From: Longimicrobiales bacterium
GTDB lineage: Bacteria; Gemmatimonadota; Gemmatimonadetes; Longimicrobiales; Gaopeijiaceae
DNA length: 64,000 nt
Assembly: GCA_951813395.1 (NCBI GenBank)
Contig: OX638356.1
Coordinates: 3,670,501 to 3,734,500, forward strand
Direction: 5' to 3'
Under the pieces are notes generated by a model. The model worked only from the letters and a program-made list of their open reading frames with translations, was not told where the DNA came from and did no database searches. Shown here one piece after another: positions 1 through 64,000 of this stretch. Positions within the stretch are counted from its first letter, which is position 1. Every line of letters starts with the position of its first letter. The position numbers and the translations under genes are program-made.

Positions 1-1699
1 TGTCAGCGTTGACGATGCGAGCGGCACCCGCGTCCTCGAGCGCGGCCCACAAGGCCGTGGCCGCCTGCTCGGCCTGCCCCGGCGGCACGACTCCCACCGG
101 CACCACCCCCGCCCCCACCGCCGCCCTCACGTCGTCCGGCGTGTCGCCCAGCATCCACGCGGTCCTCGCGTCCAGCTGCTCCAGCGCGGTCCGCACGGGT
201 GCCGGATCGGGCTTGAGCGGCGCGTCCTCGCGGCAGACCACCGCGCTGAAACACCCCCGCACCCCCTGCTCCCGCAGGAAGCGCCGGGCGTCGGCGCGCG
301 GCCTCCCGGTCACGATCCCCAGCCTGAACGACCGTGCCAGCCGATCGAGCAGCTCGCGCGACGGGATCAGCGTCTCGCGGCGGCGCAGCCCCGGCGCCTC
401 GTCGGTGCCCTGGTAGATCTCCTCGAAGCGCGCCGTCACCTCCTCCAGCGAGGCCTCGATCCCCGCGCTCTCAAGCACCCCGTGCGTCACCGCCCAGTCG
501 TCGTTGGCGCTTCCTGCCGCCTTCACGGCGCCGATCAGCTCGTGTCCGGCCTCCACCCCGAACGACGCGCACGTCCGCACGATCGCCTCCCGGTACGACC
601 GCCGCACGTCGGCCAGCACGCCGTCCATGTCCAACAGCACCGCGTCGGGCCCGCGCCGCGAACCGCCCACCGCATCCTTCGCACCCTCCGCACTCACCCC
701 GCCAGCCCGCCCCGCGAGACACCTCAGCGCCCGCTCCACACGGCGGAACTCGCCGTCGTCCCGCGGCACCGTGATGCGCACGTACTCCGGCAGGTGCGGG
801 AAGTAGCGCACCAGGACGCCCTGCGCGGCCATGCCCCGCTGGATCCAGCGCGCGTCCGGAAACGACGAGAACAGGAAGTTGGTCTGCGACGGCTGCGGCG
901 CCCCTCCCACCTCCCGGATCACCCCGGCCAGGCGCTCCCGCCGCGCACGCACGTACTCGACGAACCCGCGCATCTCGTCCACCCCGTTCCTCAGCCGGTC
1001 CAGCGCGATCGCGATCGATGGCCCGGTCAGCGCGTACGGCCCCCCGAAGCCGCGCAGCACGTCGACCCGCTCCTTCGCGCCGACCGCGAAGCCCACGCGC
1101 AGGCCCGCCAGCCCCCACGACTTGGACATCGTGCGCACCATCACGGCGCGCGGGATCTCCAGGAGCGCCGCCGTGTGGTCCTCGTCCGCGAATTCCGCGT
1201 ACGCCGAATCCACCAGCAGCACCACCTCGGGAGGCAGCGCGTCCGCCAGCCGCAACAGCTCCCGTGTGGTAAACGCCCGTCCCGTCGGGTTGTCCGGCGT
1301 CAGCACCGCCACCACGCCCGTCCGCTCGTTCACCTCGGCCAGGATCTCGTCGTGGGGCAGCGTTCCCCATTCGTACTCGACGGGCACGAGCCGCCCCCTC
1401 GCCATGCGCGCACACGCCGGGATCATCTCGAAGGTGGGCGTGGGGAAGACCATCTCCCGGTCGGGACCCAGAAACGCCCGAAAGATCCGGTCGATCGCGT
1501 CGTCCCCCCCGGTCGTGGCCAGCACGTTGGCGGGGTCGGTGCCCAGGTACGCCGCGTACGCCTCCTCCACCGGCCGCGGATCCGCGTACTTGCGCAGAAT
1601 CCCGGGCCCGATCCGATCGAGCACGTCGAAGCACTCCCGCGGTGGCGGTTCGCCCTCGTTCATGCTGAGGTCGATCAAGTCCCTCGTGGCCGCGCTCAT
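1..1699 (-). CDS. hisC: HisC-HAD fusion: histidinol-phosphate aminotransferase plus HAD phosphatase (3' end off window)
   Basis: Two domains in one reading frame. Residues 1 to about 330 are a class I/II PLP aminotransferase of the HisC type: an N-terminal NEGEPP turn, a DNPTG motif, and the PLP lysine K193 in SKSWGLAGLR. From about residue 350 there is a HAD-IA phosphatase with LLDMDGV (D357/D359), a TGRP motif II, KPDP, and GDTPDD as motif IV. HisC makes L-histidinol phosphate and a HAD phosphatase could remove its phosphate to give histidinol, so the fusion may do two consecutive steps; the second activity is inferred. The ATG overlaps the hisG stop (ATGA), so translation is coupled. The C-terminal end lies beyond the left edge. 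Cytoplasmic. Confidence 0.88.
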   Translation of the reverse strand, partial: MSAATRDLIDLSMNEGEPPPRECFDVLDRIGPGILRKYADPRPVEEAYAAYLGTDPANVLATTGGDDAIDRIFRAFLGPDREMVFPTPTFEMIPACARMARGRLVPVEYEWGTLPHDEILAEVNERTGVVAVLTPDNPTGRAFTTRELLRLADALPPEVVLLVDSAYAEFADEDHTAALLEIPRAVMVRTMSKSWGLAGLRVGFAVGAKERVDVLRGFGGPYALTGPSIAIALDRLRNGVDEMRGFVEYVRARRERLAGVIREVGGAPQPSQTNFLFSSFPDARWIQRGMAAQGVLVRYFPHLPEYVRITVPRDDGEFRRVERALRCLAGRAGGVSAEGAKDAVGGSRRGPDAVLLDMDGVLADVRRSYREAIVRTCASFGVEAGHELIGAVKAAGSANDDWAVTHGVLESAGIEASLEEVTARFEEIYQGTDEAPGLRRRETLIPSRELLDRLARSFRLGIVTGRPRADARRFLREQGVRGCFSAVVCREDAPLKPDPAPVRTALEQLDARTAWMLGDTPDDVRAAVGAGVVPVGVVPPGQAEQAATALWAALEDAGAARIVNAD

Positions 1700-2571
1700 G
1701 GCACGATCTGCTGCGGTTCCGACACGACCAGATCGGTGCCGCCCCGCGCCTTCACCTCGAGCAGCAGCGCCGGCAGCGCCGTCCTGGGCACCGCCGCCCG
1801 CACCGCGTAGGCACTCTCGCCGTGCAGCCTCGACACGGTGGGCTCGCGCATGCAGGGCAGGATGGAGATGACGTGCTCGAATTCCGCCTCCGAGACGTTC
1901 AGCTCCAGCATCACCCGCCGCCGCGCCTCCAGAACCGACTTGAGGAGGAGAACGAGGTCGTCGATCCGGGCCCGGCTTGCCGGGTCGTCAAGGGCTGCCG
2001 GGTTGGCGTAGAGACGGGTCGAGGAGAGCATCAGCGTATCCGCGACGACGAGGCCGTTCCCGCTCAGCGTCGCTCCCGTCGCCGTGTTGTCGACGATGAG
2101 GTCGGCGTCCTCGGGCGGGAAGACCTCGGTAGCCCCGTAGGACCGCACCACGTCGGCCTCGAAGGGCTGCCCCCGGGCCCACTCCTTCACCACGCGCACG
2201 TACTCGGTCGCGACGACCAGGCGCCGGTCGGCCGGGAGCGCCCCGTCGCGAAGCAGCGAGGCGGGCGCCGCCGCGACGACCTTCACCGGGTCGAGCGCGG
2301 TGTCGAGCAGCTCGACCACGTCGGCGTCCAGCTCGGCCACCCAGTCCGCCCCGGCGAAGCCGATGTCGCGCGATCCCGCATCGAGCATCTTCACCACGTT
2401 CTGCGGCTTGAGCAGCTTGGCCTCGAAGCCCGGCCACGAGAGCACCGGCCGATAGTTGCGCGACCCCAGGTGGACGTCGATCCCCGCATCGGCAAGGAGC
2501 GCGAAGACCGCGCCCTGCATGTGCCCCTTGGGCAAGCCGATGTGGATGGCCGGCCGAACTGTTCCGTTCAT
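1696..2571 (-). CDS. hisG: ATP phosphoribosyltransferase
   Basis: First committed enzyme of histidine synthesis (ATP + PRPP to phosphoribosyl-ATP). The 291-residue length fits the long HisG form that carries its own C-terminal regulatory domain. Visible features are the N-terminal IGLPKG, the periplasmic-binding-protein-like core with DIGFAGADW, the PRPP-loop region DNTATGATLSGNGL (around residue 160-175), and a C-terminal ACT-like part ending near ARGGTDLVVSEP, where histidine feedback normally acts. An AGGAG lies about 11 nt before the ATG. It is preceded by a histidine-rich leader peptide and an attenuator, and its stop overlaps the hisC fusion start. Confidence 0.95.
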   Translation of the reverse strand: MNGTVRPAIHIGLPKGHMQGAVFALLADAGIDVHLGSRNYRPVLSWPGFEAKLLKPQNVVKMLDAGSRDIGFAGADWVAELDADVVELLDTALDPVKVVAAAPASLLRDGALPADRRLVVATEYVRVVKEWARGQPFEADVVRSYGATEVFPPEDADLIVDNTATGATLSGNGLVVADTLMLSSTRLYANPAALDDPASRARIDDLVLLLKSVLEARRRVMLELNVSEAEFEHVISILPCMREPTVSRLHGESAYAVRAAVPRTALPALLLEVKARGGTDLVVSEPQQIVP

Positions 2572-2621
2572 CCCGCTGTCATCTCCTCGCGAGCCCGCTC
2601 CCCGAGAACCAGCCGGCGCAC

Positions 2622-2656
2622 AAAAAAAGCGCCGACCCCCCCGAGGAAGCCGGCGT
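2622..2656 (-). terminator. Intrinsic terminator acting as his attenuator
   Basis: On the minus strand a GC-rich stem starting CGCCGGC (2655-2649) can pair through G-C and a few G-U pairs with GGTCGGCG, and is followed at once by seven T (2628-2622). It lies between the leader peptide stop and hisG, so it would end transcription before hisG unless an alternative fold forms. A hairpin over the last His codons (CCGC/GCGG arms) and an imperfect antiterminator pairing GCCGCG with the 5' arm of the terminator can be drawn by eye. The terminator is clear; the antiterminator is tentative. Confidence 0.85.
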
Positions 2657-2690
2657 TTTGGGTATCCCGTGCTTTCGTACGGCTACACCG

Positions 2691-2756
2691 TCACGCGGCC
2701 GCCTCTCGCGGGTGGCCGTGATGATGATGCGTTGCGTAGCGGGCACTGGTATTCAT
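2691..2756 (-). CDS. hisL: His operon leader peptide
   Basis: A 21-codon open frame, ATG to TGA, with four consecutive His codons and a fifth one residue later (residues 10-13 and 15, HHHHGH). It sits 120 nt upstream of hisG and before an intrinsic terminator. This is the classic layout of ribosome-mediated attenuation: scarcity of His-tRNA stalls the ribosome in the His run and favours read-through. The ATG lies about 3 nt downstream of the predicted transcription start, so the leader is probably translated from a leaderless or nearly leaderless mRNA. No other homology is expected for such a short peptide. Confidence 0.88.
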   Translation of the reverse strand: MNTSARYATHHHHGHPREAAA

Positions 2757-2762
2757 AGGGCC

Positions 2763-2794
2763 CTAATAGTCAAAACACTGCGGGCGGATGTCAA
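2763..2794 (-). promoter_or_regulatory. Predicted sigma70 promoter of the his operon
   Basis: Perfect -35 TTGACA (2794-2789 on the minus strand), a 17-nt spacer, then GACTAT (2771-2766) as -10. An overlapping TATTAG (2768-2763) is an alternative -10 with a 20-nt spacer. Either choice places the start of transcription within a few bases of the hisL ATG at 2756. Confidence 0.65.
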
Positions 2795-2835
2795 GCGGAC
2801 AACGGGAGGCCGCGTCCGGTTCCGGGTCAGGATAT

Positions 2836-2881
2836 TTGACTGGATACCATATATTCATGTACATAAAATGATGGATATATT
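2836..2881 (+). promoter_or_regulatory. Predicted promoter/operator of the mazEF-like pair
   Basis: AT-rich stretch in GC-rich surroundings. It holds TTGACT (2836-2841), a perfect 8-bp palindrome ATGTACAT (2857-2864) with partly symmetric flanks, and TATATT (2876-2881) seven bases before the antitoxin ATG. A palindrome next to the promoter of a ribbon-helix-helix antitoxin suggests autorepression by the antitoxin or its complex. The exact promoter elements are uncertain. The region is divergent from the his promoter. Confidence 0.45.
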
Positions 2882-2888
2882 ATGTTGA

Positions 2889-3149
2889 ATGGCCATGAAA
2901 CCAGTCCAAGTCACATTCGACGAGGCGCTCCTCGCCAGGCTCGACCGGCATCCGATGGTCCGTGAGCGCGGCCGGTCCGCGGTCCTGCGCGAGGCCGCCG
3001 CGGAGTTTCTGGAGCGCCAGGAGACACGGGAGATCGACCGCAGGTACCGCGAGGGCTACGCGGACGTTGCCGGGGGAGACTGCGCCCTCGACGACCGGCC
3101 TGGCGAACTTGAAGGCTGGGCGGCGCAGGGAGTGTGGCCCGGGGAATGA
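2889..3149 (+). CDS. MazE/CopG-type antitoxin
   Basis: 86 residues. The N-terminal half reads as a ribbon-helix-helix DNA-binding fold: a beta strand KPVQVTFDEALLARLD, then two helices containing RSAVLREAAAEFL. The C-terminal tail is acidic and would wrap the toxin. It is followed by a MazF-family toxin with an ATGA overlap, the usual antitoxin-first order. There is no clear Shine-Dalgarno; the TATATT seven bases upstream suggests leaderless translation. An in-frame ATG at 2895 is the alternative start. Confidence 0.85.
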   Translation: MAMKPVQVTFDEALLARLDRHPMVRERGRSAVLREAAAEFLERQETREIDRRYREGYADVAGGDCALDDRPGELEGWAAQGVWPGE

Positions 3150-3472
3150 ACGGGCGGCCACGGAGGGGCGAAGTCTGGCAGTACACCTTCAAGCCACCGG
3201 ACAAGCGGCGCCCGGTGGTGGTGCTGACGCGCCAGTCAGTGCTCCCGCTTCTCCGCACCGCCATGGTGGCGCCCGTGACGTCGAAGGTCCGCGGCCTGCC
3301 CAGCGAGGTGCCGGTGGGGATCGCGGAGGGTCTGAAGCGCGACTCGGTGGTGAATCTCGACTGGGTGCAGACCGTCGAGCAGCGGCGCCTGAAGCACTAC
3401 CTGGGATCCCTGGACGAAGACACCATGGCGCAGGTGTGCCGCGCGTTGGCGGTCGCCACGGGTTGCGACTAG
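3146..3472 (+). CDS. MazF/PemK-family endoribonuclease toxin
   Basis: 108 residues with the family pattern: RRGEVWQ at the N terminus, RRPVVVLTR, VAPVTSKVRGLPSEV, and DSVVNLDWVQTV. MazF toxins cut mRNA at short sequence motifs and are neutralised by the upstream antitoxin. The ATG at 3146 overlaps the antitoxin stop; an ATG 12 nt upstream is possible but the overlapping start is more typical. Length matches the family (about 110). Target specificity cannot be read from the sequence. Confidence 0.9.
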   Translation: MNGRPRRGEVWQYTFKPPDKRRPVVVLTRQSVLPLLRTAMVAPVTSKVRGLPSEVPVGIAEGLKRDSVVNLDWVQTVEQRRLKHYLGSLDEDTMAQVCRALAVATGCD

Positions 3473-3613
3473 CCGGCACCCGCCCGCCGACCCTCCCTTC
3501 CACCTTGCGCCCGCCCCTCACCGATGGCGTCGATTTGTCGCCCGCGCGACAGGGCAGTACGCTTTCGTCCCAACCCGACAGCGACCCCGCTCACCTTCCA
3601 AACCCATGCGCCC

Positions 3614-3838
3614 ATGAAGATCCCGCGCTCCCACTATCTTCCCCGCACCCGCAACGGCTGGATCGCGACCGTGGCCTTCGTCGTGGCCATGGCGCTGGCT
3701 CAACCGCCTATCGTGCACGGCCTGGTCAACCGGATCGAGCCCTGGATCCTCGGAATGCCGTTCATCTTCGCGTATCTGCTCGCCGCGTACCTGCTGGGCA
3801 TCGCCGTGCTGATCTGGGCACACCGGAGGGCGCTGTAG
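3614..3838 (+). CDS. Small membrane protein paired with symporter (DUF3311-like)
   Basis: 74 residues with two hydrophobic segments (about residues 14-32 and 44-66) and a short basic C-terminal tail. Its TAG stop is immediately followed by the ATG of a sodium:solute symporter, so the two are surely co-translated. Small two-helix proteins of the DUF3311 type commonly precede SSS-family transporters, and this fits in size, topology and position. Homology was judged from topology and context, not from an alignment. The ATG at 3614 was chosen because the segment before it is low-complexity and not membrane-like. Confidence 0.72.
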   Translation: MKIPRSHYLPRTRNGWIATVAFVVAMALAQPPIVHGLVNRIEPWILGMPFIFAYLLAAYLLGIAVLIWAHRRAL

Positions 3839-5323
3839 ATGGAAACCTGGGTCGTCTCAACCGGACTGATTTTCATCTACCTGGTCGCGACCATCGTGGT
3901 CGGCTTCGTGGCCAACCGGAAGGGCACGGCGAACATGGAGGACTTCTTCCTCTATGGGCGCCAGGCGGGGGTCATCGTGCTGTACCTGACCGTGGTGGCC
4001 ACCTTCCACTCGGCGTTCGCGTTTCTCGGCTCCGGCGGATTCTTCTTCACGCACGGGATCGGGTTCTGGATGGCCGGGACGTGGACGGTGCTGGTGGGAG
4101 CGATCACCTATACGATCGGGACGCGGATCTGGGCGCTGGGCAAGAAGTTCGGCTACATCACGCCGGCAGACCTGATCGCCGACTTCTACGAGAGCGAGAC
4201 CGTGCGGGTGATCGTGGCGGTCGTGTCGGTGATCTTCACGCTGATCTACATCCAGGTGCAGGCGCAGGGCCTCGGCATCATCCTGTCCGTCGCGACCGGG
4301 GACCGCATTCCCTTCGCGTACGCGTCGCTTCTCCTGCTCGTAGTCGCCGCCGGATACCTCATGGTGGGAGGATTGAGAGCGGTCTACTGGACCGACGTGA
4401 TCCAGGGGATCTGGATGTACATCGCCGTGTGGGCGGGGAGCCTGTTGCTGACCTACAAGCTCTTCGGGGGCCCCGTCGCGCTCTGGCGCAGGCTGGCCGC
4501 GGAGCGTCCCGACCTGCTCTCCCTGCCCGGCCCGGAGGGATTCTTCACGCCGGGGGTCTGGGTGGGCATGACGGTCGCGCTGTCCTTCGGGATCATACTT
4601 CAGCCGCACATGATGATCCGGTACTTCACGGCGGCGTCGTCCAGGACCCTGAAGCTGCTGGGCGCCACCACCCCGATCTACCTGATGACGCTCTTCATTC
4701 CGGCCGCGTTCGTCGGTCTCGGCGGCGCGCTCATCCTGCCCGAACTGGAGACGGCCGACCGCATCTTCCCTGAACTGCTGGCCACATACGCGCCCGCGTG
4801 GCTCACCGGTCTGATCCTGGCCGGGGCGACCGCGGCCGCGATGTCCACGCTGGACTCGATTCTGCACTCCAACATGACCGTGCTGACGCGCGACGTGTAC
4901 CAGCGCTACATCGCCCGGGGCCGCAGCGACCGGCACTACCTCGCATTCGGACGCTGGCTGGTGGTGGCACTGCTCGGCGTCGGCTGGGTGCTCACCGTGT
5001 ACAACTTCGACTTCCTCGTGACCCTGGTGACTCTGTCCGGCGTGGGCGCGCTGCAGCTCCTTCCGGCCGTGCTCGGCGTGTGCTATCCGGGGCGCCGGCT
5101 CACGACGTCCGCGGGTGTGATCGCGGGAATCTGCACCGGCCTGCTCGCCGTCTATCTGACCCAGCAGGTATGGCCGCAACCTCTCGGGATCCATGCAGCG
5201 CTGTGGTCGCTGGTGGCCAACTTCGCGGTCGCGATCGGGGTCTCGCGTTTCACCCGCCCGCCATCGGAGGCAACCGTCGACAGGATCCATGGCGAGGTGG
5301 AGCGCTTCGTGTACGGCGACTGA
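3839..5323 (+). CDS. Sodium:solute symporter (SSS family)
   Basis: 494 residues with about 13 predicted membrane helices from the N terminus onward. SSS signatures include an NRKGTANMEDFFLYGR segment after helix 1, a GGLRAVYWTDVIQG loop around residue 178, and a Q-P-H-M-x-x-R-Y region near residue 255. These transporters use the sodium gradient to import amino acids, vitamins, sugars or carboxylates; the substrate is not evident. It follows the small membrane protein without a gap. The C-terminal tail is cytosolic. Confidence 0.9.
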   Translation: METWVVSTGLIFIYLVATIVVGFVANRKGTANMEDFFLYGRQAGVIVLYLTVVATFHSAFAFLGSGGFFFTHGIGFWMAGTWTVLVGAITYTIGTRIWALGKKFGYITPADLIADFYESETVRVIVAVVSVIFTLIYIQVQAQGLGIILSVATGDRIPFAYASLLLLVVAAGYLMVGGLRAVYWTDVIQGIWMYIAVWAGSLLLTYKLFGGPVALWRRLAAERPDLLSLPGPEGFFTPGVWVGMTVALSFGIILQPHMMIRYFTAASSRTLKLLGATTPIYLMTLFIPAAFVGLGGALILPELETADRIFPELLATYAPAWLTGLILAGATAAAMSTLDSILHSNMTVLTRDVYQRYIARGRSDRHYLAFGRWLVVALLGVGWVLTVYNFDFLVTLVTLSGVGALQLLPAVLGVCYPGRRLTTSAGVIAGICTGLLAVYLTQQVWPQPLGIHAALWSLVANFAVAIGVSRFTRPPSEATVDRIHGEVERFVYGD

Positions 5324-5476
5324 ATCCGGGGCGTCAAACGGGGGCGACGGCCGTGACTACCCGAGAATTGGGCTCAAGAATCGTATACACAAGCTTGCGC
5401 ACTCTTGCGCACCGGCGATGTGATCCCCATTTTGGCCCGGTTCCCCAACCAGTCCACTCCAAAAGAGGAGAGAACC

Positions 5477-5848
5477 GTGGACAAGAATTGGGTAGTAGGG
5501 TCCGTTGTCGCGGGCGTCGCGATGTTCGTGGTCAACCTGATCCTGGGGGCGATTGGGGTCGACCTGGTGTCGGCTTCAATGGGGGCCGAGTTTACCGCGT
5601 CCTCAATCGTGGGGCACCTGTTCGCAGGTGCCGTACTTGCCACGGTGCTCGGCTGGAACGGTGCCAGCGACGCCGCTGGCGCAGGCAAGGCAGGAGCGAC
5701 ATTCGGTGTCCTCCTGGGCTTGGCCGGTGCGATTGGTGGCTCCGGGTTCGAAGTCATGGGACTGATCGGTGCCATTCTGACCGGCGCCATCGTCTACGGA
5801 GTCAGCGGTGCCGTCATGACGATGGCACCCACGGGGGGTGGCGACTAA
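5477..5848 (+). CDS. Small hydrophobic membrane protein, unknown function
   Basis: 124 residues, almost entirely hydrophobic and rich in Gly, Ala and Val, with about four membrane segments. It begins at GTG 5477 because a strong AGGAG (5466-5470) lies six bases upstream; longer in-frame starts lack this. Small four-helix Gly/Ala-rich membrane proteins of this look are common in marine bacteria, but I do not recognise the family. It stands alone, downstream of the symporter and convergent with the nucleotidase genes. Confidence 0.7.
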   Translation: MDKNWVVGSVVAGVAMFVVNLILGAIGVDLVSASMGAEFTASSIVGHLFAGAVLATVLGWNGASDAAGAGKAGATFGVLLGLAGAIGGSGFEVMGLIGAILTGAIVYGVSGAVMTMAPTGGGD

Positions 5849-6006
5849 GTCCTTCACGGCCTGAGGGCCGAATTAGGCCCGAGGGTTCAACGGCCGCTCT
5901 CAGAACCGGACCACCGCCACGGGTGCCAGGAGTTCCCGGGATGGTGCAAGCGGAAGCCAGGTCCGCAACCGGTTCCGGGGGCGGTCGTGCTTATGGCATA
6001 CGGTTG

Positions 6007-6981
6007 CTATCCGTCCAGCCGCTCGTCGATGTCGTATCCGGCCGCGGCCCACTGGCAAGCCTGCCGTCCGCGGTCGAAGGTCACATCGACACGGCCCAGC
6101 CGCATGCCGCCCCACCCGACCTGGTTCACCACGGTAAACCCCGTCCGGCCCCGAGACCCCGCACCACCCCGCCCGAAGACCACCGCTTCGTCGAGGAATG
6201 TGTGGGTGTGGCCGCCCAGAATCAGGTCGATCTCGGGCACCGCTTCCGCCAGCGTCCGGTCGCTCGGGCGGGCGGGATCGGCGTAGACATATCCCAGGTG
6301 TGACAGGCAGATCACCAGGGAACATCCCTGCTCCCGCAGTTCGCGGCAGGCGGTGCGCGCCGCTTCGAAGGGATCGGTGTACCGCACGCCCTCGTGGAGG
6401 CTGGCGAGCACGAGCCTCTCGAAATCGATGCCCAACCCGAAGATCCCCACCTTGACGCCGTCGAATTCGCGTACGGTATGTGGCCGGACGTGCCCGGCCA
6501 GCGCCGAGGCGCTCACATCGTAGTTGGCCGACACGAACTGGAAGCCCGCTTCGGGGAGCATCGCCACGAGCCCGTCCACCCCGTTGTCGAAGTCGTGGTT
6601 GCCCAGGGTGGCGACATCGTAGCCCATGGCGGTCATCGCGCGGAACTCGATTTCGCCCGCGAAGAAGTTGAAGTAGGGCGTTCCCTGAAAGATGTCGCCC
6701 GAATCGAGCAGCAGGACGTGCTCGTTCGCCTCGCGCACGCGCCGGATCAGCGTGGCGCGCCGGGCCGCTCCACCGAGTCCGGCGAAGGGGCCGCCGTCCA
6801 TCGGGAACGGGTCCATGCGGGAGTGAGTGTCGTTGGTGTGAAGGACGACGAGGCGGAAATCGTCGTCGATCAGCGGCCCGTAGCGGTGGGACTCACGAGC
6901 CGCCGCCCAAAGCGGTCGCCGGACGCCCATCGCCGCGGCCCCACCCAGCCCGAGCGACCGCACGAAATCACGACGGTTCAT
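6007..6981 (-). CDS. Exported metallophosphatase, catalytic half of a split 5'-nucleotidase
   Basis: 324 residues. The N terminus carries a Tat signal ([18 protein letters not shown]), so the folded protein is exported. The rest is the calcineurin-like metallophosphatase domain of UshA/5'-nucleotidases: [31 protein letters not shown], and LGGHTHTF, which supply the two-metal site. The C-terminal substrate-binding domain is absent here but is encoded by the gene just upstream. The ATG overlaps the stop of that gene. It probably releases phosphate from nucleotides outside the cytoplasm. Confidence 0.9.
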
Positions 6982-7826
6982 CGACTGCACCCCTTCTGTT
7001 CGGCACCGGCGGCGGGGCGGACGCGCCCGTCCAGCGCCGGGCTCACGGTGTCGCGTTCGCGGAGGTACGCGACGAAGACATCCCGGATCAGCACGTCCAG
7101 GTCTTCGCGGGCCTGCGCCCCCGCCTCCCACAACACGGTCCACGTGCCGCCGCCGTTGACCAGGTAGTCGACGGTGGCGAGGCGGTAGGTGCGCTCCGGA
7201 TCGATGGGCTGTCCGCCGACCCGCACATTCACGGCATCTTCGCCGTTCAGCTCCATCGTCCACCCCGCGACCGGCTCCCCGCAGCTTTCCGCAATCTCGT
7301 CCGCCAGGCGCTCCAGCTGGGATCCCGACAGAGAGAGCAAGGTGACGTAGTTCTCGAAGGGCAGCAGTTCGTAAGCGTGCCGCATCAGGATCGGGCCCTC
7401 GGCGATGGGGACCCTCAGGCCGCCGTCGTTGAGAAGGGCGACGTGCACCGGCTCGCCGGCCAGGTCCTGCGCGACGTCGAGCAGCGCGTCGGCGACAAGG
7501 TTCTCGAGCGTGCCCTCGGGGTCGGCCTTGCGGAACGCTCCCCCCGCGTGCGCGAGCACCTCGGCCAGCTGCTCGCCCAGCCGGGCCCGGTACGGCGCGA
7601 TCAGAGCCTCGATGTCGGCCGCGGATTCGATGCTGTCGCCCACTACCGTGAAGGCGACCGGGGCCCCGCTGACCGGGAGGACGCGGGGGGGCGGATCGGG
7701 CGCGCGTTCGGCCACGGTGCAGCCCCCCAGGATCACGGCGGCAGCGAGCATCGGTCGGGTCGATTCCAGCATCACGGTGCTGAACATCGCGTGATTGGGT
7801 GTTGCGCGCCACGGCGAAGTCCGCAT
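6978..7826 (-). CDS. Lipoprotein with the 5'-nucleotidase C-terminal domain
   Basis: Up to 282 residues. A short signal ending in a lipobox (VILGGC) is followed by a domain matching the C-terminal substrate-binding part of 5'-nucleotidases: [26 protein letters not shown], and a NGGG loop near the end. The catalytic metal domain is missing and lies in the next gene, so the two products presumably act together. Internal ATG codons at 7787 and 7772 give a more normal signal-peptide length; no start has a clear Shine-Dalgarno. Confidence 0.85.
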
Positions 7827-7889
7827 CGTTGCACGACAGCACTGCGCAACGATATCAAGTCCCCCCCCAAATCAACTGCGAGCAATCCC

Positions 7890-9026
7890 ATGTCCCTCGC
7901 CCATTCGCTTGACGGCGTCCGCGTCCTCGACCTCTCCCGCCTCCTGCCGGGACCCTTTCTGACCATGGTCCTCGCCGACCTCGGAGCCGACGTGGTCAAG
8001 GTCGAGGAGCCTCGCGTGGGCGATTACATGCGCGACTTCCCGCCCCGCGGCGCAGGGATGTCGGGCCGCTACCTGACGGTCAACCGCAACAAGCGGTCGG
8101 TGGCGATGGACCTGAAGGACGACCTGGAACGCGAGCGATTCCTGCGCATGGCCGCCCAGGCCGACGTCGTCGTCGAGAGCTTCCGCCCGGGCGTGATGGA
8201 GCGGCTCGGCGTCGGGTACGAGGCACTCCGCGAACGCAACGGCGGCATCATCCTGTGCTCCATCTCGGGTTACGGGCAGACGGGCCCTTACCGCGACCGC
8301 GCGGGCCACGACATCAACTACCTCGCGCTGGCGGGCGTGCTGGCGATGAGCGGCGCGACGCCCGATGGGCCACCCGGGATGGCGGGCGTTCAGATCGCGG
8401 ACATGGCCGGAGGCGCGATGTGGGGCGCGATCGGCATCCTCGCCGCGCTGATCGAACGCGATCGTACGGGAATGGGGACCCACCTGGACATCTCGATGAC
8501 CGAGGGCGCCCTGGCGCTCCTCGCGAGCGAGTTCGGGATCCTGGATGCGGAACCCGAGGTCCCCACACGGGGCACCGGCCTCCTCAACGGGGGTGCGGCG
8601 CGCTACGGGGTGTACCGGACCAGCGACGGCAAGTACCTGAGCGTGGGGGCGCTGGAGCCACAGTTTCTTGCGCGGCTGGAGGAGGCCGCGGACCTGGAGC
8701 TTCCGGCGGGATCGGCCGACTCGGCGGCGGCAGCTGCGGAGGACGATCTGCGCCGCCAGCTCGCCCGGGTCATCGCGTCGAAGACTCGCGACGAATGGGT
8801 GCGCGTCCTCGCGAACCGGGACTGCTGCTGCGAACCCGTGCTGGAACTGGACGAGGTGGCCGAACATCCCCTGCACCGCGAACGGGGGCTATTCTTCGAG
8901 ATCGGCGACAGCGCGTCGGCCGGCGCGCTACAGGTGCGCACTCCGCTGGGGATGCCGGCGGCTCGGCGCCCCGCCCCGGCGCTGGGCGAACACAACGACG
9001 AGGTGTTCCGTGAGTACGGCGTATGA
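7890..9026 (+). CDS. Class III CoA-transferase/alpha-methylacyl-CoA racemase family enzyme
   Basis: 378 residues of the CaiB/BaiF fold. The N terminus [17 protein letters not shown], the VKVEEP motif and the [11 protein letters not shown] segment (catalytic Asp) are characteristic; GHDINY points to the AMACR branch, which epimerises 2-methyl-branched acyl-CoAs, rather than a true CoA transferase. The racemase also uses a His, seen in the family about 30 residues before the Asp, and not placed with confidence here. Cytoplasmic. It stands alone, divergent from the nucleotidase pair and convergent with the M19 peptidase. Confidence 0.88.
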
Positions 9027-9060
9027 GCAGCCGGGATGGCGGAATGGGCCTTGTCGCCGC

Positions 9061-10188
9061 CTATCCCCCCCACACCTTCTCGAACACCCGCAGGTAGTTC
9101 TCGCCCAGGAACTTGACGATCACCTCGTCGGGATGGCCTCGCGCGGCAAGCGTCTCGGTCAGGCGCGGCAGTTTCGAGATGTCCTCGAGCCCGGCGGGCG
9201 CCATCTCCCTGCCGTAGTGATCGCTGCCCAGGCCGATGTGGTCGGGGCCCATCACGTCGAGCGCGGTCTCGACATCTCGCACCACGCTCTCCAGATCGCG
9301 GTGCGCCACGTGGATCAGGCCCAGGACGCCGCCGTTGGCAGCCAGCGCCTCCAGCATCCAGCGGTCGCGGGGCAGTTCGAGACGCGGGCGGGGCAGCTTG
9401 CCGCCCAGCAGGTCCTGCGCCTCCGGAGCCGTGTCGGGGAACATCGTGGGCGTGGTGTGCGAGAGGATGACGGGATTGCGGGTAAGTTCGAGGATCTCGA
9501 CGAACCCGACCTCGCCGATGTGAACGAGGTCGATGACGATCCCGAGGTCGTCCATTCGCCGGACGACTTCCTTGCCGAGCCGCGTCAGGCCGCCGCGACG
9601 GTCCGCCGCCCAGCAGCCGTCGGCGAAGATGTTGCGGCGGGTGTGGGTCAGGCTGCCCGAGCGCAGGCCGAGGCGGTAGTACAGGTCGAGGAAGCGCGGA
9701 TCGGTACCCAGGGCCTCGCATCCCTCGAAGGTGAGAACCAGCGCGACCCTCCCCTCCTCCCTGGCGCGGCGGATGTCACCGACCGTCGTGGCCAGCACGA
9801 GTTCGTCGTGGCGGTCGACCTGCTCATGCAGATTCCACACCATCTCCATGCCCCGCCGGACGGGGTCGCGCAGCCAGTCGTCGTCGAGGTAGATCGCGCA
9901 GAGCTGCGCGGTCACGCCCCCTTCGCGCCAGCGCGGCAGGTCGTACTGGCCCATGGGGCCGAACCACACCGTGTGGGCACCCATGCCGAAGCGGACAAGC
10001 GGGTTGTTTTCCAGTCCCGGCGGCGGCTCCCAGTCGAGATCGGGCACCTCGACGCGCTCGCCCAGGGTCATCTTGCCCTCGGTGACGGGGATCAGGATGT
10101 CGCTGTGTCCGTCGACAACGATGGCGCGGCGGTGGAGTTCGCGAGCCGCAGCGCCCCGGCGCGTCCCCGGCGCGCTCTCGCCGGCCAT
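9061..10188 (-). CDS. Membrane dipeptidase (renal dipeptidase family, M19)
   Basis: 375 residues. Metal and catalytic ligands of the M19 family are present in order: H28 and D30 in DGHSD, E155 in LTFEGCE, H223 in DLVHIG, H244 in LSHTT, and D323 in GLGSDH. Such enzymes cut dipeptides, often accepting a C-terminal D-amino acid. No signal peptide is visible, so it is probably cytoplasmic. Its ATG overlaps the stop of the S15 gene by one base (TGATG), placing it last in a peptidase operon of amidohydrolase, S15 hydrolase and M19. Confidence 0.92.
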   Translation of the reverse strand: MAGESAPGTRRGAAARELHRRAIVVDGHSDILIPVTEGKMTLGERVEVPDLDWEPPPGLENNPLVRFGMGAHTVWFGPMGQYDLPRWREGGVTAQLCAIYLDDDWLRDPVRRGMEMVWNLHEQVDRHDELVLATTVGDIRRAREEGRVALVLTFEGCEALGTDPRFLDLYYRLGLRSGSLTHTRRNIFADGCWAADRRGGLTRLGKEVVRRMDDLGIVIDLVHIGEVGFVEILELTRNPVILSHTTPTMFPDTAPEAQDLLGGKLPRPRLELPRDRWMLEALAANGGVLGLIHVAHRDLESVVRDVETALDVMGPDHIGLGSDHYGREMAPAGLEDISKLPRLTETLAARGHPDEVIVKFLGENYLRVFEKVWGG

Positions 10189-12056
10189 CAGCAGCCCCCC
10201 GTGCCGCCCGCTGCGCCCGCTTGCTCGCCCGCACCGCCCGCCTGCTCGTCCGGCGAGCCCGGGAGACCGCCGTCCACCACCGGCAATGCGATGCGCGACC
10301 CGTCCGCGCCGCCGCGGTGCACGGTCAGGGTGGCCGCGCCGTCGGCGGGGACCGGGTCGAACATGCCGGCATCGGCCCCCGCGATCGCGATCCGGATCCG
10401 GTGCCCGGCGCGGACCAATGCCGCGATGGGCCAGAGGCGGAAGCTGATCGTGACGGCCTCCCCGGGCGGCATGGGCTCGGCGTCGGCGCGCGCGAAGGAG
10501 TGGTATGGCTCGTCGCCCTCGAAGTACGGGTTGGACACGGTCTTGCGGTGGATCAGCCGGAGCCCGCCCTCGGTGACGTAGCGGCTCCGGCCCTCCGGAT
10601 CCACGTCCTCAAGGTAGACGAAGAGCGCACCGTCCTCCCGGTCCGACACAAGCTTCAGCGTGATCACGGGATACCCGGCGATCTGAACATCCGACGCCAA
10701 TGGCTCGGTGGTGTACGTGAGCATGCGCTCGTCCATTTCGCCGCGGTCGTCAAGATGGAGGATCGGAGTGCCCATCTGCGCCATCCAGCGGTTGTCGGGT
10801 CCGGTGGTAACACCCGGGTCGACGGCGTACTCGTCGCTGCCCTGGGCCACGGCCTCCGAGTCCCCACCCAGACGCCCTCCCGAATCCATGTACAGGGTCG
10901 TGGTCGTGGTGCCCGCCGGCGGCCAGACCTCGGTGTCGTGGTACGCTTCCTCGCCCAGGTTGTAGAAGCGCATGGCCGGCCATTGGTCCACGCCGTTGTC
11001 GGAACCCCTCAGGTGGTGGTCGAAGAAAAGGCGCCGCATCTCCATCTGCTCGTCCACCGAAGGTTCGGGCGGAAGAGGCGCTGAACCCACGGAATAGGGG
11101 CTGGCGCTGTACCCGCCGCCGTGGGTCGAGGCCAGAATCAACACCTTTTGCGCGTTGGAGAAGTGGCGGAAGCGCAGCAGCGTCCCGTCCGCAGTCCCGG
11201 CGTCCAGCCAGCTCACCAGGACCAGCATCGGAACGGCCGACGCCTCGATCTGCTCCTCCCAGTGAATCGGGCCGATCTCGGCCCAGGTCTGGCCTCCACC
11301 GACCACGTCGTCCCGGTATTCCGTGGCCAATACGGCCTGGAAGACGTCAGGGTTGGCGGCATGCTCGGCCAGGGCCGCCGCCAGCATCGATCCGTCTTCG
11401 TCTTCGTCCACGCGCCGTACGCCGCGGCCCATCACTTCCACGTTGTTGGCGTCCATGTAGCCCACGAGGTCGCCCCAGGTCTCGATGAAGCCCCGGGCCA
11501 GCAGGCCGTAGGGACGGATCGGACTCGGATAGGCGTCGAAGTCCGACCATCCCGGAATGACGGCCTTGACCGCAGGGTGGTTCACGGCGGCAAGCAGCTC
11601 GGCGGTGGTGCCGGTGTAAGAGGTCCCGTAGGCGCCCACCATCCCGTCCGACCAATCCCGCGACACCACCCATTCCACCACGTCGTACGCGTCCAGGACC
11701 TCCTGGCGACCGTACTCCACGGGGCGCGTGCCGAACGAGGCGCCGCTGCCGCGCGCATCCACCTTGACGAGCGCGTAGCCGTGGGCGAGGAAATGGCTGT
11801 CCAGACCCGACAGGGTGTTGATGCGCTCGCCGGTCTCGGGATCCTCCAGCCCGCGGCGATAGCGGGTCAGCGTGAGGAGCGCGGGATACGGCGGGTCGTG
11901 CCCGTCCACTGGCAGGTAGACATCGGCGGCAAGCCGGGTGCCGTCCTCGGCCGCAATGTAGTGGGCCGACACCTCGGGCCCGGCGGGCGTCCGGGCGGTT
12001 TCGCAGGCGAGAAGGGCGGTGACGAGGGCCACCGCGGCAAGGCGGGCGATGCTCAC
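10188..12056 (-). CDS. CocE/NonD-type hydrolase (peptidase S15 family) lipoprotein
   Basis: 622 residues from a GTG that overlaps the upstream stop (GTGA). The N terminus is a lipoprotein signal (LAAVALVTALLAC). An alpha/beta hydrolase domain follows, with the nucleophile in GTSYTG, Asp in SWLDAG and His in STHGGG. The C-terminal part is the jelly-roll domain of X-Pro dipeptidyl-peptidase/cocaine-esterase enzymes, ending in a Gly/Ala-rich tail. Members hydrolyse acyl esters or amides; the real substrate is unknown. The second gene of a three-gene operon. Confidence 0.9.
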   Translation of the reverse strand: MSIARLAAVALVTALLACETARTPAGPEVSAHYIAAEDGTRLAADVYLPVDGHDPPYPALLTLTRYRRGLEDPETGERINTLSGLDSHFLAHGYALVKVDARGSGASFGTRPVEYGRQEVLDAYDVVEWVVSRDWSDGMVGAYGTSYTGTTAELLAAVNHPAVKAVIPGWSDFDAYPSPIRPYGLLARGFIETWGDLVGYMDANNVEVMGRGVRRVDEDEDGSMLAAALAEHAANPDVFQAVLATEYRDDVVGGGQTWAEIGPIHWEEQIEASAVPMLVLVSWLDAGTADGTLLRFRHFSNAQKVLILASTHGGGYSASPYSVGSAPLPPEPSVDEQMEMRRLFFDHHLRGSDNGVDQWPAMRFYNLGEEAYHDTEVWPPAGTTTTTLYMDSGGRLGGDSEAVAQGSDEYAVDPGVTTGPDNRWMAQMGTPILHLDDRGEMDERMLTYTTEPLASDVQIAGYPVITLKLVSDREDGALFVYLEDVDPEGRSRYVTEGGLRLIHRKTVSNPYFEGDEPYHSFARADAEPMPPGEAVTISFRLWPIAALVRAGHRIRIAIAGADAGMFDPVPADGAATLTVHRGGADGSRIALPVVDGGLPGSPDEQAGGAGEQAGAAGGTGGC

Positions 12057-13465
12057 TCCGGCACCTTCATCGAACTGACGATCGGCGCGACCGGCAGCGC
12101 GTCCAGGTCCACCACCTTCCCCTCCTTGATCACCATGTGAATCGCCCGGTAGTTGTAGGCGCTCGCCAACGGATCGGCGTCGAGGATCACGATGTCGGCC
12201 CACCTGCCAGGCTGCAGCGTCCCGATCTCGTCCTCGAGCCGGTACGCCCCGGCCACGTTGCTCGTGGCGGACTTGAGCACCTCCATCGGGTCCATGCCAA
12301 GCTCCTCCAGCCCAACCAGCGCATTGAAGTGCCCCTCGCCAAGCTTCACACGGGGGTCGACCGTGTCGGCGGCCAGCGTTGCGGACTCCGCCCTGAGCAC
12401 GGGGTTCTCGATCCCGGCGTCGGTCGACATCAGCAGCTTCGCGCCCGCCTCGATCATGTTGGCCCGGTTGATCGCGCCGATCTTCATGTACGGCGTAAGC
12501 CCCGTCGGGCTGTGCTCCTCCAGCGCAGCCAACCGCCGCGCGGTGATCGGCAGCACCGAGCACGCGACCCCCCGGTCGACCATCTTGCGGATCGACTCCA
12601 TCGGGATCGGGATTTCGGGGCCGGAGATCCCGCAGTGGGTGATGATGTCCACTCCCGCCTCGATCGCCATGTCGAAGCTCTCGACCGATGTCGTGTGCGT
12701 CTGCACCGTCATCCCCGCCCGGTGTCCCTCCTCGACGATCACGCGCTGCACCCGCTCCGAGAACGAGATCAGGTTCATGTCCACGTGCCCGCTGGCGCCG
12801 TACTTGAGGAAATCCATCCCCAGCGTCGTGTAGTGGCGGATCACGTCGGCGACCGAATCGGGCGTCATCCACAGCAGCTCGCGCCCCGTGTCCTCCTCCC
12901 AGGTTTCGTTGATCCGGTTCACAAACGCCTTGCTCACATACGGCGCGTGCGACTCACGGAAGTCGGGCCCGAGCGGACCGCTGAACCCGATGATGTTGCC
13001 GGCCAGGTAGATCCGGCTCCCCGGCGCCTCGCCCGCGTTGATCATGTCGCGCGCCTGCCCGAGTGCCGCACGCGGTCCCCAGGTGTCGAAGACGGTCGTC
13101 TGCCCGGTCTTCAGCGTGATCTGGGCCGCCTCGAGGACGATTTCGTGAAGTCGGTGCTCATGCAGGATCAGCGTCTCGAGGTCGAGGTTGAGGAAGAGAT
13201 GGAGGTTGCCGTCCATCAGCCCGGGGATGACGTACTTGCCCCCTGCGTCGATCACGGTCGCGCCCGCAGGGACGGCGGTCGAGCCGGCGGGCCCGGCGGC
13301 CGTGATCCGCCCGTCGGTGAACACGACCACGCCGTTTTCGGTCGGTGCGGCTCCCGTGCCGTCGATCACGGTGCCGCCGGTGACGGCGACGGTCTGCGCC
13401 GCGGCGGCCGGGGCGAGCGCGGCGGTGAGAAGCAAGGCAAGCGCGTTGGCTCGGTGGGTGGACAT
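12053..13465 (-). CDS. Exported amidohydrolase with altered metal motif
   Basis: 470 residues with a Sec signal (ALALLLTAALAPAAAAQ). It belongs to the imidazolonepropionase/prolidase-like amidohydrolases: a beta-sandwich start TVIDGTG, a PGLMDGNLHL motif, a likely carbamylated Lys in LKYGASGH, metal His in QTHT and ITHCG, and Asp in STDAG. The first metal motif, normally HxH, is NxH here, so one ligand is replaced by Asn. AAAGGAG lies just before the ATG. First gene of the operon with the S15 and M19 genes; probably periplasmic hydrolysis of a small amide or dipeptide. Confidence 0.87.
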   Translation of the reverse strand: MSTHRANALALLLTAALAPAAAAQTVAVTGGTVIDGTGAAPTENGVVVFTDGRITAAGPAGSTAVPAGATVIDAGGKYVIPGLMDGNLHLFLNLDLETLILHEHRLHEIVLEAAQITLKTGQTTVFDTWGPRAALGQARDMINAGEAPGSRIYLAGNIIGFSGPLGPDFRESHAPYVSKAFVNRINETWEEDTGRELLWMTPDSVADVIRHYTTLGMDFLKYGASGHVDMNLISFSERVQRVIVEEGHRAGMTVQTHTTSVESFDMAIEAGVDIITHCGISGPEIPIPMESIRKMVDRGVACSVLPITARRLAALEEHSPTGLTPYMKIGAINRANMIEAGAKLLMSTDAGIENPVLRAESATLAADTVDPRVKLGEGHFNALVGLEELGMDPMEVLKSATSNVAGAYRLEDEIGTLQPGRWADIVILDADPLASAYNYRAIHMVIKEGKVVDLDALPVAPIVSSMKVPE

Positions 13466-13495
13466 GGCTGACTCCTTTGGTCCTTCGGTGATTCC

Positions 13496-14989
13496 TCAGT
13501 CGGCTCTCGGCACCATGCGGGCGCCTTGCGCGATATAGGTCATGCGGCCGTCGGGACGCGGGTCGAGGAAGCTCATGATCGCCGCGGTCGGATTCCCCTC
13601 GGGGTCCGGGTAGGTGAAAGCGTCGTTGCCGACCGGCTTGAGGGGTATCGGCGGCGTGGGGTCCATCGGCGTGTCATCGTAGAAGGCGAACTTCGCCCAC
13701 AGCGAGACCCCGATGCCGCCGTCCATCTCCACGATCTCGTAGCCCTGCGCGATGTTCTCGTAACGGCCCGCGTAGCGCGCGATGTCGACTTCCGTATCGA
13801 TGATCGGCCTGACCACGGGCTCCGGCGGCGCCACTCCCGCAGCCTCCTCCATCCACCTGGCGGACAGTTCAGTGGCCAGTGCGCCCCCGTGCGACGAGTT
13901 GGTCAGCACCGCAACCGCCACATTGCTCTCGGGGTGCGCGGTCAGGTTGGCCAGAATGCCCGGCCCGCCGCCCCCGTGCGACACGAAGCCGCCCTCCGAC
14001 AGCATCCAGCCCAGGCCGAACGCGATCGGCGCGCCCTCGCCCCGCACCCGCGTGGTCTCGGTACGCATGGCGCGGGCGCTTGCGGGCGACAGGATGGTGG
14101 CGCCGTTCAGCCCGGTGCCGTCGGCCATGTGTGCGGCCGCGAAGGTGACCAGCGCGCTGGCGGACATCATCGCCGTCGCCCCCGCCGGCGCGAAGCTTAT
14201 GGGCAGGAAGACGAAGGAGGTCCGCACCGGCTCGCCGGTCTCCGGGTCGGTGAAGTGCCCCACGCTCGCCCGGTGCAGCAGCGCGTCCTCGGGCAGGACC
14301 GCGGCGTGCTCCATGCCGAGCGGGCGGAAGATCCGCTCCCTCGCCAGGTCGTACCAGCTGCGCTCCCGGATCCGCTGGCACAGGTAGCCCGCGATGACCG
14401 TGGCCGTGTTGCAGTACGACGTGTCGGCGCCGGGTTCGTGGATCCTGCCCATGCCCGCGAAGCGCGGGATCGCCTTCTCGATGATCTCCTCGTCGTGGCC
14501 CTGCTCCGGGACCAGCTCACCGTCGATGCCGCTCGTGTGGTTGACGAGCATGCCCACCGTGATGCGCGCCAGGTGATCCGGATCGGCGAGGCGCAGCTCG
14601 GGCAGATAGGTCGAGACCGGGGCTTCGAGATCGACCAGGCCGTCGTCCACCATCTGCATGAGCAGGGTCGTGTTGAAGATCTTGGTGATCGACCCGATGT
14701 GCATCACGGTCTCGGGGGTCATCGTGACGCCGCTGCTGACGTTCACCAGGCCAGCCGCGGCCGTGCGGATCGCGCCGTTGGCGAACACCGCCGCGCTGGC
14801 GCCGACCACCCCGTGGCGCGCGAGCGCCTCCTCGAGGTCGGCCTGGAGCGCCGGGTCGGTCCCGGGGGGCGCCGCGCCCGTGCGCCGGATCCGCGCCGGC
14901 GTGTCCGGTGCGCACGACGTGACGCCGACGACCGAAGGCACCGTCGCCGCGACCGCCGCGCTCTTGAGGAAATCCCTGCGGGTGGCCAT
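13496..14989 (-). CDS. Exported beta-lactamase-like serine hydrolase
   Basis: 497 residues starting at an ATG with a full AGGAGG five bases upstream. The N terminus has a Tat motif (TRRDFLKS) and ends with TSCA, so export with possible lipid attachment is likely. The class C beta-lactamase/DD-peptidase fold is shown by SITK (Ser-Lys pair), YCN (YxN), and SHGGGG in place of the KTG box. A C-terminal lipocalin-like extension starts near residue 405. Family members are esterases, D-aminopeptidases or DD-peptidases; which one applies cannot be told. The next gene downstream is the amidohydrolase, 30 nt away. Confidence 0.9.
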   Translation of the reverse strand: MATRRDFLKSAAVAATVPSVVGVTSCAPDTPARIRRTGAAPPGTDPALQADLEEALARHGVVGASAAVFANGAIRTAAAGLVNVSSGVTMTPETVMHIGSITKIFNTTLLMQMVDDGLVDLEAPVSTYLPELRLADPDHLARITVGMLVNHTSGIDGELVPEQGHDEEIIEKAIPRFAGMGRIHEPGADTSYCNTATVIAGYLCQRIRERSWYDLARERIFRPLGMEHAAVLPEDALLHRASVGHFTDPETGEPVRTSFVFLPISFAPAGATAMMSASALVTFAAAHMADGTGLNGATILSPASARAMRTETTRVRGEGAPIAFGLGWMLSEGGFVSHGGGGPGILANLTAHPESNVAVAVLTNSSHGGALATELSARWMEEAAGVAPPEPVVRPIIDTEVDIARYAGRYENIAQGYEIVEMDGGIGVSLWAKFAFYDDTPMDPTPPIPLKPVGNDAFTYPDPEGNPTAAIMSFLDPRPDGRMTYIAQGARMVPRAD

Positions 14990-15074
14990 CGATGCCTCCT
15001 TGGCTGAGCCGGCAGCCTGGACGAATCCACACGGGTCGAACTCGCAGAATAGGTCGCGTTGCGGATCGCCGCCA

Positions 15075-15326
15075 ATGTCCGGCATCGGCCGCATACGGCT
15101 CGCGCTTCCGCCACGCGAATGGCTGGAAAAGGCCGCTGCGCCGCCCCTCGTGCGGCGCCATGGCATCTCCCCGGCGATCGCGGCCGAAGGCGCAGCCCTG
15201 CCGGACTCCTTTCACCGGGACCCCGCGGACCGCATTATTGTCGCTACCGCGAGAATCATGGGAGCGACGCTGCTTACCCACGACCGGCACATCGTGAACT
15301 CCGGGCTCGTCGCGACCCTGAACTGA
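15075..15326 (+). pseudogene. C-terminal fragment of a VapC (PIN) toxin gene
   Basis: The 83 codons match only the second half of a PIN-domain toxin: GRIRLALPPREWLEKA, a helix, then DSFHRDPADRIIVATARIMGATLLTHD. The last two acidic positions of the PIN active site (DPADR and THDR) are present. The N-terminal half with the first catalytic Asp (usually DTHALLWW) is absent in all frames upstream, where the serine hydrolase gene begins on the other strand. No antitoxin gene adjoins it. A decayed toxin-antitoxin locus. Confidence 0.75.
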
Positions 15327-15358
15327 GCCGTCGAGCCCCATCCACCGAGGAACACGCA

Positions 15359-16909
15359 GTGTACAGGCCATCAAATCCGCACCCCACCACCCGTCGCCGC
15401 TTCCTCAAGGCCGGGGCCGCAGCGCTGAGCGGCGCCATGATCGCACCGGAACGCATCCTGGCCGATCCCTACGCGCCGATCGACTGTCTCACAGACCCTT
15501 CACAGCCCGGCTCCCGGCGTGGGGCGGCCGCCCTCACCACACCAATCAGAGTCAGAGGCGTGGTGCGCTCCCGGGGAACCGGATTGCCTCGTGTCCCCGT
15601 CTCGGACGGCGTGCAGGTCGTCGATACCGCGGACGACGGCTCCTTCGAGCTCGTCACGACGCCCGACCGGGGCTTCGTCTGGTTCACGACGCCGTCCGGC
15701 TACCGGATTCCGCGGAACCGGCCGGGCACCGCACGCTTCTACCAGCCGCTGTCCGACGGGAGCGAGCAGTCGGCCGTCTTCGAGCTCGAACCCGATCCGG
15801 TGCCCCACGACAACCACACACTCCTGCTCCTCGGCGACATCCAGACGGAAGACCCGACGGAGATGGGGTGGTTCCTTTCGCAGTCGGTGCCCGACCTGCG
15901 GGAGACGGTTGCGGGCCTCGGCGGCGAGCACGCCTTCGGCATCTCCTGCGGCGACATCATGTTCGACAACCTCGAGCTCTACCCGGACTACGAGCGCGGG
16001 GTCGGCGAGGTCGGCATCCCCTTCTTCCAGGTCGTCGGCAACCACGACCTCGACATGGACAACCTGACCGACCAGGCGTCGACCGAGACGTTCAGCCGCC
16101 ACTTCGGGCCCCCCTACTACTCCTTCAGCCGGGGCGCAGTCCACTATGTGGTCCTGGACGACGTGTTCTGGCACGGGAGCGGCTACATCGGCTACCTGGG
16201 GGCCGATGCACTGACCTGGCTGGAGCAGGATCTGGCACGGGTCGAGCCGGGGTCGCCCGTAATCGTTGCGACGCACATACCGGTGCTCGGCAGCCAGCAC
16301 CTGCGCCGCGGCGAGGAACGTCCCGGGACCGCCCTCGCGATCATGAACCGCCAGGCGCTCTACCGCCTCCTGGAGCCCTTCGACGCGCACATCCTCACCG
16401 GCCACACGCACGAATGCGAGCACGTCTTCGAGCAGGGCACGCACGAGCACGTGACCGGGGCGGTCTGCGGGGCGTGGTGGAGCGGCCCGATCTGCCACGA
16501 CGGCACGCCCGGCGGCTACTGCGTCTACACCGTCCGCGGCGAGGAAGTCCGCTGGCGCTACAAGGCCACCGGGCATCCGGACGACCATCAGATGCGGCTC
16601 CATCGCGGCGGGCGCGACCCGTCGTCCCCGGACGAGCTGATCGCCAACATCTGGAACTGGGATCCGGAGTGGACGGTGCGCTGGTTCGCGGACGGCGAGC
16701 CCCGGGGCGCGATGCCCGGACGCAGGGGCCTCGACCCGCTGAGCGCGGAACTGCACACGGGACCCGACCTGCCGCCGCGCCGTACCTGGGTGGAGCCGGT
16801 TCCGACCGATCATATCTTCCGGGCGGCGCTGACGGGCGACGAGCGCACGCTCGTGGTGGAAGCCACGGATCGGTTTGGACGCGTATACACCGAAGAATTG
16901 CGAGGGTAG
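15359..16909 (+). CDS. Exported calcineurin-like metallophosphoesterase
   Basis: 516 residues. The GTG at 15359 is chosen because GAGG lies about nine bases upstream and a Tat signal (RRRFLKAGAAALSGAM) follows. After the signal there is a small beta domain (residues about 60-130), a metallophosphoesterase domain with LGDIQ, SCGDIMFDN, VVGNHDLD, ATHIP and TGHTHE, and a C-terminal beta domain (about 400-516). Such three-part proteins act as secreted phosphoesterases; the substrate is unknown. It is 4 nt upstream of the M55 gene, in the same direction. Confidence 0.88.
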   Translation: MYRPSNPHPTTRRRFLKAGAAALSGAMIAPERILADPYAPIDCLTDPSQPGSRRGAAALTTPIRVRGVVRSRGTGLPRVPVSDGVQVVDTADDGSFELVTTPDRGFVWFTTPSGYRIPRNRPGTARFYQPLSDGSEQSAVFELEPDPVPHDNHTLLLLGDIQTEDPTEMGWFLSQSVPDLRETVAGLGGEHAFGISCGDIMFDNLELYPDYERGVGEVGIPFFQVVGNHDLDMDNLTDQASTETFSRHFGPPYYSFSRGAVHYVVLDDVFWHGSGYIGYLGADALTWLEQDLARVEPGSPVIVATHIPVLGSQHLRRGEERPGTALAIMNRQALYRLLEPFDAHILTGHTHECEHVFEQGTHEHVTGAVCGAWWSGPICHDGTPGGYCVYTVRGEEVRWRYKATGHPDDHQMRLHRGGRDPSSPDELIANIWNWDPEWTVRWFADGEPRGAMPGRRGLDPLSAELHTGPDLPPRRTWVEPVPTDHIFRAALTGDERTLVVEATDRFGRVYTEELRG

Positions 16910-16913
16910 ACGG

Positions 16914-18098
16914 ATGAGAAGGTTCACAAGCACGATGGTCTTCGCGCCGCCGGCGCTCCTTTGCGTGGTGGCCGTGGGCTGCGGGCCCGCGGGCGAAAGG
17001 AGCGGGGATTCGGACGCCGCGGGGGCCGGTGGAATGGCTTCCATGTCCGCCCAGCCACCCGCCGAGCCCTGGACGCTGGAAGACGTCACGGCGAACACCG
17101 ACGACGGCATCCGCGTCCTGATCATCCACGACATGGAGGGCCTGTCCGGCCAGGACGACCCGCGCAGCTACCGTTTCGGCACCGAGCAGTACCCGTCGGG
17201 ACAGGAGATGCTGGCCGCCGACGTCAACGCGGTGGTGGACGGGCTCTTTGCGGGCGGCGCGACCGAGGTGGTGATCGCCGACGGGCACGGCAGCGGCAAC
17301 ACCGACCCCGACCTGCGCACCGACCTGCTGGACGAGCGCGCCACCCAGATCATCCGCGACGAGCCCTTCGACACCTATTTCGACCTCCCCGAGTCGGAGG
17401 AAATGGACGCGGTGGCGGTCGTCGGCATGCACTCGAAGACGGGGAGCGGCGGCTTCGCGGCGCACACCTTCACCCTGGGGATCGACCTGCTCGTCAACGG
17501 CCAGGCCATCACCGAGACCGAGCTGGTCGCGCTGTCCTGGGGGCGGTTCGGCGTGCCGGTCATCTTCGCGTCCGGCGACGACAAGCTGCGCGGGGACCTA
17601 GCGACCATGCCCTGGATCGAGTACGTGACGGTCAAGGACGCCCCCGCGGCGGACACGGCGATCACCCGGCCCGTCGACGAGGCGCGCGCGGACCTGCGGG
17701 AGGGCGCGCGGCGGGCGGTGGAGAGGCTCGCCGAGGCGAAGGCCATGCGCGCGGTGTTGCCGGTGCAGGCGTCTCTGCACGCGGTGCCGCCGGCCAATCT
17801 GCGCTTCCTGGAAGGCGTGCCCGGCATGGACTACGCCGACGACACCTACACTTTCACGGCCGCCGACATGCGCGAGGCGTACGACGGGCTGGTCGCGGTG
17901 GTGGGCCTGGCGCGAGTCGGCTACCAGAGCCTGCTGCAGGAAGTCGTCGCGAGCCGGCCGGACGCGGGCGAGATCCAGTCAGCCTTCGGCGAGGCCCTGT
18001 GGCAGCGCTGGCACGACCAGGAATCGGGGAGGTACGAGCGGCCGGACGCGGGCGCGGCGATTGGTGACGCGATCCGGCGTTTCCACGGGTATCGTTGA
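16914..18098 (+). CDS. M55-family D-aminopeptidase (DppA-like) lipoprotein
   Basis: 394 residues. The signal ends at a lipobox-like VAVGC, followed by a Ser/Gly/Ala linker. The catalytic domain shows the DppA zinc motifs: HDMEGLSG (Asp and Glu), ADGHGSGN (His), VVGMHSKTG (His), and the TETEL region. DppA from Bacillus removes N-terminal D-amino acids from D-Ala peptides. An envelope-anchored form suggests use of D-peptides from peptidoglycan or from the environment. Two bases separate its stop from the ATG of the DUF5916 gene. Confidence 0.87.
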   Translation: MRRFTSTMVFAPPALLCVVAVGCGPAGERSGDSDAAGAGGMASMSAQPPAEPWTLEDVTANTDDGIRVLIIHDMEGLSGQDDPRSYRFGTEQYPSGQEMLAADVNAVVDGLFAGGATEVVIADGHGSGNTDPDLRTDLLDERATQIIRDEPFDTYFDLPESEEMDAVAVVGMHSKTGSGGFAAHTFTLGIDLLVNGQAITETELVALSWGRFGVPVIFASGDDKLRGDLATMPWIEYVTVKDAPAADTAITRPVDEARADLREGARRAVERLAEAKAMRAVLPVQASLHAVPPANLRFLEGVPGMDYADDTYTFTAADMREAYDGLVAVVGLARVGYQSLLQEVVASRPDAGEIQSAFGEALWQRWHDQESGRYERPDAGAAIGDAIRRFHGYR

Positions 18099-18100
18099 CC

Positions 18101-20773
18101 ATGACGTTCAACACCGCTGTTTTTTTCGCCGTCGCCGCGGCTGCCGCACCCGTGCAGCAGCAGGTCGGCATGTCGGCCGACTCCACCCTGACGCACACCG
18201 ACGGCGTGGTCCCGCCGACCGTAACGGCCGTGCGGGCCGATCCGGTACCGGTGCTCGACGGCCTCCTGGACGATCCGGTGTGGCAGAATGCCATCCCCGT
18301 CAGCGGATTCCGCCGCGACCGTCCCGGCGACGGGCTCCCCGCGGCTGAGAGGACCGAGGTGCGGGTCGCCTACACCGACGACGCGCTGTACGTCGGGGCA
18401 CGCATGTTCGACCGCGACCCGTCCCGGATTTCCCTGCTCCGGGGCCGGCGCGATTCGTTCATGCAGTCCAACGACCAGTTCCTGATCCAGCTCGACTCCT
18501 ACCACGATCACCGCACCACCTTCGTCTTCGGCGTGACCCCCGCGGGCGGGCGCAACGATCTGGTCGCGCCCAACGACGGTTTTCAGGGCATGGACGCGGG
18601 CTGGGACCCGGTGTGGGATGTCGAGACCCGGGTGGATTCGCTGGGCTGGGTGGCGGAGCTGCGCATTCCGTTCTCGCAGCTACGCTTCCGGGAGGGGGAA
18701 CGTCAGGTTTGGGGGGTGAACTTCCGCCGTGACATCCTGCATGCGGGCGAGGCGGTGGACTGGGCGTGGAGACCGTCCACGGAGAGCGGCCTCGCTTCGT
18801 CCTTCGGGCACCTGTTGGGACTGGAAGGGGTGCGCCGGCCCTCGCGCCTGGAGGTCCTTCCGTACGCGGTCACGCGCGCGAGCTTCGACCAGCGCGCCAA
18901 CCCGGCCAGCCCATTCGACGACGGTTCGGTCTACGGCGGTTCGGCAGGACTCGATCTGAAGTACGGACTCACCGGCGGGCTCACGCTGGACGCCACCGTG
19001 AACCCCGACTTCGGACAGGTGGAGGCGGATCCGGCCGTGGTGAACCTGACCGCCTTCGAGACCTTCTTCGACGAGCGGCGGCCGTTCTTCGTCGAGGGCG
19101 CGGGGCTGTTCGGCTTCGGCGGACTCGAGGGATTGCGCTTCTTCTATTCGCGTCGGGTAGGTCAGCGTCCGGCGATCCTGGCCGGTGGCCCGAGGGGATC
19201 CTTCGTGGATCAGCCGACGCAGTCGACCATTCTCGGTGCCGCCAAGATTTCGGGTCGGACCGACTCGGGGTGGGTCGTGGCCTTCATGAACGCCACCACG
19301 CAGCGAGAGAACGCCCGCGTCACCGAGGGGGCCGGCGCACCGGTCGCCGAGTATCCGGTGAACCCGCTGTCGAACATCACGGCGCTGCGCCTCCGTCGCG
19401 ATTTGCGGGACGGAGACAGCTACATCGGCATGATCGCGACCGGAGTGGACCGCGACCTGAACCACGACGTCTTCGTCCTGGCCCTCCGCGACCGCGCCCT
19501 TACCGGCGGCGTGGACTTTCTCCATCGCTTTGCGAACCGCACCTACGCGCTGCAGGGCTGGGTGGGAGGCTCACACATCAGCGGCAGCCCGTCGGCGATA
19601 CGGCGCGCGCAATACTCGTCCGTGCGGTACTACCAGCGGCCCGACCAGGGCTACGTGAGCGTCGACCCCGACCGCACGTCACTCGGGGGCTACGCGGGTG
19701 AACTGGCGTTCCGCAAGGTCGCGGGCGAGTGGCTCTACGGCTTCGAGGCGAGCATGATCTCGCCCGGCTTCGAGATGAACGACGCCGGCTTCCAGACGAT
19801 CGCGGACATCTATTCGCTCACGCTGGGTGGAACGCGGCGCTGGGTGGAGCCCGGGCGCTACTTCAGATCCGCAAGCCTGACCCTGGGCGGGTCGGAACGG
19901 CGGAACTTCGGCAACCTGGTGTTCCAGCGCGAGATCTCGCTGCGTGGCAACGGCCAGACGGTGGGCTTCCAATCTCTCCGGGGCTCGCTCCGCTACGAAA
20001 TGGAGACCCTGGACCACCGCGCCACGCGTGGCGGTCCCGCAATGGTCAGCCCCGCGAACTGGGGCGGCAACCTGTGGTTCAACACGGACGGACGAAAGCG
20101 CGTCTCGGGAGGCCTCTCGGTCAACTTCTCGGGCGATGCGGAGGGTTCCTACTCGGTCTCGGCCGGCCCCACGTTCTTCGGCCGTGGCGAAGGGCTGTTC
20201 AGCTGGAGCCTCCGGCCCACCCTGAGAAGGAGCAGGAACGCCGCGTTCTACGTTACCCAGGCGGACGACCCGGCCGCGCATTCCACGTACGGCCGCCGGT
20301 ACGTGTTCGCCGAACTGGAGCAATCCGCGATCGACGTGACCATCCGCATGGACCTGGCGATCACGCCGCGCATGACGCTGCAAGTCTACGGCCAGCCCTT
20401 CGTGGCCACCGGCGACTACGAGAACTTCATGGCGCTGAGCGCGCCCCGCACCTACGACTTTCTCCGCTACGGCGAAGGATCCGCCTTTATCGGACGCGCC
20501 AACGACATCTACACCGCCGACGCGGACGGTGCCGGGCCCGCCGACCCGATCCGGTTCGGCAACCCCGACTTTCGCACGCGTTCGTTCCGGAGCAACGTGG
20601 TGCTGCGCTGGGAATACCTTTCCGGCTCGACGCTGTTCCTGGTCTGGAGCCAGGACCGGGCCAACTGGATCCGCGACCCGGCCTTCGACGGAATCGGCGA
20701 CCTGCAGCGCCTCTTCTCGGACCCCATGCGCAACGTCTTCCTGATCAAGGCGAGCTACTGGCTGGATTTCTGA
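18101..20773 (+). CDS. DUF5916 outer-membrane protein with carbohydrate-binding-like N terminus
   Basis: 890 residues. After a short signal, residues about 40-220 look like the CBM9-type fold found at the start of DUF5916 proteins (VLDGLLDDPVW, RTEVRVAYTDDALYVG). The remaining sequence is rich in alternating beta strands and aromatic residues and ends in a Phe (YWLDF), as in outer-membrane barrels. NPDFGQVEADPAVVNLT and FFDERRPFFVEG are typical of this family. The function is unknown; such proteins are common in Bacteroidota and Gemmatimonadota. Co-directional with the phosphoesterase and M55 genes. Confidence 0.87.
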   Translation: MTFNTAVFFAVAAAAAPVQQQVGMSADSTLTHTDGVVPPTVTAVRADPVPVLDGLLDDPVWQNAIPVSGFRRDRPGDGLPAAERTEVRVAYTDDALYVGARMFDRDPSRISLLRGRRDSFMQSNDQFLIQLDSYHDHRTTFVFGVTPAGGRNDLVAPNDGFQGMDAGWDPVWDVETRVDSLGWVAELRIPFSQLRFREGERQVWGVNFRRDILHAGEAVDWAWRPSTESGLASSFGHLLGLEGVRRPSRLEVLPYAVTRASFDQRANPASPFDDGSVYGGSAGLDLKYGLTGGLTLDATVNPDFGQVEADPAVVNLTAFETFFDERRPFFVEGAGLFGFGGLEGLRFFYSRRVGQRPAILAGGPRGSFVDQPTQSTILGAAKISGRTDSGWVVAFMNATTQRENARVTEGAGAPVAEYPVNPLSNITALRLRRDLRDGDSYIGMIATGVDRDLNHDVFVLALRDRALTGGVDFLHRFANRTYALQGWVGGSHISGSPSAIRRAQYSSVRYYQRPDQGYVSVDPDRTSLGGYAGELAFRKVAGEWLYGFEASMISPGFEMNDAGFQTIADIYSLTLGGTRRWVEPGRYFRSASLTLGGSERRNFGNLVFQREISLRGNGQTVGFQSLRGSLRYEMETLDHRATRGGPAMVSPANWGGNLWFNTDGRKRVSGGLSVNFSGDAEGSYSVSAGPTFFGRGEGLFSWSLRPTLRRSRNAAFYVTQADDPAAHSTYGRRYVFAELEQSAIDVTIRMDLAITPRMTLQVYGQPFVATGDYENFMALSAPRTYDFLRYGEGSAFIGRANDIYTADADGAGPADPIRFGNPDFRTRSFRSNVVLRWEYLSGSTLFLVWSQDRANWIRDPAFDGIGDLQRLFSDPMRNVFLIKASYWLDF

Positions 20774-21120
20774 GGGGCATGGCCGTCGCCCAGCCAACGC
20801 GCGCTGACCGTTCCCCCTTTCACAAGCGACGGAAAGGCCATATGTTGCCGGAAGCGGGCGAACCGGTCTTCCGGGATTTTCCGGGCGGCGGTCCCGCCGT
20901 CCCAGCCCGCCAGCATGATCAGGGCCAGCAGCAGGAGGCTAGACGGTGAGAGGGTGCACCGAGCGTTGGAGCGGAGCTGGAATCTGATCATGTCCGGACA
21001 CTACGCGGCAGCAGCGGAATCGGCCACTTCTTTCATCCTCGTCTGTATGCAAATCGGTACGCAAGCCGCGAAACGGGACACATCCCCCACGTTGCACGCA
21101 ATCAGCAAAGGAGGAGCCTC
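20774..21120. other. Intergenic region upstream of the SusC operon
   Basis: 347 bases with no convincing gene on either strand. It ends with AAAGGAGG, a strong ribosome-binding site before the SusC ATG at 21121. The promoter of the uptake operon should be here, but no clear -35/-10 pair stands out, and no terminator hairpin with a T run follows the DUF5916 gene. Confidence 0.5.
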
Positions 21121-24108
21121 ATGACATTGCGCTACGGCATCATGGCGGGCCTGTTCATGCTTCTGGGCACGGGTGAAACCCTGGCCCAGACGCGTGTTCT
21201 CACGGGCGCCGTCACGGACGTCACCACCGGACAGCCCATCTCGGGCGCGGCCGTCGCCGTCTCGGGGACGACTCTCGGCACCTTCACGGCAGATGACGGC
21301 AACTTCGCCGTCTCCGTGGGGGCGGGCGAGGTGGTTATCGAGATCAGCATGCTGGGATACCAGCCGGCGTCGGTCACCGTACCCGAGGGCACGAACAACA
21401 TCAGCGTCAACCTCCGGGTGGACGTCCTGAACCTCGACGAGATCGTGGTGACGGGACAGGCCACCGGAATCTCCAGGAGGAACCTTGCCAACGCGGTCTC
21501 GACGGTGAGTGCCAGGGACCTCGAGAGGGTGCCCTCCGCTTCCGTCGAGCAGGCGCTACGCGGCAAGGTCGCCGGAGCGAACATTCAGTCGAACTCGGGC
21601 GCTCCGGGCGGGGGCATGCAGCTCCAGCTCCGCGGAGTGTCCACGATTCTCGGCAACCACACGCCGCTCTATGTCGTGGACGGCGTAATCGTGAGCGACG
21701 AGACGATCCCATCCGGGGTACACACCGTTACCGTCTCCTCGTCGAACCCTGTGCGCGGAGGCTCGCAGGACAACTCCGCGAACCGCATCGCGGACCTGAA
21801 CCCGTATGACATCGAGAGCATCGAGGTCCTCAAGGGCGCATCCGCGGCAGCCATTTACGGGTCGAAGGCCAACAACGGCGTGGTGATCATCCGCACCAAG
21901 AGGGGCCGGGTCGGGGCGCCGCAGTTCAACGTCACGCAGCGGTTCGGCTTCTCCCAGCTCTCCAACAAGCTCGGTCTCCGCGAGTTCACCTCCATGGAAG
22001 AGGCAGTGGAGTTCTTCGGCCCCCAGGCCGCGGACCACTGGCAGTCCGGCAGGTTCTTCGACCACGAGGAACTGCTGGCCGGCAACGAGCCCCTCTCCTA
22101 CGAGACTTCGGCAAGCGTGAGCGGGGGTACCCAGGACACGCGCTACTACGCCTCCGGTCTGGTCAAGCACGATGGCGGCATCATCGACAACACCTTCTAC
22201 AACAAGGAGTCGCTGAAGCTGAACATCGATCAGACACTGGGAGAACGGGTCTCGTTCAGCCTCAACACCAACGCGATCCACACGTTGGCGGGCCGCGGCA
22301 TCACCAACAACGACAACCGCAGCATCAGCTACTACATGACGCTCCCGTCGACGCCCAGCTTCGTGGATCTGCGGGCCGTCTGCGCCGACGGAAGCCGCCA
22401 GGCCGACATCGACGACTGTCCCAGCGGCACCGGCACCTATCCGAGGAACCCGTTCGCGTCGTCGAACATCCTCGAGACCGCCTCGCTGGTGCGAAACGAC
22501 GAAGAGGTATGGCGGTTCGTGGGTTCGGGAAACCTGACCTTCGACGCCATCACATCGGCCACGCACAACCTGCGGCTTAGCGCCACCGGCGGCATCGACT
22601 TCTACAACCAGAAGAACGAACTGTTTTCGCCGCCCGAGTCGCAGTTCGAGCCCAACGACGGGCTTCCCGGAACGTCGGTCCTCGGATCGGCCTACAGCCA
22701 GTACATGAACGCCAACATGAACGCGGTCTACACATTCAACTCCGACGCCTTCCAGTCGACCACGTCGTTCGGCACCCAGTACGAGATTCGCGACCTGGAC
22801 GTCAGCAGCACCATCGCGAAGAACCTCATCGGCGGTTTGCAGAACATCGACCGGGGCACGGCCACCGAGGTCCGTCAGGACCGTGAGCGGGGGGTCGACC
22901 TCGGCATCTTCGCCCAGGAAGAGCTGCTGATGCTGGATGAGCGTCTCCTCCTGACGGCGGGAATGCGCGCCGACCGCAGTTCCAACAACTCCAACACCGA
23001 CGAGTTCCACTTCTACCCCAAGGTCGCGGCCTCCTACCGGTTCCCGATCGGCAACGACCTGCTGGAAGAGGTGAAGTTCCGCGGTGCATGGGGCCAGTCG
23101 GGCAACCAGCCGGTCTACGGACAGAAGTTCACCGAGTACGAAGGGCGAAACATCGGCGGGCTGCCGGCGTTGCGGGTGCAGGGCGCCACAGCGGCGACCG
23201 ATCTGCGTCCCGAGCGGCAGACCGAGATCGAGGGCGGCGTCGACGCCACCCTGTTCGAGGACCGCGCAACGCTCGAATTCACGTACTTCAAGAAAAACGT
23301 GACGGACGTGATCCTCGAGCGGTCGCTCGCACCGTCCACGGGCTTTGTCGAGGCGATCTTCAACGGCGGCGAGATCCAGATCTGGGGAATCGAGACCGCG
23401 CTTACCGTGGTGCCGTTCTTCAGCCGCAACCTGCAGTGGACCTCGCGCGCGACGTTCAGCATGGATCGCAGCGAGGTGATGGCGCTGCCGGTCCCCCGCT
23501 TCACCGTCCAGGGCTTCGGGTACTTCTACGGAACCACGGCGGTCGAGGTCGGGAGGTCGCTCACGCTGCTCTGGGGCAACGGCCCCGACCCCGAGACCGG
23601 CGAGGTTGGCGTGGGCCCCCTGGCGGAATCCAACGCGGATTTCCGCATGGGCTTCTCCAACGATGTCAGCATCGGGCGGTTCAACGTCTATTCGACGCTG
23701 GACTGGCAGAAGGGCGGTACGGCCAACAACCTCACCCAGTTCCTCTTCGACCTGACGCGGAACACCGAGGACTGCAACAACCTGGTCGACGGCGAGAGCG
23801 TCTGCGTGAAGCGCAACCGGGAGTTCCCCCAGAATACCGGGACGTACTTCCAGGACGCTTCCTTCGTGAAGCTGCGCGAACTGACCGTGAGCTACGACCT
23901 GCCGGAGGACATGGTGGCGGGGATTTGGAGCGGCGCCCGGCACATTCGGCTGAACATGAGCGGCCGCAACCTGCTGACCTTCACCGACTACGCCGGCCTC
24001 GATCCCGAGGTGAGCAACTTCGGGAGCGAAGCGGTCGGACGTGGCCAGGACGTGGCGCCCTTCCCACCCAGCCGGACCTTCTGGCTCTCGGTGAATGTGG
24101 GCTTCTGA
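21121..24108 (+). CDS. SusC/RagA-family TonB-dependent transporter
   Basis: 995 residues. Signal peptide (GLFMLLGTGETLAQ), a carboxypeptidase-like regulatory domain (about 25-105), a TonB box-like segment LDEIVVTG, a plug domain with ALRGKVAGANI and PLYVVDGV, the SusC hallmark DIESIEVLKGASAAAIYGSKA, and a 22-strand barrel ending FWLSVNVGF. It imports large substrates across the outer membrane together with the SusD-like lipoprotein encoded next. AAAGGAGG precedes the ATG. Neighbouring S9-type genes suggest peptides rather than glycans as the substrate; this is inference. Confidence 0.95.
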   Translation: MTLRYGIMAGLFMLLGTGETLAQTRVLTGAVTDVTTGQPISGAAVAVSGTTLGTFTADDGNFAVSVGAGEVVIEISMLGYQPASVTVPEGTNNISVNLRVDVLNLDEIVVTGQATGISRRNLANAVSTVSARDLERVPSASVEQALRGKVAGANIQSNSGAPGGGMQLQLRGVSTILGNHTPLYVVDGVIVSDETIPSGVHTVTVSSSNPVRGGSQDNSANRIADLNPYDIESIEVLKGASAAAIYGSKANNGVVIIRTKRGRVGAPQFNVTQRFGFSQLSNKLGLREFTSMEEAVEFFGPQAADHWQSGRFFDHEELLAGNEPLSYETSASVSGGTQDTRYYASGLVKHDGGIIDNTFYNKESLKLNIDQTLGERVSFSLNTNAIHTLAGRGITNNDNRSISYYMTLPSTPSFVDLRAVCADGSRQADIDDCPSGTGTYPRNPFASSNILETASLVRNDEEVWRFVGSGNLTFDAITSATHNLRLSATGGIDFYNQKNELFSPPESQFEPNDGLPGTSVLGSAYSQYMNANMNAVYTFNSDAFQSTTSFGTQYEIRDLDVSSTIAKNLIGGLQNIDRGTATEVRQDRERGVDLGIFAQEELLMLDERLLLTAGMRADRSSNNSNTDEFHFYPKVAASYRFPIGNDLLEEVKFRGAWGQSGNQPVYGQKFTEYEGRNIGGLPALRVQGATAATDLRPERQTEIEGGVDATLFEDRATLEFTYFKKNVTDVILERSLAPSTGFVEAIFNGGEIQIWGIETALTVVPFFSRNLQWTSRATFSMDRSEVMALPVPRFTVQGFGYFYGTTAVEVGRSLTLLWGNGPDPETGEVGVGPLAESNADFRMGFSNDVSIGRFNVYSTLDWQKGGTANNLTQFLFDLTRNTEDCNNLVDGESVCVKRNREFPQNTGTYFQDASFVKLRELTVSYDLPEDMVAGIWSGARHIRLNMSGRNLLTFTDYAGLDPEVSNFGSEAVGRGQDVAPFPPSRTFWLSVNVGF

Positions 24109-24129
24109 CAACGTGAACAGGAGAGACCG

Positions 24130-25503
24130 ATGATCAGACAAACGGGCCGTCTACTGACGGCAGGTCTCGTCGCAACCGTGTTCACGGCGTGCGATCTGAC
24201 CGTACCGGACTACAACAACCCCAGTGTGGAGGACCTGCAGACCAATCCGAACAGCGCCGCAATCGCCGCCGCTGCGCAGGGTCTCCTCTTCGACACCCGC
24301 CTCACGGCGGCCGACATGGTGCAGTGGGTCGGCGCCTTCGGCCGTGAGGTGTACCCCATGGCGCCCACCGGATCCTCCCTGCCCGGCAGCGTGCGGGATC
24401 CCTGGACGCAAACACTCTTCGTAGGCACGCAGGTATGGGGCGAGGCGTATCGGAACATGCGCAACGCCAACCTGCTTCTGGACGCCCTGGCAGCCGCGGA
24501 AATGCCCGAGCCGGACAAGGCGGCGGTGCGCGGCTTCGCCAAGACCATTCAGGCGTATGACCTGCTTCACATCGCAGTGACCCGCCGGCATCTGGGCGCA
24601 CCGATCGCAGTGGGATCCGATCCCAACGATCCGCCGGCACCCATCGTGGGCGAGAATGAGGTCTACGGCCACGTGATCAGCCTGCTCGACGAGGCGCGCG
24701 GCGACCTGCAGGCCGCTTCGTCCTTCCCCTTCGGCGTCACGACGGGGCTTTCCGATTTCTCCTCGCCGGGTGACTTCATCCGCCTCAACCGTGCGATCAA
24801 GGCGCGTGCCGAAGTGCATCGCAGCAACTGGTCGGGCGCCATGCAGGCGGTGGCCGAGTCCTTCATGGGCACGAACATGCCCCTCGACTACGGCGCCTAC
24901 CACAGCTGGTCGGTCAACTCGGGCGACCTGGTCAACCCGGCGAACCGCCCCGACCTCCTGTGGGCCAACACCCGCTTCCGCAACGAGGCCCAGCCGCGTG
25001 CGGACGGGTCGCCGGACCTGCGCTTCCAGAACAAGTTCAAGGTGGTGCCGGCGTACCAGCTGCTCGAAGTCAGCTCGGACCTGCAGTACACGCTGTACGA
25101 GAACCCGAGCGCGCCGTTCGTGTGGGTCAAGAACGAGGAGCTGATCCTGATCCGTGCCGAGGCGAACCTGGCGATGGGCAACCGGGCGGCGGCGATCGAC
25201 GACATAAACCTCATCCGCGTGAACTCCGGGGGCCTGGAACCGCTGCCGGATCCCTACCCCGGGTCCGACGACGACCTGCTCAACGAACTGCTGTACAACA
25301 AGCGGTTCTCGCTGGTCTTCGAGTGGGGGCACACCTGGATCGACATGAACCGCTACGGGAAGCTGCTCGATATCCCCGTGCTGGGTCCGCCCAGCGCCGA
25401 TCAGCGGCTACACGACGCGATGCCGTATCCGCTCAGCGAGTGCCTGCCGCGGGAACCGGAGGTTCCGTCCGGATGCATGACACAGCAGGGGTACATCCCC
25501 TAG
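24130..25503 (+). CDS. SusD/RagB-family substrate-binding lipoprotein
   Basis: 457 residues. The signal ends in a lipobox (VFTAC), then DLTVPDYNNP, a typical start of mature SusD homologues. It is helical with TPR-like segments; the second half holds NEELILIRAEANLAMGN and a C-terminal R-x-x-x-L-x-FEWGHTWIDMNRYG, the region in which RagB proteins end with E-R-R-E-L-F-x-E-G-x-R-W-x-D-L-x-R. It caps the SusC barrel and captures substrate at the cell surface. Its start is 21 nt after susC, preceded by AGGAG. Confidence 0.93.
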   Translation: MIRQTGRLLTAGLVATVFTACDLTVPDYNNPSVEDLQTNPNSAAIAAAAQGLLFDTRLTAADMVQWVGAFGREVYPMAPTGSSLPGSVRDPWTQTLFVGTQVWGEAYRNMRNANLLLDALAAAEMPEPDKAAVRGFAKTIQAYDLLHIAVTRRHLGAPIAVGSDPNDPPAPIVGENEVYGHVISLLDEARGDLQAASSFPFGVTTGLSDFSSPGDFIRLNRAIKARAEVHRSNWSGAMQAVAESFMGTNMPLDYGAYHSWSVNSGDLVNPANRPDLLWANTRFRNEAQPRADGSPDLRFQNKFKVVPAYQLLEVSSDLQYTLYENPSAPFVWVKNEELILIRAEANLAMGNRAAAIDDINLIRVNSGGLEPLPDPYPGSDDDLLNELLYNKRFSLVFEWGHTWIDMNRYGKLLDIPVLGPPSADQRLHDAMPYPLSECLPREPEVPSGCMTQQGYIP

Positions 25504-25904
25504 GACGGGCCGGCAAAGCGAGGCTGACGGTCCTCCTCGCCGCGGTGGCCGCCGGATGCGCTTCCTCGCAGGAGCGCTCCGGCGAGCCGCCGGGCGGGGA
25601 GCCGTCGGAAGTGCGAGCCGGGGCCGCACAGAGCACGTTGCACGTCACCAACCGCAACTGGCTGGACATGCGGATCTACGCGCTGCGGGGATCCGAGCGC
25701 ATCAACCTGTTCTCCGTCACGAGCATGAGAACCGACTCGGTGCCGCTGCCCGACAGGATCCTCACAGGCGGTGGATTCCGGCTCCTGGCCGATCCCGTGG
25801 GCGCCGACCCGTACCGCAGCAACACGATATATCTTCGTCCGGGCCAGACCGTCTGGTGGCGACTCGAGAACACACTGAACCAGTCCAGCATCTGGGTCTA
25901 CTGA
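25473..25904 (+). CDS. Small lipoprotein overlapping the SusD gene
   Basis: 143 residues from the ATG at 25473, which lies inside the 3' end of the SusD gene, a 31-base overlap in another frame. A signal with lipobox VAAGC is followed by a low-complexity linker and a small beta domain (STLHVTNRNWLDMRIYALRGSERI ... PGQTVWWRLENTL). I do not recognise the family with certainty; small beta-sandwich lipoproteins of this kind follow SusCD pairs. Its position between SusD and the S9 genes suggests it is part of the uptake machine. Confidence 0.75.
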   Translation: MHDTAGVHPLGRAGKARLTVLLAAVAAGCASSQERSGEPPGGEPSEVRAGAAQSTLHVTNRNWLDMRIYALRGSERINLFSVTSMRTDSVPLPDRILTGGGFRLLADPVGADPYRSNTIYLRPGQTVWWRLENTLNQSSIWVY

Positions 25905-25926
25905 CAACCGTCACAAGGAGCACACA

Positions 25927-27888
25927 ATGACCAGTTATCGGAAACGGGCAGCGGCGCGTCCCATGGCAGCCGCCACTGCCTGGAGTGCCGCCCTCTTCCT
26001 GGCGACCGTCACCGCCACCGGAGCCCACGCCCAGAAGGCCGACATCCTCACCATCGACCAGCTGCTATCCATCGAATCGGTCGTCTCCGGCTCGCCCGCC
26101 TGGTCGCCAGACGGGTCGGGAATCCTCTTCCAGTCCTCACTCTCGGGCGGACTGATGACGCTGTCCCCCGACGGCGGCTTCCCCACCCGCCTGCCCATCG
26201 ACCTCGGCAGCTCGGGCCACTTCCTGGCCTCGCAGATGCCCGGCTGGTCCCCGAACGGCAACTGGATCTCCTACGTGTCCGACAAGGGCGGCTCGCCCGA
26301 GATCTGGGTGTGGTCCCCCCGGGACGGCACCGAGATGCAGTTGACCAACCTCGGCGGCCGCATCAACTCGATGACCTGGTCGCCCGACGAGCGCTCGATC
26401 GCGTTCGCCGGCGACCGCTACGGCAACTACGACATCTGGACCGTCGAAGTCGCCACCCGGCGCGTCCGGCGCATCAGCAACGACAAGCTCTACGAGGTCT
26501 TCCCGACCTGGACCCCCGACTCGCAGCGCATCCTCTACGTGCGTCTCAACGACACCTGGGAGGACCACGACGTGATCGAAGTCGCCCCGGACGGCACGGG
26601 CGCGCGCACCGTGCTCCAGGACACCGACTTCTTCGACTACGGCGCCGGCACCACTTTCGCCTATCCGCGCGTCTCGCCCGACGGCAGCCAGATCCTCTTC
26701 CGCTCGCACCGCAGCGGCTGGATCAACTACTGGCTCGCTCCGAGCGGGGGAGGAGAGCCCCGTCCGATCGCGGCCGCCGAGGCCGACCAGAGCAGCGCGG
26801 CCTGGTCGCCGGACGGCAGCATGATCGCGTACACCGAGAACCACAACGGTCATCACGACCTGCGCGTGGTCTCGGCGGACGGCGGCAAGCCCCGCGTGCT
26901 CGTGTCCCCCGACGGCGGGGTGGCGTCGAGTCCCTCCTGGTCGCCCGACGGCGGCTCGATCGCCTATCTGAAGGCCGACCTGGTCAATCCCCAGGACCTG
27001 TATGTGGTGTCTTTGGAGGACGGCCACAGCCGCCAGCTCACCTACTCCATGCCCGCCGGCAACTTCGGGGCGCGGTTGATCCTGCCGGAGAAGGTCCACT
27101 ATCCGAGCACGGACGGGTACTCGATCCCCGCGTACCTGTACCGCCCGGTGGGAGGCCCGGCGGGCGAACGCGCACCCGGCATCCTGTGGATCCACGGCGG
27201 CCCCACCTCGCAGTTCAACGACACCTTCCAGCAACACGTGCAGTTCTTCGCCCAGCGCGGATACGCGGTGCTGTTGCCCAACATCCGGGGCAGCTCCGGG
27301 TACGGGAAGACCTTCGCCGACGCCAACAACAATTGCTGGGGCCACTGCGACCTCGAGGACGTGCTCGCGGGCGCCGACTTCCTGAAGACGCAGCCCGAGG
27401 TCGACCCGGACCGGATCGGCCTCACAGGCACGAGTTACGGCGGCGTGATGAGCATGTACGCCGCGTCGTTCGCCCCGGATGCCTTCCGAGCGATCGTCCC
27501 CGGCTCGGGCTACGGCGACTGGATCCACTTCTACCACGGCGAGAACGAGCTGCGGCACATCAAGCTCCTGGAGCACGAACTCGGGCCCTTCGAGACGAGC
27601 CAGGACGTCTGGCGCAACAGCTCGGCGATCTACGAGATCGACAAGGTCTCGACCCCGATCTTCATGGTGCACGGCGAGGGGCGTTACCCGGGCTCCGACC
27701 AGTCCGAGATCTTCGCGCGCGCGCTCGAGAACTTCTACAAGCCGTTCGAGTACACGACCTACCCGAACGAGAACTACTACGTCTACGGCAAGGCCAATCG
27801 GCGCCAGATGCTGCATGACATGCTGGACTTCTTCGGCCGCTTTCTGAAGGACGAAATGGTGGACACGGGCGAAAGGACGAAGCCATGA
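25927..27888 (+). CDS. Exported S9-type peptidase-like protein 1 (non-canonical triad)
   Basis: 653 residues: signal peptide, an N-terminal beta-propeller made of PD40/TolB-like repeats (repeated W-SPDG-S-I-Y), and a C-terminal alpha/beta hydrolase domain. The nucleophile is S503 in GTSYGG. In the positions where S9 peptidases have the catalytic Asp (HGEDD) and His (GEGHG) this protein has HGEGR and NENYY (Y617). A CWGHC motif lies before the nucleophile. The missing Asp and His are shared with the next gene, so this may be a distinct subfamily or non-peptidase. ATGA overlap with the next gene. Confidence 0.88.
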   Translation: MTSYRKRAAARPMAAATAWSAALFLATVTATGAHAQKADILTIDQLLSIESVVSGSPAWSPDGSGILFQSSLSGGLMTLSPDGGFPTRLPIDLGSSGHFLASQMPGWSPNGNWISYVSDKGGSPEIWVWSPRDGTEMQLTNLGGRINSMTWSPDERSIAFAGDRYGNYDIWTVEVATRRVRRISNDKLYEVFPTWTPDSQRILYVRLNDTWEDHDVIEVAPDGTGARTVLQDTDFFDYGAGTTFAYPRVSPDGSQILFRSHRSGWINYWLAPSGGGEPRPIAAAEADQSSAAWSPDGSMIAYTENHNGHHDLRVVSADGGKPRVLVSPDGGVASSPSWSPDGGSIAYLKADLVNPQDLYVVSLEDGHSRQLTYSMPAGNFGARLILPEKVHYPSTDGYSIPAYLYRPVGGPAGERAPGILWIHGGPTSQFNDTFQQHVQFFAQRGYAVLLPNIRGSSGYGKTFADANNNCWGHCDLEDVLAGADFLKTQPEVDPDRIGLTGTSYGGVMSMYAASFAPDAFRAIVPGSGYGDWIHFYHGENELRHIKLLEHELGPFETSQDVWRNSSAIYEIDKVSTPIFMVHGEGRYPGSDQSEIFARALENFYKPFEYTTYPNENYYVYGKANRRQMLHDMLDFFGRFLKDEMVDTGERTKP

Positions 27889-29912
27889 GCAAGTTCCCGA
27901 AACCTCCAGGGCCGCTCGTGGCGGCGTTTGCGCTCACGGCGGGGTTTGCCTGCCAGTCCGAAGCTCCGGCCGGGGCCGGTACGGGCGGCCCGGCGGCGTC
28001 CATGGACGCGTCGGCGCCCGACGGAGCCATCTCGGCCGCCGAGCTCGTCGACCTGACCGCGGCCGTGGGCGGCAGCCACCCGCCGAAGTGGGCGCCGGAC
28101 GGGTCGCGCATCACATTCGTATCCGGCGGCGACCTGGGCGCGGTCGATACCGAAACCGGTGCCTTCGAGGTCCTCACCCGGGACCTGTCGCTGAGCGGCG
28201 TAGGGTCGCTGGGGGCACCGCAGCCCAACTGGTCGCCCGACGGGCAATGGATCGCCTACACGTCCGACAAGAGCGGCGCACCGGACATCTGGCTGTGGTC
28301 GGCCCTGGAGCGGGACGCCTCCCGCGTCAGCATCGACGTGCAGCTGACCGAGTTGTCCGCGCGCGCCAACGGGCTGGCGTGGTCGCCCGACGGCAGCCGG
28401 ATTGCGTTTTCCGGCGACCGTTTCGGCAACATGGACATCTGGACGGTGTCCGTGCCGGACGGCCAGCTTCATCGCCTGACCGACGACCCGCTCTACGAGG
28501 GCTACCCCAGCTGGACACCCGACGGCAGCCGGCTGCTCTACGTGCGCATGGACGACCGCTGGGTTGACCACGATGTCATCGAGGTGGACCCGGATGGCGG
28601 CAATCCTCGCACCGTCGTGCGCGACACGGGCTTCTTCGACTACCGGGCCGGGCGCGCGTTTGCCTCGGCGCAGGTGTCGCCCGATGGCGAAACCGTGCTC
28701 TTCCGGTCGCAGCGCAGCGGTTGGCTGAACTTCTGGGTGGCGCCGCGCGACGGCAGCGCCGAGCCCCGCCGGATTGCCGCGTCCGACTACGATCAGAGCG
28801 ACGCGCGCTGGTCGCCCGACGGAAGCTGGATCAGCTACACCGAGAATCGGGACGGTGTCCACTCGCTGCGCCTGGTGTCGGCGGACGGCTCGAAACACAG
28901 GGTGCTGGTGGACCCCGAAGTGGGCGCGGCGCTGCGCGCGGAGTGGGCGCCGGGCGGCGACAGGGTCAGCTACACGATGGAGACTCCGACGCGGCCCGCG
29001 GAGCTGTTCGTGATGGACCTGGAGTCGGGCGAGAGCACGCTCGTTCACAGCGAGGTCGCGGCGGGTTCGGCCGAGAAGCTGCACATGCCCGAGAAGGTGA
29101 GCTATCCCAGCAGCGACGGCCTCACGATCGAAGCGTACCTGCACCGGCCGCCGGGCGCGGCGGGGGGTGCGGAGCCGGGTGAGCGGTTCCCGGGCGTGAT
29201 GTGGATCCATGGCGGGCCCACGTCGCAATTCGACGACCAGTTCCGAAGACATCAGCAGGTGCACTTTTTCGCGCAGCGTGGCTACGTCGTCCTCATGCCC
29301 AACATCCGCGGAAGCTCGGGGTACGGCCTGGAGTTCGAGGACCTCAACAACGGTTGCTGGGGCCACTGCGACCTGGAAGACGTGCTCGCGGGGGTGGACT
29401 ACCTCAAGACCCTGCCCGACGTGGACCCCGACCGGATCGCGGTCACCGGGACAAGCTACGGCGGGATCATGACCATGGACGCGGTAGCGTTCGCGCCGGG
29501 GGTGTTCCAGGCCGCGATCGCGCTGTCCGGCTACGGCGACATGACCGACTTTCACACCAGGGTGCACGAGCTGCAGCACATCAAGCTGCTCGAGTACGAA
29601 CTGGGGCCCTACCCCGAGAACCGGGACGTGTACCTGAACAGCTCGGCGATCCTGAAGGCACACCAGGTGACCACGCCGACCTTCGTCATTCAGGGCGAGG
29701 GGGTCGCGGCCGACTGGCGGCTGCGGGAAGGACAGCCGCAGGCCGCGCTCGACTTCGCGCGCAAGCTCGACCAGCACTACAAGATCGTGCGCTACAAGGC
29801 GTACCCGGGCGAGGGCTACTACGTGTACGGCCGGGACAACACCATCCAGAAGCTCCACGACATGCTGGACTTCTTCGAGGAGTTCCTGGTGACGGAAATC
29901 GAAGGTATGTGA
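27885..29912 (+). CDS. S9-type peptidase-like lipoprotein 2 (paralogue of the previous gene)
   Basis: 675 residues. A lipoprotein signal (TAGFAC), then a PD40 beta-propeller and an alpha/beta hydrolase domain closely similar to the preceding protein. S524 sits in GTSYGG; the usual Asp is not found in the QGEGVAAD segment, and the usual His is Y645 in GEGYY. CWGHC and HIKLLEYELGP are shared with the paralogue. It starts inside the stop of the previous gene (ATGA), so both are made together. Likely surface or periplasmic processing of peptides brought by SusCD, if active. Confidence 0.88.
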   Translation: MSKFPKPPGPLVAAFALTAGFACQSEAPAGAGTGGPAASMDASAPDGAISAAELVDLTAAVGGSHPPKWAPDGSRITFVSGGDLGAVDTETGAFEVLTRDLSLSGVGSLGAPQPNWSPDGQWIAYTSDKSGAPDIWLWSALERDASRVSIDVQLTELSARANGLAWSPDGSRIAFSGDRFGNMDIWTVSVPDGQLHRLTDDPLYEGYPSWTPDGSRLLYVRMDDRWVDHDVIEVDPDGGNPRTVVRDTGFFDYRAGRAFASAQVSPDGETVLFRSQRSGWLNFWVAPRDGSAEPRRIAASDYDQSDARWSPDGSWISYTENRDGVHSLRLVSADGSKHRVLVDPEVGAALRAEWAPGGDRVSYTMETPTRPAELFVMDLESGESTLVHSEVAAGSAEKLHMPEKVSYPSSDGLTIEAYLHRPPGAAGGAEPGERFPGVMWIHGGPTSQFDDQFRRHQQVHFFAQRGYVVLMPNIRGSSGYGLEFEDLNNGCWGHCDLEDVLAGVDYLKTLPDVDPDRIAVTGTSYGGIMTMDAVAFAPGVFQAAIALSGYGDMTDFHTRVHELQHIKLLEYELGPYPENRDVYLNSSAILKAHQVTTPTFVIQGEGVAADWRLREGQPQAALDFARKLDQHYKIVRYKAYPGEGYYVYGRDNTIQKLHDMLDFFEEFLVTEIEGM

Positions 29913-29927
29913 GCTCTGGTCGACACG

Positions 29928-29947
29928 ATGACAACCGCTGTTGTCAT
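29928..29947 (+). terminator. Stem-loop after the SusCD-S9 operon
   Basis: ATGACAAC, four-base loop, GTTGTCAT: a perfect 8-bp stem starting 15 bases after the S9 stop. No T run follows, so it may be a rho-dependent or RNA-stabilising end rather than an intrinsic terminator. Confidence 0.5.
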
Positions 29948-30306
29948 TGCTGGCTGACGCACACGGGCGGGTGGCACGTGGGCGAGCGCCGAGGTGGGTC
30001 CGCACCGACGTGGGTCCGCGCCGAGTTTGCGCCAGCGTTGTTACCCAGGGCGGCGCCCGCCGACTCCCACCCATGTCAGGCGGCTCGCCGACTCCCTCCC
30101 CGCATCAGGCGGCTCGCGTCCGCGTTCCGTTGATCACCCCCTCCGGTGCCGGCTGCCCCATCCCCTCGCGCCGTCCCATAGCGACATGCCCGTGTCCCTG
30201 CTTTTGCCGCGGAAGCGCGGGACGTGGGGCGGGCGAGGTGTCGCGTGGCCAGCCTCCGCCGGGCTCCCCGCCATCGCCGGGCTCTCAGCCGCCCGTGCCC
30301 GGCCGC
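29948..30306. other. Repeat-rich non-coding region left of the HNH gene
   Basis: About 360 bases without a supported gene. It holds short direct repeats: GTGGGTCCGC twice near 29995-30025, and TCAGGCGGCTCGC twice near 30074-30120. It also contains the left copy of the 30-bp repeat listed separately. This looks like sequence accumulated around a mobile element. Confidence 0.5.
30185..30214 (-). repeat. 30-bp repeat, left inverted copy flanking the HNH gene
   Basis: Read on the minus strand it starts TTCCGCGGCAAA and ends GGGACACGGGCATG. It matches the copy at 31933-31962 at 26 of 30 positions but in the opposite orientation. The CATG ends face outward from the HNH gene on both sides. Confidence 0.75.
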
Positions 30307-31572
30307 TCACCCGCCAGCGCCTGCCTCGATGGCCTCCCGTGCCGCGGCCTCGATCTCCCACGGGATGGCGCCGTCCGCCAACCGGGCCGCGCCGTTGTAC
30401 ATCTGCCCGGGCCGAAGCGGTGGGGCGGGGGGCAGGGCGGGCGTCAGCGCCGGCTCGTTCACCGGCGGCGGCACGCTCCCGAGCATCTTGCCCCCGCGCG
30501 TGAAGAACACCGCCTGACCCTTCGCGTCGAGCGCCATCCGCACCCGCCCTTCGTGCACGAGCCGGTGGTGCCGCCGGCAGAGCAGCACCGTGTTCGCCAG
30601 ACTCGTCTCCCCGCCGTCGGCCCAGTGCCTGACATGATGCGCCTCCGTGAACCGGCCCCCGCAGCCCGGATACCGGCAGCCGCGGTCCCGCTCCTCGAGC
30701 GCCCGGCGGATGTGCGGCGGGATGGTCCGCGTCTTCCGCCCCACGCTGACTACCTTCCCCTCCCGGTGCAGCATTTGCACCAGCGACGCATCGCACGCCA
30801 TGCGCCGCGACGTCTCCGCGCTCACCCGCACCCCGTCGACCTCCGACCGGCCCCCCTCGCCGTGCTCCTCCAGCGTGGCCATCTCGGCATGCACCGTCAC
30901 CTGGTACCGCTCGGCCCGCGTGCCGCTGTGCGCCGCTTTCAGCCCCGCCGCCAGCGCCCGCTCGGCCACCAGTCCCGCCGCATCGGCCCTGCGCTGGCGG
31001 CTCGTCGGCCGCGCCGCGGGGTCCTCGCCCCGGTACAGCGCGTCCGTTGCGGCCTCGATCGCCCGCATCAGCACGGCCCCGGCCTCGGGCTCGAGCCTTC
31101 CGCGCACCACGTACGTCCCGTCGGCATCGATCACGACCGAGAACGCGCGCCGCTGGTGCCGCACCTCCTCGGCCGTCAACTCGCCGTCGCGCGACAGGTG
31201 CCGCCATCCCCGCACCATCCGCTCGAGCTCGGCGGCGGAGCACTTGTCGGCCAATTCGAGCAACTTGGCCTCGGTCACCCGGGTGGCCACCCGTGTAATC
31301 GCCCGCACCTTGGTGTAGGACAGCCGCCCGGCCTTCATCTCGGCCGAGGTCTTGGGCAGGTCCTGTAGCGCGTGGGCGACGCGCACGTTCTCGCGGCAGG
31401 TGCCGATCGTGCGGCCGGTGCTCCAGGCGAGCCACTCGGCGCACGAGTTGAAGGCGTCGGCCCACCCCTCGCGGCGGTCGAACTCGGCGATGAGGGTGAG
31501 CATCTCGTAGGTGGCGATGTTGATCCGTGCGGCGAGTTCGACGATGCGCTCGCCAAGTTGGGCGATGGTCAT
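30307..31572 (-). CDS. DUF222 / HNH endonuclease protein (13E12-repeat type)
   Basis: 421 residues. The long helical DUF222 domain covers about 1-280. The C-terminal HNH nuclease domain (about 290-365) has the zinc/HNH pattern DRGCRYPGCGGRFTEAHHVRHW, then G-G-E-T-S-L-x-N and CRRHHRLVHEG. Proteins of this kind are abundant repeated genes in actinobacteria (13E12 family) and other high-GC genomes, and are thought to behave as selfish or mobile nucleases. It has GGAG before its ATG. It is bordered by inverted copies of a 30-bp repeat. Confidence 0.9.
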   Translation of the reverse strand: MTIAQLGERIVELAARINIATYEMLTLIAEFDRREGWADAFNSCAEWLAWSTGRTIGTCRENVRVAHALQDLPKTSAEMKAGRLSYTKVRAITRVATRVTEAKLLELADKCSAAELERMVRGWRHLSRDGELTAEEVRHQRRAFSVVIDADGTYVVRGRLEPEAGAVLMRAIEAATDALYRGEDPAARPTSRQRRADAAGLVAERALAAGLKAAHSGTRAERYQVTVHAEMATLEEHGEGGRSEVDGVRVSAETSRRMACDASLVQMLHREGKVVSVGRKTRTIPPHIRRALEERDRGCRYPGCGGRFTEAHHVRHWADGGETSLANTVLLCRRHHRLVHEGRVRMALDAKGQAVFFTRGGKMLGSVPPPVNEPALTPALPPAPPLRPGQMYNGAARLADGAIPWEIEAAAREAIEAGAGG

Positions 31573-31932
31573 GGCTGACTCCTTCGAAGTTCAAGTCCGG
31601 CAGATAGTTAGGTGCAGCGCGGGTCGTGCCTTGATCCGCGCACCAGTAAGTTAACTACCGTTTTTCGGCCCTCTGTAATGGCCCAGGACGCGAAAACTCG
31701 CCTCGGGACGGCTCGAATGGGTCCCGCACCGCCGATCGCCCCGCCTGGGGCATCCTGCGGCCCCTGGCGGCCATTGTGGCAGAGGTCCGGGACCTCACCA
31801 AAACCGCCATTTCAGAACCCGTCCATAGCTGGATGGGACTGCGTTCCCGCGTTTTGGGACAGAAAGTTGGCTGGAGAACGGGCCGGCGGGCACATGTGGA
31901 GGATCGGCCGCGCGCTGGGCCGCCCCCCACGT

Positions 31933-31962
31933 TTCCGCGGCAAATCCCGGGACACCGGCATG
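31933..31962 (+). repeat. 30-bp repeat, right copy 1
   Basis: Begins TTCCGCGGCAAATCCC and ends GACACCGGCATG. It is inverted relative to the copy at 30185-30214 and is preceded by CCCCCCACGT. Confidence 0.75.
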
Positions 31963-32120
31963 CTTGTATGGGCGCGCCGCCCGCTGCTGGCCCGCCCGCC
32001 GCCGGCCCGCCCGCTGCGGATTCGCCCGCAACCCGCCAGCGTCGCCCGCCCCCCACGTTTCCTATGAACCCTACCGGTTCAGGTTTCCAGACCATGGGGT
32101 GGCCAGAAGAGCCATGGAGG

Positions 32121-32150
32121 TTCCGCGGCAAATCCCGTGACACTGGCATG
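32121..32150 (+). repeat. 30-bp repeat, right copy 2
   Basis: Direct copy of the repeat at 31933, differing at 2 of 30 positions (CCCGTGACACT for CCCGGGACACC). Both are followed by a further CT. Confidence 0.75.
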
Positions 32151-32238
32151 CTCGACTGAGACACGGGCCATTCTGAGCACCCCGGCAACGGGGGTCCCCG
32201 CCCCAGCCGGGCCCAGTCAGCAGCACTTGTTTACCGTC

Positions 32239-32261
32239 GACCCTAACGTTACGTCAGGGTC
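32239..32261. repeat. 23-bp imperfect palindrome
   Basis: Arms GACCCTAACGT and ACGTCAGGGTC around one central base, with one mismatch. It lies 20 bases beyond the stop of the broken beta-propeller gene, so it may form that operon's 3' hairpin (no T run) or be a protein-binding site. Confidence 0.55.
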
Positions 32262-32280
32262 AAGGGGGAGGGGGGCCCCG

Positions 32281-33501
32281 TCAGGTGCCAACGCGGTCGA
32301 GCGTCCAGAGTTGCACGTACTCGAGCCCGAACTCGTCGGCGGTGGAGCCAAGGATGTAGTCCGCGCCGATCTCGAAGATCCGCAAGTCGGGCGGTGTGGT
32401 CACGAGGCCACGCACGCGGCCATCGACATCATAGACAGTCCACAGCGGGACCGCCCCATCCGACTCATCGGGCGGCAGGTACTCCTCGACCCACAGGAAA
32501 CCCAAGCGGTCACCCACTATCCTGCGGAACGCCGGGAACGTCTCGACACGTGGCATGTCTCGCAGGTCGGCCAGCGCCGCCGCGCGCTCCTCTTGCGAGG
32601 CGTCCGCGTACTCGCGGAAAAGGTGGTCTTCGACGTCGGCTGCGGTTGGACTTCGGAGATCGTGATCGCGGCGCACGATTCTCATCAGCGTGCCGTCGCC
32701 TCCATGGGCCCGGATCTCGTACCGGTCGTTGGGGCTGACAACGATCAAGTCCGCCCAGAGGGCAGTGAGCGTCGAGCGGGCGAACGGTTGCGCGTACACG
32801 GTCATCCGCTCGTCTTCCGACACCACGTACCACTCGGAACCCTCATGCGTGCCGAGCGTCGCGTGCAAGCCACCGTCAGGCCGGGCAATACCGTACACGA
32901 TGTCTCGACGCACCACCCCGGTGCCCACGACGCCCGCCGCCAAGGTGGTGCCGTTCCCCAGAAAGAGCTTTCCGTCCGGCAGCACTCCACGCAGGCGGTA
33001 GTATGGTGCCTCCAGCACAAACGTGCGGCCGTGTGCTCCATTGGCATCGAAGACGGAAACCCGCGTTGCAATCGCATCCGACGTCCCAATCGAGTCACCG
33101 GGCCAGGGCTCGACCGCCGATGGCCCGGCTGTGCTGAACTCGCCGGGTCCGTCGCCTTGACCACCCCAAGATCCCTGGTGGACGCCCGACGCGTCGAACG
33201 CCCGCAATTCACTGGACCCGGTGTTGGCGACGACGATCTTCCCATCGGGGAGTCATGTGGCATCGGTCACTCCGAACAGCTCGTATGCCGAGTCGCCCAC
33301 CGCCGTTCCGATCGTGATCGCGGGCGCTGTGCCAACCCGCCAACCGAGCCGGGAATCCGGCCTGGGCCGTTCGTTCTCGACGATCGTCACACCCGCGCTG
33401 TCGCGCACGACGGAGGCGGGCACCGAAGGGCCTTCGTCATCATCCGCGCAGGCGATCATGGCGCCCGCGACATAGAGCGCGGCGCGAGGAATGGTCTTCA
33501 C
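32281..33501 (-). pseudogene. 6-bladed beta-propeller lipoprotein gene broken by one TGA
   Basis: One continuous frame of 406 codons from GTG 33501, interrupted only by TGA at codon 83 (33255-33253). Reading through gives VTDAT-stop-LPDGKIVVAN, where family members usually have a residue before the LPDG turn; a TGG (Trp) to TGA change would explain it. The signal ends in an Ala-Cys (MIACAD), followed by RDSAGVTIVEN, the usual start of these propellers. Repeats with F-D-x-x-G follow. The start overlaps the SRPBCC stop (GTGA). Pseudogene, or a sequencing error. Confidence 0.8.
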
Positions 33502-34097
33502 AGTGTGTCCTCCGTGGCGTCCCGCGATCCGAACGCCGACTCATCGGCCGGCCCGGGCGGACTTCGGTGCACCGCCCCCTCTGGCCCGAATCGGCCCGCG
33601 TAGCGGACGAACCGGTCGTTGTGGCGCTCCCACGTGAAGGGCTCGACCGGGCTTCCGCCAAGACGTGCCTCCAGCGATGCGAAGCAGTGGTCCCACCCCG
33701 CCGCGTCCCGCGCCGCCCGCCCCTGGTCGTCGAAAGTGTGGGTGAAGGTGAGCAGCGTGCCCCCGCGGCGCTCTTCGAGCTCCCAACGGAGCACATCGTC
33801 GTCCCACCGGTATTCGAGCACGCCGGGCGGATCGCAGACCAGAATCTCACCCGTCATGACCAGCCCCTCCGCGTCCGAGTCGGCGGGTGTCCGACCGGGC
33901 TCCGGGAACACGAACCGGAGCGCCGCGCCCACCTCGCGCTCGCCCACCATGCGGGCCGGGAACCACGCGGAGAGGTCATCCTCCGACGTGATCGCCCGCC
34001 AGACGCGCTCGCGAGAATGTCCAAGGAACCGTTCAAATCGCAACGTGTATCTGCCGCCCCGCTCTTCAAGGGTCCCGCTTCCCTGGCTCTCGTTCAT
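33498..34097 (-). CDS. SRPBCC (AHSA1-type) domain protein
   Basis: 199 residues. The N-terminal half is the START/Bet v1-like fold: LRFERFLGHSRERVWRAITSEDDLSAWFP, then the hydrophobic cavity strands EYRWDDDVLRWELEER and LLTFTHTF. AHSA1 proteins bind hydrophobic ligands; when they follow an ArsR gene, as here with an ATGA overlap, they form a common two-gene regulatory unit of unknown ligand. The C-terminal end is charged and unstructured. Cytoplasmic. Confidence 0.9.
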   Translation of the reverse strand: MNESQGSGTLEERGGRYTLRFERFLGHSRERVWRAITSEDDLSAWFPARMVGEREVGAALRFVFPEPGRTPADSDAEGLVMTGEILVCDPPGVLEYRWDDDVLRWELEERRGGTLLTFTHTFDDQGRAARDAAGWDHCFASLEARLGGSPVEPFTWERHNDRFVRYAGRFGPEGAVHRSPPGPADESAFGSRDATEDTL

Positions 34098-34408
34098 GGG
34101 TCGTCTCCAGACTGTTCGAGGTGTGCCGCAAGGGCGTCGAGGTGGCCCTCCCAGGACCGACGGTAGCCCTCCAGCCACTCGCCCATTTCTACGAACGGCT
34201 CTCGGCGGAGTTCGTAGAGCCGCCGCTGGGCGTCAGCGGTGGACTCGACCAGGCCAGCGTCCCGCAGCACCCGCAGGTGCTTGGATACCTGCGGCTGGGT
34301 AAGCACGAGGAGTCTCTCGATCTCCCCGACATACCGCGGCCCGAACTGCAGCAACTCGACGATTCGGAGTCGCGTCGGCTCGGCGAGGGCGGTAAGGGTT
34401 GTGAGCAT
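34094..34408 (-). CDS. ArsR-family transcriptional regulator
   Basis: 104 residues, a winged helix-turn-helix: LAEPTRLRIVELLQ, then the recognition helix LTQPQVSKHLRVLRDAGLVES and the wing RRLYELR. No Cys metal site of the ArsR/SmtB type is visible, so it is likely of the non-metal kind that works with the SRPBCC protein. The ATG lies directly after a promoter with two operator-like sites, suggesting autoregulation from a leaderless mRNA. First gene of the operon with the SRPBCC and beta-propeller genes. Confidence 0.92.
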   Translation of the reverse strand: MLTTLTALAEPTRLRIVELLQFGPRYVGEIERLLVLTQPQVSKHLRVLRDAGLVESTADAQRRLYELRREPFVEMGEWLEGYRRSWEGHLDALAAHLEQSGDDP

Positions 34409-34411
34409 GAT

Positions 34412-34443
34412 CGAATATACGATAGTGCGTATATACGATGCAA
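34412..34443 (-). promoter_or_regulatory. ArsR operon promoter with two operator-like palindromes
   Basis: On the minus strand: -35 TTGCAT (34443-34438), 18-nt spacer, -10 TATATT (34419-34414), then five bases before the arsR ATG. A perfect palindrome CGTATATACG (34428-34437) and a near-copy CGAATATACG (34412-34421) are 16 bp apart and overlap the spacer and -10, as expected for repressor sites. Confidence 0.68.
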
Positions 34444-34619
34444 GGCATATGCTGTGAAGCGACGCAGTCCCCCCGCCTGTCTGCGAAGTGGCCGACCCGC
34501 CGACCCTATCCGTCGAAGGCGTACACGAGATCGCCGGGCACGCCCGCAATTCGCAGCACGACCTTGCCCGGCCCGGGTCCGTAGAACTGCCGGTAGCGGC
34601 TCCTGAACCTAATCGCTGG

Positions 34620-34683
34620 TTGACGGCAACTACCGTCGTCGCGTAGTATGTGATGTCATTGCCTACACTTCAACGACATCACA
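34620..34683 (+). promoter_or_regulatory. vapBC promoter and inverted-repeat operator
   Basis: -35 TTGACG (34620-34625), 18-nt spacer, -10 TAGTAT (34644-34649). A perfect 9-bp inverted repeat TGTGATGTC (34649-34657) and GACATCACA (34675-34683) lies between the -10 and the vapB ATG, the usual place for a VapBC complex to bind and repress its own operon. Confidence 0.72.
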
Positions 34684-34685
34684 CT

Positions 34686-34922
34686 ATGGCTCAACTCACG
34701 GTTCGCAAACTCAGCCGTCAGATCGTCGACGGTCTAAAGCAGCGCGCTGCGGCCAACGGCAGATCCGCCGAAGCGGAACACCGTCAGATCCTGCGGAAGA
34801 CCCTGCTCCCGGCGGAGGGCGCTTTCGCCGACCGGGCGCGGGCGATGCGGCAGCGTCTCGCTTCATCCATCGACAGCACCGAGACGATTCGCGCCGACCG
34901 TGACCGGGATGCGCTGCCATGA
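34686..34922 (+). CDS. FitA/VapB-type antitoxin
   Basis: 78 residues. The N-terminal ribbon-helix-helix AQLTVRKLSRQIVDGLKQRAAANGRSAEAEHRQILRKTL is the FitA-like pattern, binding DNA as a dimer. The C-terminal half (FADRARAMRQRL) would occupy the toxin groove. The start was taken at ATG 34686, after the inverted-repeat operator. Its TGA overlaps the toxin ATG. Confidence 0.88.
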   Translation: MAQLTVRKLSRQIVDGLKQRAAANGRSAEAEHRQILRKTLLPAEGAFADRARAMRQRLASSIDSTETIRADRDRDALP

Positions 34923-35395
34923 CCGGGTATGTGGTCGATGCGAGCGTGGCCGTGAAGTGGCTTGTCGCCGAACAGCTCTCCGAAGAGTCGGCAACGCTGC
35001 TCGATTCGGATGTCACGCTGCTGGCACCGGATCTGCTCTTTGCCGAGGCGGCAAGCGCGCTGGACGCCAAGCACCGGCACGGTGAGTTGGACGCTGAGCA
35101 GTTCGCGGACGCGGTGGACCTGCTTCGCATCGCGCCGGTGGCCACACCGCTGTCAATGCGCCGACTGGCCGCGTCCAGCGCACGCCTTGCACGAGACCTG
35201 CAGCACCCGGTTTACGACTGCTTCTACCTCGCGTTGGCCGTTCACGAAAACTACCCCGTCGTCACGGCCGACACTCGCTTTCGCGACAAGGTGCAGAGAC
35301 ATCCCTACCTTGCCGACCGGGTGGTTCATGTCGGAGACATCGCCGGTCGGGATTCGGCTACCGCGCCAGGCTCTCCCGTATCGCACGCACGGTAA
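34919..35395 (+). CDS. VapC (PIN-domain) toxin
   Basis: 158 residues. The PIN ribonuclease residues are present: D in VVDASVAVKW, E in LFAEAASAL, D in PVYDCFYLALA, and D in VVTADTRF. VapC toxins cleave tRNA or rRNA. The ATG overlaps the antitoxin stop. The last 38 bases run into the 3' end of the convergent creatininase-like gene, and the extended tail after DTRFRDKVQ (about 30 residues) is longer than in many homologues. Confidence 0.92.
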   Translation: MTGYVVDASVAVKWLVAEQLSEESATLLDSDVTLLAPDLLFAEAASALDAKHRHGELDAEQFADAVDLLRIAPVATPLSMRRLAASSARLARDLQHPVYDCFYLALAVHENYPVVTADTRFRDKVQRHPYLADRVVHVGDIAGRDSATAPGSPVSHAR

Positions 35396-36125
35396 TCCCG
35401 GTGCGGTACGCAATGAGCTCCCGGCCGATTTCCAGGGTCCTTTCGAGAGGCCCCAGCTCTACTTCGTTGATCGAGTAGAGTCCCGCCTCTATCCGCTGGC
35501 GCGCGCGGATGCGCTCCGGATCGGTGGTCGCCACGATCGACGAGTAGTGGGCACGCGCCGCGCCCTCCCAGTGTTCGTTGAGCCTGGCCGCGGTCTCGGA
35601 CATCCCGTTCTGGTTGCCCCCGCTGTCGCCGATGAAGACGACGTCGGTGAATCCCTGGCTCTTGAGGCTGTTGGCCACGTCCTCGAGCACCATGCGGAAG
35701 GTCTCCTGGCGAACGCTCAGGGTTCCGGGGTAGCGGATGTTCTCGGGGTCTCCTTCCGGCACGTACTTCATGACCGGAGCGCACAGTGCATTGCCCAGTT
35801 CGCGCGCGATCGCGTCGCACATCGCCTCGAGGACGTAGTTGTGCTTGCCGCCCGCCACGTACGGACCGTTCTGCTCGACCCCGCCGGTCGCGATGATGCC
35901 GATCGTCGTCCCCGAAGCGATCTCGTCCCGCACCTCCATCCAGGTGAGTTCGTCAATCCAGATCGAGTTGATGCCTTCGATGGGCCGGGGCGCACTTCTC
36001 ATCGCCTCCTGGCGTCGCTGGAGCTCGGCGCGCTGCTCTGCTGTGAGGGTGCGGCGGTCCTGTGCTTCCGCGGAAGAGACCGCCGTCAGTGCCAGGACTC
36101 CGAGTATCCAGGTGGTCGTCTTCAT
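35358..36125 (-). CDS. Exported creatininase-family protein with altered metal motif
   Basis: 255 residues with a Sec signal (LGVLALTAVSSAEAQ). The creatininase/creatinine-amidohydrolase fold is shown by the W-x-E-V-x-D start and GGVEQNGPYVAGGKHN, where canonical enzymes have E-x-H-G and a T-D metal pair, and by GDSGGNQNG in place of NGHGGN. So the His, Asp and second His ligands are not in their usual form; a divergent clade with GKHN and GDxGGN is known. It may bind metal differently. It starts one base after the SDR stop codon region (TGAGATG). Confidence 0.82.
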   Translation of the reverse strand: MKTTTWILGVLALTAVSSAEAQDRRTLTAEQRAELQRRQEAMRSAPRPIEGINSIWIDELTWMEVRDEIASGTTIGIIATGGVEQNGPYVAGGKHNYVLEAMCDAIARELGNALCAPVMKYVPEGDPENIRYPGTLSVRQETFRMVLEDVANSLKSQGFTDVVFIGDSGGNQNGMSETAARLNEHWEGAARAHYSSIVATTDPERIRARQRIEAGLYSINEVELGPLERTLEIGRELIAYRTGITVRAIRESLAR

Positions 36126-36126
36126 C

Positions 36127-37047
36127 TCATCCGCTCCCGGAAGCGACCCCCGTCAACTCCTCGCTCAGGCGCTTGAGCTTGGCACGCGCCTCCGGGTCGT
36201 AAGCCTGGTCGTTGGCGCGAGTCGGCCGGAGTCCGCTGAAGTACTGCCCGCTCTCGAAGTCGTTGGAGTCGACCACCTGCATCGTCGCGTCGGCGCCTTC
36301 GGCGATCGTGGAGCGCGGCGTCGCGCCCGCCCGCCGCACCATCTCGGTCGGCATGTAGGTCGCCGGATGGAGAGAACCGACCACGATGCCGGTTCCGGCC
36401 AGCTCCTCGGCCAGGTCGTGAGTGAACATGATCTGGGCGAGCTTGCTCTGGGCGTAGGCACGACGCCCGCTGAAGTTGTTCTCCATCATGACGTCGTCGA
36501 AGTCGATCGGCGTCTGCGCACCGGACGACACGTTCACGATGCGCGACGGCGCGCTGGCGAGGAGACGTGGCATGAGCATGTGCGTGAGCAGAAAGGTGGA
36601 GAGGTAGTTAACCTGAAAGCGGTATTCGTAACCGTCATCGGTGAGCCACCGCTCGTCCGGGGCCGAGCCGAAGCCCGCGTTGTTGATGAGGATATCGAGC
36701 CGGCCGTAGTCGGCCAGCAGCGTCTCGGCGAACTGGCGAACCTCGTTCATGGACGCGAAATCGGCCCGGTAGAAGCGGGCGCTCCCGGGTCCCGCCGCGT
36801 TGATGGCGTCCACCACCTCCGCGCCGCGCTCCTCGTTCCTCCCGTGGACGATGACGTGATCGCCCCGCGCGCCGAGGCGCAACGCGAGTTCGCGGCCGAG
36901 GCCGGAGGTGGAGCCCGTGACGAGGGCCACCTGCTGGCCGGGTTCGGGCGTCGCCTGGGCGTGAACCGGGGTGGGGGAGACGGGCCAGGCTGCAAGGAAG
37001 ACGGCAGCCGCGATCCCGGTGGCGAGGTTCTTGAGTGTGCTGTTCAT
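36127..37047 (-). CDS. Short-chain dehydrogenase/reductase with a signal peptide
   Basis: 306 residues. A Sec signal (ATGIAAAVFLAAWPVSPTPVHAQA) is followed by a classical SDR: TGSTSGLGRELA (cofactor-binding loop), NNAG, a Ser in NVSSGAQ, and YAQSK as the catalytic Tyr-Lys pair. The basic residue HGRNEE after beta-2 suggests NADP. SDRs normally work in the cytoplasm, so export is odd. It is followed by the creatininase-like gene with almost no gap. Confidence 0.88.
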   Translation of the reverse strand: MNSTLKNLATGIAAAVFLAAWPVSPTPVHAQATPEPGQQVALVTGSTSGLGRELALRLGARGDHVIVHGRNEERGAEVVDAINAAGPGSARFYRADFASMNEVRQFAETLLADYGRLDILINNAGFGSAPDERWLTDDGYEYRFQVNYLSTFLLTHMLMPRLLASAPSRIVNVSSGAQTPIDFDDVMMENNFSGRRAYAQSKLAQIMFTHDLAEELAGTGIVVGSLHPATYMPTEMVRRAGATPRSTIAEGADATMQVVDSNDFESGQYFSGLRPTRANDQAYDPEARAKLKRLSEELTGVASGSG

Positions 37048-37166
37048 GGTGCCAAATCCGCCGTCTGGAAGGGTGGGCAGGTCGAGTGGAGAAGATAGGG
37101 ACGCCCGGCCGGCGGGGCGATGCCGATAAGGCTAACCAGGCCAGCCGCCGATCGCCCGCCCCACCC

Positions 37167-38015
37167 CTACCGCGGAGCACCTCCCCGCGGGGGCGTGATC
37201 GGGAACTCGGTGATCGCGTCGACAATCCCGCGCGCCACGCTCTCCGGATGGCCAATGATCAGTTCGCGGTCGCCGGCGTTGGTGAGGAATCCGGTCTCGA
37301 TGATGGCCGCGATGGTCATCGGATGCAGGGCGTGCTCGTAGCGGCGGAAGTTGAAGGCGTAGTAGTTGCGCATCCGCCGCGTCGTGTCGGGAAGACGCCG
37401 GAGACCGGTCGCCGCACCGTAGGTACGCCTGAGAAGGTCAACGAAGCCGGATGCGCGCCCGGTAGCGTCGCGGCTCGGCGCCGCTACCCGGTAGCCTCTT
37501 GCACCCGGGTCGTTGCTCGCGTCGGCGTGGATCGCGAGGAAGAGGTGGGCGCGGTAGCCCGGCGGCACCACGGCCGGGAGGATGTCCACCGAGTAGCCCA
37601 GTTCTTCCAGCATCGCGCCGGTGTGGCGGGCGATCTCCAGGTTGACCTCCCACTCGGCCGTTCCGTTCCAGTTGGCACCGTTGCCGCGCAGTCGCGACAG
37701 CTCCCGGGGAGCCTCGTCCGCTCGCCAGTGACCCACCTGCAGGCCGATGCGCACCGGACCCTCCGGCGGCCGCCACTCCTCGGGGGTGGGGATGGGCCCC
37801 GGATACCGATTGCGGTACCGCCACCGCCTGCGTTGCTGGGGGGGGACCTGCCGGGCCTGCTGTACGACCGGAGTGTCCTGTGCGAGGGCGAGGGGTACCA
37901 CCGCGGCGGTGCTCAGCTCAACCTTGTCCCCCATCGCTGCGTCACCGGCAGAGGCCATCCTCATCAGCGCAAACAACCCCAATGCGCCGGCAGTAGCCAA
38001 CCCGATCGTCTTCAA
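37167..38015 (-). CDS. N-acetylmuramoyl-L-alanine amidase (Amidase_3)
   Basis: 282 residues. TTG start overlapping the upstream stop (TTGA). A signal-like N terminus, then a basic Pro/Arg linker (residues about 55-75), then the zinc amidase: His in LQVGHW, Glu in WEVNLEIA, His in LAIHAD, and the catalytic Glu in IETGFLTN near the end. It cuts the bond between MurNAc and the stem peptide in peptidoglycan. Likely periplasmic. Confidence 0.88.
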   Translation of the reverse strand: MKTIGLATAGALGLFALMRMASAGDAAMGDKVELSTAAVVPLALAQDTPVVQQARQVPPQQRRRWRYRNRYPGPIPTPEEWRPPEGPVRIGLQVGHWRADEAPRELSRLRGNGANWNGTAEWEVNLEIARHTGAMLEELGYSVDILPAVVPPGYRAHLFLAIHADASNDPGARGYRVAAPSRDATGRASGFVDLLRRTYGAATGLRRLPDTTRRMRNYYAFNFRRYEHALHPMTIAAIIETGFLTNAGDRELIIGHPESVARGIVDAITEFPITPPRGGAPR

Positions 38016-38755
38016 AGCAGGCTCCTCTTCCAGGGAATGCTCGATTCCTGGTGGCCACCCGGGTGCGCCATGATCGTCGTCACGTGCAGGTTGAGTCCGT
38101 GATTGACCCGCAGTCCGAAGACGCCCTCGGTCGCCAGTCTTTCGCGAGGCCCGCTCCAGACCTGCTCGCCGTTGACCGAGAAGCGCAGTTCGCCGCCCGC
38201 GGCCTCGAGCCCGAGCACGTTTTTCGCGGTGCCCGCCCCCTCCGGTTTGGTCGCGAACGACACGATCGCCGGGTGGGCGGTCCAGTCCTGCACGACCGAT
38301 GTCTCGGAGCCGGACCGAGTCTTGACCAGGAACTCCCCGCCTTCACGCAGCAGGAAGTAGGTGTAGCGCTGATCCGGCCCCTGCAGGTCGCTGCCCCCGA
38401 TGAAGAAACCGAACGCCTCGCGGCGGCCCTCGGGATCGAACAGGAATGTCTCCGACTCGATCCGGAAGTCGCCTGTGGCGACCGAATCGGGGTGCCACGC
38501 GATCGTCGCCGGACCGGTCGTGACGTGGATTCCCGGCGGCATGGCGACCAGGTACAGGTCATCCCGGTTGGCCCCTTCGCGGTCGAAGCGAATCTCCCAG
38601 CCCGCGGGGAATTCGAGCGCGGGCGCGTCGTCGTCCTGAGCGGCGGCGGGGAAGGCGGCGACGGCCAGTGTAGTGACGGCGAGTGTGGCGATGCTGGCCG
38701 CGGCGGTGGCCACCGAGGGCCACGCCGTCAGGCGGGCGAATCGTGTTTTGATCAT
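38012..38755 (-). CDS. Exported concanavalin-like (LamG-type) protein
   Basis: 247 residues, with a signal peptide ending AFPAAAQ and then one all-beta domain. The pattern of strands (DFRIESETFLFDPEGR, YTYFLLREGGEFLVK, ELRFSVNGEQVWSG, GLRVNHGLNLHV) is that of a concanavalin A-like jelly roll such as DUF1080-type or LamG modules. ATG 38755 was chosen because GGAGG lies six bases before it; the ATG at 38761 abuts the GGAGG. Its stop overlaps the amidase start. Binding target unknown. Confidence 0.8.
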   Translation of the reverse strand: MIKTRFARLTAWPSVATAAASIATLAVTTLAVAAFPAAAQDDDAPALEFPAGWEIRFDREGANRDDLYLVAMPPGIHVTTGPATIAWHPDSVATGDFRIESETFLFDPEGRREAFGFFIGGSDLQGPDQRYTYFLLREGGEFLVKTRSGSETSVVQDWTAHPAIVSFATKPEGAGTAKNVLGLEAAGGELRFSVNGEQVWSGPRERLATEGVFGLRVNHGLNLHVTTIMAHPGGHQESSIPWKRSLL

Positions 38756-38817
38756 CTGCATCCTCCGTTTGATTGCCACGACGAAGCTAACCCCCCGCCG
38801 CACGCCAGGCACATGCG

Positions 38818-41800
38818 TTACCACGATTCCGTGCGTCCCTGCGCCGTGTAGACAAGCACGCGCTTCCCCACCTCTTCGCCCGTCAGCTCCTCCCAGCACT
38901 CGGCGTAGAGGTCCACCTGGGCCCGGTAGCGTCCCGACCGCTCCTCGAAGTCAGGATCGTCGCCGCTGTCCGTCTTGTAGTCGGCCACCACCCAGTGGTC
39001 CCCCTCCCTGAAGACGAGATCGATCACGCCCTCGAGGACTTGCGGGGCATCGCCGCCGCTTCGGTTCACCGCGAACGGGATCTCGCTATGGCGCTCGCTG
39101 CTCGCCATGGCCCGCGCCCAGATGCCGGAGCCGCGCACCGCCTCGACCAGCGCCATCAGCGCGGCCAGTTCGGTTGGCGCGCCCGTCGCATCGACCGGGC
39201 GCTCGTACTCGATCAGCAGATCGCGGGCCAGTTGCCTGAGAGCGGCGCCACGGGTGCCCTCGCCCGCGGCCGCCAGTACGCCGTGGACCACGCTGCCCCA
39301 CTCGAAGCCACCGCTTGCCGGGTCGAGGGGGGACTGGGTGAAGCGGCCGGTACGCGCGGCGGGATCGCCCGCGACGGGGTCCCCAACGGTCCCCGCCTTG
39401 GCCCGCCCCGTCACGGTCTCCAGCCGGTAGGTGGGCTCACGGGTGCGCGCTGCAGCCGATGCCATCGCCGCCATCGGCACCGTCAGGTCGATCTCCGGGT
39501 CCAGCCGATCCGGCCGGCGGGGCGCCCCGCGCGGCAACCGGACACCCATTCCCAGGCCGTTCACCCATTCTTCCAGCGCCTTCCAGGGCGACGAATCCCG
39601 CCCCCGCAGCCCCGCGCCCCGCGCGATCCACAGCTCGTCCCTCGACCGCGTGGCGGCCACGTACAGGAGGCGCGTCTTCTCCGCCTCTTCGAACGTCGCC
39701 TCCACGTTCTGGTCCTCCTGCCAGGTCGCCGGTTGCGTGATAACCTCGGTCGCGAATCCGCGCTTGACCACGATCGGGATCGTCCCGCGCGCGGCCCCCG
39801 TCTCGTCCCGGGCGACGCGCATGCGGGGTTTGCGGTCGAATTCACCGAAGGGCGCCGCGAGGAAGACCACATTCGCCTCCAGGCCCTTGGCCCGATGGAG
39901 GTTCATCACCCGGACGCAATTCCCCCGCCCCGGGACCAGCGGCGCCTCCGCGTCCTCCCAGTCCAGCGCGGTCGCCAGGGCGTCGACGGCGCCCGCGATC
40001 GACGTGTCGCCTTCAAGCGCCCGGGCACGCACCGCATCGAGGAGGTACGAGAGGGCTCCGGCGCGCAGGCCCCCGAGGTTGCCGGCGGCGGCCAGAGGGA
40101 AAAGCCCGGTCGCGGCGATCAGGCGCTCGGCGGTAACGTCCGCCGGCTCGCGCAGCGCCCGCTTCCACCACCCGTGCAGCACGTTGATCGCGTCCGCCAC
40201 CTCGTCGTCGCCCTCGGCCGGCTGGTTGATCCGGAAGCGGCCACCGCCGTCCCGGAACGCCACCAGCCGGTCCAGCGTGATCCCGAAGAGCGGGCCCGTC
40301 AGCACACCAAGGACCCGCGGCTGATGCGCCGGATCCTCCAGGCAGCGGAAGAGGAGGAGAAGGGCTTCAAGCTCGTCCTCGAAGCCCACCCCGGCGCCCG
40401 ACACGTCGACGGGGAGGTTTCGGTCCTCCAGGGCCCGGGCATAGACCGAGAGGTACTTGCGGTTCCGGGTGAGGATCAGGAAATCGTCGGCTTCGCGTTC
40501 GCCGGCCGCCACGCGGCGCTCGATCTCGGTGGCAATCCGATCGGCGTCGTCCCGGGCAACCTCGTCCTGCCTGCTGCCCGAGACGGTGTACGCCGCCAGG
40601 ACACCCGTCCCCTCGCGCTGAGTCAGCAGAGGGGCAAAGGCCGCCTGGCGGTCGGTGTCGTCATTCCCAAACCGGTCCTCACGGTCGAAGACCCCCTTCA
40701 CCAGAGCTTCGATGCCCCCCAGCGAGCGGAAGTTGGCCTCGAGAACCAGCACGTCGCCGAAGTCCTCGAAGCGCTTCTTGACGAGTTGGTACAGCGCGAT
40801 GTCCGCGCGCCGGAAGCGGTAGATGCTCTGTTTCGGGTCTCCAACCACAAAGAGCGCGCCGCGACGGGGCACCACCTTGCGCCAGTCGTCGCCGGACTCC
40901 GGGTCGCTGGCGAGCAGGAGCAGGATCTCAGCCTGCAGCGGATCGGTGTCCTGGAACTCGTCGACGAGAATCCGCGGGTAGCGTCTGCCCAGGTCACGGC
41001 GAGCCTCGGCATCGTCCCGGAGCAACGCCGCCGAGAGGACCAGCAGGTCCTGGAAGTTGATCTGGCCGCCGTCCTTCCTCTGGCTGGCAAAGGTTGCGGC
41101 TGCGTCCCTGGCGACACCGATGGCGACCGGATAGCGGTAGGCCCACCATTCCCGCAGCAACCTGTCCGCCACCCCACCGGCCGCGGAGAATTCGCAGAAG
41201 TCCTCGAAAAGGCGTTTGGCCCGCGCCTTGCCCACCCCGTCGTCCGCCCACCGCTTCTGGACCAGTCCCCTCTTTTTCAGGTGCACCCGGGCCAGCGCGT
41301 CGAAGAAGGCCCTCGGGTCGCTCCAGTCCAGGGTTCGGCGCCAGTACAGGAGGGTGCGGATCCGCTTGCCGAAGGCATCCCATCCGTCCGGAGGCGTGCG
41401 GCCCCGCATCAAATCCCGGGCGCGGTCCAGGAGAGCCTCGAAGTCGGCCCGCACCGCGCGGACCGCCCCGGCGTCGGGTGACTCGACGCGCTCGAAGCCG
41501 TAGTCGACGTCCGGGTTCTCGACCAGTTCGCGGAACGTGTCCTGAAGAAGGTCGGGTGCGATGCCGAGCCGATCGAGCTCCTCCAGGCGAGGGTCCCCGT
41601 CGGTGGCCAGGCGCTCCAGGTACTCGACCCAGGCGCTGCGCTGCATGCGCTCCGCCTCCGACTCCAGCACTTCGCGAAAGCCGGGATCGAGCCCGGCTTC
41701 CAGGGGCCGCTCGCGGAGCAGCCTTGCACAGAAGGCGTGGATCGTGCCCAGAAAGGCGTGATCGATGTCGCGGATCGCGGTCTCGAGCGCATCGAGGTCC

Positions 41801-42063
41801 GGGTGCCCGGGCGCGAGCTTCGCCGCTTCCCGTTCCAGCACCACCTGGAACCTCTGGCGCAGCTCGGCCGCCGCCTTGCGGGTGAAGGTCACCGCGGCGA
41901 TCTGTTCGACCGTGCAGGCCCGGGTCCGCACCAGCGCGACCATGCGGTCCACCAGCGACGTGGTCTTCCCCGACCCGGCCCCCGCCTCGACGAGCAGGTT
42001 GCGGTCCAGGTCCTTGCAAATGCTGTCCCGGGCGGCCTGGTCGGGAGGGAGGGTCACGTTCAT
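38818..42063 (-). CDS. addA: AddA-type helicase-nuclease (double-strand break repair)
   Basis: 1081 residues. UvrD/RecB-type superfamily 1 helicase: Walker A EAGAGSGKTT (27-36), TFTRKAAAELRQRF, motif II LVDEFQDTDPLQ, motif III GDPKQSIYRFRRAD, motif VI VAATRSRDELW. The C-terminal end is a PD-(D/E)XK nuclease: GVIDLVF and VADYKTD. With AddB it would process broken ends for RecA loading and degrade foreign DNA. Its ATG overlaps the AddB stop. Length is slightly short of the 1200 of Bacillus AddA. Confidence 0.9.
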   Translation of the reverse strand: MNVTLPPDQAARDSICKDLDRNLLVEAGAGSGKTTSLVDRMVALVRTRACTVEQIAAVTFTRKAAAELRQRFQVVLEREAAKLAPGHPDLDALETAIRDIDHAFLGTIHAFCARLLRERPLEAGLDPGFREVLESEAERMQRSAWVEYLERLATDGDPRLEELDRLGIAPDLLQDTFRELVENPDVDYGFERVESPDAGAVRAVRADFEALLDRARDLMRGRTPPDGWDAFGKRIRTLLYWRRTLDWSDPRAFFDALARVHLKKRGLVQKRWADDGVGKARAKRLFEDFCEFSAAGGVADRLLREWWAYRYPVAIGVARDAAATFASQRKDGGQINFQDLLVLSAALLRDDAEARRDLGRRYPRILVDEFQDTDPLQAEILLLLASDPESGDDWRKVVPRRGALFVVGDPKQSIYRFRRADIALYQLVKKRFEDFGDVLVLEANFRSLGGIEALVKGVFDREDRFGNDDTDRQAAFAPLLTQREGTGVLAAYTVSGSRQDEVARDDADRIATEIERRVAAGEREADDFLILTRNRKYLSVYARALEDRNLPVDVSGAGVGFEDELEALLLLFRCLEDPAHQPRVLGVLTGPLFGITLDRLVAFRDGGGRFRINQPAEGDDEVADAINVLHGWWKRALREPADVTAERLIAATGLFPLAAAGNLGGLRAGALSYLLDAVRARALEGDTSIAGAVDALATALDWEDAEAPLVPGRGNCVRVMNLHRAKGLEANVVFLAAPFGEFDRKPRMRVARDETGAARGTIPIVVKRGFATEVITQPATWQEDQNVEATFEEAEKTRLLYVAATRSRDELWIARGAGLRGRDSSPWKALEEWVNGLGMGVRLPRGAPRRPDRLDPEIDLTVPMAAMASAAARTREPTYRLETVTGRAKAGTVGDPVAGDPAARTGRFTQSPLDPASGGFEWGSVVHGVLAAAGEGTRGAALRQLARDLLIEYERPVDATGAPTELAALMALVEAVRGSGIWARAMASSERHSEIPFAVNRSGGDAPQVLEGVIDLVFREGDHWVVADYKTDSGDDPDFEERSGRYRAQVDLYAECWEELTGEEVGKRVLVYTAQGRTESW

Positions 42064-45000
42064 TCCCAGTTGCGCACCCGCCGGAGCGGCCCTAGTTCCG
42101 GCAGATCCTCCAGGTTGCGAGCCGTCCAGTCGGAGACGCGGCACGACACCTTCCCCCAGGCACCGCTCCGCACACCGCACACCTCGCCGTAGTCACAGAA
42201 GCGGCAGTCGTTCGTCGCGTCGTCGGTCGCCGGAAAGCGCCCCGCGGCCACGCCTTCGAGCAGGGTCGCGACAAGGAGTCCGCCGGTCGACAGCGCTTCC
42301 GTCTCGAACGCCCGCACGCGGTTCTCGCCGCGACGGGTCGGGAAGTGGTACTCCATCCCGCTGACGGTCCTGTCCAGGACGGCCGCGGCCGCCAGGGTGT
42401 AGATCACGTGCTGCACGCGGCGGCCGCCGTCGTAGATCCCCGACTTCCGGCCGTACCTGAAGTCGGTCCCGGTCTTGTAGTCGACAACCCGCAGCTCGGC
42501 CCCGTGGTCGTCGAGCCTGTCGATGTAGCCGCGCACCCGTGCGGGCCGCCCGCCCGCGTCGATCGCCGTGGGATCGTCGGCCATCCCGAAGGGCATTTCC
42601 AGCGCGATCCATGGCGGCGAGTCGCTTCGGATCATCTCGACAAAGGACCGGGCGTCGTCCCGCAGCGCCGCCATCTCCCATTCGTGGACCGCCTGGCTGG
42701 GCGTGGGAACATGCCACAGCCTCCGCGCCCCCTCGTCCTCCACAAGCGACAGGGCCAGCGCGAGAAAGTCCTCGTCGCCGGGGTCCAATCCCCGCTCCCG
42801 CGCCATCTCCAGGGTGTGCTGATAGACCGAGTGCAGGAGGCTGCCCCGTTCCAGCGGGTTGAGCCAGCGGTGGGCATCGAACTCCGGGTCGTCGGGCGGA
42901 CGGGCGCGCATTACATGGCTGAACAGGAAGCGGCGCGGGCAGGCGCCCAGGCTTCCCAGGCCGCTCGCCGAGAAGGTGTGACCCGAGAGTTCCTGGTACG
43001 AGAGCGGAGGCGTGTGCGTGCCCAGAAAGCCAGTGTGCACGGAGGCCTGATCCCTTCGCAGCCCCTCCGCCGCCGCCATCCCGAGGCCCAGCCGGGGATA
43101 GACACGCCCGACTGCGTCAAGTCCGTCGAGCAACCTGCCGTCGGCAGTGGCGAGGGTGCGCAGCCAGACGTCTCCCTCGTCCATATCGGTTGCAAGCTCC
43201 ACTCGCGGAAGGCGGGATTCGCTGGCGCCCAGGTGAGCCTCGAGGTGCTCGAAGTTGAGGGTCCGGTCGCCCTCGCGCAGCCGCAGGGCCTGGAGCAGCT
43301 CCGGCGCCGGGGCGAGTTCGCGCGCTTCGGCCGGATCCCAGCGCGAGTAACTGAGGGTCAGCGTCCCGCGCAGACGCGCGAACAGCTGGGCGAAGTTGAA
43401 GCGGGCCTCGGCAGTGCGGTCGCGAGAGAGAGGGAGCTCTCCGCGCCCGAGACGCCACCGTTCCCTGTCCAGCAGCAACGGGTCTTCCATGGCGGAACCG
43501 GGGAAGCGCCCCGAGTCCATTCCCACGACAAATGTGTACGGCCGACCCGTGGCTCCGCCGTGGGCAAAGTCGGTCAGATAGAGGTGTCCGGCGGCCGAAC
43601 TCCAGGGCGCCATTCCTTCGGCTTTTGGCGCGGGAATGCGGATCTGAAGGAACGTCCTGACCATGGCCGCGGCCGACGGGTAGTCGGTCGGCCGGGTCAG
43701 CGTCGCCTCGATTCGGTCGAGCTGGCGGAGCAGCCGGTCCCGGGCGGTGTCGTCGGTGTCGGTGCCCGGGGCCACGCTCGCGAGGATGCTCTTGACGCCG
43801 GTCGCGACCCGGGCGGGGGACACGGTGCCGTCGAGGGGAGGGGTGGCTTCCAGAAGGGGCCGAATGAGCGCTTGCAGGGCCAGCAGGTTGTCACGCCTCC
43901 GCTGCCGGGACCGCTCGAAGCTCTCCTCGGTCTGGAACGGGGCCCGTTTCAGGCGATCCAGACCTTCGATGGCCCGCTCAACCCGGGCGATATGGCGCTC
44001 CCTGCCCCACCCGATGCGCAGGCGTCTCAGTTCGCGGGCCAGACCGGGGCCCGGGAGCCGGTCGTCCGGTGGGGGCGGCTGGATGTCGCCAGCCTCGACC
44101 AGGGCCCGCAGGCGCGATTCATGAAAGTCGTTCTCGATCCACTGGAAGTACGTCGTGACCACGCGGCCCGGGCGCGTGCGCTCCACGGGCAGGCCCACCG
44201 CGAAGGTGACCGGTATCTCCAGCGACTCCGCCAGCGCGTGCAGCGCCGAGCCGTACAGGGACGGATCCGCCGCGATCACCTCGACTTCGTCCCAGCGCGC
44301 GCCCAGATCGATTGCGCGGCGCAGGACTCCCCGGACTTCGTCGTAGACGGAGCCCGCGGCGAACAGTTCGATGCGCGGACGCGGCCCTTCGCAGCGCTCG
44401 ACGGCGTGCAGGTAGCTCCCGGCGGCTGCGGGTGGCGCAACGTCCCACAGGATGCCCGTCGGCACGCGCATTCCCTCGACCGGGTCCGTCCGGAGGAGGG
44501 TTGCACCGCGGTCCTGCAACGCGCGCGCAAAACGTCCCGCGAGGCCGCGATCCGGGAGGCCCGGCAACAGGAAGGTCGGATCGCTCACGCGCGGGGCCGA
44601 GTCTTCCTCCAGAATTCGGGTGGCGGTCCCCAGCACCATCGCGGTGTCCGCAAGGTTGCCGGCCTCGAGAAGTTCCTCGTACCGGCGGAGCACTGCAGTG
44701 ATCAGCGCCTGCCGATCCGTCGCCGGCACGGGCCCGCCGATCGAGTGGGAATCGATGCCTCCCAGGCGCAGGGCCGCCACCGAGTGACGGACCGCGTCGC
44801 GGAAGCCCACCTTCTCGCGCAGCGCCGGAAAACGGAAGCCCCGACCCGTTGTGAGCGCCTCGTCGATTGCGCGCTCTACGAGCGCATGCTCGTCGAAGGA
44901 GTCGATTGCCGTACGGTCCGCAGCCGATAGCGTCTGCGCAACGATTTTCGATGCGAGGGGTCGTAACGTGTTGACCTCAAAGCCAATCCACGACCGACCG

Positions 45001-45194
45001 CGCAACGCGACCTGCCGCAGCAACTCCTTGCCCTCGCCGAGGGTGCGGGCAATCAGGACCTTGCGGGCACGCCCGCCGTCCAGGGCGATGCGCTCCAGCT
45101 CCTGCACGAGGACGCAGGCCGCGGCGTGATCGCCGGAGGGCGGCGGCACCGGTCGGCCGCGGCCCTCCTCGAAGTCGAGGTAGAGCTGGCTCAC
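42060..45194 (-). CDS. addB: AddB-type nuclease subunit with iron-sulfur cluster
   Basis: 1044 residues from GTG 45194. The C-terminal nuclease has VVDYKTG (PD-(D/E)XK) and a four-cysteine cluster: one Cys in LGACPRRF around residue 760, and CRFCDYGEVC near the end, as in AddB. The N-terminal helicase-like half has no intact Walker A (GEGKELL instead), usual for AddB. ATGA overlap with addA downstream and GTGA overlap with the deoxyhypusine synthase-like gene upstream. Confidence 0.87.
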   Translation of the reverse strand: MSQLYLDFEEGRGRPVPPPSGDHAAACVLVQELERIALDGGRARKVLIARTLGEGKELLRQVALRGRSWIGFEVNTLRPLASKIVAQTLSAADRTAIDSFDEHALVERAIDEALTTGRGFRFPALREKVGFRDAVRHSVAALRLGGIDSHSIGGPVPATDRQALITAVLRRYEELLEAGNLADTAMVLGTATRILEEDSAPRVSDPTFLLPGLPDRGLAGRFARALQDRGATLLRTDPVEGMRVPTGILWDVAPPAAAGSYLHAVERCEGPRPRIELFAAGSVYDEVRGVLRRAIDLGARWDEVEVIAADPSLYGSALHALAESLEIPVTFAVGLPVERTRPGRVVTTYFQWIENDFHESRLRALVEAGDIQPPPPDDRLPGPGLARELRRLRIGWGRERHIARVERAIEGLDRLKRAPFQTEESFERSRQRRRDNLLALQALIRPLLEATPPLDGTVSPARVATGVKSILASVAPGTDTDDTARDRLLRQLDRIEATLTRPTDYPSAAAMVRTFLQIRIPAPKAEGMAPWSSAAGHLYLTDFAHGGATGRPYTFVVGMDSGRFPGSAMEDPLLLDRERWRLGRGELPLSRDRTAEARFNFAQLFARLRGTLTLSYSRWDPAEARELAPAPELLQALRLREGDRTLNFEHLEAHLGASESRLPRVELATDMDEGDVWLRTLATADGRLLDGLDAVGRVYPRLGLGMAAAEGLRRDQASVHTGFLGTHTPPLSYQELSGHTFSASGLGSLGACPRRFLFSHVMRARPPDDPEFDAHRWLNPLERGSLLHSVYQHTLEMARERGLDPGDEDFLALALSLVEDEGARRLWHVPTPSQAVHEWEMAALRDDARSFVEMIRSDSPPWIALEMPFGMADDPTAIDAGGRPARVRGYIDRLDDHGAELRVVDYKTGTDFRYGRKSGIYDGGRRVQHVIYTLAAAAVLDRTVSGMEYHFPTRRGENRVRAFETEALSTGGLLVATLLEGVAAGRFPATDDATNDCRFCDYGEVCGVRSGAWGKVSCRVSDWTARNLEDLPELGPLRRVRNWE

Positions 45195-46276
45195 GCCGGG
45201 CCGGCCAGGTTGGCGAGCCGGCGCCCCTCGCGGCGGCGCCAGATGCCGCGGTGGTACGCGTCGCTCGCCAGCAGCGAGAGGGTGATGGTGGCCTCTCCGT
45301 ACACCATGCGTTCCCGCGCGGCCTCGACCTTGCCCCATGTCGTGGCCTCGCGCAGGGTGGAGCCCGAGAGGCCGCCGTCGCGTACATCCGCCACCGTGAG
45401 CTGCACGGCGTATTTGTGCATGGGGATCTCGGCCGGGCCGGGATCGGCACCCTCCTCCCCCTCCGCCAGCATCCGCGCGGCCACCACCGCATCCTGCGCG
45501 AAGTTCTTCGGCACGCCCCCACCAACCATCAGCAGGCCCGTCTCGGGGGCCGCCAGCTTGATCGTCGCGAGTTCGTGGAAGTCCTTCGCGGAATCGAAGG
45601 CGACGTGTGGCGACCCTGTCGCGGCCGCCCTCATCCGGTGCGCCACCGCCCCGAACCCCGCCGACGAATCGCTCAGCGCGGGCACGAAGACCGGCACTTC
45701 CCTGCGGTACGCGGCCAGCACGATGGACCGGGCGTCGGCGTGGTTGCGCTCCAGGTACGCGCCCATCTCCCGCACGACTTCCCGGCTGGAGTACGCGCCG
45801 GGCGCCATCCCGTCCAGAATCCCGGCCACCGTCTCGTCGCAGATCTGCAGCTCGGCCTCGTCAATGTACGTGTCGTAGATCCGGTCGATCCCCAGCTCCC
45901 TGAGCTCTTCGTCGCTCGCCATCGGTGCGTCGACCGAACCCGGCGCCATGTAGTGCCGGAATCCAAGCGCCTCGAAGAAGTCCTGGTCCACCACGATGGC
46001 CCCCGTCGCCACGATCACGTCGGCCATGTCGCACTCCACCAGGGTCAGCAGCGCCTCCTTGAGCCCGGCCGACACCAGCGAGCCGGCCAGCGTCAGGATG
46101 ACCACGCCACGGGGCTCTTCCAGCATCTCGGCGAAGATGTCGGCGCCCTCGGCAAGGTTCCGGGCCTGGAACGCGGCACTCCGGTAGGTGTCCACCACCG
46201 CCCGGCCGTCGAACGCGGTGACGTCGATGTGCTCGACCGGCCTGGCGAGCAGGCGGCCCCTCCCGTGTCGCGCCAA
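45191..46276 (-). CDS. Deoxyhypusine synthase-like protein
   Basis: 361 residues. NAD-dependent deoxyhypusine synthase fold: TLAGSLVSAGL, VATGAIVVDQDF, APETGLLMVGGGVPKNF with the catalytic Lys at 257, and a C-terminal GSTLREATTWGKV. In eukaryotes and archaea the enzyme modifies eIF5A; bacteria lack eIF5A, and bacterial homologues are usually homospermidine synthases or of unknown role. The Lys is kept, so a polyamine transfer is plausible. The stop overlaps addB (GTGA). Start uncertain; ATG 46276 is 16 nt after the SusC stop. Confidence 0.85.
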   Translation of the reverse strand: MARHGRGRLLARPVEHIDVTAFDGRAVVDTYRSAAFQARNLAEGADIFAEMLEEPRGVVILTLAGSLVSAGLKEALLTLVECDMADVIVATGAIVVDQDFFEALGFRHYMAPGSVDAPMASDEELRELGIDRIYDTYIDEAELQICDETVAGILDGMAPGAYSSREVVREMGAYLERNHADARSIVLAAYRREVPVFVPALSDSSAGFGAVAHRMRAAATGSPHVAFDSAKDFHELATIKLAAPETGLLMVGGGVPKNFAQDAVVAARMLAEGEEGADPGPAEIPMHKYAVQLTVADVRDGGLSGSTLREATTWGKVEAARERMVYGEATITLSLLASDAYHRGIWRRREGRRLANLAGPA

Positions 46277-46292
46277 TGCCGGCCTCCGGGGT

Positions 46293-49232
46293 CTAGAACA
46301 CCACCTCGACGCCGAACCGGAACGTGCGGTTCGGCGACAGCGTGATGCTGCTCTCGCTGCCGAGCGCCAGACCGCCGCCGAAGGTCAGTCCGTTCAGCTC
46401 GCCGTCGACCAGCGCGTTGCGCGACCAGATCCAGAGGTTGCGGCCGGCGGCATACACGGTTGCGCGGTTGGCGTTGATACGCCCGGCGATGCTCTCGGGC
46501 AGCGCGTAGCGCACCGAAACTTCTCGGAGCTTCAGGTAGTCGCCGTCGTAGACGAACGCGTTGCGGGCGTTGCTCTGGCTGTACCTGCCACGCTCCGTAC
46601 CGTCCGTGTTGTACTGCACGGGGAACGTATACGCGCATCCCTCCGCCGCCCCGTCCCCGGTCCCGCAACGCACCAGCTCACGACGGTAGACGCCGTTGAA
46701 GGTCGCCCACACGGAACCCCAGTCGAACACCTCGTGGCCCCCGGCCCAGTCGGCCAGGGCGGAGATGGTCAGGTCGTTGGCCACGGAGAGGGTCGTGTTG
46801 ATGCCTCCGGTCTTGTCGGGTGTCGGGAATCCGCCGGTGAACTGGCGTTCCGAGGCGTCGAAGAGCCCGTCGCCGTTGGTGTCCGAGGGCATCGTCACCC
46901 ACCAGGCTCCAATCGGTCCGCCGCGACAGGTGTCCTCGTTCCCTTCCTCGGTCATCATCCAGCAACCGGTGACCCGCTTCTGGGATCCGTCAACCGAGAA
47001 GTCGGGGACTCCGCCCATGTCGGCGATCCGGTTGTCGTTGTAGGCGAAGGTGCCGCCGAGCGACCATGCCAGCATGCGCGTGTTGAGCAACTGGACGTTG
47101 ACGGCCACTTCGACACCCCGGTTCAGGATCTCCCCCACGTTCTGCTGCTGCGTGCCCAGGCCGGTAACCGGCTGCCGGGGCACCCGGAAGAGCGCGTCCG
47201 TTGTACGCGCCTCGTAGATGGTGGCGTTGAGGCCAACGCGGTCGGACCAGAGCGCGGCGTCGATTCCCGCCTCGATGGTGGATGTCTTCTCGGGTCTCAA
47301 ATCGAGGTTGCCCGGATTCGCGAAGCGCGGCGCCGACTCGCCCCGGAAGGGTTGCGCGGAATACGTCCTGTCCTTGAGGAAGGCACCGGGGAACTTGCCC
47401 GTCTGCCCGTAGGCCACCCGGATCTTGAAGTCATTGACCAGGGGAATCCGGAGGTCGTCCGACAGGATGTACGACCCCGTCGCCTTGGGATACAGCTCGG
47501 TGTCGATGTTGTCCCCGAAGCTCGATCCGGCATCGATGCGGAAGCCGCCGCCCAGATACAGCTTGTCCCAGAGGCTCACCTGTTCGTCGAGATACACGCC
47601 CCCGTTGAACACCTCGACGTTGCCCTCATACGCCGTGATGAGCGCGGCGGAGTCGATATCGTTGGTTCCGGGGAGCGCGAAGGTGCGCCCGTAGGCGTTG
47701 ATGAGGCTCATGTCCTCGCGGAATCCCTGCACGCCAACCGTCAATGTGGAGCCGAGCCACCCGCTCCCGTTTTCCCAGGCGTAGGTAGCACCCGCATCCA
47801 TCGACGCGGAGATGAAGGATCGGTCGCGACGGGTGATTTCTCCGGTTGGGTCGTCTACGGTGAATCCGATCGGCTGCACGACACGGAGACCGTTCGTCCG
47901 ATGGTCCAGTCCCACATTGAGTTTGGCAGAGAGGTCTTCCAGGATGTTCCAGCGGAGTCCGCCCGCGAAGATGGCCCGGCTGACCGCCTCGTCGATATCG
48001 GGCATGAGGAAGATCCGCAGCGCCTCGTGCAGGTCGGACGCTCCCGAGAAGAAGAGCGCGTCACCGACCTCGAAGGTGGTCAGCGGGTCGTTGATGGCGG
48101 CGCCGTTGTAGAGGCGCTGGAAGTTGTGCCGGACGTAGCTCCCCGAAAACTCGATCGTGAAGTCGTCTCCCAGCGAGGCCTGCATGCCGCCGCGAAGGTT
48201 GTAGTTCGTGCTCCCGTCCTTGGGCTGGGTCCCCGTGCGGTCTTCAAGACGGCCGCCGACGCTGTAGGTGACGTCGGCGGTCCCCCCGGATACGCCGAGG
48301 TAGTAGCTCTGGAGGTCGCCTCGCTTGAAGTAGTTGTCCTGCATGAAGGTCTCGGTGACCTCGCCTGACTCCACCCGTTCCGGGAAAATCAATCGCGTGT
48401 CCAGGATGTTCCAGAGCTCGGGCTGCTCGATGCCCTGCTCGACCCTGGCCGTGAACCGCGGTGCACCCGGGGTCCCCTTCTTCGTGAAAATCTGGATCAC
48501 CCCGGTGGCCGCATCCGAACCATACAGGGTCGAGGCCGCGCCACCCTTCGTTACCTCGATCCGCTCGACGTCGCTGAGGAGCAGGTCGGCCAGCGCCGAC
48601 GACTGCTCCCCGCCGGTCCCGAAGGTGGTCGCGTGGTCGTTGTCCACGCGCACGCCGTCCACGTAGATGACCGGGGTCTGCGGGTTGAAGACCGAGGACA
48701 CACCCCGGAAGTTGATCAGCGAACCCGTCCCCGGTTGCGCGGAAGTCGCGCTGATCGTCGCTCCGGGCACACGGCCCTGGAGGAGCTGGTCGATGGACTG
48801 GACCGGGGCCAGCTCGAAGTCCTCGGCACTGAGCACCTCGACCGAGGTTCCCAGCGCGCGCCGGGTGGTCTCGGCACCCACGCCGGTGACGACGATCTCG
48901 TTGAGCGCGATCGCCGTGGACGACAGCTCGATGTCGGCCGTCACCGTCCGGCCGGCGACCACGTTCACCGTCCGCTCGGCACCTTCGTAGCCGATCAGCG
49001 TCACACGCACCACGTGTTCGCCGGACGGCACGTTCAACATGACGTAGCGTCCGGACGAGTTGGTGATCTGTCCGATTCCGCTCCCCGCGACCAGGACCTG
49101 GGCGTTGGGGAGGGGCCGCCCGGAGGCGCCGTCCAGGATCTGTCCCTGGACGACGCCCGTCTGGGCTTCGGCCGCCGCGGCGCCGACCGTCAGCGCAAGA
49201 AGGGCCGCAAGTGCCGCAGTGCTTTTTTTCAA
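46293..49232 (-). CDS. SusC/RagA-family TonB-dependent transporter (copy A)
   Basis: 979 residues from a TTG eight bases after the SusD stop, preceded by AGGGA. Signal (LAALLALTVGAAAAEAQ), carboxypeptidase-like domain with GQITNSSGRYVMLNVP, LNEIVVTG, plug with DQLLQGRVPGA and VIYVDGVR, SusC motif DVERIEVTKGGAASTLYGSDA, and a barrel ending FGVEVVF. It is very similar through the plug to copy B at 50740, indicating duplication. It would work with the SusD-like protein encoded just before it. Confidence 0.94.
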   Translation of the reverse strand: MKKSTAALAALLALTVGAAAAEAQTGVVQGQILDGASGRPLPNAQVLVAGSGIGQITNSSGRYVMLNVPSGEHVVRVTLIGYEGAERTVNVVAGRTVTADIELSSTAIALNEIVVTGVGAETTRRALGTSVEVLSAEDFELAPVQSIDQLLQGRVPGATISATSAQPGTGSLINFRGVSSVFNPQTPVIYVDGVRVDNDHATTFGTGGEQSSALADLLLSDVERIEVTKGGAASTLYGSDAATGVIQIFTKKGTPGAPRFTARVEQGIEQPELWNILDTRLIFPERVESGEVTETFMQDNYFKRGDLQSYYLGVSGGTADVTYSVGGRLEDRTGTQPKDGSTNYNLRGGMQASLGDDFTIEFSGSYVRHNFQRLYNGAAINDPLTTFEVGDALFFSGASDLHEALRIFLMPDIDEAVSRAIFAGGLRWNILEDLSAKLNVGLDHRTNGLRVVQPIGFTVDDPTGEITRRDRSFISASMDAGATYAWENGSGWLGSTLTVGVQGFREDMSLINAYGRTFALPGTNDIDSAALITAYEGNVEVFNGGVYLDEQVSLWDKLYLGGGFRIDAGSSFGDNIDTELYPKATGSYILSDDLRIPLVNDFKIRVAYGQTGKFPGAFLKDRTYSAQPFRGESAPRFANPGNLDLRPEKTSTIEAGIDAALWSDRVGLNATIYEARTTDALFRVPRQPVTGLGTQQQNVGEILNRGVEVAVNVQLLNTRMLAWSLGGTFAYNDNRIADMGGVPDFSVDGSQKRVTGCWMMTEEGNEDTCRGGPIGAWWVTMPSDTNGDGLFDASERQFTGGFPTPDKTGGINTTLSVANDLTISALADWAGGHEVFDWGSVWATFNGVYRRELVRCGTGDGAAEGCAYTFPVQYNTDGTERGRYSQSNARNAFVYDGDYLKLREVSVRYALPESIAGRINANRATVYAAGRNLWIWSRNALVDGELNGLTFGGGLALGSESSITLSPNRTFRFGVEVVF

Positions 49233-49239
49233 CCGATCC

Positions 49240-50712
49240 CTAGTTGAACGGCGACGCGTTGTTCGCCACCAGGATCCTGTTCATGTCCACGTGCATCGTC
49301 ACCTCGTTCTTGACCAGAGGCGCACCCGGATCCACGCCGTCGTACAGGTCGAGGGGCAAGTAGATGTCCATCGCGTAGCGCGGATTCTGCGGGATATACG
49401 CGGGCACGACCGGCACGGTGCCCGGATCTCCCTCGTTGATGTTGTCGTTCTGGTCGATCTCGCGGAGCATCATCGGGAGCTTGATCCCGAGATCCGCGAG
49501 GCGGCGGCCCTCCAGGAGGAGGATCTCCTGCCGAGCCAGCCACAACGCATGCCACACTTCGTTCGCGCTGCCCAGGCCGGCTATGCTGTCCGCGCTCAGC
49601 GAGGTGCCCGAGATGTACGGAATCTCCAGCCCGTCGCTCGGACGATTCAGCACCAGCCCGGCCCTGTATGGACTGTCGGCGTCGGCTCGAATCAAGATCT
49701 CCGAGCTGCGCGGGCGCAGGCTGAGGTCCGCGTTCCGCCGCTCGTCGATGTCGTCGAAAGACACCATGCCCCGGCCCTTGGCCACGGTGACCGCGCTCGC
49801 CAGATGGCTCCGCGCCTCGCCGACGTTGCCCGACGCCAGCGCGGCCTCGGCAAGGATCAGGTGCATCTCCTCGGCCTTGGCAATCGGGATCGGCGAATCG
49901 CGCTCCGTGTACTTGGGATCCAGGAAATCCAGCCTGGGAAGAGGCTGCATCTCCTGCAGGGCGCGCAGCACGAGGAACGCAACCGGCGTGTTGGTGAGGA
50001 ACTGCTCGTCGTACGAGGGCGCGAAGAGGAAATCGGGATCGGCTCCCAGAACGGCACTCGCCGCGGATGCGGCCGCGCCCGCGTCGCCAAGAAGGCGGTG
50101 TGCCCTGGCCAGCGCCGCGTTTGCCTGCGGCCCGAAGCCCGTCGCTGCCTGCAGGTCGGCGACCGCCCTGGTCAGGGCCGTCTCCGATGGCTGCGGCGAG
50201 CCGTCCTCTTCGTGGGGCACGTTGGAAAAGACCTCGCCCATGGTCAGGAAGGCCATGCCCCGGTAGTAGTGCGCCTCGGCGACAAGGGCCGGCGGCGCGC
50301 CGGGGTCGTTGGGCGCAATCTCGTCGATGACGAAGTCCGCCAGCGCGCGCAGTTCCTGAACGTTCCAGTACACGCCGCTGGCGCTGGTTCCGGTCGAATT
50401 CACCAGATCCGAGGTCACTTCGTGGGGTTCGTCCATGTCCACGATGATCCCCGTGCCATGGATGGAGTAGTTGTCGGTGATGACTTCCGCGACGACGTAG
50501 GCGTTGATCATGCGCGCAAACTGCGCCCTGAGCCCCGGCAGGAGTGCTTCCGTGGGGTTCGTGGCCTCTGCCAGGTCATCGTCGGTGGTCGTCGGATTGC
50601 TCACCTGGGTCGGATCGATAGCGTCACAGGCGGCGACCGTCAGCACGGCGAGCAGCGCCGCGGCAACAGAGCGACCGCCCGTTCCGAGGATCGACATGTT
50701 CTTCTTTCTCAT
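49240..50712 (-). CDS. SusD/RagB-like lipoprotein between two SusC genes
   Basis: 490 residues. ATG 50712 is preceded by AAGGAGA eight bases upstream. A lipoprotein signal (LAVLTVAAC) leads to DAIDPTQVSNPT, as in SusD homologues, followed by TPR-like helices (AHYYRGMAFLTMGE, AALARAHRLLGDAGAA) and a C-terminal half with WLARQEILLLEGRRLADLG. A single SusD serves two SusC paralogues; which one it partners is not decided by sequence alone. Confidence 0.88.
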   Translation of the reverse strand: MRKKNMSILGTGGRSVAAALLAVLTVAACDAIDPTQVSNPTTTDDDLAEATNPTEALLPGLRAQFARMINAYVVAEVITDNYSIHGTGIIVDMDEPHEVTSDLVNSTGTSASGVYWNVQELRALADFVIDEIAPNDPGAPPALVAEAHYYRGMAFLTMGEVFSNVPHEEDGSPQPSETALTRAVADLQAATGFGPQANAALARAHRLLGDAGAAASAASAVLGADPDFLFAPSYDEQFLTNTPVAFLVLRALQEMQPLPRLDFLDPKYTERDSPIPIAKAEEMHLILAEAALASGNVGEARSHLASAVTVAKGRGMVSFDDIDERRNADLSLRPRSSEILIRADADSPYRAGLVLNRPSDGLEIPYISGTSLSADSIAGLGSANEVWHALWLARQEILLLEGRRLADLGIKLPMMLREIDQNDNINEGDPGTVPVVPAYIPQNPRYAMDIYLPLDLYDGVDPGAPLVKNEVTMHVDMNRILVANNASPFN

Positions 50713-50739
50713 TTGTCTGGTCTCCTTGGTCACAGCGGT

Positions 50740-53706
50740 CTAGAACACGACCTCGACACCGAACCTGAAGGTCCGGTTCGGGGAAAGGGTGATGCTGCTC
50801 TCGCCTCCCAGGCGCAATCCGCCGCCACTCAGTCCGTTCAGCTCTCCGTCGATCATCTGGTTCCTGGACCAGATCCAGAGATTGCGACCGTTGGCGTAGA
50901 CCGTCGCGCGTCCGGCTCCCAACGTCCCGGCCCAGTCCTCGGGCAGGACGTAGCGCAGCGAAACCTCCCTGAGCTTGAAGTAGTCGCCGTCGTAGAGGAA
51001 CCCGGATCGGGCCGCGCTCTGGCTGTACTTCCCGCGTACCGTGCCGTCGGCGCGGTACTGCGTCGGGAAAGCGTAGGCACACCCCTCGGCGGCCCCCTCT
51101 TCCATGCCGCACCGAATCCGCTCGCGACGATAGATGCCGTTGAAGGTCGCCCATACCGACCCGTAGTCGAACACCTCATGACCACCGGCCCAGTCCGCCA
51201 GAGCGCTGATGGTAAGGTCGTTGCCGATTGAAATCGTGGTATTGGCGCTGCCGCTCTTGTCAGGCACCGGGAACGAACCCGTGAATTGCCGCTCTGAACC
51301 GTCGGGCAGTCCATCCCCGTTGGTGTCGGTCGGCGTCGTCAGCCACCAGGCTCCGACCGGACCGCCGCGGCAGGTGCTGTCGTCGTTCGGATCGCTTTGC
51401 GTCCAGCAGCCGGTCACGCGCTTCTGTGACCCTTCGGCGCTGAAGTCCGGGACGCCGCCCATGTCGGTCACTTCGTTGTGGTTGTAGTTGAAAGTCCCGC
51501 CGATGCTCCAGGCCAGCGATTGGGTGTTGAGCAGCTGCAGGTTCAGCGCAACCTCGACACCGCGGTTCAGGATCTCGCCGACGTTCTCCTGCTGGATGCC
51601 CTGGCCGGTCACCGGCTGGCGCGGCACGTCGAAGAGCGCGTCGGTGGTGCGGGCCTCGTACACGGTGAAGTCAAGGCCGATACGGTTGCTCCAGAGCGCC
51701 GCGTCGATTCCGGCCTCGATCGTGGAGGTCTTCTCCGGGCGCAGATCGGCGTTGCCGGGATTGGCGAACCTGGGCGCCGATTCGCCGCGGAAGGAGGTGG
51801 CCGAGAAGGTGCGGTCCTTCAGGAAGGCCCCGGGGAACTTGCCGGTCTGCCCGTAGGCGCTTCGGATCTTCAATTCGTCCACGAGTGGCAGGCCGATGTC
51901 CTCGGAGAGGATGTAGGACCCGGTGGCCTTGGGGTAGAATTCGGTGTCGATGTTGTCGCCGAAGCTGGAACCCGCGTCGATTCGGAAGCCTCCGCCAAGG
52001 TACAGCTTGTCCCACAGGCTCAACTGCTCGTCGACGTAGAAGCCGCCGTTGAAGACCTCGACGTTGCCCTCGCCCGCAGTGATGACCGCGGCGTCGTCGA
52101 AGTCGAAAGTGCCGGGGAGCGCGAATGTGCGTCCGTTACCGAAAATGACGCTCTCTTCCTCGCGGAATCCCTGCACGCCCACGGTTGTCGACGATCCGAC
52201 CGTCCCGCCGGCGCTCTCCCAGGCGTAGGTCATGCCCCCGTCCAGGGACACGGAGGTGAAGTTCCTGTCGTACCGGCGGAGGTTGCCGGTGGGTTCTCCC
52301 GGCGTGAAGCCGATGGGCTGGTACGTGCGCTGCTGGTTGTTCCGGTTGTCGGTGCCCAGCGTCATCCTGAAGGACAGGTCGTCCATGATGTTCCAGCGTG
52401 CGCCCGCCGAGAAGATGAACCGGTTGACCGCCTCGTCGATCTGGGGCAGGAGGAAGATGTCCAGGGCCTCGAGCAGCGTTGAAGCGCCCGAAAAGAAGAG
52501 CGCGTCCCCGACCTCGAAGGTGGTCAGCGGGTCGGCGATCGCCGCTCCGTTGTAGAGCCGCTCGAAGTTGTGCCGGACGTAGTTGCCCGAGAACTGCAGG
52601 GTGAAGTCCTCGCTGAGGGACGCCTGCAGGCCGCCGCGGATATTGTAGTTGGTGCTGGCGTCCCTGGGCTGGGTGCCGCTGAGGTCTTCCAGACGGCCGC
52701 TGACACTGTATGTAACCTCTGCGGTCCCCCCGGAAACGCCGACGTAGTAGTTCTGGGCCTGGCCGTTCTTGAAGTAGAGGTCCCGCATGAACCGTTCGGT
52801 GATCTCCCCGGACTCCACGCGCTCGGGGAAGATCACGCCCATGTCGAAGATGTACTTGAGCTCGGGCAACTCGATGCCGCGCTCGATGCGCGCGGTGATT
52901 CTCGGCGCCCCCGGGGTTCCCTTCTTGGTGAAGATCTGGATCACGCCCGTCGCTGCGTCCGATCCGAAGAGCGTCGATGCCGCCCCGCCCTTCGTGACCT
53001 CGATGCGCTCGATGTCGCTGACGAGAATGTCCGCAAGCGCCGACGACTGCTCGCCGCCCGTGCCCGCCGCCGTTGACTGGTCATTGTCGACGCGCACGCC
53101 ATCGACGTATATGACCGGGGTCTGGGCGCCGAACACCGACGAGATGCCGCGGAAGTTGATCAGCGACCCGGTTCCCGGCTGCGCCGAAGTGGCGCTTACC
53201 GTGGCGCCCGCGACACGGCCCTGAAGGAGCTGGTCGACGGATTGCACCGGCGCCAGTTCGAAATCTTCCGCGGAGAGGACCTCGACCGACGTGCCCAGCG
53301 CGCGCCGCGTCGTCTCGGCGCCCACGCCCGTCACGACAATCTCGTTGAGCGAGATCGCGGTCGAGGACATCTGGATGTCGGCGGTGGCCGTCTGACCCGG
53401 CGCGACCGTCACGGTCTGTGTCGCCTGGTCATACCCGATCAGGGTGGCCTGGACCGTGTGCTCTCCGGCGGGGACGTTCAGCAGTACGTAGCGCCCGCTG
53501 GAGTTGGTGAGTTGTCCGATCCCCGTCCCTTCGACGAGAACCTGCACGTTGGAGAGCGGACGCATTGAGGCGGCGTCCACCACCTGCCCCTGCACGACGC
53601 CCGTCTGGGCCAGCGCAGGTGTCGCGGCGGTGGCCGTAAGCGCCAGAAGCGCCAACAGGCCCAGCGCCGCACTGCTTGCAAGTCGACTGAGTTGCATGGT
53701 TTCCAT
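50740..53706 (-). CDS. SusC/RagA-family TonB-dependent transporter (copy B)
   Basis: 988 residues. Signal (LALLALTATAATPALAQ), then the same domain order as copy A: GQLTNSSGRYVLLNVP, LNEIVVTGVGAETTRR, DQLLQGRVAGA, VIYVDGVRVDND, DIERIEVTKGGAASTLFGSDA, and the FGVEVVF end. A second ATG nine bases in (53697) has AAGGA better placed and may be the true start. First gene of the SusC-SusD-SusC group, downstream of gyrB on the same strand after a 180-nt spacer with three hairpins. Confidence 0.94.
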   Translation of the reverse strand: METMQLSRLASSAALGLLALLALTATAATPALAQTGVVQGQVVDAASMRPLSNVQVLVEGTGIGQLTNSSGRYVLLNVPAGEHTVQATLIGYDQATQTVTVAPGQTATADIQMSSTAISLNEIVVTGVGAETTRRALGTSVEVLSAEDFELAPVQSVDQLLQGRVAGATVSATSAQPGTGSLINFRGISSVFGAQTPVIYVDGVRVDNDQSTAAGTGGEQSSALADILVSDIERIEVTKGGAASTLFGSDAATGVIQIFTKKGTPGAPRITARIERGIELPELKYIFDMGVIFPERVESGEITERFMRDLYFKNGQAQNYYVGVSGGTAEVTYSVSGRLEDLSGTQPRDASTNYNIRGGLQASLSEDFTLQFSGNYVRHNFERLYNGAAIADPLTTFEVGDALFFSGASTLLEALDIFLLPQIDEAVNRFIFSAGARWNIMDDLSFRMTLGTDNRNNQQRTYQPIGFTPGEPTGNLRRYDRNFTSVSLDGGMTYAWESAGGTVGSSTTVGVQGFREEESVIFGNGRTFALPGTFDFDDAAVITAGEGNVEVFNGGFYVDEQLSLWDKLYLGGGFRIDAGSSFGDNIDTEFYPKATGSYILSEDIGLPLVDELKIRSAYGQTGKFPGAFLKDRTFSATSFRGESAPRFANPGNADLRPEKTSTIEAGIDAALWSNRIGLDFTVYEARTTDALFDVPRQPVTGQGIQQENVGEILNRGVEVALNLQLLNTQSLAWSIGGTFNYNHNEVTDMGGVPDFSAEGSQKRVTGCWTQSDPNDDSTCRGGPVGAWWLTTPTDTNGDGLPDGSERQFTGSFPVPDKSGSANTTISIGNDLTISALADWAGGHEVFDYGSVWATFNGIYRRERIRCGMEEGAAEGCAYAFPTQYRADGTVRGKYSQSAARSGFLYDGDYFKLREVSLRYVLPEDWAGTLGAGRATVYANGRNLWIWSRNQMIDGELNGLSGGGLRLGGESSITLSPNRTFRFGVEVVF

Positions 53707-53739
53707 CCTTGTGTGGTGGTTCCGGTTCTGGCGGAGTTG

Positions 53740-53872
53740 CCGGCCTGCCGGCCGGGGCCTCCATGGCTGGTGGAGCCGTGGCTCCGGGTACAGTCGAATT
53801 CGGGTTCGTGAGGCGTCTCCTTCCTTCGTCGGTATCCTGTTCGTCGGTCTCCGTCGCCGGCTTCAAAGCCGG
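53740..53872 (-). other. Three GC hairpins between gyrB and SusC copy B
   Basis: On the minus strand, in order after gyrB: CCGGCTT/AAGCCGG (53872-53857), GGAGCC/GGCTCC (53785-53772), and CCGGCC/GGCCGG (53755-53740). None is followed by a T run. They could end or pause gyrB transcription or structure the 5' leader of the SusC mRNA. Confidence 0.45.
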
Positions 53873-53885
53873 GGAGACAACTTAC

Positions 53886-55832
<1,947 letters not shown>

Positions 55833-55849
55833 TCAAGTCGCTTGTCGAT

Positions 55850-56182
55850 TCACCCGACCTTTTCCGCCAGCCGGAAGCGTATGTCGCCAATGGGCGCATC
55901 CGCGCGGCGCGAATTCAGTCGTTCAAGTATCAGCCCCTTCATCATGGAAAGCTCAGTGAGCCACGCGCTCGAGAGCACCTCCACCACCAGCGTGTCGCCC
56001 CGAACCTCCACCGGCCGGGTGACCGCGCTCACCCTGGCGCCCACCGTCCCGGCCCACTCGTCCATCGCGCCGAGCCGCTCCAGCGATTCCCCGAGGCCCG
56101 ACGCGGCCAGGTATCCCTCCAGAACCTCGCCCACCGCCTTGAACCCGGCTGGGCGTCCGCCGCTCTTCGCCGCCGCGCTCAC
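55850..56182 (-). CDS. DUF721 (DciA-like) protein
   Basis: 110 residues from GTG 56182, overlapping the recF stop (GTGA). A KH-like region GTVGARVSAVTRPVEVRGDTLVVEVLSSAWLTELS matches DUF721. DUF721 proteins of the DciA type recruit the replicative helicase in bacteria that lack DnaC, and this gene often sits between recF and gyrB as here. The assignment to DciA function is inferred. Confidence 0.8.
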   Translation of the reverse strand: MSAAAKSGGRPAGFKAVGEVLEGYLAASGLGESLERLGAMDEWAGTVGARVSAVTRPVEVRGDTLVVEVLSSAWLTELSMMKGLILERLNSRRADAPIGDIRFRLAEKVG

Positions 56183-57297
56183 GCCTCGATCATCCCCTCT
56201 CGGATACTCCACCGCGCCAGCGAAGGTCCCCTCAGCCGCACATCCGACTCCTTCGGCGCGGTGAGAATCACCTGGCCGGGGCACTCCTCCTGCAAAAGGG
56301 TCATGACCCGCTCCGACCGGCGCTCGTCCAGTTCCGCGAACGCGTCGTCGAGGAGGAGGATCGGGTCGGCCCCGCGCTGTCCCCGGATCGTCGCGGCTTC
56401 GGCGAGGCGCAGAGCCAGGGCCGCCGTGCGGCGCTGTCCCCCGGATCCGAAGGTCCGAGCGGGCAGGGCCCTCCGCTTCGAGGCGATCGTGAAAAGCAGA
56501 TCGTCGCGGTGCGGCCCACACGTGGTGACGCCGCGACGCACATCCCGGCTCCAGCTTTCCTCCAGTCGGGCATGGAACTGCTCGCGGATCGTCTCCTCGT
56601 CGGGCACGGACGAGTCGTCGCCCCCCAGGTCGGGCCGATAGGACATGGTCAGCGGGTCGTTGCCCGAAATGGCCGAACAGTACCGGGCGAACGTTCCGGC
56701 CTGGTCGGCAACCCATGCGCCGCGCACCCGGGTCACGCGCGCGCCGTTCTTGACGAGAAGCGCGTCCCATGCCCGCACCGCCATGGCGCCGGCATCCGCC
56801 CTGAGGGCCGCATTCCGCTGCGCGAGCGCCTGTCTGTACACCGACAGGGCACCGACGTACCCGCCGAGGTTGAGCGAGAGCAGGATGTCCAGGAAACGCC
56901 GCCGCAGTCGCGGGCCCCCATTCACGAGATCCACGTCGGCCGGCGAGAAGACGACCGCACCTAGGCGCCCCAGCGCTTCGGAGATCCGGACCGATTCGTT
57001 CCCGTCCACAGATACCCGCTTCTTCTTCCGCTTGCGGTCGAATCCCGCGGCAACCGTGGCCGGCCGGTCTCCCTTCACGGACCCTCTCAAGTGAAAGACA
57101 TCCTTCGCGAATTCCGTGAGTTCACGGTCACCCGCTCCACGGAAGGACCGGAAACTCTCCAGGTAGTAGATCGCCTCCAGGAGATTGGTCTTCCCCTGCG
57201 CGTTCTCGCCGATTACCGCCACGCCCTCCGGAGGGAAGCGCAACTCCTGGATTCCGAGGTTGCGGAAGTGGCGCAACTCCAATTCACTCAGGACCAC
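56179..57297 (-). CDS. recF: DNA replication and repair protein RecF
   Basis: 372 residues from GTG 57297. SMC-like ATPase: N-terminal LSELELRHFRNL, Walker A GENAQGKTN, signature FGSGGQRRTAALALRLAEA, Walker B LLLDDAFAELD. RecF loads RecA at gaps with RecO and RecR. It heads the recF-DUF721-gyrB operon; dnaN, usually just upstream, is not found next to it. Confidence 0.95.
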   Translation of the reverse strand: MVLSELELRHFRNLGIQELRFPPEGVAVIGENAQGKTNLLEAIYYLESFRSFRGAGDRELTEFAKDVFHLRGSVKGDRPATVAAGFDRKRKKKRVSVDGNESVRISEALGRLGAVVFSPADVDLVNGGPRLRRRFLDILLSLNLGGYVGALSVYRQALAQRNAALRADAGAMAVRAWDALLVKNGARVTRVRGAWVADQAGTFARYCSAISGNDPLTMSYRPDLGGDDSSVPDEETIREQFHARLEESWSRDVRRGVTTCGPHRDDLLFTIASKRRALPARTFGSGGQRRTAALALRLAEAATIRGQRGADPILLLDDAFAELDERRSERVMTLLQEECPGQVILTAPKESDVRLRGPSLARWSIREGMIEA

Positions 57298-57329
57298 GAA
57301 CGCGGTTGGAACCAGTGGCGGGAAACTCC

Positions 57330-57351
57330 GGACATGCTACAAATATAACAG
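57330..57351 (-). promoter_or_regulatory. Predicted extended -10 promoter of recF
   Basis: On the minus strand TGTTATATT (57350-57342) is an extended -10 (TG-N-TATATT). No good -35 is seen. The likely start lies near 57335, leaving a 5' leader of about 38 nt before the recF GTG. Confidence 0.5.
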
Positions 57352-57425
57352 GATCGGAGCCGCTTCAGACGGCCATTTGGCGGGCCCGCCGAACCGTCCG
57401 CGAAACCGCGCTCCCGCGTCCGAGC

Positions 57426-58208
57426 CTACGATCCCTCGAAGTTCGCCTTCCGCTTCTCCAGAAACGCCGCCATCCCCTCTCTCATGTCGTCGGTGGAGGC
57501 CAGCAGTCCGAACAGCGACGCCTCGAATTCGAGCGCGTGATCCATCGTGCTTTCGACCGCGCCGTAGGCCGAAGCCAACGCCATCTCTACGGCCACCGGA
57601 GCGTTCCTGGCGATCCGCGCCGCCAGCGCGCGTGCCCTGTCCATCAGCTCGGCGTGGGGCACCACCATGTTCGCCAACCCCGTTTCCGCCGCCTTGTCGG
57701 CCCCGATCATGTCGCCCGTCACGATCATCTCGACCGCCCTTCCAAGACCCACCAGGCGCGCCAGGCGCACCGTTCCACCGTAGCCCGGGATGATTCCCAG
57801 CCCGACCTCCGGCAAACCGAAGCGCGCCCGCTCGCTCGCGACGCGCAGATGGCAGGCCAGGGCGAGTTCACAACCGCCCCCCAGCGCATACCCGCCCACC
57901 GCGGCGATCACCGGCCTCGGAAACCGCTCGATCCGCCGAAGGACCTCCTGGCCGGAACGGCTCACCTCCGTCCCGGTCAGGGTCCCCATCTCGGCGAGCA
58001 CCCCGATATCGGCGCCGGCGACGAAGGCCTTGTCGCCCGCTCCCGTGAGGATCACCGCACGTACACGCCCGTCGTCCCGCAACCGGCCAAAGGCCGCATC
58101 GAGTTCGGCCACAACCCGGGGGTTGAGCGCATTCAGCTTCGCCTGCCGGTCGATGGTCACCGTCGCGGTGGACCCGGACACTTCGGTTCGTACGTACTTT
58201 TCGCTCAT
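57426..58208 (-). CDS. Enoyl-CoA hydratase/isomerase family protein
   Basis: 260 residues. Crotonase fold: N-terminal VTIDRQAKLNALN, oxyanion loop FVAGADI, and the GGGCELALACHLRVA / FGLPEVGLGIIPGYGGT segments, the last holding the second catalytic Glu region. Probably hydrates enoyl-CoA in fatty acid or branched-chain degradation; the dehydrogenase and thiolase at 61.8-64 kb are natural partners. No neighbour is co-transcribed directly. Cytoplasmic. Confidence 0.92.
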   Translation of the reverse strand: MSEKYVRTEVSGSTATVTIDRQAKLNALNPRVVAELDAAFGRLRDDGRVRAVILTGAGDKAFVAGADIGVLAEMGTLTGTEVSRSGQEVLRRIERFPRPVIAAVGGYALGGGCELALACHLRVASERARFGLPEVGLGIIPGYGGTVRLARLVGLGRAVEMIVTGDMIGADKAAETGLANMVVPHAELMDRARALAARIARNAPVAVEMALASAYGAVESTMDHALEFEASLFGLLASTDDMREGMAAFLEKRKANFEGS

Positions 58209-58399
58209 CGGGGTGCTCTCCGTGGGTTTCCTTTGGGGCCACGGAGGACACCGCGGCCCGCGCGCTGGCAACCTATATGTCTCGTTGGGACATCGCCAAG
58301 TCGGAATGGGACGCAATGAGCCAGCGGGCGTAGCGGTACCGGCGGTCCCAACTTACCTTCCTTGTCCGGATGCCCAGAACCGCTTCTTCACGAGGAACC

Positions 58400-58834
58400 A
58401 TGTCCCGCTCTCTGAACAAGGTGACATTGATCGGGAACACCGGGAGTGACCCCGACGTGCGCACTACGCCGTCGGGCACGCGCGTCGGCAAGCTCTCGCT
58501 GGCCACCAGCCGGTCCTTTCAAGACCGCTCGGGACAGCAGCAGGAGCGAACCCAATGGCACCGCCTCACCTTTTTCGGGCGACTGGTGGACGTGGTGGAG
58601 CAATGGGTCAAGAAGGGCGACCGACTCTACGTCGAAGGGCGAATCGAGTATTCCCAGACGCAGGACGACCAGGGCGGCACGCGCTATTGGACGGACATCA
58701 TCGTCAACGAGATGATCATGCTCGGGTCGGGTGGCGGCGGCCGGATGGACGCGCAGCCTTCCGCACGCGGCGGCGGGTACGATCCGCCTCCCAGACAACC
58801 CATCACCGAACCCGAGGACGACTTGCCCTTCTAA
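58400..58834 (+). CDS. ssb: Single-stranded DNA-binding protein
   Basis: 144 residues. OB fold: [52 protein letters not shown] Gly-rich linker is followed by the acidic tip EPEDDLPF, which recruits repair proteins. GAGGA lies before the ATG at 58400. Upstream in-frame codons are not part of the protein. Confidence 0.96.
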
Positions 58835-58871
58835 CCGGGCGCAGACGGCATTTTTGCCGGGGGACTGGATC

Positions 58872-59087
58872 TTGGCCAACGACGCAATCGAAATGGAGGG
58901 CACCGTCACCGAGGTCCTGCCCAATGCGAATTTTCGGGTAAAGCTGGAGAACGGGCACGAGATCCTGGCATACCTGTCCGGGAAGATGCGGAAGTTCTAT
59001 ATTCGGGTCCTGGCCGGTGACCGGGTCAAGGTCGAGATGTCGCCGTACGACCTGACGCGAGGCAGGGTCACCTACCGATACAAATGA
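58872..59087 (+). CDS. infA: Translation initiation factor IF-1
   Basis: 71 residues, one S1/OB domain: [53 protein letters not shown]. Starts at TTG 58872; the residue pattern begins exactly where IF-1 proteins begin, and no ATG is available nearby. Just after ssb (37 nt), probably co-transcribed. It is not within a ribosomal protein operon. Confidence 0.95.
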
Positions 59088-59124
59088 GGGGCCTCCTGCG
59101 AGCCCCTGAGGGGCCTGCCGTCCG

Positions 59125-59430
59125 CTAATCCTCTTCTTCGCTCTTCCAGAGCCCGAGCAGGTAGGGATCGAAGCGCTCCGGACGTTCCACGTACTGCCTG
59201 GCCCAGTCGTGGAACTCGGGCAGGTCGAGTTGTTCCCGGATTCTGGCGGTCGCGTAGCGGATGGCGTCGTTGTACGAGGCCGGGGCTACGCCCTTCGCCA
59301 GTCGCGCCTCGGTCTCGGCCAGCGTATAGATCTCTTCCGGATCGAGTGACAGAACGGCGTCGGCCACGCGGGCAGAGCAATAGTCCCTGTACTTCGCCCT
59401 CAGTACATCATCCCCGTCTCGCTCGGCCAT
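59125..59430 (-). CDS. Conserved hypothetical protein
   Basis: 101 residues from ATG 59430. Mostly helical: VLRAKYRDYCSARVADAVLSLDPEEIYTLAETEAR, then SYNDAIRYATARIREQLDLPEFHDWARQYV and an acidic end SEEED. I do not recognise a named domain; it resembles conserved hypothetical proteins of Gemmatimonadota. Convergent with infA. Upstream in-frame codons extend the frame but the start at MAERD is better placed. Confidence 0.6.
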   Translation of the reverse strand: MAERDGDDVLRAKYRDYCSARVADAVLSLDPEEIYTLAETEARLAKGVAPASYNDAIRYATARIREQLDLPEFHDWARQYVERPERFDPYLLGLWKSEEED

Positions 59431-59644
59431 TCTCGCCCTCGTGCCCGGCTCACGGTCCCCAAACGGCTTGGAAAACACGACACCACCGATCCCCGAGCTC
59501 GTTGCCTGGGGACCCCGGTCGGCCAACTCCAACTTTCCTTGTCAGCACCGGTGCGTCAAGGTTGGCAGCCACGGCGCGTGAGATCCGCCGTACGCATCAC
59601 GCGGCGGCGAGCCGGAGAAGGCAAGCGATGAAGCCGGATGGCTC

Positions 59645-59866
59645 CTATGGGTGTGCGAAGCCCGTACCCGAGTCCGCGGACTGGCTCAGGGAACTGTTGT
59701 GGCGGCCCTCGGCCTCTCTAAGTCGGCGATAGATCGAACGTCGCGTGAGACCGTACTGGACGACCCGGCTCAGGAAGTCCGGATCCGAGCGTTGTACCTC
59801 CTCTGCTTCCGCCGCCAGGTCATTCGGCAAGCGAACGTTCAGTTGCACGGACCGCGTGTTCCACAT
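59645..59866 (-). CDS. Ribbon-helix-helix-like small protein
   Basis: 73 residues. RSVQLNVRLPNDLAAEAEEVQ, then DFLSRVVQYGLTRRSIYRRLRE, reads as one beta strand and two helices of the ribbon-helix-helix type, so a DNA-binding role or a lone antitoxin is likely. No toxin gene follows. ATG 59866 preferred over an upstream GTG (59875). The C-terminal part is rich in Ser and may be disordered. Confidence 0.5.
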   Translation of the reverse strand: MWNTRSVQLNVRLPNDLAAEAEEVQRSDPDFLSRVVQYGLTRRSIYRRLREAEGRHNSSLSQSADSGTGFAHP

Positions 59867-60444
59867 GCGCACCACACCCCTTGGACAATGGAAATGTAAT
59901 TCTCGCCAATTTCAGCCGACAAGCTCTGGGGAAGAGCGTGGCGCCGGCCAGCGAGCGGGCAACCCTTCCTTCCGAAGGTCGGGCTTGAACCATACAAGGC
60001 TCGAACCCGGCCCGCAAGCACGTCCCCGTTTCTGTCTCCAAATCCCATAACTCATTGTATGTCAACGAGTTACGAGAATACGCCACTTTTGTAATCCAGT
60101 TGTTTCCGGAGGTGTGGGAGCGTCGGTGGTTACAGTCTCGATACAAGCTAAGTGACAAATTGATAAGGAGTTGGATGGCTCTTCCGAAGTCGGACCGGAA
60201 GGCGATTGGAAACATATTTTTACCAAAAAACTGCCATCGGGCGGAGCAGTCCAAAACCCGCGAAACCCTCCTTCCGCCCGAGTTTTCCGCATCGTGGAAC
60301 ACCCCCGCAAGGGCTGGCAGCGCCCCCCTTCGCCTCCGGTGCGCGCCCGAGCGCCGTGCGGACGGACGGCGAGGCCCGGACAGCCGTCGTCCACGGGATC
60401 AAACTGGCCGACGGTGAGGACCCTGGTGGGGGGTCCGGCGATGT
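59867..60444. other. Lower-GC intergenic region
   Basis: About 580 bases with no supported gene. The centre (60040-60240) is clearly less GC-rich than its surroundings. It holds a 6-bp inverted repeat TAACTC/GAGTTA (about 60050-60075) and, on the minus strand, TTGACA (60065-60060) with TACAAT just after it, possible promoter parts for the small RHH gene. No rRNA or tRNA fold was recognised. Confidence 0.4.
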
Positions 60445-61431
60445 TCAGTGCACGGAGAGTCCGGCGCCCACCGCCTGGTCACCCGCCGCGTCGGAATCCC
60501 CGAAGGAAAGCCGGTTCAGGGTCGCCCGTTCGCCAAAAGTCGACACGATGCCGCCGACGGCCCGGAATCGCTCGGGCTCGAAACGCGCGATCAGATGACT
60601 CAGGCCGCCGCGCATCCGGTGGAGGCTCCTTCGCAGTTCGTCGAATTCCACAGGGATTCCGAAACGCACGTGGCGCGATTCATGCCGATTCGGGGCACCC
60701 GCCGACGGACGGCTGATCGGCAAGCCCGCAAAGACCTCGCGAAGGACGCCCTCCAGCATCTGCGCAGCCTCGCCCGTTGCCGCGCGGAACACGAGAGCGT
60801 TCGCCTCATAGTCCAGATGAATCCGCGTGACGGTCCCGCGCCCGGTGACGATGCGCACCACAGTGTTCTCGTGAAGGTCCAGGTCCTTGCAAATGTCACG
60901 GAAGCCGATCCGGAGCAGCGTGGGCCGCGTCAGCGGCGAAAAGCCGCGACGGTTCAGGATCCTGAGCGCCAGATCGAAGCAGTACCGACGGAGCCGGCTG
61001 TCCCGATGGTGGGCGGATCCCGGCATCCCGGCCGACTCCGGCGGTGCGGCCCCGGGATCTTCGTCGGCTGCGGCAAGGGTCCTCAAGTGCGCGAGCGTGG
61101 GGTCGTAGACCCAGTCCAGGACCACAAGCTCAGACGCGAGATTCAGGTACCTGGTCCTTGCCGACCCCAGGTCGATCGCACGGACGGACGAGGCAATCCG
61201 GCCTTCCAGGACCACCGCCAACCCGATGTCCTGGATCCGCCCGCCCGGCCGGTACAGCTCGTGAGCGCGCCGGTACTGCACGACGGCTCTCGTGAGCGGC
61301 AATTCACAAATGCCCGGCACATCGGCCATCGCCTCTGGGCGGCTTTCGGTCGCTATCATCCGGTGCATCGACTCGACCTCCCCGGGGAACACGGGGCCTG
61401 CGAGAGGGACAGGGGTCGGGATAATAACCAT
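60445..61431 (-). CDS. Hypothetical protein, unknown function
   Basis: 328 residues with a normal amino-acid make-up and no gaps, so likely real. It has no signal peptide or membrane helix. A Glu/Arg-rich middle region (RRAHELYRPGGRIQDIG, LASELVVLDWVYDPTLAHLRTL) and a C-terminal region with EGVLREVFAGLPISRPSAG, EFDELRRSLHRMRGGLSHLIARF suggest a helical cytoplasmic protein. I recognise no domain. A 14-bp near-palindrome covers its start codon. Confidence 0.6.
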   Translation of the reverse strand: MVIIPTPVPLAGPVFPGEVESMHRMIATESRPEAMADVPGICELPLTRAVVQYRRAHELYRPGGRIQDIGLAVVLEGRIASSVRAIDLGSARTRYLNLASELVVLDWVYDPTLAHLRTLAAADEDPGAAPPESAGMPGSAHHRDSRLRRYCFDLALRILNRRGFSPLTRPTLLRIGFRDICKDLDLHENTVVRIVTGRGTVTRIHLDYEANALVFRAATGEAAQMLEGVLREVFAGLPISRPSAGAPNRHESRHVRFGIPVEFDELRRSLHRMRGGLSHLIARFEPERFRAVGGIVSTFGERATLNRLSFGDSDAAGDQAVGAGLSVH

Positions 61432-61476
61432 ATGTTTACCCGACGGGCAAGACGCATGGCCCGCGGGTTCCGCGAC

Positions 61477-61506
61477 TTGTTTCCACCCGCGGTTCCCGGC
61501 TATTAT
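61477..61506 (+). promoter_or_regulatory. Predicted promoter of rpsU
   Basis: -35 TTGTTT (61477-61482), 18-nt spacer, -10 TATTAT (61501-61506). The likely start near 61513 leaves a 5' leader of about 110 nt before the rpsU TTG. Confidence 0.5.
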
Positions 61507-61623
61507 TAGGGTCTTGTCACCAGTTTCACCGGGATTCGCGTGTCCACGTGTGCGTGGCGGCGGCCCCGGGGCCTGCCCGACCCACCGGCGACGCAGGCGA
61601 ATCCCTCAACGTGGGGTGATCAC

Positions 61624-61818
61624 TTGGAAGTCTTCGTCAAAGAGAACGAGAGCCTGGAGCGGGCACTTCGCAGGTTCAAGCGAAAGGTGCAGAGATCCGG
61701 GCTTTACTCGGAGCTCCGCAAGCGCCGCTTCTACGAGAAGCCGAGTGCGCAGCGGAAGCGGCGGCGCGAGGCGGCCATCCGCCGTGAGCGGAGACGCCAG
61801 CGCCGGTCGCGGCGATAG
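61624..61818 (+). CDS. rpsU: 30S ribosomal protein S21
   Basis: 64 residues, strongly basic: [45 protein letters not shown], then an Arg-rich tail. S21 is a small-subunit protein near the mRNA platform. The TTG start at 61624 is set by the family start (M/L-E-V-x-V); GGGGTGATC, complementary to the 3' end of 16S rRNA, lies just upstream. Stop is two bases before the end of the convergent dehydrogenase gene. Confidence 0.93.
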
Positions 61819-61820
61819 AA

Positions 61821-62699
61821 TCAGACCTTCAGCGCCACCGGTCCCTCGGGCGTCCAGTCGTAGAACCCGGCACCGCTCTTGCGCCCGTACCGCCCCATGG
61901 TCACGAGACGCTTGAGCAGGGGAGGGGCTGCGTAGCGCTCTTCCCGATACTCGGCGTACATGATCTCCGCGACCTGGTAGAGCGTATCGAGGCCCACGAA
62001 GTCGCACAGCACGAACGGACCCATCGGGTGCCCGCAACCCAGGGTCAACGCGGTGTCGATGTCCTCGACCGAAGCCACCCCGCGCTCCAGTTGCCGGATC
62101 GCGTCAAGCATGAACGGGACCAGGAGCAGGTTGACGACGAAGCCGGAGTTGTCCCTGGCCGCGATGGGCACCTTCCCGACCCGCCTGGAGAAGGCCCGCG
62201 CCGCCTCGAAGGTTTCGTCGCTGGTCGCGATGGTCCTGACGACCTCGACCAGTTTCATGACCGGCACGGGGTTGAAGAAGTGGATGCCGATGAACCGATC
62301 GGGCCGCGAAGTGGCGGCCGCCATGTCGGTCACGGTCAGTGAACTGGTGTTGGACGCGAAGATCGTTCGTTCGGGGCACACGCCGTCGAGGTAGCCGAAC
62401 AGATCGTTCTTGGCCTCAAGCGATTCGACAATGGCCTCGATCACCATGTCGCAGTCGGCGAAGTCATCCAGGGAAGTGGTGAAGGCGATGCGCGCGAGAA
62501 TCTCGTCGCGCCCGGCTGTATCGAGCTTCCCCTTCGACATGGCCCGCTCGAGCGACTTGTCCACACGGGCGCGCCCTGCGGAGATCGCCTCCGCGTCGAC
62601 CTCGCGCACGACCACGTCGCACCCGGCCCGGGCCGCGACTTCCACAATGCCGCTGCCCATGAGTCCGCAACCGGCAACGCCCAATCTCCTGATCTCCAA
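61821..62699 (-). CDS. 3-hydroxyacyl-CoA (3-hydroxybutyryl-CoA) dehydrogenase
   Basis: 292 residues. Rossmann fold LGVAGCGLMGSGI, EAIVE, SNTSSLTVTDMA (catalytic Ser region), FFNPVPVMKLVEV with the catalytic His in GIHFFNP, and a C-terminal helical domain ending GRYGRKSGAGFYDW. NAD-dependent oxidation of 3-hydroxyacyl-CoA. A TTG at 62699 with AGGAG seven bases upstream is preferred to the GTG 15 nt further out. Same strand and close to the membrane protein and thiolase genes. Confidence 0.92.
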   Translation of the reverse strand: MEIRRLGVAGCGLMGSGIVEVAARAGCDVVVREVDAEAISAGRARVDKSLERAMSKGKLDTAGRDEILARIAFTTSLDDFADCDMVIEAIVESLEAKNDLFGYLDGVCPERTIFASNTSSLTVTDMAAATSRPDRFIGIHFFNPVPVMKLVEVVRTIATSDETFEAARAFSRRVGKVPIAARDNSGFVVNLLLVPFMLDAIRQLERGVASVEDIDTALTLGCGHPMGPFVLCDFVGLDTLYQVAEIMYAEYREERYAAPPLLKRLVTMGRYGRKSGAGFYDWTPEGPVALKV

Positions 62700-62723
62700 T
62701 TCGGATCTCCTCACTTTGCAGGG

Positions 62724-63572
62724 TCAGTATTCGTCCTTGCCCATCATCTCGCGGGCCACGCCGTGGAAGTGGCGCCGCACCCATCGCCGCCACGCCGGCG
62801 GAGGGGGTTCCAGTCCTCCGTCGCTCTCGAGTCCGTCGAGTATGCCCTCCACCTCCAAGTGTACTTCGCCGAGCCTCCGCTGGAACCCCTGGGCCACCAG
62901 ACTGGCCACTACCACCGCGATGGCGACCCCGGCCGCTATGCCGCCCGCGGCCGCCACGGGCAGCGTAGCCACCAGAGCAAGGCCGACGCCGACTCCGACC
63001 CCGGCGGCTGCACCGGCCATCCCGCCGCCCAGCACGGCCCCCGTCCTGTATTTTCCGGCCAGGCCGGGATCGACGACGATGTCCACCTGAGTGGATTCCG
63101 GGCCCATTTCGTCCAGGCGCACCTCCACCATCCGCGACGCTGCCACGTAGTGCTGCCGGGATGTCGAACTGGCCGCCCGCGCCACCCGCGACGCCCAATC
63201 GATGGCGGGACGGTACTGGAGCAGATCCTCCCTTTGGCGCACGCGCTGCAAGAGCTGGCCGCCCACCATGAAGTCGTCCAGTTCGCGGAGGATCCGTGCG
63301 CGCGGCCGCTCCACCGTCCGGCCCGAACGGATCTCGCCGGTCGCCAGGAGTGCCCGCATTCGGCCGCGGCCCGAGCGGAACTCTGCCAGTGCGCTGCGCA
63401 CATGACGATCCGCCAACCCGACTTCACGTCCAATGCGGACCAGCTCGGCCTCCGTGAACTCCTCTTCCGACCCCCCCGGCTCGGCCGCGGCGAGCTCCGA
63501 GGCCCGCCGCATCACTTCGTCGAAGTCGCGCCTCGACAGCGTTGCCTTACCGCTCATTCGCCCATCCGGCAT
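62724..63572 (-). CDS. Membrane protein with N-terminal SHOCT/DUF1707-like helix pattern, unknown function
   Basis: 282 residues. N-terminal part SRRDFDEVMRRASELAA, then FTEAELVRIGREVGLADRHVRSAL, a helical motif seen in several membrane-linked regulators. Two Gly/Ala/Val-rich membrane segments follow (about 175-225), then a basic C terminus (WRRWVRRHFHGVA). Function unknown. It lies between the thiolase and the hydroxyacyl-CoA dehydrogenase genes on the same strand. ATG 63557 is an alternative start. Confidence 0.65.
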   Translation of the reverse strand: MPDGRMSGKATLSRRDFDEVMRRASELAAAEPGGSEEEFTEAELVRIGREVGLADRHVRSALAEFRSGRGRMRALLATGEIRSGRTVERPRARILRELDDFMVGGQLLQRVRQREDLLQYRPAIDWASRVARAASSTSRQHYVAASRMVEVRLDEMGPESTQVDIVVDPGLAGKYRTGAVLGGGMAGAAAGVGVGVGLALVATLPVAAAGGIAAGVAIAVVVASLVAQGFQRRLGEVHLEVEGILDGLESDGGLEPPPPAWRRWVRRHFHGVAREMMGKDEY

Positions 63573-63584
63573 GCCCCGACCCTG

Positions 63585-64000
63585 TCAGTACGCTTCCACC
63601 ACCACGGCTCCACCCTGTCCGCCTCCGATGCAGGCCGCGCCGAGTCCATACCGTACGCCCCGCCGGCGCAGCTCATGAAGCAGATGCAGCGTGATCCTGG
63701 TTCCCGAGGCCGCAAGCGGATGGGTGATTGCGATCGCACCGCCGTCGACGTTCGTGCGTTCGGGATCGAGTCCCAACTCCTTTTCGACGGCCTTGTACTG
63801 GGGCGCAAAGGCCTCGTTCACCTCGACAAGGTCCATGTCGTCCAGGCCCAGTCCGGCGGCGGACAGTGCAGCGCGGGCGGCCGGAGCGGGTCCGATCCCC
63901 ATGATCCTCGGGTCGACGCCGGCGAAACCCCATGACACCAGCCGTCCGATCGGGGACGCCCCGTTCGCCCGGGCCCACCCCCGCTCCGCAAGCACCACCG
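63585..64000 (-). CDS. Acetyl-CoA acetyltransferase / thiolase (5' end off window)
   Basis: Only the last 138 codons are in the window. The C-terminal thiolase domain has VEVNEAFA, the catalytic His in GGAIAITHPLAASG, and the final catalytic Cys in ACIGGGQGGA. It condenses two acyl-CoAs or cleaves 3-ketoacyl-CoA. The usual G-H-P-L-G is T-H-P-L-A here. First of the three-gene series with the membrane protein and dehydrogenase; the N-terminal half lies to the right. Confidence 0.9.
   Translation of the reverse strand, partial: VVLAERGWARANGASPIGRLVSWGFAGVDPRIMGIGPAPAARAALSAAGLGLDDMDLVEVNEAFAPQYKAVEKELGLDPERTNVDGGAIAITHPLAASGTRITLHLLHELRRRGVRYGLGAACIGGGQGGAVVVEAY

Follow-up and report, generated by a model that had tools for sequence, protein, structure and literature searches.

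A predicted ribosome-mediated histidine attenuator upstream of hisG in a Longimicrobiales bacterium and the occurrence of similar leaders in Gemmatimonadota

The leader region upstream of hisG

The analyzed stretch of 64,000 nucleotides, called the window in the following, belongs to a genome assembled into one contig of 4.09 Mb. Near the beginning of the window lies hisG, the first gene of a full his operon in the order hisG - hisC/HAD phosphatase fusion - hisB - hisH - hisF - hisA/hisIE fusion - hisD, which extends past the window start. The first gene, hisG (1696..2571, 291 aa), and hisC were named by family models, and the remaining his genes were named from reading their translations. All features described for the window lie on the minus strand. 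A candidate Shine-Dalgarno motif of hisG, GAGGAG, was read in the sequence at 2583..2588.

The preliminary description of this region had reported a 21-codon frame with five His codons, a TTGACA promoter, and an 11-bp hairpin with seven T in front of hisG, and all three elements were found again. The leader peptide ORF, MNTSARYATHHHHGHPREAAA, runs from its ATG to a TGA at 2756..2691, and the putatively regulatory His codons are codons 10-13 and 15 (2729-2718 and 2714-2712). The his operon promoter has its -35 element, TTGACA, at 2794-2789, as read in the sequence, and TTGAC is conserved in the congeners. The -10 element, GACTAT (2766..2771), was assigned from its conservation and from the spacing, with a 17 bp spacer upstream and the ATG of the leader 9 nt further on. 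GACTAT alone is a weak match to a -10 element and was not among the matches of a consensus promoter scan, but sister species have GACAAT at this place, and the element is conserved. No Shine-Dalgarno motif was seen upstream of the leader ORF when the sequence was read.

Four RNA segments with competing pairing partners could be delineated. Segment 1, CGGCCACC (2711..2718), is predicted to form with GGCGGCCG at 2703-2696 the 1:2 hairpin, which is located immediately 3' of the His run. By folding, segment 2, GAGGCGGCCGCGU (2693..2705), would be the 5' arm of an antiterminator, the loop of which contains an inner hairpin, GGUGU...AUACC (2661..2689). Segment 3, ACGCCGGCUUCCUC (2643..2656), can pair with segment 2 in the antiterminator or with segment 4 in the terminator. 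Segment 4, GGGGUCGGCG (2630..2639), was recognized by folding and by a terminator scan as the 3' arm of the terminator. The terminator stem-loop itself (2655-2630) has 11 pairs, 8 of them G-C, and a loop of 4, and is followed by the T7 tract of an intrinsic terminator (2622..2628). It was the sole terminator-like match in 6 kb when both strands were scanned, and apart from the leader ORF, neither strand of the 64 kb window has an ORF of 8-45 codons with four or more His within seven codons. Two features expected of an attenuator, a cognate operon directly downstream and a terminator between the leader ORF and hisG, are present.

The window contained no match to the Rfam family His_leader (RF00514) or to any other Rfam family at the gathering threshold, and neither His_leader nor a T-box was found up to E = 10 at 2500-2900. 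A sub-threshold similarity to BcKCsr2, a Burkholderia sRNA, extends along the whole Rfam model (window 2624-2756; 19 bits, gathering threshold 40). The BcKCsr2 model likewise has AUGAAU at its beginning and a terminator at its end, and it may represent an attenuator leader as well.

The predicted RNA switch and its conservation within the genus

As a check of the attenuation reading, the preliminary description had suggested folding the leader for alternative structures. When the ribosome was modelled as a single-stranded footprint, these structures were obtained: the helices 1:2, 2:3, and 3:4 are predicted to be mutually exclusive and are arranged in the correct order. In the nascent state, in which segment 4 is still untranscribed, the mean pair probability of the 2:3 antiterminator was 0.95 with the A site at H10, H11, H12, or H13, and it decreased to 0.52 with the A site at H15 and to 0.00 once the ribosome had reached the stop codon. 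Without a ribosome, the nascent leader had probabilities of 0.32 for 2:3 and 0.65 for 1:2. For the full leader, the terminator helix 3:4 reached 0.99 without a ribosome, together with 0.98 for 1:2, and 0.93 with a ribosome at the stop codon.

In the equilibrium fold of the complete transcript, the terminator was preferred at some stall positions (H11, H13), and therefore the choice between the two structures would have to fall while the RNA is being transcribed, as it does in the classic attenuators. Folding of the 190-nt region as a single piece did not yield a significant result (z = -1.36), and the fold with the stalled ribosome is the informative test.

The conservation of the leader was analyzed with 23 genomes of the genus, 18 of which contained a match to hisG. 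The upstream region was complete in 17 of these, and at the eighteenth locus (L013) the contig ends 239 nt upstream. The nearest relatives of the hisG gene, with 85-91% identity, were mostly MAGs labelled Gemmatimonadetes or Gemmatimonadota, and one congener was labelled Longimicrobiales, which places the genome among the gemmatimonadotes. Five congeners (G002, G010, G012, G014, G015; estimated to be 93-96% complete) had neither a HisG match nor the leader; possibly, they are histidine auxotrophs, or the assemblies have gaps at this place.

A comparison of the regions upstream of hisG had also been proposed in the preliminary description, and the TTGACA motif, the leader ORF with its His codons, and the terminator turned out to be present in all 17 congeners whose upstream region was complete. 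The -10 variants included GACAAT, GACTAT, GACGAT, and similar hexamers, and the leader ORF begins 8-9 nt after them. Seventeen genomes gave matches to a covariance model of the leader; 16 of them have one strong copy each, located directly upstream of hisG, and the seventeenth, G005, carries an extra copy of the leader (see below).

The predicted nascent antiterminator, GAGG-C-GGCCG-CGU paired with ACG-C-CGGCU-U-CCUC, was found with small variations in each of the 17 congeners. In the genus alignment, 98% of the cells of the 2:3 helix could pair, versus 35-65% after sliding of the partner. Covariation within the genus was limited to one compensated pair each in 2:3 and 1:2, which is not above the shuffled control; the leader is almost invariant within the genus, and thus such tests have no power. 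RNAalifold recovered the 2:3 helix from the genus alignment, mixed with a false pairing to segment 4, which results from misalignment of this segment by MAFFT in L014, L016, L017, and L018.

At the codon level, His codons 10-15 show mostly CAT/CAC exchanges and some losses, and L009 and L014 retain three of the five. Codon 13, which adjoins helix 1, reads CAC in each of the 17 congeners, and codons 2-9 vary freely. The loss of one or two His codons in some congeners could be taken to mean that promoter, His-rich ORF, and terminator are relics, which in the window species have become insensitive to histidine and cause constitutive partial termination. However, the window species has five His codons and an intact antiterminator and terminator, and the RNA segments hardly vary in the genus, so that we regard such a decay as very unlikely.

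In L015 and L017, the frame shifts past the His run and the stop codon moves, and yet the RNA is almost unchanged, which argues that the part after the His run is conserved as RNA. The same two loci bear on the view that the product of the ORF is a functional His-rich peptide and that its location upstream of hisG is incidental. Small His-rich peptides can bind metals, which could be such a function. However, the frame is not kept past the run at these loci, the terminator/antiterminator pair is retained, and across the phylum the peptide sequence outside the His run is poorly conserved. A functional peptide is therefore highly improbable.

Distribution in the phylum and the start of the leader ORF

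The phylum was surveyed with 120 regions upstream of hisG, which were retrieved from 150 genomes sampled evenly over the phylum and from members of the order and the genus. An ORF with a His run was found in 82 of the 120 regions, and in 77 of them when a terminator was also required. Dinucleotide shuffles yielded on average 0.1 His-run ORFs per set of 120 regions and 0.0 with a terminator. The reverse-strand control gave 1, and of the other amino acids Arg came first with 12 among the 120 regions. Counted with a terminator, the own genus reached 15/17 at the threshold, the other two having aligned leaders with three His. The numbers were 13/21 for the remaining own family, 6/6 for family f2, 35/39 for f5, 6/22 for f4, 0/2 for f3, and 0/4 for f9. 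Judged from these leader sequences, a predicted his attenuator is widespread in Gemmatimonadota.

These numbers also bear on the explanation that the hairpin simply ends a short transcript or sRNA from upstream and that a His-rich ORF precedes it by chance. The Burkholderia sRNA match, a single weak one below the threshold, would fit this. On the other side, the ORF has no second of its kind in 64 kb, the shuffles produced about 0.1 such ORFs where 82 were observed, and the His frame is conserved in the relatives. Hence, there is hardly any chance that the hairpin and the ORF are unrelated, and an attenuator remains the preferred interpretation.

Folds of the stalled state support the antiterminator outside the genus as well, as 78 of 79 leaders across the phylum were better than the mean of their shuffles, with a mean z of -2.4. 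In several families, a plain count of the bases paired to the terminator arm was not clearly above shuffles, and thus the predicted antiterminator is firm for the own genus and elsewhere is indicated by energy only. In f5 (L130-L189) and f2, many leaders contain GGC CCG ACG GGT CGG (GPTGRG) immediately behind the His run. As RNA, this stretch could fold into a small hairpin, GGCCC-GAC-GGGUC, and L184 has a compensated change (GGCCU-GAC-AGGUC). Perhaps this hairpin is the phylum-level counterpart of the 1:2 hairpin.

His-run ORFs also precede hisG outside the phylum. Among relatives of the HisG described here, they were found in Phycisphaerae, Sumerlaeota, a deltaproteobacterium, an acidimicrobiian, Planctomycetia, and Acidobacteria bacterium Mor1, and for some of them a terminator could be recognized. 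Loci of Phycisphaerae, Sumerlaeota, Mor1, the acidimicrobiian, and Planctomycetia with such ORFs are L048, L056, L063, L069, L072, L081, L083, L084, L087, L089, L093, L100, L101, L103, and L104; several have a TTGAC-type promoter near the ATG.

Two types of HisG, about 30% identical, occur in one family (L021-L030 versus L001-L020), and His leaders precede both. This suggests that hisG or the operon was replaced and the mode of control was kept or regained.

The position of the promoter is informative about the start of translation. Of 84 His leaders, 72 had TTGAC 34-40 nt upstream of an in-frame start, and 75 had it when the distance was extended to 30-45 nt. A Shine-Dalgarno-like core was present in only 2 of the 75 His leaders that were scored. 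With a normal promoter, this spacing leaves a 5'-UTR of a few nucleotides at most, and the leader mRNA is thus probably leaderless or nearly so, a conclusion drawn from promoter spacing.

Interpretation, related systems, and variants

The exclusive helices in the right order together with the conserved leader support the attenuation reading of the preliminary description, and we conclude, with a probability of about 95%, that the leader is a ribosome-mediated transcription attenuator of the his operon. The analysis shows the elements, their conservation, and the exclusive pairings with their predicted occupancy, and from these we infer where transcription starts, that initiation is leaderless, and that the operon responds to histidine.

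RNA polymerase would start just upstream of the leader ATG, and a ribosome would load on the probably leaderless ORF. When His-tRNA is scarce, the ribosome would stall with its A site at one of the codons 10-13 and cover segment 1, the 2:3 antiterminator would pair before segment 4 exists, and transcription would proceed into hisG. When His-tRNA is ample, the ribosome would reach the stop codon and cover segment 2, so that the intrinsic 3:4 terminator would form. If the leader is not translated, the 1:2 hairpin would form, and termination would be favored too.

The arrangement resembles hisL of E. coli and Salmonella (RF00514), with which it shares a short ORF that carries tandem His codons, the 1:2, 2:3, and 3:4 helices, and an intrinsic terminator preceding hisG of a complete his operon. 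The two leaders differ in that hisL has seven clustered His codons and the leader described here has five. Moreover, the latter is devoid of a Shine-Dalgarno motif, has its ATG about 9 nt past the -10 element, and is probably leaderless. Leaderless ORFs are known from other attenuators, namely trpL of Sinorhizobium meliloti and the Cys-codon leaders of mycobacteria. In these, the ORF begins at or beside the transcription start, whereas for the his leader this is deduced only from the spacing, and the amino acid and the lineage are different. The peptide of S. meliloti trpL has been the subject of a separate study (PMC7298713).

Attenuators with His leader peptides are described in gammaproteobacteria and have been predicted in some Firmicutes for hisS/hisZ (PMC2965389) and for the his operon and hisZ*YX (PMC9413887). 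Earlier evidence of leader peptide systems was confined to Proteobacteria and Actinobacteria (PMC2965389). The Firmicutes leaders likewise combine His codons, a terminator, and an antiterminator outside Proteobacteria, and the likeness is one of layout in another phylum, in which groups often control the same genes by T-boxes or HisR.

In a search of open-access full texts, which is no proof of absence, no report of his attenuation in Gemmatimonadota or of leader peptide attenuation in Gemmatimonadetes was found, in line with the earlier view that the lineage is poorly documented. The combination of Gemmatimonas and leader peptide led to microcin processing only. The mechanism itself is textbook knowledge, but its wide distribution in Gemmatimonadota is apparently unreported. 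A classic mechanism, documented mostly in Proteobacteria and in some cases in Firmicutes and Actinobacteria, would now reach the majority of the Gemmatimonadota families that were sampled. Judged by leader ORFs, it would also include Phycisphaerae, Sumerlaeota, an Acidobacteria bacterium, and others. A covariance model and many natural variants are now at hand.

One genus deviates in the codons of its leader. In genus g65 (L219-L232), which includes Candidatus Palauibacter, all 14 species with a hisG locus have a leader at the same place, with a mix of Tyr, Phe, and His codons instead of a His run. Thirteen of the leader peptides closely resemble MTNTHPFFGHYYYHRVRGGR, and one, MQHDTWYAGHLYHHRWSGGR, is divergent. 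The other four genera of the family with a hisG locus retain His runs. A terminator and a complementary putative antiterminator (GGCCGG...GAUCG / CGAUC...CCGGCC) can be seen in the g65 sequences. The codon mix may indicate sensing of Tyr and Phe, or it may reflect a mere demand for unstructured codons. It is conceivable, if rather doubtful, that leaderless attenuation is ancestral and widespread and was retuned in the Palauibacter genus to Tyr/Phe/His, so that the operon would answer to aromatic amino acids and histidine. In a genus with apparently changed sensed codons and a retained RNA switch, it would be possible to test directly how attenuators evolve their amino acid specificity. The idea that the HisC of the operon, as the sole aromatic aminotransferase, is behind the Tyr and Phe codons was not supported, as a count of paralogues revealed other HisC-like genes in genomes of the Palauibacter genus.

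A second variant was found in G005, the congener with the extra leader copy. A complete, diverged unit of promoter, leader, and terminator is located between hisC and hisB (L050:5560-5830; G005:C13:261456-261589). Its leader peptide is MSTRARIATHRHHGHPGEGAA, and it is followed by a six-codon remnant, ATGAACGGTACGGATGAGTGA, which resembles the start of hisG. The second leader and the hisG-like remnant indicate that the device was duplicated or imported within the operon.

Follow-up and report, generated by a model that had tools for sequence, protein, structure and literature searches.

The adjacent proteins P1 and P2 of a Longimicrobiales bacterium belong to a clade of peptidase family S9 that keeps the nucleophile Ser and has lost the catalytic His and, with few exceptions, the Asp of the HGxxD motif, and their probable role is that of a capture or receptor protein, or else of an unusual enzyme, rather than that of an ordinary peptidase. 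We give about an even chance to the reading that they are exported proteins without Ser-His-Asp catalysis that act as the ligand-binding parts of SusC/SusD-type uptake. Both are encoded in the window, the whole stretch of 64,000 nucleotides analysed here (contig OX638356.1), from a host genome that is a single contig of 4.09 Mb. They are the last two of five closely spaced genes, with the SusC and SusD genes adjoining them upstream and a 4-base overlap between their own reading frames:

21121..24108, + strand: SusC/RagA-type TonB-dependent receptor (TIGR04056, 509.9 bits, cut-off 368)
24130..25503, + strand: SusD-like protein (PF07980, 24.8 bits, cut-off 23.1)
25500..25904, + strand: small ORF, a probable lipoprotein from a hydrophobic stretch leading to AAGC, read by eye; without a Pfam match
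25927..27888, + strand: P1, PD40 propeller and S9 hydrolase domain without the catalytic Asp and His; signal-peptide-like N-terminus
27885..29912, + strand: P2, another member of the family and a probable lipoprotein, with 54% identity to P1

The propeller and alpha/beta-hydrolase architecture of family S9 is present in both proteins, which match Peptidase_S9 (E 6e-39 and 7e-38) as well as PD40. The sequence-only reading, which had described a PD40 propeller and a GTSYGG motif with Ser503 and Ser524 in the two proteins, thus holds in its numbering and its domains. Along its full length the structure model of P1 resembles S9 peptidases (8wt1_D, VIA Z 32.5, rmsd 4.7, 567 aligned), and HMMER gives E 3.7e-144 against a solved S9 peptidase in the comparison with 8wt1 and 5yzm. 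At the active-site loops the models of P1 and P2 both have pLDDT below 50, the stretches of P1 below this value being residues 455-464, 466-468, 533-551 and 586-590. The best NCBIfam model for P1 is NF033523, the Atxe2 lasso peptide isopeptidase, yet its scores (151.8 and 122.4 bits) are far under the cut-off of 400, and those of NF053518 (DPP5; 150.2 and 124.4 bits) are below its cut-off of 900. The residues on which the argument turns are the following:

27334..27348, + strand: P1 CWGHC, residues 470-474, with a Cys pair that is all-or-none in the family
27433..27435, + strand: P1 Ser503, the nucleophile-position Ser, kept in 84 of 84 distinct members
27511..27513, + strand: P1 Tyr529, family-specific (38/40 representatives, 0/25 outgroup proteins)
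27556..27558, + strand: P1 His544, family-specific (38/40 against 0/25), on another loop and the main candidate for a replacement base
27673..27684, + strand: P1 residues 583-586 (GEGR), site of the lost HGxxD Asp by alignment
27775..27780, + strand: P1 Tyr617-Tyr618, in place of the catalytic His and its neighbour (position 617: Tyr 73, Phe 6, loop deleted 5 of 84)
29454..29456, + strand: P2 Ser524, in GTSYGG
29817..29819, + strand: P2 Tyr645, at the His position by alignment

The loss of both triad partners, claimed earlier from the letters of P1 and P2, is confirmed when they are aligned with 25 further S9 proteins, of which the host genome supplies 20 and other records five (the first ORF of L075, in the wrong frame, was left out). 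All 25 have His at the column of Tyr617, and HMMER alignments to 8wt1 and 5yzm set this Tyr on their conserved His; the equivalent Tyr645 of P2 is likewise upheld. In the HGxxD region P1 reads HGEG-RYP and P2 QGEGVAADWR, so that the Asp found at this column in 25/25 other proteins is absent from both, and the shared CWGHC and HIKLLExELGP motifs are also verified.

Relatives were collected by a contig search, with 28 close loci (L001-L028) among the best 80 matches, and from a sample of 298 Gemmatimonadota genomes searched at E <= 1e-60 with at most four candidates scored per genome; 42 of these genomes have family members, and 40 regions were picked by hand from roughly 90 rows of this sample. 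The conservation set of 89 rows, from which the partial, frame-broken L024 was omitted, comprises 84 distinct cores, which fall into 40 clusters at a 90% identity threshold. The 40 representatives have Ser in 40 cases, His in none and Asp in one (with one further Glu in the Asp column), whereas each of the three residues is present in 25/25 proteins outside. None of the 84 distinct members has His at column 617, so that chance does not account for the change, and the Ser of GxSxGG is invariant even though Gly506 is Ala in five. The family has gained residues as well: His544 and Tyr618 each occur in 79/84 members, and Tyr618 in 38/40 representatives and 0/25 outside. Cys470 and Cys474 are Cys/Cys in 75 members, Asp/Gly in nine and never single, a pattern that suggests a disulfide between them.

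Candidates to replace the missing residues from elsewhere in the chain can be judged in the same alignment. The sole His shared by the whole family, His423 in HGGP, belongs to the ordinary S9 oxyanion-loop motif and is also present in 22/25 proteins outside; no replacement His is common to all members, His473 being found in 28/40 representatives, His544 in 38/40 and His630 in 8/40. As a general base, His473 of CWGHC was rejected, being Arg, Lys or Ile in 12/40, and so was His630 (LHDMLDFF), which is Leu in most P1-type proteins. The family alignment shows no conserved acid on the strand-7 loop, and P1 Asp591 and the Asp of P2 AADW are both too variable to serve as a replacement acid.

The suggestion that such proteins form a defined subfamily is well supported by a single clade, a common loss, fixed new residues and strong purifying selection. 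All 40 representatives lie on one side of a branch with SH-aLRT 100, and the weakest match of the phylum sample (E 6e-147, leaving aside one genome's two short, partial matches) compares with E 1e-43 for the best other S9 protein of the host genome, with P1 as query, so that within this sample the family forms a discrete group. The tree sets P1 and P2 on different branches, which excludes a recent duplication as their origin. L183 and L184, the closest relatives found outside the clade, are 31-32% identical to P2 and carry the Asp and His motifs (HGEDD with YPNELHGF or YPKEGHGF); the clade would therefore most simply have arisen from an intact S9 protein by loss of His and Asp. Adding these two sequences changes the rooting, and in the FastTree tree the chosen outgroup does not form one side of a branch; the family is still one group. 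Within it, a derived branch (L125, L127-L130) has lost the His loop together with His544 and kept the Ser. Four of its proteins, L127-L130, read GEGD, in which the Asp has roughly the canonical spacing, so that the Asp loss is incomplete in the clade, a point against the favoured reading.

The hydrolase domain of the family is as constrained as that of intact S9 paralogues, with no decay. Its dN/dS is 0.061-0.115 in P1 and 0.039-0.099 in P2 (seven comparisons each), and 0.035-0.070 in two intact S9 paralogues (eight comparisons), while the propeller values are 0.143-0.261, 0.109-0.222 and 0.139-0.232, respectively.

With neither His nor Asp, the ordinary S9 mechanism is unavailable to these proteins. 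On the binding interpretation, the propeller/hydrolase cavity would capture a ligand, possibly peptide-like, that Ser503 or Ser524, the HGGPTSQ oxyanion loop and Tyr529, His544, Tyr617 and Tyr618, putatively grouped at the Ser, would hold without cleaving it, and the captured ligand would then be handed to SusD and SusC through a presumed contact with them. This role is favoured because no His that could replace the lost one runs through the whole family, and the derived branch, in which the Ser persists without the His loop and His544, implies that the Ser serves something independent of that loop. The missing His, the nearly always missing Asp, the Ser kept throughout and the strong constraint on the hydrolase domain are also in its favour. 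A precedent is GID1, the gibberellin receptor, a protein with an alpha/beta-hydrolase fold that has lost the His and kept the Ser for ligand contact (PMC3531792). However, an enzyme would also be expected to show an invariant Ser together with an intact GxSYGG elbow and oxyanion loop, and the near-invariant His544 and Glu-x-Tyr-Tyr, lost together in one branch, behave like parts of a rewired active site.

These last features would fit a rewired serine hydrolase, an alternative that we consider unlikely although it is the serious rival, in which Ser503 would remain the nucleophile and be activated from a new place, on a substrate easier to activate than a peptide bond. Candidates for this activation are Tyr617 or Tyr618 and His544, which follows strand 6 and might act together with Asp531 or Glu615. 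The near-invariance of Ser, oxyanion loop and elbow, the restriction of His544 and Tyr618 to the family and a purifying selection resembling that of intact enzymes are all in its favour, but the five of 84 members without His544 and its loop still keep the Ser, the strand-7 loop offers no conserved acid and Asp531 is Asn in 4/40 representatives. A still less probable form of this idea is a moved general base, with His544 on the strand-6 side or Tyr617/618, instead of the strand-8 His, activating Ser503; this would be a new alpha/beta-hydrolase layout whose spread among bacteria associated with sponges has crossed phyla. Equally doubtful is a structural or allosteric function, with inactive P1 and P2 pairing either together or each with an intact S9 peptidase, much as DPP6 and DPP10 act as inactive partners of other proteins. 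The gene overlap, the tandem arrangement in eight other loci and the precedent of DPP10 (PMC4350108) are consistent with it, but most other loci examined have a single family gene, and residues of the hydrolase pocket are conserved beyond the needs of a scaffold. That P1 and P2 are ordinary peptidases in which misalignment or sequencing error mimics the loss of His and Asp is very improbable: the overall match to S9 peptidases is good, yet the same change is shared by 84 distinct sequences drawn from many assemblies, in an unambiguous motif context (YPNENYY against YPNELHGF in intact relatives).

The association with uptake genes, on which the binding interpretation also draws, is consistent in one part of the family. 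SusC, SusD and the small ORF have homologues upstream of P1 and P2 in 8/8 other tandem loci, the small ORF also in L134, and a SusC or SusD match lies within about 4 kb flanks in 14 of 40 other regions. None was found in the flanks examined, some of them short, of 20 P2-only loci, so that SusCD is not obligatory; only the window's own SusC and SusD served as queries, which divergent homologues escape. The host genome has 21 SusC-type genes above cut-off, and one of them starts 462 bases past the match end of its best-scoring intact S9 gene. A lipobox-like Cys, read by eye, is present at the N-terminus of 28/28 P2-type rows and absent from P1, and P2 looks like an exported lipoprotein.

The distribution of the family indicates horizontal transfer between phyla, with members in Acidobacteria-labelled MAGs. 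Their P2 proteins (L016, L017) are 75.9-76.5% identical to that of the window against 53% for rpoB (a comparison without L012, whose wrong-frame ORF gives 19-21% to all), L012 and L020 are nested within the P2 branch, and L015, L017 and L019 have a common neighbourhood unlike those of Gemmatimonadota. Transfer to Gammaproteobacteria is not claimed, as the record titles of L007, L008 and L010 look wrong: the rpoB sequences of L007 and L008 share 97-99% identity with one another and with that of a Gemmatimonadota-labelled MAG, and L007, L008 and L010 all share the gene order of Gemmatimonadota-labelled MAGs. The SB06, RHO, MPMR and MPMW MAGs are presumably of sponge origin. MAG names of the 'jk18x' series account for 12 of the 28 close loci, and this series occurs in an Ircinia sponge study (PMC9531527).

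With S9 peptidases of the acylaminoacyl peptidase type, such as the carboxypeptidase 8wt1 and the Deinococcus S9 protein 5yzm, the family has in common the whole-chain fold, the Ser motif and the oxyanion loop; it differs in lacking the catalytic His and HGxxD Asp and in adding the Cys pair, Tyr529, His544 and Tyr618. High conservation of the triad has been reported in bacterial POP subtypes (survey PMC4522959). Triad-deficient relatives with propeller and hydrolase domains are already known in the inactive S9B proteins DPP6 and DPP10, but the pattern there is the opposite, since these lose the Ser and DPP10 keeps His and Asp (as described in PMC4350108). GID1 resembles the family in its lost His, its kept Ser and a binding function, which in the family is proposed; unlike it, GID1 is not an S9 protein, keeps the Asp and is a plant hormone receptor (as described in PMC3531792). 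The surface lipoproteins of SusCD utilisomes likewise are encoded beside SusC and SusD, and P2 is probably a lipoprotein as they are, whereas those described in PMC7618045 serve glycan uptake, unlike the S9-fold P1 and P2. No S9-fold member of SusCD utilisomes was found in the literature searched, nor was a bacterial S9 clade with His and Asp lost and Ser kept recognised in the titles and abstracts searched.

Annotation pipelines are likely to label the members of this clade as peptidases, since they score against Peptidase_S9 and similar peptidase models, and estimates of secreted proteolysis in Gemmatimonadota and sponge-associated bacteria may be too high as a result. With an invariant Ser, a lost His and Asp and enzyme-like selection, the clade represents a clean natural test of why the elbow Ser is retained once catalysis has gone and, if the SusCD interpretation is true, it would be a case of a peptidase fold converted into a nutrient receptor.

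Beyond the neighbouring S9-like genes P1 and P2, the same window holds two additional SusC-type receptor genes and a DUF222-HNH gene bracketed by copies of a 30-nt repeat:

30185-30214, minus strand, 30-nt repeat copy beside the DUF222-HNH gene
30307-31572, minus strand, DUF222-HNH gene
31933-31962, plus strand, 30-nt repeat copy beside the same gene
32121-32150, plus strand, 30-nt repeat copy beside the same gene
46296-53600, minus strand, two additional SusC-type receptor genes

The repeat occurs in 25 copies genome-wide, against 0 for the control, and 11 of the 15 genomic DUF222 places (from 16 rows, two having been merged) have a copy at no more than ~0.7 kb, several showing a minus/plus pair spaced ~1.7 kb apart. 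The gene and its repeats look like a multicopy mobile element carrying its own end repeats.

Among the P1/P2 relatives, the members at loci L125 and L127-L130 retain the Ser and have lost the His loop and His544 (P1 numbering), with an Asp at approximately the canonical spacing in L127-L130. Three MAGs (L007, L008, L010) stand under Gammaproteobacteria titles that look wrong; the gene order of all three, and rpoB of L007 and L008, match Gemmatimonadota-labelled MAGs.

Acidobacteria-labelled MAGs (L012, L015-L022) carry a P2-type gene at ~76% identity, whereas rpoB, compared for L016 and L017, is at 53%; this indicates transfer between phyla.
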